In this document: positions 1 through 32,207 of the stretch, piece by piece
How positions within the stretch are numbered: the stretch's first letter is position 1
How the letters are laid out: each line of letters starts with the position of its first letter
NCBI GenBank assembly: GCA_020629135.1
Contig: JAHDDX010000029.1
Coordinates: 1 to 32,207, forward strand
Origin: Hellea sp.
GTDB taxonomy: Bacteria; Pseudomonadota; Alphaproteobacteria; Caulobacterales; Maricaulaceae
DNA: 32,207 bases
Direction: 5' to 3'
Notes under the pieces: model-generated
What the model saw: the letters and a program-made list of their open reading frames with translations, nothing else
Databases searched by the model: none
Told to the model about the DNA's origin: nothing
Made by a program: the position numbers and the translations under genes

Positions 1-512
1 GAAGGCTTTACCCAGCTCAACATTTCATCCAGCGAATTCACCTCACCTTCGTATAAGACGGGCACAGGCATCACGGGCAAACCGCGCAACAAATTTCGTC
101 GCGCATCTGTGGAAAGGAAAACTTCTTTCTCACGATCCCAGACATCAAATTCGTGGAAATAATGCGGCAATGCATCATAAAAAATCGTATGTTTGGCATA
201 AAGCCACTCACCATAGATTATGAAACGATCACCGAGCACATCCCAAAACCTTGGGGCATGGACATTGGCCCATGTTTTGAACATGGCGAAATGGCGTTCA
301 CGCCCCCCTCCCGTCAGGAAATGTCCTCGACTTTGCAGCCAAATCGAGCCGTCCTGATCAAAAGATAGAGCCGAATTGGCGCCGTCCAGTTTTTCTTCAA
401 TAACGAGGAATTGGCCCGCAAGAGCCGAAATAGGCAAGTCGTCACCTAAATCACCTTTTTGCAAGCGCGATCCCTCAATATGCCGCGTCCGCGGATATTT
501 TAAAATTTTCAT
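1..512 (-). CDS. RNA ligase family protein, 3' part cut by the window edge
   Basis: The first 170 residues of a nucleotidyltransferase-fold ligase are visible; the gene runs off the left edge. ATG is at 510-512 on the complement. Motif I of covalent nucleotidyltransferases is clear as EKLDGAN (Lys41 is the predicted AMP-accepting lysine). It is followed by SRG at 61-63, the motif III-like stretch FIIYGEWLYAKH at 97-108 and HYFHEFDVWD at 117-126, which fits motif IIIa. This pattern is that of the Rnl2-like RNA ligase family (Pfam RNA_ligase), which seals RNA ends with ATP. Bacterial members are sporadic and mostly uncharacterised, so the substrate is unknown; RNA repair is a reasonable inference. 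Motifs IV and V and any C-terminal kinase or phosphatase domain lie outside the window. The leader is about 250 nt, with a hairpin 20 nt before the ATG and only a weak ribosome binding site. Confidence 0.85.
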   Translation of the reverse strand, partial: MKILKYPRTRHIEGSRLQKGDLGDDLPISALAGQFLVIEEKLDGANSALSFDQDGSIWLQSRGHFLTGGGRERHFAMFKTWANVHAPRFWDVLGDRFIIYGEWLYAKHTIFYDALPHYFHEFDVWDREKEVFLSTDARRNLLRGLPVMPVPVLYEGEVNSLDEMLSWVKP

Positions 513-531
513 GATTAAATCTCTTATAGGG

Positions 532-556
532 GCTCAAGTCTCGTCACAACTTGAGC
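532..556 (-). promoter_or_regulatory. 8-bp inverted repeat in the RNA ligase leader
   Basis: GCTCAAGT (532-539) and ACTTGAGC (549-556) are perfect inverted arms around a 9-nt loop. The repeat ends about 20 nt upstream of the RNA ligase ATG. It could be an operator or an mRNA hairpin. A second short palindrome, CCCGCG-CA-CGCGGG, lies at 576-589. The rest of the 513-758 gap shows no convincing gene or strong promoter. Confidence 0.4.
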
Positions 557-758
557 GTTACACATTGCTCATCCGCCCGCGCACGCGGGGGATAAATTTC
601 GAATATGTGTCTGTTCGTATTTACACGATCGCCTCTATAATTAGGACGCGGCCTATAAAAGGATGCATTGCGAATATCAAGGAGATTTTATTTCGTCAGG
701 AATGGAGTCAACTCGAAATTCGCGCGAAGAGATCATAGCTTTTCGTATTGAAATAATT

Positions 759-1223
759 TTATTCGAGAGAGTCTTTATATTCTTGCTCGGCCAATGTTTT
801 AAGGGCCGACAGGTTTTGATTCATTTCTGCCTCAGAACGTCGGGCAAAAAGTAAGTTTAAAACAGGTGACAATATTTTTATAAAACCTAAGAATTTGATC
901 TCCGTATTATGGGTGAGTTCGGTTTTCGCATAGCCGACTGATTTTAAAGTATATAATACGTCCATCGTCGTTTCTTTACTTTTGAAAAATCCACCTAGGG
1001 CTTTATCCTGTCGAAACACCGTCGTTTCTCCAAGTAACACCAATTCTTTACCGTTAAACAAATGCACTTGCCGGTACTTAGTTCCAATTTTTCCCGGTTT
1101 TTGATCCAAAGTTTCCTCTTCTATCAAACTTGGAATCCACTGTTTTTGGCGTTCAAACTCATCAAGCCAAAGAAATACGGTTGGCGGTGGCGCATTTATA
1201 ATGATGACTTGGGATAATTTCAT
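759..1223 (-). CDS. SRPBCC (START/polyketide-cyclase-like) family protein
   Basis: A 154-residue protein with the usual beginning of the SRPBCC helix-grip fold: a first beta strand (MKLSQVIIINAPPPTVFLWL) that leads into a helix with the conserved Trp-x-x-x-Leu-type region (QKQWIPSLIEEE). Strands around residues 45-110 follow, then a long C-terminal helix (EMNQNLSALKTLAEQE). The length is normal for the family. Members bind hydrophobic ligands in a deep cavity and are often annotated as polyketide cyclase/dehydrase or lipid-transport proteins; no ligand can be assigned here. The gene stands alone, divergent from the membrane protein at 1512 across a 288-bp gap. No signal peptide is visible, so it is probably cytosolic. 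Confidence 0.75.
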   Translation of the reverse strand: MKLSQVIIINAPPPTVFLWLDEFERQKQWIPSLIEEETLDQKPGKIGTKYRQVHLFNGKELVLLGETTVFRQDKALGGFFKSKETTMDVLYTLKSVGYAKTELTHNTEIKFLGFIKILSPVLNLLFARRSEAEMNQNLSALKTLAEQEYKDSLE

Positions 1224-1307
1224 AAGATCAGACTCCGCCGTGTTGCCTAGCCGCGACGACCATTAGGTAAACTAAGCGATTTCCAGAAATTGAAAAAATC
1301 TCGAACC

Positions 1308-1323
1308 ACCCCAATGTGGGGGT
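1308..1323. promoter_or_regulatory. CCCC/GGGG palindrome in a divergent intergenic region
   Basis: ACCCC (1308-1312) faces GGGGT (1319-1323); an alternative pairing is CCCCA-ATG-TGGGG. It lies between two divergent genes, 85 nt from the start at 1223 and 189 nt from the start at 1512. On the plus strand a T-run follows (1323-1327), so it looks like a terminator, but no plus-strand gene ends before it. It resembles the palindrome upstream of luxI at 23589-23602, since both read ACCCCCA...GGGG on the minus strand. That likeness may be chance. The rest of 1224-1455 is AT-rich with no recognised feature. Confidence 0.3.
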
Positions 1324-1451
1324 TTTTAGGGTGAGCTTCAAGCCTCTACTCTCGTCGGCACTCTATTTTTATAAATATACCGAACTCAATAGTTCCGGGG
1401 TCCCAAGCTAGAAGAAAATTTTTAACAGAAGCAAAAAATTTCTTTAACCTC

Positions 1452-1494
1452 TTGATGTCTGGCTTACCAGACATTATGTCTGCCTAAACAGACT
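1452..1494 (+). promoter_or_regulatory. Tandem operator overlapping the promoter of the 1512 operon
   Basis: Two 18-bp inverted repeats of the form TGTCTG-N6-CAGAC(A/T) lie in tandem: 1456-1473 (seven-base arms, TGTCTGG and CCAGACA) and 1477-1494. Their centres are 21 bp apart, two helical turns, so two dimers would bind the same DNA face. A weak sigma-70-like pair, TTGATG (1452-1457) and TATGTC (1475-1480) with 17-bp spacing, places the first site between -35 and -10 and the second over the start region. This is the geometry of a repressor operator. The best local candidate for the repressor is the XRE protein at 2132, but an unlinked TetR-type protein would fit as well. Confidence 0.55.
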
Positions 1495-1511
1495 TTGATG
1501 TAGGATATTCG

Positions 1512-2135
1512 GTGTTTAAGATCTTCCGTTTTACTTTGGCTGCTTTGATGTTAGGCGCACTGCTTGCATTAGCTTCGATCAAACTTCATTTTCCAATGGG
1601 CTGGATCGGTGGAATAGGTCTAATTGCCTGGGCCATTTTGGCCCGAAGGAAATGGGAAAAGATTGGACGGCAAACGGGATTAGACCCTAGCGGGCCCGAA
1701 CGGGTTTTAAGACTAAGAGCTACCGGTACCGCTCTCCTATTAGGGCATTTATGCGCAGCTTTATCTTACCCAGATTTGGATTTTCATGTCGGTCAGGGGA
1801 ACTTTCTTGCGATTGATTCCTGGACAATGATTGCCGCGTTCATAGTCGCTGGGCTACTATATCAACAAGACGGGAAGTTGAGCGATGAACGGGATCGTGC
1901 CATTGCTTTTTCAGGTACTCAAAACGGTTATCACACTTTAATTGCGAGCTTAGTGGTTCTTCTTTTACTGCTTGGCTTTTTACCCCCAAATATTCTGGAA
2001 CAATTGAATTATTTTACAGTCGCGAATATTCTCGTGGCTCTGATTACCCTGTCTCTTTTTGCAAAATTTTTAACTCAGCTATTTGGATATGCCAAAGATA
2101 CTCAAGCACTGATGGCGCTGGATTCTGAGCCATGA
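1512..2135 (+). CDS. Integral membrane protein paired with an XRE regulator
   Basis: A 207-residue protein starting with GTG (1512-1514), 17 nt after the second operator repeat. Hydrophobic segments suggest about six membrane helices: residues about 5-22, 28-42, 70-85, 98-116, 140-156 and 165-190. A polar loop near residues 120-135 reads KLSDERDRAIAFSG; a similar DERD motif occurs in small bacterial membrane proteins encoded next to short Cro/C1-type regulators. The stop overlaps the regulator's ATG by four bases (ATGA), so the two are translationally coupled. I do not recognise a specific function. By analogy with such pairs it may sense membrane or envelope state, or modulate its partner regulator; this is inference only. 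Confidence 0.7.
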   Translation: MFKIFRFTLAALMLGALLALASIKLHFPMGWIGGIGLIAWAILARRKWEKIGRQTGLDPSGPERVLRLRATGTALLLGHLCAALSYPDLDFHVGQGNFLAIDSWTMIAAFIVAGLLYQQDGKLSDERDRAIAFSGTQNGYHTLIASLVVLLLLLGFLPPNILEQLNYFTVANILVALITLSLFAKFLTQLFGYAKDTQALMALDSEP

Positions 2136-2383
2136 CATCTCCTGAAATAGGCACACATCTCAGAAAATTCAGATTTTTGCATGGTGAATTGACCCAGGCT
2201 GAACTGGCCAAAAAAGTAGGCGTGACCAGACAAACAATAGTTGCGCTAGAAACCTTGCGCTACGCGCCGTCTCTCGAATTAGCGATGAAGCTGGCCAGTG
2301 TCTTTGACTGTAAAGTTGATGACCTGTTTTTCTGGATAGATCCTGATCTTGCTAGAGAAAAATTCAAAAATGAAAGTTCCTGA
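2132..2383 (+). CDS. Small XRE (Cro/C1) family transcriptional regulator
   Basis: An 83-residue, single-domain DNA-binding protein. The helix-turn-helix covers residues about 8-62: RKFRFLHGELTQAELAKKVG, then VTRQTIVALETLRYAPSLEL, a textbook recognition helix of the compact YozG-like XRE group. The C-terminal tail (VDDLFFWIDPDLAREKF) is typical of these short regulators. It overlaps the upstream membrane protein by four bases and lies two bases before the serine hydrolase gene, so all three form one operon. It probably controls its own promoter through the tandem operator at 1456-1494. Repressor or activator mode and any ligand are unknown. Confidence 0.85.
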   Translation: MTSPEIGTHLRKFRFLHGELTQAELAKKVGVTRQTIVALETLRYAPSLELAMKLASVFDCKVDDLFFWIDPDLAREKFKNESS

Positions 2384-2385
2384 TT

Positions 2386-3639
2386 ATGGACGGTAATATA
2401 AAGCGGAAACAAAGTAAGCGCGGCTGGATTGTTTCTATTATACTCGGTCTTTGCATATTCGCCTATTTGGGGTTTCGTTTGTTCGAGCCCATTTTTGTTT
2501 GGAATTCAGGATGGCAGAATTTTCCGGAAAACCTTGAATTCAGCGACGCGGAATTAGTAACAAATCACGCCTTTGACGACGTGATTGCCAAAGCCAACAC
2601 AACATTAGAGCAATCAATGAAGGCGAACAAATTCCCCGCCTTATCAATTGCCGTTGGAAAAGATGGTCAATTGATATGGGCGCGAGCCATGGGTTATCGC
2701 AATCTCGAAGATAACCAAGCCGTTACCCTGGATACAAAATTTCGCATCGGCAGCACCTCCAAAGCCATCACCGCAACCGCTGCCGCAAAACTGGTCGACG
2801 AGAATGTCTTAAATTTAGACCTGCCGATCCGTGACCTCGTGCCTTATTTTCCAATCCAAAAATACGACCTAACGCCACGGCAGCTACTCACTCACACGGC
2901 GGGAATTCGGCACTATGAATATTGCTGGTGTTTTCCATTTGATGAGTACAGCAATCAAAAACATTTCAGCGATGTAGAAAGTGCCGTCGGTTATTTTGCT
3001 AACTCACCGCTATTATATGAGCCAGGCACTCAGTTTTCTTACAGTTCCTATGGTTTCGTATTAGCATCTGCAGCCATGGAAGGTGCGAGCGGCCTGTCTT
3101 TTGATGAGATTATTGAGCGCACGCTAGTTCTCCCACTTGGACTGCCCAACACAATGCGAGAAGGCCTGGCCAATAATGATATCGCAATCCCCTATGTTAC
3201 CCGAGATAACTCATTCAAAAGAGCATTCCCGGTGGATAACTCTTTAAAAACAGCGGGCGGCGGATTTGTGTCGACACCTACTGATCTTGTAAAAATGACC
3301 CAAGGCATAATGAGCGATAAATTCATCGATGCAGACCTGCGAAACTCATTATTTTTCACACCGCAAAAACTTGCAAACAATGAAATCAATGAGCAAAATT
3401 ACGCCTTAGGTTGGCGCAGTCATAATTCCGTTCATGATTTCAAAACAGATAAGGACGTGATGATCACCCATCACGGTGGAGTCGCCATGGGGGGAATATC
3501 TTTCTTGATCATGTATCCGGAATACAAATTATCGATTTCAGTTGTTGCCAATAAACAAATGGAAGGCGTTGGCGAGTTAGTCGATATCGCTCATTCGATC
3601 GCGACTGACATTATATCTCAATTTGAGTTAAACGAATAA
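2386..3639 (+). CDS. Serine hydrolase, class C beta-lactamase/esterase fold, membrane-anchored
   Basis: A 417-residue protein of the Beta-lactamase (PF00144) family. An N-terminal hydrophobic helix at residues about 14-33 follows a lysine-rich start, so it is a signal anchor and the domain should lie in the periplasm. The catalytic SxxK motif is S123-T-S-K126 in FRIGSTSKAI. The second motif, normally YxN, reads Y219-S-S221, as in many esterase or peptidase members. The third is HHGG (362-365) in place of KTG. These changes argue for an esterase, D-aminopeptidase or penicillin-binding-protein-like hydrolase and against a true beta-lactamase. Last gene of the operon with the membrane protein and XRE regulator. 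It ends one base before the convergent msrA stop, with no obvious terminator. Confidence 0.85.
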   Translation: MDGNIKRKQSKRGWIVSIILGLCIFAYLGFRLFEPIFVWNSGWQNFPENLEFSDAELVTNHAFDDVIAKANTTLEQSMKANKFPALSIAVGKDGQLIWARAMGYRNLEDNQAVTLDTKFRIGSTSKAITATAAAKLVDENVLNLDLPIRDLVPYFPIQKYDLTPRQLLTHTAGIRHYEYCWCFPFDEYSNQKHFSDVESAVGYFANSPLLYEPGTQFSYSSYGFVLASAAMEGASGLSFDEIIERTLVLPLGLPNTMREGLANNDIAIPYVTRDNSFKRAFPVDNSLKTAGGGFVSTPTDLVKMTQGIMSDKFIDADLRNSLFFTPQKLANNEINEQNYALGWRSHNSVHDFKTDKDVMITHHGGVAMGGISFLIMYPEYKLSISVVANKQMEGVGELVDIAHSIATDIISQFELNE

Positions 3640-3640
3640 C

Positions 3641-4228
3641 TTAAGCCTCAACTTTCGTCGGCAAGGGACAAACCACACCAGTGCCGCCAATCCCACAATA
3701 ACCATTGGGGTTCTTGGCGAGGTATTGCTGATGATAGTCTTCAGCCGGGTGATAATCACCAACCGGCGCGATTTCCGTGGTGATGTTGCCAAAGCCTTTG
3801 TCCAGATAGGCTGGTTCGTAGCGGGCCTTGGCGGCTTTCGCGACCGTAAGCTGATCCTCGGAATAAGTATAGACCGCGCTGCGATATTGCGTGCCAACAT
3901 CATTGCCCTGACGATTGCCCTGGGTCGGATCGTGGTTTTCAAAAAACACCTTAAGCAGTCCGTCATAGGATATCACCGCTGGATCAAACACCACATGCAC
4001 CACTTCGGCGTGGTTAGTCGTGCCCGTGCAGACATGTTTATAATCCGGGTTTGAGGTGTGTCCCCCTGCATAGCCGACACTGGTCACATAGACACCATCG
4101 AGCTTCCAGAAAATCCGTTCAACGCCCCAGAAACACCCCATTCCGAACATGGCCTGTTCAAACCCGTCCGGATAATCCGCAAACATATTATGGCCATTCA
4201 CGAAATGTGTTGGGTTCTCGGCAAGCAT
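3641..4228 (-). CDS. msrA: Peptide methionine-S-sulfoxide reductase MsrA
   Basis: Repairs oxidised proteins by reducing the S-epimer of methionine sulfoxide. The catalytic motif is GCFWG, with Cys32 in the chosen frame. The sequence then runs through [25 protein letters not shown] in the family pattern, with [14 protein letters not shown] at the C-terminus holding the resolving cysteines. The length is 195 residues. An in-frame extension upstream to 4324 exists, but ATG at 4226-4228 has a good ribosome binding site (AAGGGG, six bases upstream) and lies one base after the preceding gene's stop, so it is preferred. Third gene of a minus-strand operon after the N-formylglutamate amidohydrolase. 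No signal peptide, so cytosolic. Confidence 0.95.
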
Positions 4229-4229
4229 A

Positions 4230-4976
4230 TCAAGCCCCTTCCAAAACGGGTGAAGTCTGCAAAAGCGGACGCAGGCAATTGGATAATTTAGTCGCCATGA
4301 CTGCGGCCTTGGCGTCCGTATCAATCAGCCTTTGATTAACCTCAATCGCCAAATGTCGAAAGCCCTTGGCTGCTACAGCAGAGTCGATTGTGTGATTGAG
4401 AATATGTGCCGAATAGGGTTCATTGATCCGAACCCGCCACTCCGGGAATTGATCGTTAAGCTGCTGCTTGAATGCTTCCGCCGACGGCTCATCATGTTTG
4501 ACCAAAAGGCCAATATCTATGGCCCGTTCTTCGCCCAGATCCGGCTTTGGCGTGAAACTGTGGACCGAGACAACCAACGGGTCATTCAGGCCTGCAAGAC
4601 GCTCGGACAACGCCTCGTGATAGGGCACATGAAATCGGGCGATCCGGTCTTCCCGGTCTTTGAGCGCGACCGCGTGATTGCCGGGAATATAGGTACCGTC
4701 GCTTTCGGTTGGGATCAAACAGGGCATGCGCGTGTCACGGTTCAAATCGATCACCAGTCTTGAAATTCGCGCGATCTGTGCCCCGCAGCCAAAATGGGTA
4801 GCCATATCACTTACAATCACATCCGTGCCGATATCCCAGGCAATATGACGGGTCAGATCTTCGCCGGTCAGTCCAAGATCGTTATACTCTTCCGGGATAT
4901 GGCGTGAGGCGTGGTCTCCGAAAATGAAAAGCGGAATATCGCGCGTCGCCGTAATGATATCAAAGGGCCGTTGCAT
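4230..4976 (-). CDS. N-formylglutamate amidohydrolase family protein
   Basis: A 248-residue member of the FGase family (PF05013). Recognisable conserved blocks are [12 protein letters not shown] (residues 17-28), HIAWDIGTD (44-52) and VVSVHSFTP (133-141), which carry the metal- and substrate-binding residues. The founding activity is hydrolysis of N-formyl-L-glutamate to glutamate and formate in histidine degradation (HutG). No hut genes are present here. The upstream neighbour is a YbdK-type ligase, a pairing common for FGase paralogues of unknown role, so the substrate may be another N-acyl or gamma-glutamyl compound. Ribosome binding site GGGCGG lies just before ATG. msrA follows after one base. 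Confidence 0.88.
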
Positions 4977-5050
4977 CCGCCCTAGATAGTCAGATTGTCA
5001 GATAATTCAATGCATTCAGGCATTAATAAATTGATTGTGAACCACACAGT

Positions 5051-6181
5051 TCAAATTCCGGCCACGGTTTCCTTGATCAGATGATCGACAACACGGTTCA
5101 AGGCGACTTTTTTGGATTTGCCGTCTTCGATCGCCGTTTCATAAACCGCGACCTGACGACAAGCAGATGAACCGCGCTCGACAATGGTGCGGGTGTGCAA
5201 AAGCTCACGTTCGCATCCCAGAGCCTGCGCATGCTGCAACAAAAACCCGATCATTTCCTCATTAATGTCTTTGAACGGTCGGCATTCATTTTTTCCAAAA
5301 TCGATCAGTTGCCCGCGCACACCATAGCGTTGGGCCAACCAACGATTTTCCGCAATCAGCAAGGCCGGATAATCCCGCCATTTAATGTTGCGCTCTTTCA
5401 AATGGATCATCATCCGGGTCAGACATTGATACATCGCAACCACAGCAAGCGCGTCCTCAACATCCGTACAGACATCAGCGACCCGGGCTTCGAGCGTCGG
5501 GAATTTGGTGCTGGGTCTGATATCCCACCATATTTTACTTGCGTCTTCGATCACGCCTGCGCCGACCAATGTGCCGATCAAGCGCTCATATTCCTGATAG
5601 GAATCCATTGACTCAGGGATACCTGTCCGCGGCATGCCGTCAAAGACGGATAATCGGTAGGATTTCATCCCCATCAGGTCGCCTTCCCAAAAAGGCGACG
5701 AGGTTGAAAGCGCCAAAAGATGGGGCAGGAAATACCGAATCTGGTTCATCACATCTATTCGCATTCCCGCATCCAAAATACCGACATGGACATGGGTGCC
5801 GCAAATCATCATACGCCGAATGGCCCCTTGCAGATCCTCATCCAATTTGCGGTAACGTTCTTTCTCGGTATGTTTCTGGGCGCGCCAATGGGTGAATGGG
5901 TGGGTTGAAGCCGCCATCAGTCTTAAATCAAATTTCCGAGCGATATCGGCCAGCGTGCCCCGCATATGGGTTAGATGCTCTCGAGCGTCGCCGACATTCT
6001 GACAGACCGGGGTCGCAATTTCGATCTGGCATTGCAAAAATTCAGGGGTGACATTATCGCCAAGCGCATCTTGGCAGGATTTAAAAAATTCTGGCGGGGG
6101 ATTTGCCGCCGCCTCACGGGTTTTCGGGTCGATGACCAGATATTCTTCTTCGACGCCAAGCGTCAGCCCGTAATCGTCCAT
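5051..6181 (-). CDS. YbdK-type carboxylate-amine ligase (GCS2 family)
   Basis: A 376-residue member of the glutamate-cysteine ligase 2 family (PF04107), ATP-dependent enzymes that join a carboxylate to an amine. It opens with LTLGVEEEYLVID, the family signature, followed by HPFTHW and RRMMICGTHVHVGI (metal and ATP site) and a C-terminal ECRPFKDINEEM region. E. coli YbdK shows weak gamma-glutamylcysteine ligase activity in vitro; its real role is unclear. The open frame extends upstream to 6409 but would run antisense through the tRNA-like repeat. ATG at 6179-6181, with GGGGAT just upstream, matches the family's start. First gene of a minus-strand group with the FGase-like enzyme and MsrA. Confidence 0.88.
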   Translation of the reverse strand: MDDYGLTLGVEEEYLVIDPKTREAAANPPPEFFKSCQDALGDNVTPEFLQCQIEIATPVCQNVGDAREHLTHMRGTLADIARKFDLRLMAASTHPFTHWRAQKHTEKERYRKLDEDLQGAIRRMMICGTHVHVGILDAGMRIDVMNQIRYFLPHLLALSTSSPFWEGDLMGMKSYRLSVFDGMPRTGIPESMDSYQEYERLIGTLVGAGVIEDASKIWWDIRPSTKFPTLEARVADVCTDVEDALAVVAMYQCLTRMMIHLKERNIKWRDYPALLIAENRWLAQRYGVRGQLIDFGKNECRPFKDINEEMIGFLLQHAQALGCERELLHTRTIVERGSSACRQVAVYETAIEDGKSKKVALNRVVDHLIKETVAGI

Positions 6182-6259
6182 AGGATCCCCAGCTTTTTCT
6201 TTTGCCTTAGCACAGCGACAAGGCGACGAAAAGATCGAAGATTTAATATGCAAAACCAG

Positions 6260-6289
6260 TTGATATTTCAGCTTTGGCGTATATATAAC
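6260..6289 (+). promoter_or_regulatory. Probable sigma-70 promoter for the tRNA-Ser transcript
   Basis: TTGATA (6260-6265) and TATAAC (6284-6289) are separated by 18 bp, or by 16 bp using TATATA at 6282-6287. Transcription would start near 6296, about 27 nt before the orphan tRNA 5' half and 150 nt before the intact tRNA-Ser. Both tRNA copies would therefore lie on one transcript. Confidence 0.5.
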
Positions 6290-6314
6290 CGCCGTCCTGC
6301 TAAGGTAGTTCAAT

Positions 6315-6352
6315 ACTGGATTAGTGAGGTGGCCGAGTGGTTTAAGGCGCAC
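6315..6352 (+). pseudogene. Orphan copy of the 5' half of tRNA-Ser
   Basis: These 38 bases are identical, apart from one mismatch (T6321 versus A6445), to 6439-6476, which spans 8 bases of tRNA leader and the first 30 bases of the real tRNA-Ser (acceptor strand AGTGAGG, D arm, start of the anticodon stem). The copies start 124 bp apart. After CGCAC the sequence diverges: there is no anticodon loop, T arm or matching 3' acceptor strand, so no tRNA can form. Duplicated tRNA pieces at integration sites are normally 3' ends; this one is the 5' end and lies directly behind the tRNA promoter. Confidence 0.75.
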
Positions 6353-6438
6353 TGCCCGCGAGCCACAGGCTCGCAGACATTTGGAAGATAAGCGTGCGCT
6401 TGTCTTCAACCCCTCGGGTTAACCGCCGGGGGTACAGG
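6353..6438 (+). repeat. Three consecutive hairpins between the tRNA copies
   Basis: This 86-base block is almost wholly palindromic. Hairpin 1 is GCGAGCC-ACA-GGCTCGC (6358-6374). Hairpin 2 has ten-base arms at 6384-6393 and 6398-6407 with a GTGC loop and one G-T wobble. Hairpin 3 (6409-6433) pairs ACCCC with GGGGT around an inner CGG-GTTAA-CCG stem. No T-run follows, so it is not a standard terminator. It may be a small palindromic mobile element or an RNA processing structure. No second copy was noticed elsewhere in the window. Confidence 0.6.
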
Positions 6439-6446
6439 ACTGGAAT

Positions 6447-6537
6447 AGTGAGGTGGCCGAGTGGTTTAAGGCGCACGCTTGGAAAGCGTGTTTAGGTTAA
6501 TAGCCTAACGTGGGTTCGAATCCCATCCTCACTGCCA
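6447..6537 (+). tRNA. tRNA-Ser(GGA)
   Basis: Full cloverleaf with encoded CCA. The acceptor stem AGTGAGG pairs with CCTCACT, with discriminator G. D arm is GCC-GAGTGGTTTAA-GGC. Anticodon stem CACGC/GCGTG encloses TTGGAAA, giving anticodon GGA (reads UCC and UCU). The long class II variable arm TTAGG-TTAATAG-CCTAA is typical of serine tRNAs. T arm GTGGG-TTCGAAT-CCCAT. The 91-base length is normal for tRNA-Ser with CCA. Its first 30 bases are duplicated 124 bp upstream. Confidence 0.97.
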
Positions 6538-6586
6538 GTTGTTTACCCAGACAGCAGACAAGACCCATCCCAAATGGCCAAATCTT

Positions 6587-7381
6587 TTATTGGTTCTCAC
6601 CCGGCGCAGATTCAGCATTCAGCATGTCCGAAAATTCCCGAATTTCCGCCTTGATCTGCGAGGGTAACAGATCCTCTGGACCGCTGGCCATGCCGGACCA
6701 GATGCGTTCTCCACTGGCCACGTCTTCGGCATGAAGTGACGTCGCCACATGACCGCTCCACATAATCAGTTTCCCCGAGATCCTTACATTTGTACGATCA
6801 TCTGTCGAAATGGCGATACGTTCATGACGAGATAGCTCGGTCGAAACGAGCTCAGTTATCGAAATTGACAACGGATCATGGGCCTGATTCTGGGTGTCAT
6901 TGACAAACATATCCACTGCAATCCTGGTTTTTTCATGTGCCGGGCTAGATAACCCGCCAAACGCAAACAAACCTACAAAAAGCAATGCCGGCAATAAAAG
7001 TGCCAATGGTAGAAAACTCCCCAAACCTCGCTTTCCTATTTCTGGAATTACCTCGGGCGGAGATGTATGAACTGATGCCTCTCCTATCCATCGATAACCC
7101 CGCTTAGGCACTGTCTCAATATAGATTGGTTGTTTCGCATTATCTCCTAAGGCCCGACGAAGATCACCAATGACAACGGCAACACTATTGGCGCTTACTG
7201 TTCGACCGTCCCATATTTTGGTTACAAAATCATCATGGCTTACGATTCCTCCTTGGCGCTCCAGCAACATATTGAGAGATTGCGCCGCACGGTATTCAAG
7301 TGTCTGATCAACATCAGACGAGATCAATCGGCCCTCTTCAGGAGAATATGTAAACGATCCGATTTTATACTCTGTTGTCAT
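6587..7381 (-). CDS. Membrane-anchored winged-helix regulator (CadC/ToxR-like)
   Basis: A 264-residue protein with an N-terminal OmpR-type winged helix (Trans_reg_C) at residues about 5-105. The recognition part reads VSHDDFVTKIWDGRTVSANSV, and the wing ends with the hallmark PKRGYRWIG. One transmembrane helix follows at about 123-147 (LPLALLLPALLFVGLFAFGG), then a periplasmic domain of about 115 residues. There is no receiver domain, so this is a one-component regulator like CadC or ToxR that senses outside and binds DNA from the membrane. It is divergent from the secreted protein and MBL hydrolase genes at 7528-9776, which are its most likely targets. The periplasmic domain matches nothing I recognise. 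Confidence 0.85.
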   Translation of the reverse strand: MTTEYKIGSFTYSPEEGRLISSDVDQTLEYRAAQSLNMLLERQGGIVSHDDFVTKIWDGRTVSANSVAVVIGDLRRALGDNAKQPIYIETVPKRGYRWIGEASVHTSPPEVIPEIGKRGLGSFLPLALLLPALLFVGLFAFGGLSSPAHEKTRIAVDMFVNDTQNQAHDPLSISITELVSTELSRHERIAISTDDRTNVRISGKLIMWSGHVATSLHAEDVASGERIWSGMASGPEDLLPSQIKAEIREFSDMLNAESAPGENQ

Positions 7382-7440
7382 AGTTCACCTTTTTAGACCT
7401 CATATCTTTAGGGATTTCAAAGCGAATTAAAAAGGACTTC

Positions 7441-7512
7441 ATGTTTTCTTTAACCCAATTAATCGCTTCTTTAATTGCCCAAATGCCAATGAATTCTATT
7501 TTGTCGACATAG
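7441..7512 (+). CDS. Possible 23-residue hydrophobic small protein or leader peptide
   Basis: A short frame (24 codons with TAG stop) preceded by AAAGGA four bases before ATG, a better ribosome binding site than that of the next gene. The peptide starts MFSLTQLIASLIAQM and is hydrophobic, so it could be a membrane microprotein or a leader peptide. It ends 15 bases before the secreted-protein gene at 7528. A 7-bp inverted repeat, CAATTAA-N8-TTAATTG (7456-7477), lies inside it; it might be an operator for the divergent regulator, in which case the frame may be chance. Confidence 0.35.
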   Translation: MFSLTQLIASLIAQMPMNSILST

Positions 7513-7527
7513 ACGAGAGATCAAAAT

Positions 7528-8655
7528 ATGACTTTTCGCGTAAGACGCAAATTACAATTTAGCAGCGCTATTGTGACCAGTTTTTCTGTTTTCGGCTTAT
7601 GGGCCATGGCTCAGAATACTGTGCCTATGGATGCAACCGGTTGGATTTTATCCGGCGATATGACATTTGAAACCCATGATGGACGAACGGCTCTGAATAT
7701 GAACCGCGGGTCCGCTACATTAAATGCACCAGATATCTCGCGCGGCATTTATAATTTCGATATGTGGTTTGAGGATAAGCGTCAGTTTCCTGGTTTCGCG
7801 TTTCGCGGTGTAGATGACACTAATTTTGAAAGCTTTTACTTTCGCCCTCACCAATCCGGAAATCCAGATGCGACCCAATACACGCCAGTATATAATGGCT
7901 TATCGGCCTGGCAAATATATACAGGCGAAGGCTTCTCAAATGCCATAGAGATAAAGAAAGAGACATGGGTCCCCGTTCGACTGGAAGTCTATGAAGATAG
8001 CGCGCAAATATTTTATAATGGAAAATCCGCACTTTATATTCCTGATCTAATCCGCGAAGAGGGCGACGGATATTTCAGATTCAGGTCCTCGCGGCCGGGC
8101 GCATTTGTTTCAAACTTTTCCTATTCATCTATTCCAAATTTGGTCGATCCTGGACCTCCAACTGACACGAGCGAGGGAGACGCTGCGCCCGATCAATCGC
8201 TAGACGTAGAAAAATGGCAATATGTGACAGACTGGTCGTTGTCACCGGCCATGACCGACGTGGAAGCGATTGATCGGGCTAAGGCGGCGGATTGGACAGA
8301 CATTACATGGAAACAACCGGGCGTCGAATACAACAATTTTACCAACATCTCAAAAGTCGCGGAACTCACAGATGACCACACAAGCGTAATTGCGCGCTTT
8401 ACTCTAGAAAGTGAAAGCGAGCGCGCCCAAGCATTGGAATTCGGTTTTAGCGATGCGGTTAAAGTCTTTGTCAACAGACGACAAATTTACGCTGGATCAG
8501 ATTTATTTCGAAGTCGCGACTACCGGTTTTTAGGAACAGTTGGATTTCATGACACCGTAATTTTGCCCTTACAAAAGGGAGAAAATGATATTGTATTTGT
8601 GGTTTCGGAAAACTTCGGCGGATGGGCGGTTGGCGCTCGAATGGCTAAGGACTAA
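7528..8655 (+). CDS. Secreted protein with lectin-like and galactose-binding-like domains
   Basis: A 375-residue protein whose signal peptide likely ends at WAMAQ near residue 29. Residues about 35-200 look like a concanavalin/LamG-type jelly roll: short alternating strands with GIYNFDMWFE, GFAFRGVDD, WVPVRLEVYEDSAQIFYNG and YFRFRSSRPGAFVSNFSY, the last a usual closing strand of laminin-G-like domains. A linker rich in Pro, Asp and Glu (about 203-222) leads to a second beta domain (about 225-375) with EFGFSDAVKVFVNRRQIYAG and LPLQKGENDIVFVVSENFGGW, which resembles the galactose-binding-like folds attached to glycosidases. No catalytic motif is evident; the role may be carbohydrate or surface binding. 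The MBL gene follows after two bases. Confidence 0.65.
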   Translation: MTFRVRRKLQFSSAIVTSFSVFGLWAMAQNTVPMDATGWILSGDMTFETHDGRTALNMNRGSATLNAPDISRGIYNFDMWFEDKRQFPGFAFRGVDDTNFESFYFRPHQSGNPDATQYTPVYNGLSAWQIYTGEGFSNAIEIKKETWVPVRLEVYEDSAQIFYNGKSALYIPDLIREEGDGYFRFRSSRPGAFVSNFSYSSIPNLVDPGPPTDTSEGDAAPDQSLDVEKWQYVTDWSLSPAMTDVEAIDRAKAADWTDITWKQPGVEYNNFTNISKVAELTDDHTSVIARFTLESESERAQALEFGFSDAVKVFVNRRQIYAGSDLFRSRDYRFLGTVGFHDTVILPLQKGENDIVFVVSENFGGWAVGARMAKD

Positions 8656-8657
8656 TC

Positions 8658-9776
8658 ATGCATAACCAAAAAATTGTTTTGGCTTTATCTCTCACTCTTG
8701 GAGGCGGCGTTTTCGGAACGACCTTGGCCCATGCCAATCCGTTTGAATTTGAATTCGAAAAACTGGCTCCAGGCGTTTGGACGGCGATCAGGCCCGACAG
8801 CTCCCGTTTTCCGGTCATGGGGAATGCAACATTTGTGATCGGCGAAACGGGCGTTCTGGTCTTTGACGGCGGCGGGGTTCCCGGCATGGCGGATCAGGTA
8901 ATTGAAAAAATCAAGTCGCTCACTGATCTGCCTGTCTCCCACGTCGTCATTAGTCACTGGCACGGGGATCATAATTTTGGCGTCTTCCGCTTTGAGGAAG
9001 AATATGACCAGGTCACCTATATTGCGCATGAATTTACGACACGAGCCATGGACAGTCACAAAATCGATTACATCCTGAACTATCCTACATTTGTCGAAAA
9101 ACGACTGCCTGCCTTCAAAGAACAAGTCGAGAGCGGAAAAAATTCTGACGGCTCTGATCTCAGCGACGGAGACCGCGCCTATTACCAACGTATGATCGAT
9201 GATGCGCCTTTGATTGATAAAGAATACAAGGCCGTCCGTTTGGTAGAACCCGATATATCCATTGACGGAAATCTTACCCTTCATCTGGGCGACCGCCAGG
9301 TCGAAATTCACTCCATCGGACACGGCAATACCGAAGGCGACCTAATCATGTGGCTGCCAGACGAGCGGATCGTTGCTGCGGGCGACCTTATCGTCGCGCC
9401 GTCGCCTTATGCGTTTAATGTACCACCGCGGGCTTGGGCTCAGACCCTTAAAAATCTGAACGCGCTTGATTATAAATACCTGGTGCCGGGCCACGGCAAA
9501 GTCCAAATCAATACAGATTTGGTCGACCTGACCATCAAAGCCGCAGAGTCTATCGCCAATCAACGCGATGCATTGATTGCAGAGGGCCTCGAAATTGAGG
9601 CGGTTGAAAAACAATTGTCACTATCCGATTTTGAACAAGCTTATACGGGCGGAGATCCCGCCTTAAAAATCACCTATGATCAATGGTTTGCCGGCCCTTT
9701 AATTAAAGCCGCTATGAAAGAAATGACCGGTGAACCCATGGTTGCGTTAAAACCAAGGGCTAAGACCGAACCTTAG
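8658..9776 (+). CDS. Exported MBL-fold metallo-hydrolase
   Basis: A 372-residue protein with a signal peptide (cleavage near LAHA, about residue 26). The metallo-beta-lactamase zinc motif is HWHGDH at about residues 96-101. Further ligands are His in SIGHGNTEGD, Asp in VAAGDLIV and His in LVPGHGK, so both metal sites look complete. The overall pattern (NATFVIGETGVLVFDGGG before the first motif) is that of the broad exported MBL-fold hydrolase group that includes class B3-like enzymes and quinoprotein-associated hydrolases. Substrate unknown. It is co-transcribed with the secreted lectin-like protein (two-base gap), probably under the regulator at 6587-7381. A role on an extracellular or periplasmic polymer or lactone is inference. 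Confidence 0.88.
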   Translation: MHNQKIVLALSLTLGGGVFGTTLAHANPFEFEFEKLAPGVWTAIRPDSSRFPVMGNATFVIGETGVLVFDGGGVPGMADQVIEKIKSLTDLPVSHVVISHWHGDHNFGVFRFEEEYDQVTYIAHEFTTRAMDSHKIDYILNYPTFVEKRLPAFKEQVESGKNSDGSDLSDGDRAYYQRMIDDAPLIDKEYKAVRLVEPDISIDGNLTLHLGDRQVEIHSIGHGNTEGDLIMWLPDERIVAAGDLIVAPSPYAFNVPPRAWAQTLKNLNALDYKYLVPGHGKVQINTDLVDLTIKAAESIANQRDALIAEGLEIEAVEKQLSLSDFEQAYTGGDPALKITYDQWFAGPLIKAAMKEMTGEPMVALKPRAKTEP

Positions 9777-9799
9777 TTCGCTTTTATCAGAAACCCAAG

Positions 9800-11611
9800 C
9801 TACAAATGATACTCCATTTCAGCATCAAAAGCATTTCCGCAAATGGTTTGAATGGCCTGGTGCTGAGTCAAAAACACATCACCCGTCAAATCATCTAGGA
9901 AATGCGACCGCTTGAGCTTGTCCATCACCGGCCCTTTGACCTCGGAGAGGTGAAATTTTATCCCGGCCAAATGAAGACGTTCATTGATCGCTTCCAGGCT
10001 TTCAAGCGCACTAAGGTCGACATCATTAACCGCCGGGCACATTAAAATCACATGTTCAATAGTTTTGGATTGGAGTGCTTTCTCATAGATAACGTCTTCA
10101 AGATATCTGGCATTGGCGAAATAAAGGCTTTCATCCATGCGCAAAGTCACAATTCTAGGGCTGGTAATAACGTTATGTCGGTCCACATTTCTGAAATGTT
10201 CCGTGTCCCGGACCTGGCCGACAATAGCGTAATGAGGCCTTGAGGATCGCAATAAAAAGAGCGCTATTGATAAGATTACACCTGCAAATACACCGGCCTC
10301 AACCCCGATAAATAATGTCACCAAGATCGTAATCATCATGGCGGCAAAATCGGTTTTAGAAAATGACCAGGCCTGTTTGATGGCGCCCAGATCGACCAAA
10401 GATAAAACAGCCACAATAATCGTCGCCGCCAAAGTGGCGATGGGAAGAAAATAAAGGAAGGGTGTCAAAAACAGGGTTGCCAGCGCAATCCCGATGGCCG
10501 TCATACCGCCTGCGGCTGGTGTCTCCGCCCCCGCATCGAAATTCACGGCAGACCGAGCAAACCCACCTGTAACCGGATAACCGCCCGAAAATGCGGCTGC
10601 AATATTCGCCGCCCCCAAACCAATGAGCTCCTGGTCAGGATCAATACGTTGACGTTTTTTCGCGGCCAATGTCTGCGCAACCGAGACACTTTCAACAAAA
10701 CCAATAATAGCGATAATTAAAGAAGACCCGAGCAAACTCATCCAAAGAGCGGCATCAAATTCGGGTATGGCCAATGGGGGCAGGCCTTTGGGAATATCCC
10801 CCACAACCTTTACACCTTGATCAGCAAGCCCCAAGGCGACAACATATATTATGGCGACAATGACAGCTATAACAGGCCCGATGCGGGCTATGATAGCTGC
10901 ACTGCGTTCTTTCAGGCCACGGCTAATCAGAAAAGATTTGGCATAGGTTCGAACCCAAAACAAAAACACGATCGATACAAGGCCAATGATCAATGTCTGA
11001 TTATTCAAATTGGATATTTTTGAAAATAGGGAGCGCAACATTTCCACCAGATTGTGTCCAGTCGCGGATACGCCCAATATGTGTTTGAACTGACTTACCG
11101 CAATTAATATTCCTGATGCGGTAATAAATCCTGAGATCACGGGGTGACTTAGAAAGTTAGCAATAAATCCTGCGCGCAATAATCCCAAAACGAGCAACAT
11201 AACTCCGGAAATCAAAGCGAGTAGAAGCGCGATTGTGATATATTCAGCGCTGCCCTGCCCGGCAAAGCGGCTGGCAGCAGCGGCCGTCATCAATGAAATC
11301 ACGGCAACTGGCCCAACCGCCAAAGCACGGCTTGTTCCAAAAACAGCATATCCTATGAGCGGCAATATACTCGCGTACAGACCGACCTGTGGCGGCAATC
11401 CGGCCAACAAAGCATAAGCCAGAGATTGCGGGATCAACATGATCGTCACAATGATGGCCGCAATCAAATCATTGGTGAAGATGCGCCCGTTATATTGAGT
11501 GGCCCAATCCAGAATTGGCAGATATTTTTTTAATGAAGAAATAAGATGTCCTGTCGCCCTGTAATGGTTCCGTGACTTACGGCTAATCTTTAGATGCCAG
11601 ATAGGGTTCAA
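9800..11611 (-). CDS. SulP family anion permease with STAS domain
   Basis: Inner-membrane transporter of the SulP/SLC26 family (sulfate, bicarbonate or other anions). It shows the family signature AAIIVTIMLIPQSLAYALLAGLPPQVGLYA, about 10-12 membrane helices, the motif GLGAANIAAAFSGGYPVTGGFARSAVN, and a C-terminal cytoplasmic STAS domain (last 120 residues, MCPAVNDVDLSALESLEAIN). The start is a puzzle. The frame is open up to 11752, but no ATG or GTG lies between the upstream gene's stop (11583) and the conserved core. The listed start is TTG at 11609-11611, overlapping the upstream gene by 29 nt and lacking a good ribosome binding site. A rare ATT at 11540-11542 has CAGGA six bases upstream. 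Third gene of the sulfur-linked minus-strand operon; sulfite or sulfate export or uptake is plausible. Confidence 0.85.
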   Translation of the reverse strand: MNPIWHLKISRKSRNHYRATGHLISSLKKYLPILDWATQYNGRIFTNDLIAAIIVTIMLIPQSLAYALLAGLPPQVGLYASILPLIGYAVFGTSRALAVGPVAVISLMTAAAASRFAGQGSAEYITIALLLALISGVMLLVLGLLRAGFIANFLSHPVISGFITASGILIAVSQFKHILGVSATGHNLVEMLRSLFSKISNLNNQTLIIGLVSIVFLFWVRTYAKSFLISRGLKERSAAIIARIGPVIAVIVAIIYVVALGLADQGVKVVGDIPKGLPPLAIPEFDAALWMSLLGSSLIIAIIGFVESVSVAQTLAAKKRQRIDPDQELIGLGAANIAAAFSGGYPVTGGFARSAVNFDAGAETPAAGGMTAIGIALATLFLTPFLYFLPIATLAATIIVAVLSLVDLGAIKQAWSFSKTDFAAMMITILVTLFIGVEAGVFAGVILSIALFLLRSSRPHYAIVGQVRDTEHFRNVDRHNVITSPRIVTLRMDESLYFANARYLEDVIYEKALQSKTIEHVILMCPAVNDVDLSALESLEAINERLHLAGIKFHLSEVKGPVMDKLKRSHFLDDLTGDVFLTQHQAIQTICGNAFDAEMEYHL

Positions 11612-12002
11612 GATGGGACAGGTTATATCCAGCAGAGGCTGCCCGTTCCAATATCTCTGACGACGGCATATGACCCGCCTGCGACAAAGCCCAAACATTC
11701 GTGGAACGCGTACCCGAACGACAAAAAGCCAATACGGGCCCATCTGCCTCATTCAAGGCCTCAATAAAAGCCTCTACTGTGTCCATATTCAATTGCCCCC
11801 CAATTACAGGGAGATAGAAATAAATCATGCCGAGCGCTTTGGCGGCTCGCTCCAGGTCAACTGACTTTGGCTGACCTATCATTTCGCCATCCGGGCGATT
11901 ATTAATCAGAACGCGGATACCTTGTTCATAGGCTTCACGGATTAGCTCATCATCAATCTGCCCAAAAACGAACATTGAATCGGTAAGAGATTTAAAAGTC
12001 AT
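11583..12002 (-). CDS. DSP-type phosphatase / TIGR01244-like sulfurtransferase (Blh N-terminal-domain homologue)
   Basis: A 139-residue protein with the cysteine-phosphatase/rhodanese-like loop FCRSGTRS (CxxxxxR, Cys near residue 93) and the preceding block DELIREAYEQGIRVLINNRPDGE typical of the DUF442/TIGR01244 family. In the BigR-regulated protein Blh of plant-associated alphaproteobacteria this domain is fused to an ETHE1-like dioxygenase and takes part in hydrogen sulfide detoxification as a sulfurtransferase. Here the dioxygenase is the separate upstream gene, nine bases away, so the two would act together on persulfides. The downstream SulP gene overlaps or abuts this one. Confidence 0.88.
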   Translation of the reverse strand: MTFKSLTDSMFVFGQIDDELIREAYEQGIRVLINNRPDGEMIGQPKSVDLERAAKALGMIYFYLPVIGGQLNMDTVEAFIEALNEADGPVLAFCRSGTRSTNVWALSQAGHMPSSEILERAASAGYNLSHLEPYLASKD

Positions 12003-12011
12003 AATAATTAA

Positions 12012-12878
12012 TCAAACCGCATTAATTGGAATTTTCAGATATCGAATGCCATTGTCTTCAGGCTCAGGAAGGTCGCCTGCCCGCATATTCACTTGAATAG
12101 ACGGCAGGATCAGATTGGGCATTGATAATGTTTCATCCCGGGCATTGCGCAAAGCAATAAAATCCTCACGAGAGGTCATGTGATTGACATGGATGTTGCC
12201 TTGTTTCTGAGCGCCAATGGTTGTTTCCCAGACATATTCATCCCGACCCGGAGCTTTATAATCATGACACAAAAACACCCGCGTTTCATCAGACAAGGTA
12301 TAAAGTCTTTGAATTGAATCATATAATGTGCCCGCATCGCCACCCGGGAAATCACACCGTGCCGTTCCATAATCCGGCATAAACAGCGTATCCCCAACAA
12401 AGACCGAATCTCCAATTAAAAATGCGATACAGGCTGATGTATGACCTGGAACATACCAGACCTGAACCGGCAAATGGCCAATTTCAAAGCTGTCATTATC
12501 CGAGAAAAGTCTGTCAAACTGACTGCCGTCCCTTGCAAAGCTTTCGCCTTCATTAAACACCGATCCAAATACTTTCTGGACATCATCAATATGATCACCG
12601 ATTGCGATCTGGCCATTGGTTTTCGACTTCAGATATGGGGCGGCGGATAAGTGATCAGCATGAGCGTGAGTTTCTAGTATCCATTCAACCTTCAAATCAT
12701 TACGCCGAACGAATTCTAAAATGCTATCAACAGAGTCCGTCGCGGTACGCCCCGAACTGGCGCAATAATCCAATACGCTGTCGATGATTGCGCAGGATTT
12801 TGAATTCGGATCAACAACCACATGGCTAACCGTGAAGGTTTTTTCGTCAAAAAACGATGTCACGTTTGGGCGGATCAT
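12012..12878 (-). CDS. ETHE1-like persulfide dioxygenase (MBL fold)
   Basis: A 288-residue MBL-fold protein. The metal motif is THAHADHLSAAPYL (HxHxDH), with VPGHTSA, VGDTLFMPDYGTARCDFPGG and CHDYKAPGRDE supplying the remaining ligands. GTARCDFPGG is characteristic of persulfide dioxygenases (ETHE1, Blh), which oxidise glutathione persulfide to sulfite with a mononuclear iron. The open frame starts at 12911, but ATG at 12876-12878 has AAGGAA nine bases upstream and matches the family's N-terminus. First gene of the minus-strand operon with the sulfurtransferase and SulP permease; divergent from the YeeE/YedE pair. Probably cytosolic. Confidence 0.9.
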   Translation of the reverse strand: MIRPNVTSFFDEKTFTVSHVVVDPNSKSCAIIDSVLDYCASSGRTATDSVDSILEFVRRNDLKVEWILETHAHADHLSAAPYLKSKTNGQIAIGDHIDDVQKVFGSVFNEGESFARDGSQFDRLFSDNDSFEIGHLPVQVWYVPGHTSACIAFLIGDSVFVGDTLFMPDYGTARCDFPGGDAGTLYDSIQRLYTLSDETRVFLCHDYKAPGRDEYVWETTIGAQKQGNIHVNHMTSREDFIALRNARDETLSMPNLILPSIQVNMRAGDLPEPEDNGIRYLKIPINAV

Positions 12879-13032
12879 AGCGCAATTCCTTTTCATCCAG
12901 TTTAGGTTCATTATTGTGCAAATTCAAAGATAAAAGACTGAAAGAATTCGAAAAGAAAATTCAGGACTTAGCTCTTGCAACCCGTCAAGTTTCACGACAG
13001 GTTTCGCTCAATTTTGACACATCAGGAATGTT
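12879..13032. promoter_or_regulatory. Divergent promoter region of the sulfur module
   Basis: This 154-bp gap must hold promoters for both arms of the sulfur module. An imperfect inverted element lies around 12940-12966, with CTGAA and TTCAG as outer arms and AATTC repeats inside. In related bacteria such genes are controlled by an ArsR-type persulfide sensor (BigR/SqrR). No such regulator is encoded in this window, so the assignment is inference. A ribosome binding site, AGGA, lies six bases before the ATG at 13033. Confidence 0.35.
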
Positions 13033-13461
13033 ATGACTGAATTCACGCCCCTTTCCGCGACAATAGGTGGAGTTTTAATCGGAATTTCAGCCGTGTGGAT
13101 GATGGCCTCTGTTGGTCGCATTGCGGGGATCAGTGGCATAATCAGCGGCGGCATTGCTGGCGCTAAAGGTGATATGGCGTGGCGAGTAACTTTTATTTTG
13201 GGCTTGCTGGCCGGCCCTTTTTTAGCGGGCCTGGCGCGCCCTGAATTGCTAAAGGCGTCTTTCCCAACCGAAGGTATTTATCTGATTTTGGCGGGAATTC
13301 TTGTCGGATGGGGGACCAGTCTCGGTAGCGGATGCACAAGCGGTCACGGGGTTTGCGGCATAGCCCGATTTTCAGCCCGCTCCATCATTGCAACCCTGAC
13401 CTTCATGGCGACTGGCATCCTGACCGTCTTTTGTATGCGTTATTTTGGAGTAATCGTATGA
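13033..13461 (+). CDS. YeeE/YedE family sulfur transporter, first half
   Basis: A 142-residue membrane protein with about four hydrophobic helices and the family motif GSGCTSGHGVCGIARFSARS near residues 97-116, whose cysteines are conserved in sulfur-compound (thiosulfate, persulfide) transporters of the YeeE/YedE (PF04143) family. Full-length YeeE is about 350 residues; in many alphaproteobacteria it is split in two half-size genes, as here. The stop overlaps the next ATG by four bases, so the halves are made together and probably form one channel. Its position opposite the persulfide dioxygenase supports a role in moving reduced sulfur species across the inner membrane. Confidence 0.9.
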   Translation: MTEFTPLSATIGGVLIGISAVWMMASVGRIAGISGIISGGIAGAKGDMAWRVTFILGLLAGPFLAGLARPELLKASFPTEGIYLILAGILVGWGTSLGSGCTSGHGVCGIARFSARSIIATLTFMATGILTVFCMRYFGVIV

Positions 13462-13877
13462 GAATTCCAATTGCAACATTTATTGCCGGACTATTATTCG
13501 GTGTCGGTCTGACCATTTCGGAAATGACCAACCCGGCCAAAGTCATGGCCTTTCTGGATATTTTCCGGTTCTGGGATCCCAGCCTGGCCTTTGTCATGGG
13601 CGGCGCGCTGATCACAACATTCATTGGATATCAGTGGGTATTACGCAAGGACGGCCCTTTATTTGCGGAAAAATTCCGCTTGCCAACAAAACAGGACGTG
13701 GATGGACGTCTGATCGGTGGAGCCGCTTTGTTCGGGATCGGTTGGGGCATGGTCGGACTTTGCCCAGGGCCCGCCATCGCGAACCTCTCTTTTGCCGGCA
13801 ATAACGGACTGATCTTTGTGCTGTCTATGTTAGCTACCATGGCCGCCTTTAAATTTTTAAACCGCGAAAAAGTTTAG
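13458..13877 (+). CDS. YeeE/YedE family sulfur transporter, second half (DUF6691-type)
   Basis: A 139-residue membrane protein beginning MRIPIATFIAGLLFGVGLTI, with the conserved SEMTNPAKVMAFLDIFRFWDPSLAFVMGGA and, near the end, GIGWGMVGLCPGPAIANLSF. The last block, with its Cys-Pro-Gly-Pro, mirrors the cysteine motif of the first half. Four hydrophobic segments are visible. The frame is open upstream to 13332, but the ATG at 13458 overlaps the first half's stop (ATGA) and gives the family's normal N-terminus. It probably pairs with the 13033 product. The ccm operon starts 58 bp further on with no clear terminator between. Confidence 0.9.
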   Translation: MRIPIATFIAGLLFGVGLTISEMTNPAKVMAFLDIFRFWDPSLAFVMGGALITTFIGYQWVLRKDGPLFAEKFRLPTKQDVDGRLIGGAALFGIGWGMVGLCPGPAIANLSFAGNNGLIFVLSMLATMAAFKFLNREKV

Positions 13878-13935
13878 AACGCCCCCACAAAATGCCGCGC
13901 TTGTCAGCCATCGCGACGCGGCTTAAGAACACCTC

Positions 13936-15864
13936 ATGCTCGCCGAATTTGGACAAATCTGCCTGGTGCTCGCGACCCTTGTCGCCATTGTTCAGTTTGC
14001 GCTTCCTATCTATGGCGCCCATCACCGAAATATAGGCCTCATGCGCCTTGCAAATCGCGCTGCCGGGCTACAGTTCATACTGATTGCCGCCGCCTTTGTG
14101 GCCCTTACCCTATTATTCTTGCATTCGGATTTCAGCGTGAAGCTGGTCGCCAGTCATTCACATACAGATAAGCCTTTGATTTATAAAATCAGCGGGGTCT
14201 GGGGAAATCACGAGGGGTCAATTTTATTGTGGGTTTTAATCCTCGCGCTCTATGGTGCATTGGTCCCAATTTTTGGCAAAGCTCTGCCTCTGACTCTCCG
14301 CTCGCGGGCTTTGGCTATTCAGGGACTTTTGGCGGTCGGGTTTTTAATGTTTATCCTTCTGACGTCTAATCCGTTTGAGCGGCTCAATCCGGTGCCGATA
14401 AATGGCCAGGGATTAAATCCTTTATTACAGGACCCAGGCCTCGCCATTCACCCACCTTTTTTATATCTGGGCTATGTCGGGTTTTCTCTCGCCTTTTCCT
14501 TTGCCTTGGCCGCCTTAATCGAAGGCCGTGTCGATGCCGTCTGGGCCCGTTGGCTGCGTCCCTGGGTCTTACTGGCCTGGAGTTTTCTAACGATCGGTAT
14601 AACGATTGGCAGTTTCTGGGCCTATTACGAACTCGGCTGGGGCGGCTGGTGGATGTGGGATCCAGTTGAAAACGTTTCCTTTATGCCTTGGCTTGTCGGA
14701 ACCGCACTTTTGCATTCTATCATGGTGCTTGGCACGCGACACAGCCTCGCCAATTGGACAATCCTTTTGGCAATTGCCGCATTTTCATTCTCCCTGGTCG
14801 GGACGTTTATCGTGCGCTCTGGGGTGCTTGTCAGTGTGCATGCCTTTGCGGTTGATCCGGCCCGCGGTGTGGCGATCCTGATCCTGCTCGGGCTGGCGAC
14901 AGGCGGCGGCCTGGCGCTTTATGCTTTGCGGGCGGCTTCACTCGAGGTTGGGCCATCTATTCCAATGATATCGCGCGGCGGCGCGTTGATCGCAAATAAT
15001 GTCTTATTGATCACGGCAACCGCAACCGTTTTCCTCGGCACCTTTTATCCACTTTTCATAGATATGATTTCGGCTGAAAAAATCACAGTTGGCGCACCTT
15101 ATTTTAACCTGACTTTTGGACCGCTTATGCTTTTGCTGATCGGGTTTATGGGAGTTGGCCCCGTATTAAAATGGCGTCGCGATGACCTGTCACGGATTCG
15201 CGGGTTTTTAATTCGCTCGGTTCTGCTCATCCTGGTTATCGCAGTATTGAACTATCTATTTGGTAAAGCCCTATGGGGCGCGATGGGTTTTGGGCTCGCA
15301 ACATTTCTGATCTATGCAACTTTATCAGCGCTTAATCGGAAATCTTCCGGCCAGTGGCAGCGCCTTAAACGTTTACCCGCTTCAGATTGGGGCTTTGCCC
15401 TGGCTCATTTGGGGCTCGCCATTACCACACTTGGCATTACGTCTATGGGGCTGTGGTCAACCGATGACGTCCAGCGTCTTAAAGTCGGAGAACAAATAAA
15501 CCTCGCCGGATATAGTTTCACATTAGAAGAGGTTACGCCCGGACAGACGCAAAATTATCAATATCTCGCCGCAGATATTGCCGTGACCAATAAATCTGGG
15601 GCAACGACAACTTTAATATCAGAACGCCGATTTTACCCGGTCCGAAATATGGTCACGACTGAGGCCGGATTTCGCCTGGCCCCCGGTAAAACAATTTTTG
15701 CGGCTATTGGCGAGGGCGACCCGGATCAAGGCTGGGTGACCCGCGTATATGCGCACCCTCAAGTTATCTGGATTTGGATTGGCGCACTTTTAATGGCTCT
15801 AGCCGGATTTGTTTCATTATTTGACCGACGGCTCCGTTTTCAAAGAGGTCACAATGAAACTTAA
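13936..15864 (+). CDS. ccmF: Cytochrome c maturation haem lyase CcmF
   Basis: A 642-residue polytopic inner-membrane protein, normal length for CcmF. It carries the conserved WGNHEGSILLW near residue 92 and the tryptophan-rich haem-handling WWD domain (WAYYELGWGGWWMWDPVENVSFMPWL, residues about 226-251). A periplasmic loop precedes the last helix at the C-terminus. CcmF takes haem from holo-CcmE and attaches it to the CxxCH motifs of apocytochrome c with CcmH and CcmI (System I). ccmABCD and ccmE are not adjacent and must lie elsewhere. It overlaps ccmG by 11 bases, so ccmFGHI form one operon. Confidence 0.97.
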   Translation: MLAEFGQICLVLATLVAIVQFALPIYGAHHRNIGLMRLANRAAGLQFILIAAAFVALTLLFLHSDFSVKLVASHSHTDKPLIYKISGVWGNHEGSILLWVLILALYGALVPIFGKALPLTLRSRALAIQGLLAVGFLMFILLTSNPFERLNPVPINGQGLNPLLQDPGLAIHPPFLYLGYVGFSLAFSFALAALIEGRVDAVWARWLRPWVLLAWSFLTIGITIGSFWAYYELGWGGWWMWDPVENVSFMPWLVGTALLHSIMVLGTRHSLANWTILLAIAAFSFSLVGTFIVRSGVLVSVHAFAVDPARGVAILILLGLATGGGLALYALRAASLEVGPSIPMISRGGALIANNVLLITATATVFLGTFYPLFIDMISAEKITVGAPYFNLTFGPLMLLLIGFMGVGPVLKWRRDDLSRIRGFLIRSVLLILVIAVLNYLFGKALWGAMGFGLATFLIYATLSALNRKSSGQWQRLKRLPASDWGFALAHLGLAITTLGITSMGLWSTDDVQRLKVGEQINLAGYSFTLEEVTPGQTQNYQYLAADIAVTNKSGATTTLISERRFYPVRNMVTTEAGFRLAPGKTIFAAIGEGDPDQGWVTRVYAHPQVIWIWIGALLMALAGFVSLFDRRLRFQRGHNET

Positions 15865-16390
15865 CCTCAAAGCCCTCTTGCCGTTGATATTGTTTGCAGG
15901 CCTAATCGCCGCTTTTGCCATAGGCTTGACGCGCGATCCTCGGGTTTTGCCCTCGCAACTGATCAATAAACCTTTTCCCGAATTTGAACTGACGGGTGTA
16001 TATGATAACAACCCCGTAACGCTCGACAATCTCAAAGGCGATGTCAGCCTGGTCAATGTCTTCGGATCCTGGTGCGTGGCCTGCCTGCAGGAACATCCAC
16101 TATTAATGGACCTGGCGGCGACCGACCAAGTGCGCGTTGTGGGCATTAACTGGCGGGATGATCGGACCAAAGCCCAACAATGGTTGGAGCGTCACGGCGA
16201 TCCCTATGATCTCCTGATCTATGACCCGCATAGTGAACTCGTAATTGATCTCGGCATAACCGGCGCGCCGGAAAGTTTTATCGTCGATCAAAACGGCATG
16301 GTTCGATATAAACATGTCGGTGTCGTCACGCCGAAATTATGGAAAGAAACCATGCTGCCGATAATTCGATCCCTAAGGTCCGAGGGATGA
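15854..16390 (+). CDS. ccmG: Thiol:disulfide interchange protein CcmG/DsbE
   Basis: A 178-residue membrane-tethered thioredoxin-like protein. One N-terminal helix (residues 7-24) anchors it; the thioredoxin fold carries the active site WCVAC (in VFGSWCVACLQEHP) and a cis-proline region ITGAPESFIVD. It keeps the cysteines of apocytochrome c reduced before haem attachment. The open frame begins at 15809, but ATG at 15854 has AGAGG seven bases upstream and gives the normal N-terminus. It overlaps the ccmF end by 11 bases and the ccmH ATG by four. Confidence 0.96.
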   Translation: MKLNLKALLPLILFAGLIAAFAIGLTRDPRVLPSQLINKPFPEFELTGVYDNNPVTLDNLKGDVSLVNVFGSWCVACLQEHPLLMDLAATDQVRVVGINWRDDRTKAQQWLERHGDPYDLLIYDPHSELVIDLGITGAPESFIVDQNGMVRYKHVGVVTPKLWKETMLPIIRSLRSEG

Positions 16391-16839
16391 GAATTCTGTT
16401 TACCATTTTTATCTGTCTATTCGTGCCATTGAGCGCTTTGGCCCAGACAGTCCCTAATGACGATGCGCTTGATGCCCAAGCTCGCGATATCGGGCGGTCA
16501 TTACGTTGTGTTGTTTGCCAAAATCAATCGATAGAAGATTCAGACGCAGACCTCGCCAAAGACATGCGCGCTTTGGTACGTACCCGCCTGGAGGCAGGTG
16601 ACAATCCGGATGAGGTCGTGTCGTTTATTCGCGATCGTTATGGCGACTATGTACTTTTAAAGCCTCCCGTACAGCGAAATACCTGGATTTTATGGGCTGG
16701 GCCTGGACTGATCTTATTCGCGTCAGTTTTATTGCTCGCCCGACGCCGTACGGCTCGGATTGAAATTGTGGAATTATCGCAAGATGAAATTCAAGCCTTA
16801 GAAAAGCTACGCATGCAGTCCCGCAAGGATCCGTCATGA
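16387..16839 (+). CDS. ccmH: Cytochrome c maturation protein CcmH (CcmH/CycL N-terminal type)
   Basis: A 150-residue protein with a signal peptide (cleaved near SALAQ), the redox motif LRCVVCQNQSI around residues 38-48, a three-helix bundle domain, and a C-terminal membrane helix (ILWAGPGLILFASVLLLA). It holds or reduces apocytochrome c during haem ligation together with CcmF and CcmG. Length matches the short CcmH (CycL) form, the TPR part being the separate ccmI. The start overlaps the ccmG stop as ATGA. Confidence 0.95.
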   Translation: MRILFTIFICLFVPLSALAQTVPNDDALDAQARDIGRSLRCVVCQNQSIEDSDADLAKDMRALVRTRLEAGDNPDEVVSFIRDRYGDYVLLKPPVQRNTWILWAGPGLILFASVLLLARRRTARIEIVELSQDEIQALEKLRMQSRKDPS

Positions 16840-17675
16840 TCTGGATCGTTGCTACAATTCTGTCCGTTGCCTGTTTTGTATTTTTGTTTTGGCCTTCCAA
16901 ACAAGACCAACAGGACCGTCTCGCAGAGATAAAAATATACGATGAAGCAATCTCCGATCTTGAACAAAAGATTAAACGTTCTCCGGAAGACGAAGGATTA
17001 AACGCGAAGCTTACTCATTTGCAAAGACAATTACTGGCCACACAATCCGGCGAAACGGAGGAGCAACTTTCGACGAAATTCAGGACTTTATTGATTGGCT
17101 TTCTGGCCATGGCCGCCCTTGGTTTTTACGCCATCGTCGGTGATCCGGTTTTTTCACCCACACAGGCGACGCAGACAACTGCAACCGATCAAGAACAAGT
17201 GAGCTTGCCGGAACTGGCTAATCGGTTGGAAACTCGCCTTCAGCAAGATCCAACCAATAGTACAGGATGGCTGCTATATGCTCGGGCGCTTATGACCTTG
17301 CGCCGATATGACGACGCCATTGGTGCCTATGACAAGGCTATCCAGCATGATCCGAGCAATGACAATTTAAGTGCCGAACGGCTGAAAGCAGTTGAGTTTA
17401 TTGAGGCACAGTCAGCGGGACCATCGGCGGAGCAAATTCAAGCCGCAGAGGCCATGTCAGAAGAAGACCGGCAGGCCATGATTGAAAATATGGTATCCGG
17501 ATTAGCCGCCCGTCTTTATCAAAATCCGGAAGACCCTGAGGGATGGAAACGCCTCATCCGCGCCCGCAAAGTTCTCGGCCAGACAGAGACACTGGAACAA
17601 GAGCTGATCCTAATGCGAGAGACCTATTCAGACCGTCCAGAGATTTTAAACGAAATTCTGAACACCAACGAGTAA
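16836..17675 (+). CDS. ccmI: Cytochrome c maturation chaperone CcmI
   Basis: A 279-residue protein with an N-terminal membrane helix (residues 2-19), a leucine-zipper-like coiled segment (about 25-70), a second membrane helix near residues 88-104 (LIGFLAMAALGFYAIVGDPVF) and a periplasmic TPR domain (about 130-200, with WLLYARALMTLRRYDDAIGAYDKAI). CcmI binds the C-terminus of apocytochrome c and delivers it to the haem lyase. It is shorter than some homologues (300-400 residues) but keeps the architecture. Overlaps ccmH as ATGA; last gene of the ccm operon. Confidence 0.92.
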   Translation: MIWIVATILSVACFVFLFWPSKQDQQDRLAEIKIYDEAISDLEQKIKRSPEDEGLNAKLTHLQRQLLATQSGETEEQLSTKFRTLLIGFLAMAALGFYAIVGDPVFSPTQATQTTATDQEQVSLPELANRLETRLQQDPTNSTGWLLYARALMTLRRYDDAIGAYDKAIQHDPSNDNLSAERLKAVEFIEAQSAGPSAEQIQAAEAMSEEDRQAMIENMVSGLAARLYQNPEDPEGWKRLIRARKVLGQTETLEQELILMRETYSDRPEILNEILNTNE

Positions 17676-17746
17676 CTGTAACCTATCCAATCCTTAACTC
17701 GGTGAATTAAACGATCCCGCGTAGTCTGAGCCAAAAGGACGAGACT

Positions 17747-18268
17747 ATGAAACAGATTATTGGATTAATAATTGGCACGACAGTTTTAATTGCGACATCG
17801 GCCATAGCCCAATCAAATAGCCCGCACTCCAATAATGACCTGATCGACTATGACGGATTTCTAACGCTCAGCCATGACGTTATGGAATATCGGGAATCAC
17901 GCCTGATCAGCCTCGACGAATTTAAACGCCTGTCAGAAATGCCGGACACGCTCGTGCTCGATACACGCTCGCAGATCGCCTATGAAATCGGACATATGAA
18001 AGGCGCGGTACATTTAAATTTTTCTGATTTCACGGACGAGAAGCTAGCCAAAGTCATTGGAAATAAAAACAAACGCATCCTCATTTATTGTAATAACAAC
18101 TTCACCAATGACTCGCCGCCATTTATGCTCAAACGCGCCGAGTTGGCGCTGAACATTCCAACCTTTATCAATCTATATGGATATGGGTATGAGAATATTT
18201 ATGAGCTGGGCGAAACCATTTCAATTGAAGATCCGGAGATCGTGACCAGCTTACAATCAACTCAGTGA
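17747..18268 (+). CDS. Exported rhodanese-like protein with atypical active-site loop
   Basis: A 173-residue protein with a signal peptide (cleavage near AIAQ, residue 22) and a single rhodanese domain: SLDEFKRLSEMPDTLVLDTR, GHMKGAVHLNFSDF, then the catalytic loop ILIYCNNNFTNDSP with Cys115. A canonical rhodanese loop is CxxGxR; here it is C-N-N-N-F, lacking the loop arginine, which is known from other exported rhodanese-like proteins. It lies 71 bp after ccmI and may be read from the same transcript or its own promoter. Periplasmic sulfur or disulfide chemistry would suit the neighbourhood, but its reaction is unknown. Confidence 0.85.
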   Translation: MKQIIGLIIGTTVLIATSAIAQSNSPHSNNDLIDYDGFLTLSHDVMEYRESRLISLDEFKRLSEMPDTLVLDTRSQIAYEIGHMKGAVHLNFSDFTDEKLAKVIGNKNKRILIYCNNNFTNDSPPFMLKRAELALNIPTFINLYGYGYENIYELGETISIEDPEIVTSLQSTQ

Positions 18269-18284
18269 AAAAAATAACAGGGTA

Positions 18285-20135
18285 TCAACCGGTTTTCCGA
18301 AAACCGCTTAAATCCATCGTTGTTTGAAAAGGCTGTTTTCTCTCGGTCAAAATTACCTGCAATTCCTGCGCCGTTATTTCACTTGAAATCATGAAATCAA
18401 AGCGTGGGTCAAAGGGCATATGAATGCTTGTGTCAAAACTTGCACCGATAATTGTCAACTCGTCCCGAGGCCGTTTGGTGACAATTGGTTCGACAAAGTT
18501 CAAAAAGGTTTGGGAACGTTTATCCAGGCCCAAAATGATTATAGGCACCCAGTGCCGTTCAAAACTCTGGCCCTTCAAAAATGGAACTACCTGACTTTTT
18601 GGCGTTGCGATATGCGGTTTATATCCAAGCCCGATCAGCATATTTGCCAAGGCAGAGGGTTGGGTAGCGTCTTCAAAAACCAGAAGAATATTTTTGCGAA
18701 GGTCAGATGGCACAATGCCATTTCGTTCCTGGCGCTTTTCCACTAAAAGGGTTTTTATCTCAAACCAGAAGTTTGAACCGATCCCTTCCGTCGACTCCAC
18801 TCCCATGCTCCCATTCATCAACTCCACGAGCCGCCGTGTGATCGTTAGACCCAGCCCTGTCCCGCCATATTTCTGAGTAGTTGAACTGTCTGCCTGGGTA
18901 AATTGCTCAAATATCTTATCGATTTTTGCTTCGGGAATACCAATACCGGTGTCCTGAATATCGAAACGCAAGACCGTTTCCTTGTCTTTTTCAAAGACAT
19001 CAACTCGAACCACAACGCGACCACCCGGCGTAAACTTAATCGCGTTTCCTATTAGGTTCATCAAAATTTGACGCAGACGCCCGGCGTCACCGACTATCAT
19101 ATCCGGCAGTTCGGCAGGATATTCCAATTCAATCGCAATATCTTTGGGTGTTGCGCTAACTGATAACAGGGCCACGACTTCGGTCACCGTATCGCGACAA
19201 TTAAATGGCATTGGCCTTATTTCTAAATGCCCCGCTTCAATTTTTGAAAAATCTAAGATATCATTGATAATATTCAGAAGCGACTTACCAGATGAATGGA
19301 TGGCCTCCATAAAAGTTGCCTGTCGCTCATCGAGATCCGTTTTAAGCATGACTTCGGAGAATCCGATGACGCCATTCATTGGTGTACGGATTTCATGGCT
19401 CATATTCGCCAGAAAGTTTGTTTTGCCTGCCAGCGCCTCTTCCGATCTTTGAATATACATACGGTTAGAGCGATCAAAACTAAACAGCGCAAAGGCAGAA
19501 ACGATAAAAGTGGTTCCGACACAAATCGCCCGGTTGTAATCCCGGCTGACGGTGGATTCAAAATTAGGAAACTCGACATGCAAAACAGATTGGAGGGCCC
19601 ATTGCATTGTGACAAAGGCCAAAATCAAAATGGTCAATAAATTTCCGATACGACCGCCGTAAATACAATATCCCAAAACGACGGGGATAGTCAGCGCGGG
19701 ATACGCAATCGATTGCGGAAATCCACCCGTAATAATAGTGGCCCCAAAGGTTGCTAAAACCGCCAGTATAATTGTGACACGGCGCGCCAGAATTAAGCGC
19801 CGTTTTAAAACAAGCAAAAAGCAAGCCGACAGAACAAATATTAGGATAAAGATCATCGGCGCAAATATCATCTTTGTTTGACGGTCAAACAGACTTTCGC
19901 CAACAAATGCAAACATCAAGAACAATACAATGAGCGCCGTATTGATTGTGGCCAGTGTGGTTACCAGGTTCATAGCCCGGAATTTCAAGATTTGATCATA
20001 GCCATATAGAGCGTCAATACGCTCAAGATAACCGTTCATAATCGAAGAAAAATATGACTTCAATTTGCCCATAATAGCGTGAGGTGTTGTCCAGAATTCA
20101 CCCAATATCAGGGCGCGTAATTCCCGATTCCCCAC
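18285..20135 (-). CDS. Orphan membrane sensor histidine kinase with degenerate receiver-like tail
   Basis: A 616-residue kinase. Residues about 55-225 hold six or seven membrane helices forming an integral sensor with no recognised extracellular domain. The phosphoacceptor box is NMSHEIRTPMNG with His247. The ATPase domain has NLIGNAIKFTPGG (N box), DTGIGIP (G1), FEQFTQAD (F box) and GGTGLGLTI (G2), all intact. From about residue 478 a receiver-like domain follows (ILLVFEDATQPSALANML), but the acidic pocket and the phosphoacceptor aspartate are missing (VPIIILGLDKR), so it is probably a pseudo-receiver. The start is uncertain: GTG at 20135 has GAGG too close; ATG at 20070-20072 is the main alternative. 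No response regulator is adjacent. Confidence 0.88.
   Translation of the reverse strand: MGNRELRALILGEFWTTPHAIMGKLKSYFSSIMNGYLERIDALYGYDQILKFRAMNLVTTLATINTALIVLFLMFAFVGESLFDRQTKMIFAPMIFILIFVLSACFLLVLKRRLILARRVTIILAVLATFGATIITGGFPQSIAYPALTIPVVLGYCIYGGRIGNLLTILILAFVTMQWALQSVLHVEFPNFESTVSRDYNRAICVGTTFIVSAFALFSFDRSNRMYIQRSEEALAGKTNFLANMSHEIRTPMNGVIGFSEVMLKTDLDERQATFMEAIHSSGKSLLNIINDILDFSKIEAGHLEIRPMPFNCRDTVTEVVALLSVSATPKDIAIELEYPAELPDMIVGDAGRLRQILMNLIGNAIKFTPGGRVVVRVDVFEKDKETVLRFDIQDTGIGIPEAKIDKIFEQFTQADSSTTQKYGGTGLGLTITRRLVELMNGSMGVESTEGIGSNFWFEIKTLLVEKRQERNGIVPSDLRKNILLVFEDATQPSALANMLIGLGYKPHIATPKSQVVPFLKGQSFERHWVPIIILGLDKRSQTFLNFVEPIVTKRPRDELTIIGASFDTSIHMPFDPRFDFMISSEITAQELQVILTERKQPFQTTMDLSGFRKTG
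18290..18306. terminator. Inverted repeat at the convergent gene ends
   Basis: CGGTTTTC (18290-18297) and GAAAACCG (18299-18306) are perfect 8-base arms. It sits 21 bp after the rhodanese stop and covers the last codons of the convergent kinase gene. No T-run follows on either strand, so it is only a weak candidate for a bidirectional terminator. Confidence 0.35.
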
Positions 20136-20249
20136 TCCTCAATCCTAATTCCCGCCTTAGTTTAGAAAAGAGAGGTTATTATTCGCTCAAAAGATAATGT
20201 TAACAGGGGGTTAGAAATCCCAACCAAACACCACAGTAAACCCCAAAAC

Positions 20250-21614
20250 CTAAAGCTGATTTAGTTGTAAAAAAATATCATCACTGGGACGCAGAGACAC
20301 ACTTATTGTGGGTTCAATATCAGTTTTTTGAGCCAAAGAAATTTGGTATTTTTTCAATAGATTAGCCACTAATAACATTGACTCCAGAACCGCAAAACTG
20401 GCTCCAATGCAGATACGAGGACCAGCTCCAAAAGGTAAGAAACTACGATTACCGGGTTTCGCCAATTCTGGATTTCGCAAAAACCGGTCCGGATCGAAAC
20501 TGTGTGGATTGTCCCAATATTTTTCGCTGCGATGCAATACGTAAATCGGGACCACAATGGTGTCCCCGGCTTTGATAGGCGTGCCATTCAAGGACGTGTC
20601 TTGCACGGCTTCGCGACCAATGATCGGAATCGAAGGATATAAGCGCAAAGTTTCATTTAATACGGCGCGCGTAAACGGCAATTGCGGCAAATCTTTGAAG
20701 CTGATTTTGTCTGGGAGTGATTGACCAAATATCTCTTGCCGGACTCGCGATTGAACTTCTGGATAGGCAGCCAAAAGATATAACATCCAGGTCAAAGTAA
20801 TCGCCGTCGATTCATGCCCCGCAATAAAAAACCCGATCAGATTATCTATCTGCTCAGTCAAGCTCAGTTGCGGAATGTCATGCTCTGAATGCGGTTGCGC
20901 CAAGAGGTGCACCAGGTTGATCTCTTCAGTACAAGTGCTCGCCTCTTCCAAAACCTGTCTGGCCCCTTCCCGCAAAGTGCGGATTGCGGTGGCGGACCTT
21001 GGGCTCATGAGACGAGGATACCAATCCGGCATGGGCAGAAAATCGTCAATACGCAAACGACCTACCGTTGAGATGGCAACATCAGCGGCCTGGCGCAGGG
21101 CTTGCCCCTTTGCGCCTTTCGGGTCTCCCAATAAGGCCTTGGATAATATGTCAAAACTGAGATCCGACATCGCCTCTTTGGCATTTATCTCTCGGATGTC
21201 AGATCTTCTGAGTTCATCTAAGAAAGCTTGAATCGCTTCATCGACGACAGATCCCAGTATTTGCATATGGCGGGGTCGAAATATGGGCGCAACGGCTTTG
21301 CGTTGACGACGCCATTGTTGGTCATGAGTTGTGATCAATCCTTCTCTGGCCACCGGTTCAATAATGCGCTGATTAAGTTTGGACTTTCTAAAATGTCTGA
21401 CCTTTTTGATAAGGAGTTCAGAAATCGCCTCCGCTTCTGTCAAAACATGCATTTTGACAAAAAGCGATTTGTGCTCGCTAATTCCCCCCTCATAGACGCC
21501 TGGCTGAAACCCTCGAAGAGGGTTTTGGATAAATGCCAAGCTGCGCAGTAACCCCTGGCATTGTTCAGCCAATGGCGCCGTATGAGGGGGGTGGGGCGCA
21601 GGCTCAGATAGCAA
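20250..21614 (-). CDS. Cytochrome P450, last gene of the luxI operon
   Basis: A 454-residue haem monooxygenase. The haem ligand loop is FLPFGAGPRICIG (Cys402), the oxygen-activating I-helix motif is AGHEST (265-270), the ExxR motif is ETLR (321-324), and a C-helix WRRQRK (101-106) contacts the haem. No membrane anchor is evident, so it is a soluble bacterial type that needs a ferredoxin and reductase encoded elsewhere. It hydroxylates or otherwise oxidises an unactivated carbon; the closeness of its FGAGPRICIG and ExxR regions to fatty-acid-type P450s suggests a lipid-like substrate, but that is a guess. Its ATG overlaps the oxygenase stop by 11 bases, so it is translationally coupled to the luxI cassette. 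Confidence 0.93.
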   Translation of the reverse strand: MLSEPAPHPPHTAPLAEQCQGLLRSLAFIQNPLRGFQPGVYEGGISEHKSLFVKMHVLTEAEAISELLIKKVRHFRKSKLNQRIIEPVAREGLITTHDQQWRRQRKAVAPIFRPRHMQILGSVVDEAIQAFLDELRRSDIREINAKEAMSDLSFDILSKALLGDPKGAKGQALRQAADVAISTVGRLRIDDFLPMPDWYPRLMSPRSATAIRTLREGARQVLEEASTCTEEINLVHLLAQPHSEHDIPQLSLTEQIDNLIGFFIAGHESTAITLTWMLYLLAAYPEVQSRVRQEIFGQSLPDKISFKDLPQLPFTRAVLNETLRLYPSIPIIGREAVQDTSLNGTPIKAGDTIVVPIYVLHRSEKYWDNPHSFDPDRFLRNPELAKPGNRSFLPFGAGPRICIGASFAVLESMLLVANLLKKYQISLAQKTDIEPTISVSLRPSDDIFLQLNQL

Positions 21615-22635
21615 TGTGATCGCTCCTAAAAAGAGGCGCGAGTTTTATTTCGGGCGCCGGTTTGGGCCAAACTAATGGGTAGTCCCGGCTATATAACGGC
21701 GTTCCGTCCGGTAATGGATTTGAAATATAGGGCTGAGGAATCGCCCCTGGCCGATCAAAATAACGAATATCGTCCCCGCAATACCGAAAAGATATAGCCC
21801 GACGAATTTGATCTTCGGACATATTACCTTTGGCCCCGTGAATTGTCAGGACATGGTGGATTATTACGTCACCCGGTTCGGCTTCCACGGTTACAATGTC
21901 ATAATCGTCGGGATTGGCTTCGATGTCAGGCAGTTTGGGGTCTGGGGCATCAAGCAATGGTGTTTGGGCTATAAAGACGTTTGGCGCAAAAGTATGTCCC
22001 CAAAGATGAGAACCTCTCACATATTGCATGGCACCGGTCTTCCGGCTTGCTTTATCCAAGGGGATCCAGACCACGCAACATTTCAAGCCTTGAATTTGAA
22101 AATAGGTATAATCCTGATGAAATGTGGTTTTTTGCGGTGTATTCGGGCCTTTGACGAAAGTCGTATCTTCCCAGAAATTTAAATAGGATGTGTCGAGAAG
22201 TTTCGCGCAGAGCGGTGGGAGTTTGGAATCAAACGCAACGTCGCGAATCTCGTGGTGATTACGCCAACCGGCGGCCTCGTAAAAAAACATCCCTTCCCCA
22301 TTTAAATCGTGGTTTGATTTTTCACGAATAGGTCTGGCCGTTTCATCCTGTTTGATTATGTGCCGGTATAGCTCAAGATCAAACCGCATGGCTTCACCAG
22401 AATCGATATCGTCTTCATCTGACCACAATTGATAAGCAAGAGATTCAAAATCATATCCGGTTGTGGTCTTGGATTTGTTTCGGAGCTGTGCCCCGACGGC
22501 TTGCCTTAGATCGTGAACTTCAGATGGGTTCAAAACATCCTTCAAGTGAAGAAATCCGTCTTGATTAAATTGTGCGATATCCCTGGAAGATAGCACCTCA
22601 TCAGAAATATTTAGCAGGTTCACCATCTTATTCAT
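21604..22635 (-). CDS. Phytanoyl-CoA dioxygenase (PhyH) family oxygenase
   Basis: A 343-residue Fe(II)/2-oxoglutarate-dependent oxygenase. The iron triad is His173-x-Asp175 in TTFHQDYTYFQ and the distal His266 in VLTIHGAKG; Arg278/279 or Arg284 in RRAISFRYCGDD would bind 2-oxoglutarate. AMQYVRGSHLWG is another PhyH family block. Members hydroxylate, desaturate, halogenate or epoxidise lipids and natural products. The ATG at 22635 overlaps the small protein's stop by eight bases (ATGAATAA); a second in-frame ATG is three codons on. It sits between luxI and the P450 on the same transcript, so its product or substrate is probably connected to the signal made by LuxI or to a metabolite under its control. 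Confidence 0.93.
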   Translation of the reverse strand: MNKMVNLLNISDEVLSSRDIAQFNQDGFLHLKDVLNPSEVHDLRQAVGAQLRNKSKTTTGYDFESLAYQLWSDEDDIDSGEAMRFDLELYRHIIKQDETARPIREKSNHDLNGEGMFFYEAAGWRNHHEIRDVAFDSKLPPLCAKLLDTSYLNFWEDTTFVKGPNTPQKTTFHQDYTYFQIQGLKCCVVWIPLDKASRKTGAMQYVRGSHLWGHTFAPNVFIAQTPLLDAPDPKLPDIEANPDDYDIVTVEAEPGDVIIHHVLTIHGAKGNMSEDQIRRAISFRYCGDDIRYFDRPGAIPQPYISNPLPDGTPLYSRDYPLVWPKPAPEIKLAPLFRSDHIAI

Positions 22636-22894
22636 CGTCCAATAGTTTTCTGGAAAACACTTTCAAGTGGTTCAAAAACTCCCGTTCAAAAGCGTCTTTA
22701 TATTTTGCGTGGGTCAGGAAGTATTGCATGTCATCCATTATACTTCGGCCGCGCTCCGAATAGGTCGTTTCGGCGTTTTCAGATATTAGATTAGATGCGT
22801 TACGGTCATATTCTCGGTACAGCTCATCGGCCGTCTGCCGGTCATAATATTCCTGAAAGCTCGCAATATTATTGCTATCGTCCATCTGGCTCAT
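22628..22894 (-). CDS. Unrecognised 88-residue protein between luxI and phyH
   Basis: I do not recognise this family. The peptide is acidic and charged, rich in Asp, Glu, Arg and Tyr, and looks helical throughout: IASFQEYYDRQTADELYREY, then TTYSERGRSIMDDMQYFLTH and FEREFLNHLKVFSRKLLDDE. There are no cysteines, signal peptide or membrane helix. It is a real gene by context: its ATG is one base after the luxI stop (TGATATG), AGGCGG gives a ribosome binding site, and its stop overlaps the PhyH start. A second ATG is three codons on. A helical partner or carrier for the synthase or oxygenases, or an antiactivator of LuxR, are possible roles, none shown by the sequence. The longer frame to 23038 overlaps luxI and is rejected. 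Confidence 0.75.
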   Translation of the reverse strand: MSQMDDSNNIASFQEYYDRQTADELYREYDRNASNLISENAETTYSERGRSIMDDMQYFLTHAKYKDAFEREFLNHLKVFSRKLLDDE

Positions 22895-22895
22895 A

Positions 22896-23537
22896 TCAGG
22901 CCGCCTTTCGGGCTGAGCGGACTGGCAGATCTTGCAAGGTTTCTGACCAGTCAATTTTGACAAATTTTCGCAATCGCCCAATGGCGGCCTCGTCCGTATC
23001 CATAATTGCAGCAATATAATCTTGGTCATCATCTTCATAATGAACCGGATATCCGAGCGGGCGTGTTCGCCAGACCACGACTGATTTTGTGTAACGGGTT
23101 TTGTGGCTCAGCCAGGTCACTTTACGAATGCCGCTGGCGACGACAAATTTTGTCACGGCCAAACACATTTGCAGATATAATTGAACCTGCTGGTAATGGG
23201 TAAGTTGGTCCTTATCGACGACAAAACGGGATAACTCCCAGATATCCTTGCCTCTGGGGACGCCTGAAAATTCGCAATGATGCGGGAAAATCTCGCTCAG
23301 CAAATGAGGTTCAGTCGTTGTGTTTAATCGAGAGCACGCAACCAAATTATCGTTGTCATCATAGACCAGAACATATTGCGTGTCAGGCCGATCAAATTGA
23401 TCTTTATCGCGACCATCCTGACAATTGGGCAGATTCCAACCCCAATTCAGTACGGCGACTTTGTAACGAAGACGATAGATTAGCTCTAACTCATCTTCTG
23501 GGATTTCACTTCCGGACTGAATTACAAAATATACCAT
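22896..23537 (-). CDS. luxI: Acyl-homoserine-lactone synthase (LuxI family)
   Basis: A 213-residue autoinducer synthase that makes an N-acyl-homoserine lactone from S-adenosylmethionine and an acyl-ACP or acyl-CoA. The LuxI invariant residues are present: Arg24 in YRLRYKV, Trp34, Asp46 and Asp49 in DKDQFD, Arg70 in ACSRL, and Glu101 and Arg104 in WELSRF. Length is normal. The acyl chain cannot be predicted. The ATG at 23535-23537 lies in the base of a hairpin whose loop is the ribosome binding site, and a GC palindrome lies 51 bp upstream. LuxR is encoded directly upstream on the same strand, and three further genes follow with coupling. luxI is used here as the family name. Confidence 0.96.
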   Translation of the reverse strand: MVYFVIQSGSEIPEDELELIYRLRYKVAVLNWGWNLPNCQDGRDKDQFDRPDTQYVLVYDDNDNLVACSRLNTTTEPHLLSEIFPHHCEFSGVPRGKDIWELSRFVVDKDQLTHYQQVQLYLQMCLAVTKFVVASGIRKVTWLSHKTRYTKSVVVWRTRPLGYPVHYEDDDQDYIAAIMDTDEAAIGRLRKFVKIDWSETLQDLPVRSARKAA

Positions 23538-23563
23538 TTCCAGCTTTCCTCAGCTGGAAAATG
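23535..23563 (-). promoter_or_regulatory. luxI: Hairpin enclosing the luxI ribosome binding site and start codon
   Basis: On the minus strand, TTTCCAGCT (23560-23552) pairs perfectly with AGCTGGAAA (23545-23537) around the loop GAGGAA (23551-23546). The loop is the Shine-Dalgarno sequence. The A of the ATG is the last base of the nine-pair stem; past one unpaired T, CA pairs with the remaining TG of the start codon. The ribosome binding site is thus displayed in a loop while the start codon is paired, suggesting translational control of signal synthesis by structure, an RNA-binding protein or a small RNA. Confidence 0.6.
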
Positions 23564-23588
23564 TCGAAAAACGCAGATGGTCTCAATT

Positions 23589-23602
23589 CCCCCGAATGGG
23601 GG
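23589..23602. promoter_or_regulatory. Candidate lux box upstream of luxI
   Basis: CCCCC-GAAT-GGGGG is a perfect 5-4-5 palindrome whose centre is about 58 bp upstream of the luxI ATG, the position expected of a LuxR-type site overlapping -35 if transcription starts near 23553. It is the only strong palindrome between luxR and luxI besides the start-codon hairpin. It could instead be a short terminator stem for luxR, whose stop is 12 bp away, but no T-run follows on the minus strand. The arms differ from the classical CTG...CAG lux box. Confidence 0.4.
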
Positions 23603-23614
23603 TATTTTGATGGC

Positions 23615-24355
23615 TTACGGGATTATCAAGCCTTTTCGAATAGCCGTGGAGACTGAATGGGCACGGTTTACCGTATCGAGTTTTTTAGAAATATTTTTTA
23701 GATAGGCTTTGACGGATTCTTCACTCAATCCCAAAATCGTGGCAATTTCCCAATTGGTTTTGCCTTCGGCCACAAAATGCATCACTTCAGTTTCGCGCTT
23801 AGACAAATGACCCAGCCCATATTCACTGCTGAGACCTTTAATTTTGACCAAATGCATATAGCAGCTGATCGAAACGAGTTCGATCATTGCCAGGACTTTC
23901 GGGTCTTCTGGAATATCGTCACACCCTAGCGACGCACACCCTAATGGGCCCGTGCCTGTCGTGATGGGAAAAGCAATACCATTGGTGAAACCATATTCAC
24001 GACTTTCATCGATTATTTTACGCCCAAATTTAGATGCATGGCGATAGGCTGTATCCCAGGAAAATGGTTTCCGAGTTTTCAAAAGATATTGGATGACTGG
24101 ATCATGTTCCATATACCCGCTGGTCCACCAGTGCTGCCCCCATTCTTCGGACCAGGTGGAAATAAAAATCTGCGATGCCGGATCCTGTAATAGATGGGGG
24201 TTAGCTAACTGGCACATCGCGACCGATGTGAAACCGTAATTTTGAACAAAGCCGAAATATACGCTCAACACGTCTTTCGGTGTTGTCGTTTCTTCTATCT
24301 GGTCGATTGTTTCCAGCCCAGTCGTCGCCAGCTCCAAATATTGTATGGCCCCCAT
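23615..24355 (-). CDS. luxR: LuxR family quorum-sensing transcriptional regulator
   Basis: A 246-residue receptor. The N-terminal autoinducer-binding domain (about 20-165) has the signature residues: TWSEEWGQHWWTSGYMEHDPV contains the Trp/Tyr/Asp set that lines the AHL pocket, followed by FSWDTAYRH and GFTNGIAFPI. The C-terminal helix-turn-helix (about 180-240) reads LSKRETEVMHFVAEGKTNWE, IATILGLSEESVKAYLKNIS, normal for the family. It should bind the AHL made by the adjacent LuxI and control the luxI cassette. The ATG at 24355 has only a weak ribosome binding site (CGGGAT), and two tiny frames precede it, hinting at translational control. A 77-bp gap separates it from luxI. Confidence 0.95.
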   Translation of the reverse strand: MGAIQYLELATTGLETIDQIEETTTPKDVLSVYFGFVQNYGFTSVAMCQLANPHLLQDPASQIFISTWSEEWGQHWWTSGYMEHDPVIQYLLKTRKPFSWDTAYRHASKFGRKIIDESREYGFTNGIAFPITTGTGPLGCASLGCDDIPEDPKVLAMIELVSISCYMHLVKIKGLSSEYGLGHLSKRETEVMHFVAEGKTNWEIATILGLSEESVKAYLKNISKKLDTVNRAHSVSTAIRKGLIIP

Positions 24356-24409
24356 ATCCCGTTTGGCCAGTTAGATATTAGACATAGTGATTGCGCTCCA
24401 TAGTTCAAC

Positions 24410-24478
24410 TTAAATCGTGGTCATCGGGGGAAATGACGAATTCATTCAATTCGCCAATTGAGCGAATATTAACATCAT
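24410..24478 (-). promoter_or_regulatory. Two short leader frames upstream of luxR
   Basis: On the minus strand AGGAG (24487-24483) precedes two consecutive ATGs that open a ten-residue frame, MMLIFAQLAN, ending at 24446. Its TGA is followed at once by another ATG (24445) opening MNSSFPPMTTI, ending at 24410. luxR starts 54 bases later. The ribosome binding site is the best in the area, yet leads only to these peptides. The palindrome TCAATT-CGCC-AATTGA (24446-24461) overlaps the end of the first frame. This may be a leader-peptide element, an operator, or the relic of a decayed gene. The rest of 24356-24599 shows nothing recognisable. Confidence 0.35.
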
Positions 24479-24599
24479 ATTTCTCCTAATGCACGAATTT
24501 TAAATTCAAGCACAACAAGCGTTTAGGCAGGCGTCATCCAGCGGGCGCCTCATTCATCATAAAGTTAAGTGGAATTCGCGAGCAAATCCGCGACAAAAA

Positions 24600-26108
24600 C
24601 TAAGTCTTAGGTTTATCTTCGAGCAGGCTATCCAGACGAAGCGCCAAATCATCCGTGTCAACGCTATCGTCGACACCCGGATCATCGGGTTGGCGCGGCT
24701 CAATATTTTCAACCACAATTTCACCCGTTTCAACGATTGGATCGGCTTCATTTGTTGGAACAATGACGTGACGCCGGGCTTCGCCGCGTTCGAAACGCGG
24801 GTGAATTAAGCTACCGTTTTCACCATATGAAAACACCAAACGCCGCCAATCCTGATCCGAATAATCAAAGGCATCGCCCTCTGGGTCCAGATCAGACCAA
24901 TCCGGTTCAGCAGGTGCCGTCGCCGCGCGTTGAGTCCAAATGGCGGCATCTGTCGGGTTTCTCAGAACCGACTCAGCCTGCGCTGCCAACAAGCAAAGCC
25001 TTGCCGTCGGTTCGTCCGACTGCATAAGCGGCGATAATTCTGACCACGCCGTCACCGCATCGCCTTGTGCCATGGCTGTCTCGGCTTTTAGGATTACACT
25101 TTCCCGGTGATCAGGATTGGTTTTAATAAGGTGGTTGATTTTCCGGGATTGGGATTTTTCGGGCTCATCCGCAATCACAGTCTGGAACGCAACTGCAAGC
25201 GCCGGATGGGGCCTGTGTCCCCAGGCTTTCTCAATAATGGAAATTGCCTTTTTATTCTCACCTTCACGGGTCAGTAGATTGGCGGCAAGTGCGGCAGCAG
25301 GCGCAAAACCGGCCGCGGTACTCACGGCCTCTCGGGCCAATTCCGCGGCGGCGGCCAGATTTCCATTAGTTTCCAAACGATCCGCTTCGGCCGTTTGCAA
25401 AACTGCCGTCCGACGCCGAATAACGTCCTTATCGAGATGCTTTCGTTTGGCCGCCAGTTCCAGAGTTTTAATGGCTTCCGTCCATTGATGATCTGACACT
25501 TGGGCTTGAAACAGCGTGTCGAGCGCCCAGCGTGCATTTTTATTATCCTGATAGGCGGTACCCGCATGCTCAATCGCGCCTGTCAAATCACCCGTCGCCA
25601 AGAGTTGTTGCGCCAATCCTCTTTGTCCGGTCGCCAGGGTTTTTTCATCTTCCAACATGGCACGATATTGATTTATCGCTTCGGTACTGTCACCGCTCGC
25701 CTCAGCGGCTTGAGCAGAAATCATACGACCCAATGCCGGACTAGCGATCAGTTTACGCGCCCGTTCGGCCTTGCGACGCGCTTTATCCGCATCGCCTTCT
25801 GCCCCGGCAATCAAGGCGTCTTCCATCGCTTCCAATGCCTGGTTTTTGCGACGTAAGCCCGCGCCCGATTTGACGGCCTTGGGGAGACGCATGAGCCAGC
25901 TGATAAGCGACCACAATATTAAGAGGGCAATCAGGCTAAGAACAAATATGACAATGGCGGCCTGCCATTTAATTTCAATAGTGCTGAATTGCAGCAAGCC
26001 GGTTTCCGCCGTTGACTGGATCACCAATTGCGCATCGTCGCCGACATAGAGCAGCAAACCCGCCAGTGCGGCGATGAAAATCAAAATTCCGACAACATAT
26101 TTTGTCAT
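24600..26108 (-). CDS. HemY-like TPR membrane protein
   Basis: A 502-residue protein of the COG3898/HemY_N type. Two membrane helices at the N-terminus (residues about 4-22 and 47-70) are followed by a long TPR-rich region (about 85-430) with repeated Ala-rich helix pairs such as AEASGDSTEAINQYRAMLED. The acidic C-terminus (VETGEIVVENIEPRQP) is low complexity. The gene lies at the end of the hemC-hemD-mitofilin-like order usual in alphaproteobacteria. Despite the name, it is not the protoporphyrinogen oxidase HemY; it is thought to help organise late haem synthesis or the envelope, but its precise role is unknown. Separated by seven bases from the upstream gene. Confidence 0.88.
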   Translation of the reverse strand: MTKYVVGILIFIAALAGLLLYVGDDAQLVIQSTAETGLLQFSTIEIKWQAAIVIFVLSLIALLILWSLISWLMRLPKAVKSGAGLRRKNQALEAMEDALIAGAEGDADKARRKAERARKLIASPALGRMISAQAAEASGDSTEAINQYRAMLEDEKTLATGQRGLAQQLLATGDLTGAIEHAGTAYQDNKNARWALDTLFQAQVSDHQWTEAIKTLELAAKRKHLDKDVIRRRTAVLQTAEADRLETNGNLAAAAELAREAVSTAAGFAPAAALAANLLTREGENKKAISIIEKAWGHRPHPALAVAFQTVIADEPEKSQSRKINHLIKTNPDHRESVILKAETAMAQGDAVTAWSELSPLMQSDEPTARLCLLAAQAESVLRNPTDAAIWTQRAATAPAEPDWSDLDPEGDAFDYSDQDWRRLVFSYGENGSLIHPRFERGEARRHVIVPTNEADPIVETGEIVVENIEPRQPDDPGVDDSVDTDDLALRLDSLLEDKPKT

Positions 26109-26115
26109 AATTATC

Positions 26116-26928
26116 CTAGTCCGTTACGGCTTCGACCCAATCTTCTGCCGCAGTTTGCGCAGATATGGGTAGGGTTTCAATCAATTTTATGGCGCCTTTA
26201 ATATCACCTTTATCAATCAAGATGGTGATCTCATCGACGGTTTTCAAATGTGTATCGTCCCGAACAGTGATTTGACTGTCGATTGCACGCTTAAACCAGT
26301 TCTTTGATGGCTCGGTATCCTCAGAAGACAAAGAGGCAATAACCGCGTCTTTGGGAAATTCAGACCTGTCTTCACGCCCGGCGTTTTGTAGCTCACCCAA
26401 TTGACGCTCTAATAAAGCCACTCTTTGCTCTAATGGCGAAAGATCTACTGACGGAATATCGATTTCTTGTCCTGTATTTGGCCCGGTCTGAGGTAATTCC
26501 GAAATTTGTAATTCCATGCCTTCCAGGCGGGTCTGGAAATTCGTCAGGTCCAAACCAGAATTTTCTATGGCAACACCGCTTTCCAAGGCCTGAATTCTAT
26601 TTTCAATGTCTGACAAAGCTTTGCTGGGCGATTGGTTGACCTCAGTTAAAGATTTTTGAGTGGCATCCAGACGATTAATACGCGCCTCGAGTAGGGCCTG
26701 CGTTTTTTCAAGATTTGCTATTTCGCCCTCTACTGAAGTCAAATCAATCGACGTTGTTTCCGTTTTCAAAACACTCGATAATCCATAGCCGCCTATGGCA
26801 CCAAGTATAGCCGCAAGCCCTGAGAATACCACCAAGGTCGCCAAGCCAACCGGTTTAGGTGGCCGCTTAGCCTTTTGAGGTTTGCTATTTTTGTCTTTTG
26901 GTTTTGTCTGTGTCTTCGCGTCTGACAT
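26116..26928 (-). CDS. Mitofilin/Mic60-like inner-membrane protein
   Basis: A 270-residue protein with a basic, Lys/Pro-rich cytoplasmic N-terminus (1-28), one membrane helix (about 29-50, LATLVVFSGLAAILGAIGGY), a long coiled-coil region (about 60-185, with heptads around IANLEKTQALLEARINRLDA) and a helical C-terminal domain (about 210-270). Alphaproteobacterial Mic60 (mitofilin) homologues have this layout and sit between hemD and the HemY-like gene, as here. They are linked to membrane contact or bending and are the ancestors of mitochondrial Mic60. Rather short compared with typical homologues (350-450 residues). Confidence 0.8.
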   Translation of the reverse strand: MSDAKTQTKPKDKNSKPQKAKRPPKPVGLATLVVFSGLAAILGAIGGYGLSSVLKTETTSIDLTSVEGEIANLEKTQALLEARINRLDATQKSLTEVNQSPSKALSDIENRIQALESGVAIENSGLDLTNFQTRLEGMELQISELPQTGPNTGQEIDIPSVDLSPLEQRVALLERQLGELQNAGREDRSEFPKDAVIASLSSEDTEPSKNWFKRAIDSQITVRDDTHLKTVDEITILIDKGDIKGAIKLIETLPISAQTAAEDWVEAVTD

Positions 26929-26960
26929 AATTTCAGCTTAGCCTTGGATAAGGACTACGA

Positions 26961-27638
26961 TCAAGCGCCCAACGCGGCGAGCATGCTGGATTCCGTCGGA
27001 TACTCTGAAACCAATCTTCGCTTAAACGATAAGTTTCCAAGGGCATTATCTGTCGCCGCGCTAATCGAGACAGCGGTCATATGAGACAAATCCGGATTTA
27101 ACGCGGCGAGAATTCGGGCCGCTTTCGGACTATAAAACCCGGCATGGGTAATATTCACGTAATCAATGTCTGGCAACGCCTGAGCCGCATTCGTTTGATA
27201 GATAACAATCCGCTTCGCGTTAAATCCGGCCTCACTTAGCGTTTCAACCAGTGGCCCGCGCCAACTGGCCCCACAAATGTGATTGATCGGCTTATCTTTT
27301 CTAAGATGTTTTTTGACGACCCGAGCAATATCAACCCACGTGCCTGATGCCGATCGCACGTCCTCAAACCCCAATCTGCGAACATAGTTTGCAGTGGCGT
27401 CCCCCACGGTCAGAACCGGCCAATGCCGTTGATCCGTCCATTCCCCTAAATAACGGGCTGCATTCTGAGAGGTGATAATCAGCAAAGCTTCCGGATCAGG
27501 ATATTCAGGGACATGGCTCGCTGGAGCCACAGCCATTAAAGGGGCGATGACGGTCTTAAATCCAGCGTTTTTCAATCGTCGGGCGCTGTGGCCGGCACCG
27601 GGTTCTGTTCGCGTGATCCAGACGGTCCCTTTAGTCAT
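26961..27638 (-). CDS. hemD: Uroporphyrinogen-III synthase HemD
   Basis: A 225-residue cytosolic enzyme that closes and inverts ring D of hydroxymethylbilane to give uroporphyrinogen III. The family is very divergent in sequence; the support is the N-terminal VWITRTEPGAGHSARRLKNA, the central LLIITSQNAARYL and VLTVGDATANYVRRLGFEDV, and the C-terminal HAGFYSPKAARIL. The open frame goes upstream to 27845, but ATG at 27636-27638 overlaps the hemC stop by eight bases and fits the family start. Length is normal. Confidence 0.92.
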   Translation of the reverse strand: MTKGTVWITRTEPGAGHSARRLKNAGFKTVIAPLMAVAPASHVPEYPDPEALLIITSQNAARYLGEWTDQRHWPVLTVGDATANYVRRLGFEDVRSASGTWVDIARVVKKHLRKDKPINHICGASWRGPLVETLSEAGFNAKRIVIYQTNAAQALPDIDYVNITHAGFYSPKAARILAALNPDLSHMTAVSISAATDNALGNLSFKRRLVSEYPTESSMLAALGA

Positions 27639-28578
27639 GCCAAAGATCCCGATCTCCGATCTCGGCTTTGATCTCGGCCCCCATTTCATGTCCCAATGCT
27701 TTATAATCCTCGATCGAGGACACGATGACTTTTGTATCCCGGGAAAACTTTTCAGAGCCGTCTGAGGCCAGGACTTCACCCCGAAATCGGGTGACATTGC
27801 CCGATATTTCCACCAAAGCCGCAATAGGCGTTCGACAAGATCCATCCAGTTTTTTTAAGAACGAGCGTTCTGCGATAATTGATTTCTCTGTAGGTTCATG
27901 ATTTAGGGGGCGAATTGCAGTCATAGTCACCGCGTCATGTCGACGACATTCAATACCTATCGCCCCCTGGGCCGGCGCATTTAACATTAATTCCGACCCG
28001 ACATATTCAGTGATGACCTGCGTATTCTCCAGACGCACCAGCCCCGCAACCGCGAGGAATGTCGCATCGCAATCCCCATTGCCCAGTTTTTCAAGACGGG
28101 TTCCCACATTACCGCGCAAAAGCGAGAAGCGTATATCGGGTCTTTGATGCGATAATTGCGCGCGGCGCCGCAACGAAGCTGTCCCGACTAATGCCCCATG
28201 TGGCAGAGCGTCAATTGAGTTAGCGGTCAGAGAAATAAACGCGTCCCGTGGATCTTCTCGCTCCAGGACCGCCCCTATTTCAAGCCCGTCCTGTTGTGTG
28301 GTCGGCACGTCCTTCATGGAATGCACCGCCAGATCGATATCACCGGACGAAAGCGCCTCTTCAAGCTCCTTGGTAAAAAGCCCCTTGCCGCCAAAATCTG
28401 AAAGCTTGCCTTTCAAGCGATCGCCGGATGTCTTGTATATGCAAACAGGAAAGACGGCGTCTTTATCCGCTTCGTCAATATTCCAATGAGACGCCAATAG
28501 CCCTTGCACCAAGCGCGCCTGATAAAGCGCCAAGGGTGAACCGCGGGTTCCAATTTTAAGAGGGCGTTGCATTGTCAT
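27631..28578 (-). CDS. hemC: Hydroxymethylbilane synthase (porphobilinogen deaminase) HemC
   Basis: A 315-residue cytosolic enzyme that polymerises four porphobilinogens to hydroxymethylbilane. Signature blocks are [16 protein letters not shown] (9-24), VHSMKDVPT (85-93, catalytic Asp90), [12 protein letters not shown] (131-142) and [11 protein letters not shown] (245-255), where Cys248 carries the dipyrromethane cofactor. The start has two close ATGs (28578 and 28572). It is divergent from tsaD, with 24 bp between the start codons, the usual arrangement in alphaproteobacteria, so the two promoters must overlap the coding ends. Confidence 0.97.
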
Positions 28579-28602
28579 GAAACTCTCAATAAGGACTGGC
28601 TG

Positions 28603-29748
28603 ATGGCTGTATCGTTAAACCATAGTCCGGCGCAAGCCCCCGCCCTGCCGCAGGCCCCGTTTATTGTTTTGGGCATCGAGTCGAGCTGCGACGAAACCGC
28701 GGCTGCAGTCCTAAAACGTACAAAATCCGGTGAAACAGAAATTTTAAGTTCGGTCATCGCGTCTCAGGACGAAGATCATGCGCCCTTTGGCGGGGTTGTG
28801 CCGGAAATCGCAGCCCGCGCCCATATGCAAAAGATCGATTTGATCATTGATCAGGCCATGCAGAAATCCGGCATCACCTATTCAGACCTAGATGCTATAG
28901 CCGCGACATCGGGCCCGGGCCTTATTGGCGGGGTCATTGCTGGCTTGATGAGCGCCAAAGGCCTGGCCCTTGCCCTTGATATCCCGCTGATCGGGGTCAA
29001 TCATCTGGAAGGTCATGCCCTGTCGCCACGGTTGGCCGCACCCTGCCCTTTTCCATATTTACTGCTTTTAGTGTCCGGGGGACATACTCAACTATTATCC
29101 GTCAAGGATCTGGGTGATTATGACAGGCTCGGCAGTACGGTTGATGACGCAGCCGGAGAAGCCTTTGATAAATCCGCCAAAGTCATGGGGCTGGGCTTTC
29201 CAGGCGGTCCAAGACTTGAGAAACAGGCCAGAAAGGGCGACATTTCTGCGTACAAACTCCCACGGCCTTATCGCGGTCAGGATCACGCCAATTTTTCCTT
29301 CGCCGGACTAAAAACCGCCGTTGCCCGCGCATTTGAGGTGTCGGACAAGTCAGACAAGGCCAAATCCGATCTCGCCGCCAGCTTCCAGCAGGCCGTCTGC
29401 GATGTGCTAAGTGAACGAACTTCCAAAGCCATGGCCATGTTTAAATCCGGACTATCGGAAACCGATACACCCCATAGATTTGTCGTGGCGGGCGGGGTCG
29501 CCGCCAATCAAGCCATTCGACAAAGCCTCGAGACATTATGCGCCGAACAAGGCTTTTCACTTTTCGCCCCGCCGCTAAAATATTGCACAGATAATGCGGC
29601 TATGATTGCTTTGGCCGGCTTGGAACATTATGCCCGTGGGCATAGCGATGATCTGGACGTCAAAGCCCGCCCCCGCTGGCCATTGGACGCCACATCCGCA
29701 CAACAAAACCCGGCCAGTGGATCCGGCAAGAAAGGACCGAAATCCTAA
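28603..29748 (+). CDS. tsaD: tRNA t6A modification protein TsaD (Gcp/Kae1)
   Basis: A 381-residue ASKHA-fold enzyme that transfers the threonylcarbamoyl group to A37 of ANN-reading tRNAs, together with TsaB and TsaE. Signatures are [15 protein letters not shown] (about 24-38), the metal-binding [14 protein letters not shown], and the C-terminal [12 protein letters not shown]. The frame is open from 28567, but ATG at 28603 has AAGGA nine bases upstream. The C-terminal 20 residues are a variable Ser/Gly/Lys tail. It overlaps gpsA by one base (TAATG). Confidence 0.97.
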
Positions 29749-30752
29749 TGAGTGAGAGATTTGACAAAATCGGAGTCATCGGTGCCGGGGCCTGGGGCAC
29801 CGCACTGGCCCAGCTTTTAGCCAGTAATGGCCGGGATACATTGATCTGGTCCTTTGAGGCCGACTGTGCCGAGGTCATTAACACCCAAAATGAAAACACC
29901 CATTACCTCAAAGGCGTCGCGCTTCACCCAGATCTAAAAGCCACTACAAATCTCGCAGATTTGTCTGATCGGGATGCGGTACTTGTGGTAACGCCCGCGC
30001 AACATATGCGCGGCACGCTTGAAAGCTTTATCCCCCACGCCCGGCCAGGCCTGCCAATCGTCTTGTGTTCAAAGGGCATAGAAATCAGCACATTAAAATT
30101 TATGAGCGAAGTGCTTGAAGAGATCATGCCCGAGGCGATACCCGCCGTCTTATCCGGCCCAAGCTTTGCCATAGACGTTGCCAAAGGCCTGCCAACGGCT
30201 GTCACTCTGGCTTGTGGGGACTGGGATATCGGGGCCAAACTGGTCAATACGGTCGCCGCGCCGCATTTCCGACCCTATTATTCGGGTGATGTTTTGGGTG
30301 CAGAAATCGGCGGTGCCGTCAAAAACGTTCTCGCCATAGTTTGTGGATTAGTACTGGGTAAAGAGCTCGGACGATCGGCGCACGCCGCGATCATTGCCCG
30401 CGGCTTTGCCGAAATGACCCGACTTGGAACCGCCCTGGGTGCCAAACCGGAAACACTGACCGGCATGTGTGGGCTGGGCGATCTGGTTCTGACCTGTTCC
30501 TCTGAACAATCCCGAAATATGTCTTGCGGGCTCGCTCTGGGCCGCGGAGAAAGCCTCGAGAGCATCATGTCCGAACGCGCGGTCGTCACCGAAGGCGTCG
30601 CGACAGCCCCCGCCCTCAAAGCCCTGGCGGCCTCCAAAGGCGTTGAAATGCCGATCTGTGCGGCCATGGCCAATATTCTGGCCGGTGACGAAGACATAGA
30701 CAGCGCCATTACACGCCTCTTATCCCGCGGCCATAAATCGGAGACCGCATAG
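29748..30752 (+). CDS. gpsA: NAD(P)-dependent glycerol-3-phosphate dehydrogenase GpsA
   Basis: A 334-residue cytosolic enzyme that reduces dihydroxyacetone phosphate to sn-glycerol-3-phosphate, the backbone for phospholipids. The Rossmann nucleotide site is IGVIGAGAWGTALAQLLA near residue 8. Further family blocks are VLCSKGIE, LSGPSFAIDVAKGLPTAV, the catalytic EIGGAVKNVLAI and CGLGDLVLTCSSEQSRN. Complete and of normal length. Translationally coupled to tsaD, and yciI follows immediately. Confidence 0.97.
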   Translation: MSERFDKIGVIGAGAWGTALAQLLASNGRDTLIWSFEADCAEVINTQNENTHYLKGVALHPDLKATTNLADLSDRDAVLVVTPAQHMRGTLESFIPHARPGLPIVLCSKGIEISTLKFMSEVLEEIMPEAIPAVLSGPSFAIDVAKGLPTAVTLACGDWDIGAKLVNTVAAPHFRPYYSGDVLGAEIGGAVKNVLAIVCGLVLGKELGRSAHAAIIARGFAEMTRLGTALGAKPETLTGMCGLGDLVLTCSSEQSRNMSCGLALGRGESLESIMSERAVVTEGVATAPALKALAASKGVEMPICAAMANILAGDEDIDSAITRLLSRGHKSETA

Positions 30753-31043
30753 ATGCGCTTTTTGATCTACACACAGGACCGCGAAGGCGGCCTGCCGATC
30801 CGTCAATCCACGCGCGATGCTCATATTGCCTGGCTGAAAGCCGAAACCGATAAAGTAAAGCTGTTAACCGCCGGACCGTGGTTGGATGATGAGGGCACTA
30901 TGCGCGGCTCGCTCCTGATCGTCGAAGCCGAAAACAAAACTGATGTTGAAAACTGGTGCGCAACCGATCCTTATAAGCTCGCCGGCCTGCCGAAATCCGT
31001 GACGATCCAAGCCTATAATTGGGTGATCGGCGCGCCTGATTGA
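30753..31043 (+). CDS. YciI family protein
   Basis: A 96-residue small dimeric alpha+beta barrel protein of the YciI group (PF03795). The conserved pattern is the N-terminal strand RFLIYTQDREGG, a central AHIAWLKAETDKVKLLTAGP with its His-Ile-x-Trp-Leu, DDEGTMRGSLLIVEAENK, and a C-terminal DPYKLAGLPKSVTIQAYNWV. The His and Asp residues suggest a small-molecule enzyme related to muconolactone isomerase folds, but the reaction is unknown. Starts right after the gpsA stop and is the last gene of the tsaD-gpsA-yciI operon. Confidence 0.9.
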   Translation: MRFLIYTQDREGGLPIRQSTRDAHIAWLKAETDKVKLLTAGPWLDDEGTMRGSLLIVEAENKTDVENWCATDPYKLAGLPKSVTIQAYNWVIGAPD

Positions 31044-31068
31044 TATTAATTTTTAGGGACCCGGAAGA

Positions 31069-31767
31069 TCAGGACGGTGGGGCGATTGTCACCATGGTCG
31101 GGACAGAGGGCTGATAATCCCGCGGGGCAAACCGGTAAAACACATGGCTGCCGACCCGTTTAGTCATGCGCAGATTATCTGACCATTTCGGCTTGATCGC
31201 CGTGGTATGATAATGGGTCGCGCGGTTCGTAAAGGGTGTAACGCCGCCGGTCATCACCAGGGTCGCAACATCGTTTGAACGGGTCCACGACTTGCCTTTC
31301 GGCGCAATATCCATAGAGCCGTCACAGGTGAAAGAGAACTGACATCCGGTTGAACGCTCGGACCCTTCGTAAACAACGCCGCAAATGGTGCTGGGGAAGT
31401 GCTTGCTGGCGACGCGGTTCAAGACAACCTCGGCCACGGCTTTTTGACCCGAGCGGGTTTCTGAGCGGGCTTCGTAATAGACAGCCTCGGCCAGACATTT
31501 TTGCTCGGCCGCTGTAAACTTAGCTGTCGCAATCACATTTTCCACCTGATTGGCGGAGGGTATTTCGTAATTAATAGGTGTTGGAACCGCTTCTGCCAGC
31601 GCAGCTGTGCGCTCAGCGACCAGATATTCAGAGGCCATATCATTCCAGGCTGCGGCTTCGCGTTGATCCGCTGCTTGCGCAGAGATCTTCGGGAATGCCA
31701 TAGCGGCCGCTAATACGGCCACTGATATGGCGGACCCCAGGGTCCAATTTGTACTCATCTTAAACAT
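31069..31767 (-). CDS. Cell wall hydrolase, SleB (Hydrolase_2) family
   Basis: A 232-residue exported protein. A hydrophobic N-terminal segment (residues 10-32, ending at SAQAA) acts as signal peptide or anchor. The Hydrolase_2 domain (about 85-215) shows EQKCLAEAVYYEARSETRSG with the catalytic glutamate, VAEVVLNRVASKHFP, ICGVVYEGSERSTGCQFSFTCDG and a late FTNRATHYHT. The related SleB is a lytic transglycosylase-type peptidoglycan hydrolase for spore cortex; in alphaproteobacteria such proteins act in cell wall remodelling. Ribosome binding site AAAGGG lies seven bases before the ATG at 31767. Upstream lie a tandem repeat and a CtrA-type box, suggesting cell-cycle control. Confidence 0.9.
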   Translation of the reverse strand: MFKMSTNWTLGSAISVAVLAAAMAFPKISAQAADQREAAAWNDMASEYLVAERTAALAEAVPTPINYEIPSANQVENVIATAKFTAAEQKCLAEAVYYEARSETRSGQKAVAEVVLNRVASKHFPSTICGVVYEGSERSTGCQFSFTCDGSMDIAPKGKSWTRSNDVATLVMTGGVTPFTNRATHYHTTAIKPKWSDNLRMTKRVGSHVFYRFAPRDYQPSVPTMVTIAPPS

Positions 31768-31818
31768 GGCGGCGCCCTTTAACGGCTCCCTTTCCCAACT
31801 TCAAGCCCAAAACTCACC

Positions 31819-31859
31819 ATTAGAAACGCAATTCTAATCGTCAGAAATGCATATCTAAT
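31819..31859. promoter_or_regulatory. Tandem 20-bp repeat upstream of the cell wall hydrolase
   Basis: Two copies start 21 bp apart, at 31819-31838 and 31840-31859, identical at 15 of 20 positions (shared core AGAAA(C/T)GCA..TCTAAT). The first is a perfect inverted repeat, ATTAGAA-N6-TTCTAAT; the second has a degenerate left arm. The two-turn spacing suggests cooperative binding of a dimeric regulator 52-92 bp upstream of the hydrolase start. Confidence 0.45.
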
Positions 31860-31890
31860 GCCAAAGCCGCATTAGCCTGATTCGGTAAAG

Positions 31891-31905
31891 TTAATCCGTG
31901 GTTAA
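31891..31905. promoter_or_regulatory. Exact CtrA-type box TTAA-N7-TTAA
   Basis: TTAATCCGTGGTTAA matches the full CtrA consensus of stalked and related alphaproteobacteria. It lies 124 bp upstream of the cell wall hydrolase ATG and three bases past the end of ppdK, so the hydrolase is the plausible target. CtrA commonly controls envelope and division genes, which supports the reading. A single match by chance is possible. Confidence 0.5.
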
Positions 31906-31907
31906 GA

Positions 31908-32207
31908 TCACGATGCCTTTTTTGAGGCCGAAATCGCCGCCTGCGCGGCCGCCAAACGGGCTATGGGGACGCGATATGGGGAGCATGAGACGTAATTCAA
32001 CCCCGTATTGTGGCAAAAAGCGATAGAAGCGGGATCACCGCCATGTTCGCCACAAATCCCCATTTTCAGCCCGGAATTGACGGATTTACCGCGTTCTGCC
32101 GCAATTTTGATGAGGTCACCAACCCCGTCTTGATCCAGCGTGACAAAGGGATCTTTTTCCATAATCCCCTGTGAAACATAATCTGGCAAAAATTTACCGG
32201 CATCATC
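31908..32207 (-). CDS. ppdK: Pyruvate phosphate dikinase, C-terminal 99 residues (5' part outside window)
   Basis: The frame is open to the right edge. It shows the C-terminal PEP-binding barrel: [13 protein letters not shown] (metal and PEP loop) and [20 protein letters not shown], whose cysteine is the catalytic acid conserved in PPDK and PEP synthase enzymes I. The GD-x-ASI spacing and CSPYRVP ending favour pyruvate phosphate dikinase (ATP + pyruvate + phosphate to AMP + PEP + diphosphate) over PEP synthase. The stop is at 31908-31910, followed by a CtrA-type box. Confidence 0.92.

Follow-up and report, generated by a model that had tools for sequence, protein, structure and literature searches.

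In IS10/Tn10 and in the early transcripts of phage T4 lysozyme, RNA made from an outside promoter folds up the start region of the gene. RNA from the gene's own promoter begins within the hairpin, and there the region is unpaired. For IS10/Tn10, this fold-back inhibition was reportedly described by Davis, Simons and Kleckner in 1985. In the RNA thermometers of lasI and rhlAB, the structure lies within the mRNA that it controls and opens on warming. In Pseudomonas, these thermometers are described together with RhlS, a small RNA from the rhlI 5'-UTR, and asRhlS at rhlR-rhlI (PMC6786874). In Sinorhizobium, sinI is controlled by RNase E, Hfq and RcsR1, according to a review (PMC7143759).

Here we describe a hairpin at the start of luxI in a stretch of 32,207 nt from Hellea sp. 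(the window). It is like IS10/Tn10 and phage T4 lysozyme in that it is predicted in outside-promoter RNA only. Unlike these, it would protect an autoinducer synthase that is under positive feedback, as predicted from sequence, and it recurs with unrelated sequences across Alphaproteobacteria. With the lasI/rhlAB thermometers it shares a start region, of a luxI-type gene or quorum-sensing-controlled operon, that is structured in RNA; in contrast to them, the mRNA from the gene's own promoter is predicted to lack it, and its predicted barrier changes little from 37 to 42 °C. RhlS/asRhlS offer a parallel in post-transcriptional control in the leader between rhlR and rhlI, where the rhlI 5' UTR uses a terminator and small RNAs, whereas luxI here has an SD (Shine-Dalgarno) hairpin at the promoter start. 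As with sinI of Sinorhizobium meliloti, an alphaproteobacterial luxI would be regulated after transcription; sinI undergoes cleavage and is acted on by a trans-acting small RNA in its 5' UTR, and the available text of the review does not mention a read-through hairpin (PMC7143759). A luxI-start hairpin was not described among the matches listed for searches on luxI leaders, sinI, lux-box starts, thermometers, read-through hairpins and IS elements, which covered titles and abstract openings, with subscription papers mostly outside.

Materials and methods

Protein and family searches supplied the luxI loci whose leaders were analysed, and starts were picked by one rule (start codon plus SD). The same start-scoring rule was applied to luxI and control starts, and annotation was not used. 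The discovery set of 125 loci with a luxI start gave 102 distinct leaders, which fell into 78 clusters (<75% identity). For replication, 154 new loci were collected, 150 of them with a luxI match, yielding 149 leaders in 132 clusters, of which 115 were alphaproteobacterial. Tandem alphaproteobacterial leader clusters, with luxR upstream in the same direction, numbered 145 (60 discovery, 85 replication). Controls were 192 starts from the discovery loci and 209 in replication (401 pooled). Fold stability was expressed as a z-score for positions -45..+6 and opening cost was calculated for -16..+3 (kcal/mol).

Fold, opening-cost and start-scoring settings of the discovery set were kept in replication. 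Detection of luxI used tblastn in discovery and an HMM built from the discovery set in replication. The limit on the tandem gap was 200 nt in discovery (gaps found, 61-178 nt) and 250 nt in replication (32-224 nt). The tandem idea arose from viewing the discovery leaders, and therefore only the replication set tests it. The p-values given throughout are not from independent samples, because leaders are related to one another.

A single-protein scan of genome contigs for LuxI relatives found none, and an alignment-based scan of genome contigs gave 29 loci. A class-wide LuxI protein search at E 1e-30 returned the window alone (1 of 385 genomes). Eight plasmid loci with annotated starts gave mixed results; the annotated start of one, L284, lies inside its LuxI match.

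Results

The luxR-luxI locus

The host genome of the window comprises 2.76 Mb and is 84.8% complete. The luxI product is a LuxI-type autoinducer synthase (PF00765, 70.4 bits against a gathering cut-off of 24), and the most similar LuxI proteins among named records are from Hellea and Robiginitomaculum metagenome-assembled genomes, followed by Hyphomonas. luxR and luxI stand in tandem on the minus strand (Table 1). Downstream of luxI (20250-22894, minus strand) comes first a short ORF that matches no Pfam family, then a gene for a PhyH-like dioxygenase and one for a cytochrome P450. The Sphingobium plasmid locus L281 has the gene order luxR-luxR-luxI-phyH, so that a luxI-linked PhyH recurs. Between luxR and luxI, the single match of a terminator scan on this strand is the hairpin itself.

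Table 1. Features of the luxR-luxI region, in window coordinates.
Feature	Position	Strand	Basis
luxR (Autoind_bind + GerE), immediately 5' of luxI, same direction	23615..24355	-	ORF; Pfam PF03472 E 2.9e-25, PF00196 E 2.7e-18
Possible outer helix, 3' side TATTTTG; partner CAAAATA 23603-23609	23525..23531	-	inverted repeat; MFE of 23480-23614
Lux-box-like palindrome ATACCCCCATTCGGGGGAAT, centre 58 nt 5' of luxI ATG	23586..23605	-	palindrome search + sequence
-35-like TTGAGA, box centre +9	23581..23586	-	sequence; -35 signal at +8/+9 in discovery only
-10-like CATTTT, 17 bp after -35-like element, overlaps start of hairpin 5' arm	23558..23563	-	sequence
Hairpin 5' arm TTTCCAGCT	23552..23560	-	fold + inverted repeat
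Predicted luxI transcription start, box centre +43/+44	23551..23552	-	box + -10 element
Loop GAGGAA, likely luxI Shine-Dalgarno	23546..23551	-	fold
Hairpin 3' arm AGCTGGAAA; final A = A of ATG	23537..23545	-	fold + inverted repeat
luxI ATG	23537-23535	-	
luxI, acyl-homoserine-lactone synthase, 213 aa	22896..23537	-	Pfam PF00765 E 1.8e-19

A hairpin on the luxI start

A first-pass annotation of this DNA had drawn nine pairs around a GAGGAA loop taken to be the ribosome binding site. Folding bears this out: TTTCCAGCT-GAGGAA-AGCTGGAAA (23560-23537, minus strand) forms nine perfect pairs with the SD in the loop, at -16.1 kcal/mol for a 41-nt stretch (0 of 200 dinucleotide shuffles as stable, z -4.5). 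The hairpin is kept in longer stretches with a smaller excess over shuffles (81 nt, z -2.4, 3 of 200 shuffles as stable; 86 nt, z -1.4, 17 of 200; 135 nt, z -1.5, 16 of 200). At the stem base, the A of the ATG is the final nucleotide of the nine-pair stem, as had been drawn. The bulge (U23561) followed by two pairs with the T and G of the ATG is the one detail that differs, this variant reaching -14.3 kcal/mol against -16.1 for the optimum, in which A23564/C23563 pair with 23533/23534 across a 2x2 internal loop; the place of the A is the same in both. The outer helix CAAAATA/TATTTTG could close round the hairpin and further lock read-through RNA. Two other leaders (L057 and L058) have a stem directly next to the ATG, similar to that of the window, in which GCGAACTC pairs with GAGTTCGC.

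This is the sole perfect stem of at least nine pairs (loop 3-10 nt) across the 32 kb window, where a mean of 1.45 is expected by chance (20 window shuffles). One such stem somewhere in the window is unsurprising; its location exactly on the luxI start is surprising, as the annotation had argued. Among the 192 control starts of the discovery loci, 4.7% had as high an opening cost and 6.2% as low a fold z. The expected number of stems, the mild excess of the longer stretches over shuffles and a percentile of 0.136 in the chimera test described below (not significant taken alone) would all suit a chance fold without effect in the window, whatever holds elsewhere. Against these stands the position of the stem, on the very start where relatives carry unrelated hairpins, and we consider a chance fold improbable.

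The predicted opening cost in the window was 20.2, 17.0, 14.8 and 13.3 kcal/mol at 20, 30, 37 and 42 °C, respectively. With the SD in the loop and so small a predicted change with temperature, an RNA thermometer (ROSE, fourU) is improbable. Positions 22300-24500 gave no match to any Rfam 15 covariance model with E up to 1. Binding of CsrA/RsmA to the loop GGA, which the annotation had raised and which would repress luxI, has the GGA of GAGGAA to recommend it; with no csrA match in the host genome (84.8% complete) and one in only 2 of 137 family genomes, it is almost certainly not the explanation.

Start-region structure in luxI leaders

In the discovery set, the 78 luxI clusters were more strongly folded than the 192 controls (fold z -1.42 vs 0.26, p 3.6e-15) and costlier to open (13.0 vs 8.2 kcal/mol, p 5e-13). 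The 85 tandem clusters of the replication set had a fold z of -1.81, compared with 0.10 in 209 controls (p 1.3e-21). Structure as a common property of starts that closely follow a co-directional gene was rejected, being absent in 75 matched controls with such a gene 40-200 nt upstream (tandem leaders vs matched controls, p 6e-15 for z and 2.8e-14 for opening cost). One matched control, a rhodanese-like gene of the window starting at 17747 (plus strand), has a fold upstream (~17700-17750) with z -3.0 and an opening cost of just 8.0.

The 90th percentile of opening cost in the 401 controls was exceeded by 74 of the 145 tandem leaders and by 12 of the 48 others, and a z of -2 or less was found in 65 of 145 tandem leaders vs 33 of 401 controls. 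About half of the tandem leaders thus lie within the control range of opening cost.

Relatives were examined individually for the pairing, whose absence from them the annotation had named as a point against its reading. Among the relatives L002-L006 (family search; LuxI 63 to 32% identical to that of the window), the four with luxR upstream (L002, L003, L004 and L006) have SD hairpins of unrelated sequence with opening costs of 11.1-14.3 kcal/mol, each only at about the 82nd-91st percentile of controls. In L005 no luxR was found upstream and there is no clear lux box; its opening cost is 7.8. Across the wider sets, SD-covering hairpins of other sequences likewise recur in luxI leaders with an adjoining luxR, and the outcome of this check did not speak against a gate.

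The 17 non-alphaproteobacterial clusters of the replication set did not, as a group, differ from controls in fold z, an unfair test because only 2 of the 17 are tandem (15 are not). One of the non-alphaproteobacterial leaders, L209, has a very strong hairpin unlike its group (z -7.1, opening cost 20.4).

The hairpin goes with an adjacent luxR

Tandem leaders of the discovery set (n=60) had an opening cost of 14.3 vs 8.3 in the other 18 (p 1.4e-4); for these 18 against controls, p was 0.52 for opening cost and 0.04 for z. In replication, the 30 non-tandem leaders (z -1.20) were more strongly folded than controls (p 9e-5) and more weakly than tandem leaders (p 0.0014). The 48 non-tandem leaders were then split by the presence of luxR within 1 kb. 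No luxR was found at this distance for 33, whose opening cost of 9.0 was control-like (p 0.23) and differed from that of tandem leaders (p 1.5e-6); their fold z was still slightly low (p 6e-4). The remaining 15, with luxR beside luxI in another arrangement, had a pooled opening cost of 13.4. Twelve of these were replication loci with a median of 13.9, not different from tandem leaders (p 0.94), and three were discovery loci (7.2). Among loci with a divergent luxR upstream of luxI, four of five (L140, L149, L151 and L176; not L181) had opening costs of 12.5-16.0, and the LuxR of L140, L149 and L176 is confirmed by Pfam matches to both of its domains.

A feature of tandem luxR-luxI order alone was therefore rejected, since replication loci with luxR nearby in other arrangements share it: the hairpin goes with luxI sitting beside luxR, and tandem order is not a strict condition. 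As the hairpin is also present at loci with a divergent luxR, it cannot be guarding against luxR read-through alone.

Four named plasmid loci that have luxR upstream varied. Opening costs were high in L279 and L281, but with a shuffle z of only -1.2 and -0.9, and were not high in L280 and L282. At L286 (~1450-1500), a plasmid luxI of Bradyrhizobium sp. SK17 behind a RES-domain gene, there is a strong start hairpin (opening cost 19.5 kcal/mol), so that the upstream gene need not be luxR.

Leader-specific pairing

The SD side of the hairpin is nearly constant, so plain SD complementarity could mimic it. A chimera test was therefore done, in which each 3' half was folded with the 5' halves of other leaders of the same set. 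Native tandem leaders were more stable than chimeras in discovery (-16.4 vs -11.9 kcal/mol, n=60, p 2.3e-10, mean gain 4.5) and in replication (-15.9 vs -10.9 kcal/mol, n=85, p 2.8e-13, mean gain 5.0). The gain was 1.7 kcal/mol in non-tandem leaders (n=48, p 0.004), and control starts showed no difference between native and chimeric folds (-11.82 vs -11.82, n=200, p 0.34). Judged by these sequence comparisons, the two halves of a leader tend to suit each other, the trace expected of compensatory evolution. The test speaks against generic pyrimidine-SD complementarity as the whole explanation.

The chimera result also bears on two non-translational roles for the hairpin sequence, as an operator at which a repressor binds the DNA or as an intrinsic terminator or attenuator. 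It is a perfect palindrome over the -10 and start region, and the terminator scan flagged it (23560-23537), one of 7 terminator-like sites in the region vs 3.7 in shuffles. However, in the leaders listed the sequence varies from cluster to cluster and the 3' arm in most cases overlaps the SD, and pairing that is leader-specific on a near-fixed SD side would be expected if RNA pairs, but not if the leaders shared an operator. As to a terminator, the tail TGGTATATTT is a poor U-tract and the 3' arm, by eye, mostly runs into coding sequence in the leaders listed. We regard an operator or terminator as highly improbable.

Promoter geometry at the lux box

A palindrome search of -80..-50 in discovery tandem leaders gave a score of at least 5.5 in 34 of 60, compared with 0 of 60 shuffled; 50 of 60 scored at least 4, with centres 52-74 nt before the start. 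Box detection in replication was noisy (33 of 85 with at least 5 vs 11 of 85 shuffled). In the 42 of 60 discovery leaders with a box score of at least 5, a -35-like signal was found at +8/+9 of the box centre and a -10-like hexamer at +31/+32 (0 of 5000 permutations as strong). Among the 27 replication leaders with a score of at least 5.5, the -10 element recurred at +32 (p 0.0026) and the -35 signal was not replicated (p 0.64).

We infer the transcription start, at about +43 of the box centre, from the usual distance between a -10 element and the start. The leader so predicted is ~15 nt in the window and has a median of 21 nt in the 42 leaders. Bases pairing with the SD peak at +35..+44, with 72% of their mass upstream of +42 (42 discovery leaders), and in replication at +39..+44, between the -10 element and the start. 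A correlation of arm with box position in discovery (r 0.51, p 5e-4) was not replicated (r 0.11, p 0.58).

When RNA was begun at +43, the opening cost fell from 14.5 to 5.5 in the 42 discovery leaders (controls, 8.6 to 5.9) and from 14.4 to 6.7 in 33 replication leaders (controls, 8.8 to 6.1), a result that leans on the predicted start, because any cut near the SD removes upstream partners. With cuts at +23 and +28 in replication it stayed at 14.5 and 14.2. For the window, RNA begun at the predicted start had an opening cost of 1.5 instead of 14.8 kcal/mol, and in L149, which has a divergent luxR and a box score of 8.5, truncation lowered it from 12.4 to 3.5. Since the predicted start falls at about the end of the 5' arm, lux-box RNA should lack the hairpin.

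The annotation had inferred that translation of luxI is gated by RNA structure as a second level of control beyond LuxR. The comparison among leaders backs a gate; a second level on LuxR-driven mRNA is doubtful, because the predicted promoter starts RNA near the 5'-arm end. Alternatively, luxI's own mRNA may carry the hairpin, if it has a longer leader made from another promoter or begins further upstream; the hairpin would then gate or slow translation until temperature, a small RNA, Hfq or a protein opens it. Such a gate would explain the hairpins at divergent-luxR loci as easily as read-through silencing does, the hairpin tracking a nearby luxR and not tandem order, and other luxI-type genes (lasI, rhlI and sinI) are under post-transcriptional control. 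The lux box and -10 element, however, allow only the short leaders given above, and the predicted barrier drops only from 14.8 to 13.3 kcal/mol between 37 and 42 °C. We consider a gate in luxI's own mRNA unlikely, if a serious rival.

Discussion

We judge the chances to be even that the hairpin is a read-through silencer of the autoinducer synthase, working like IS10 fold-back inhibition. RNA entering luxI from a promoter further upstream (in the window, that of luxR) would carry the hairpin, which would hide the luxI SD and start codon in a stem-loop, and such RNA would be poorly translated. RNA made when LuxR-AHL activates the lux-box promoter of luxI itself would start at about the end of the 5' arm with the short leader, could not form the hairpin and would be freely translated. 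The silencer would thus keep the positive feedback loop from leaking, the loop being opened only by LuxR-AHL at luxI's own promoter.

This reading draws on the computed hairpin, its recurrence with different sequences beside luxR, the leader-specific pairing and the geometry of lux box and -10 element. Pairing of the start region in upstream-promoter RNA, one mark of fold-back inhibition, is predicted for the window (opening cost 14.8 kcal/mol in read-through RNA) and for the box-bearing tandem sets. Like the transcription start, the occurrence of read-through RNA and a reduction of translation by the fold in living cells are inferred.

More generally, alphaproteobacterial luxI genes beside luxR may commonly carry an anti-SD arm embedded in their promoter and be translated only from RNA started at the lux box; this wider proposal is tentative, and we rate its chances as slightly short of even. 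In such an arm, bases between the -10 element and the start site would pair with the SD. Should luxI's own mRNA be the site of action, the recurrence of hairpins of unrelated sequence would still point to an undescribed layer of luxI control.

The read-through silencer touches a basic question in the design of quorum sensing, how an autoinducer synthase stays quiet below quorum, though luxR may be transcribed just upstream with no clear terminator between. An anti-SD arm in the promoter would be a compact answer, and would explain how luxI can lie behind luxR without being coupled to it. The arm could also be copied in synthetic circuits, where a gene would be insulated from read-through. If true, the promoter-embedded arm would be a general, sequence-independent design that makes the feedback loop leak-proof against any other transcription entering luxI.
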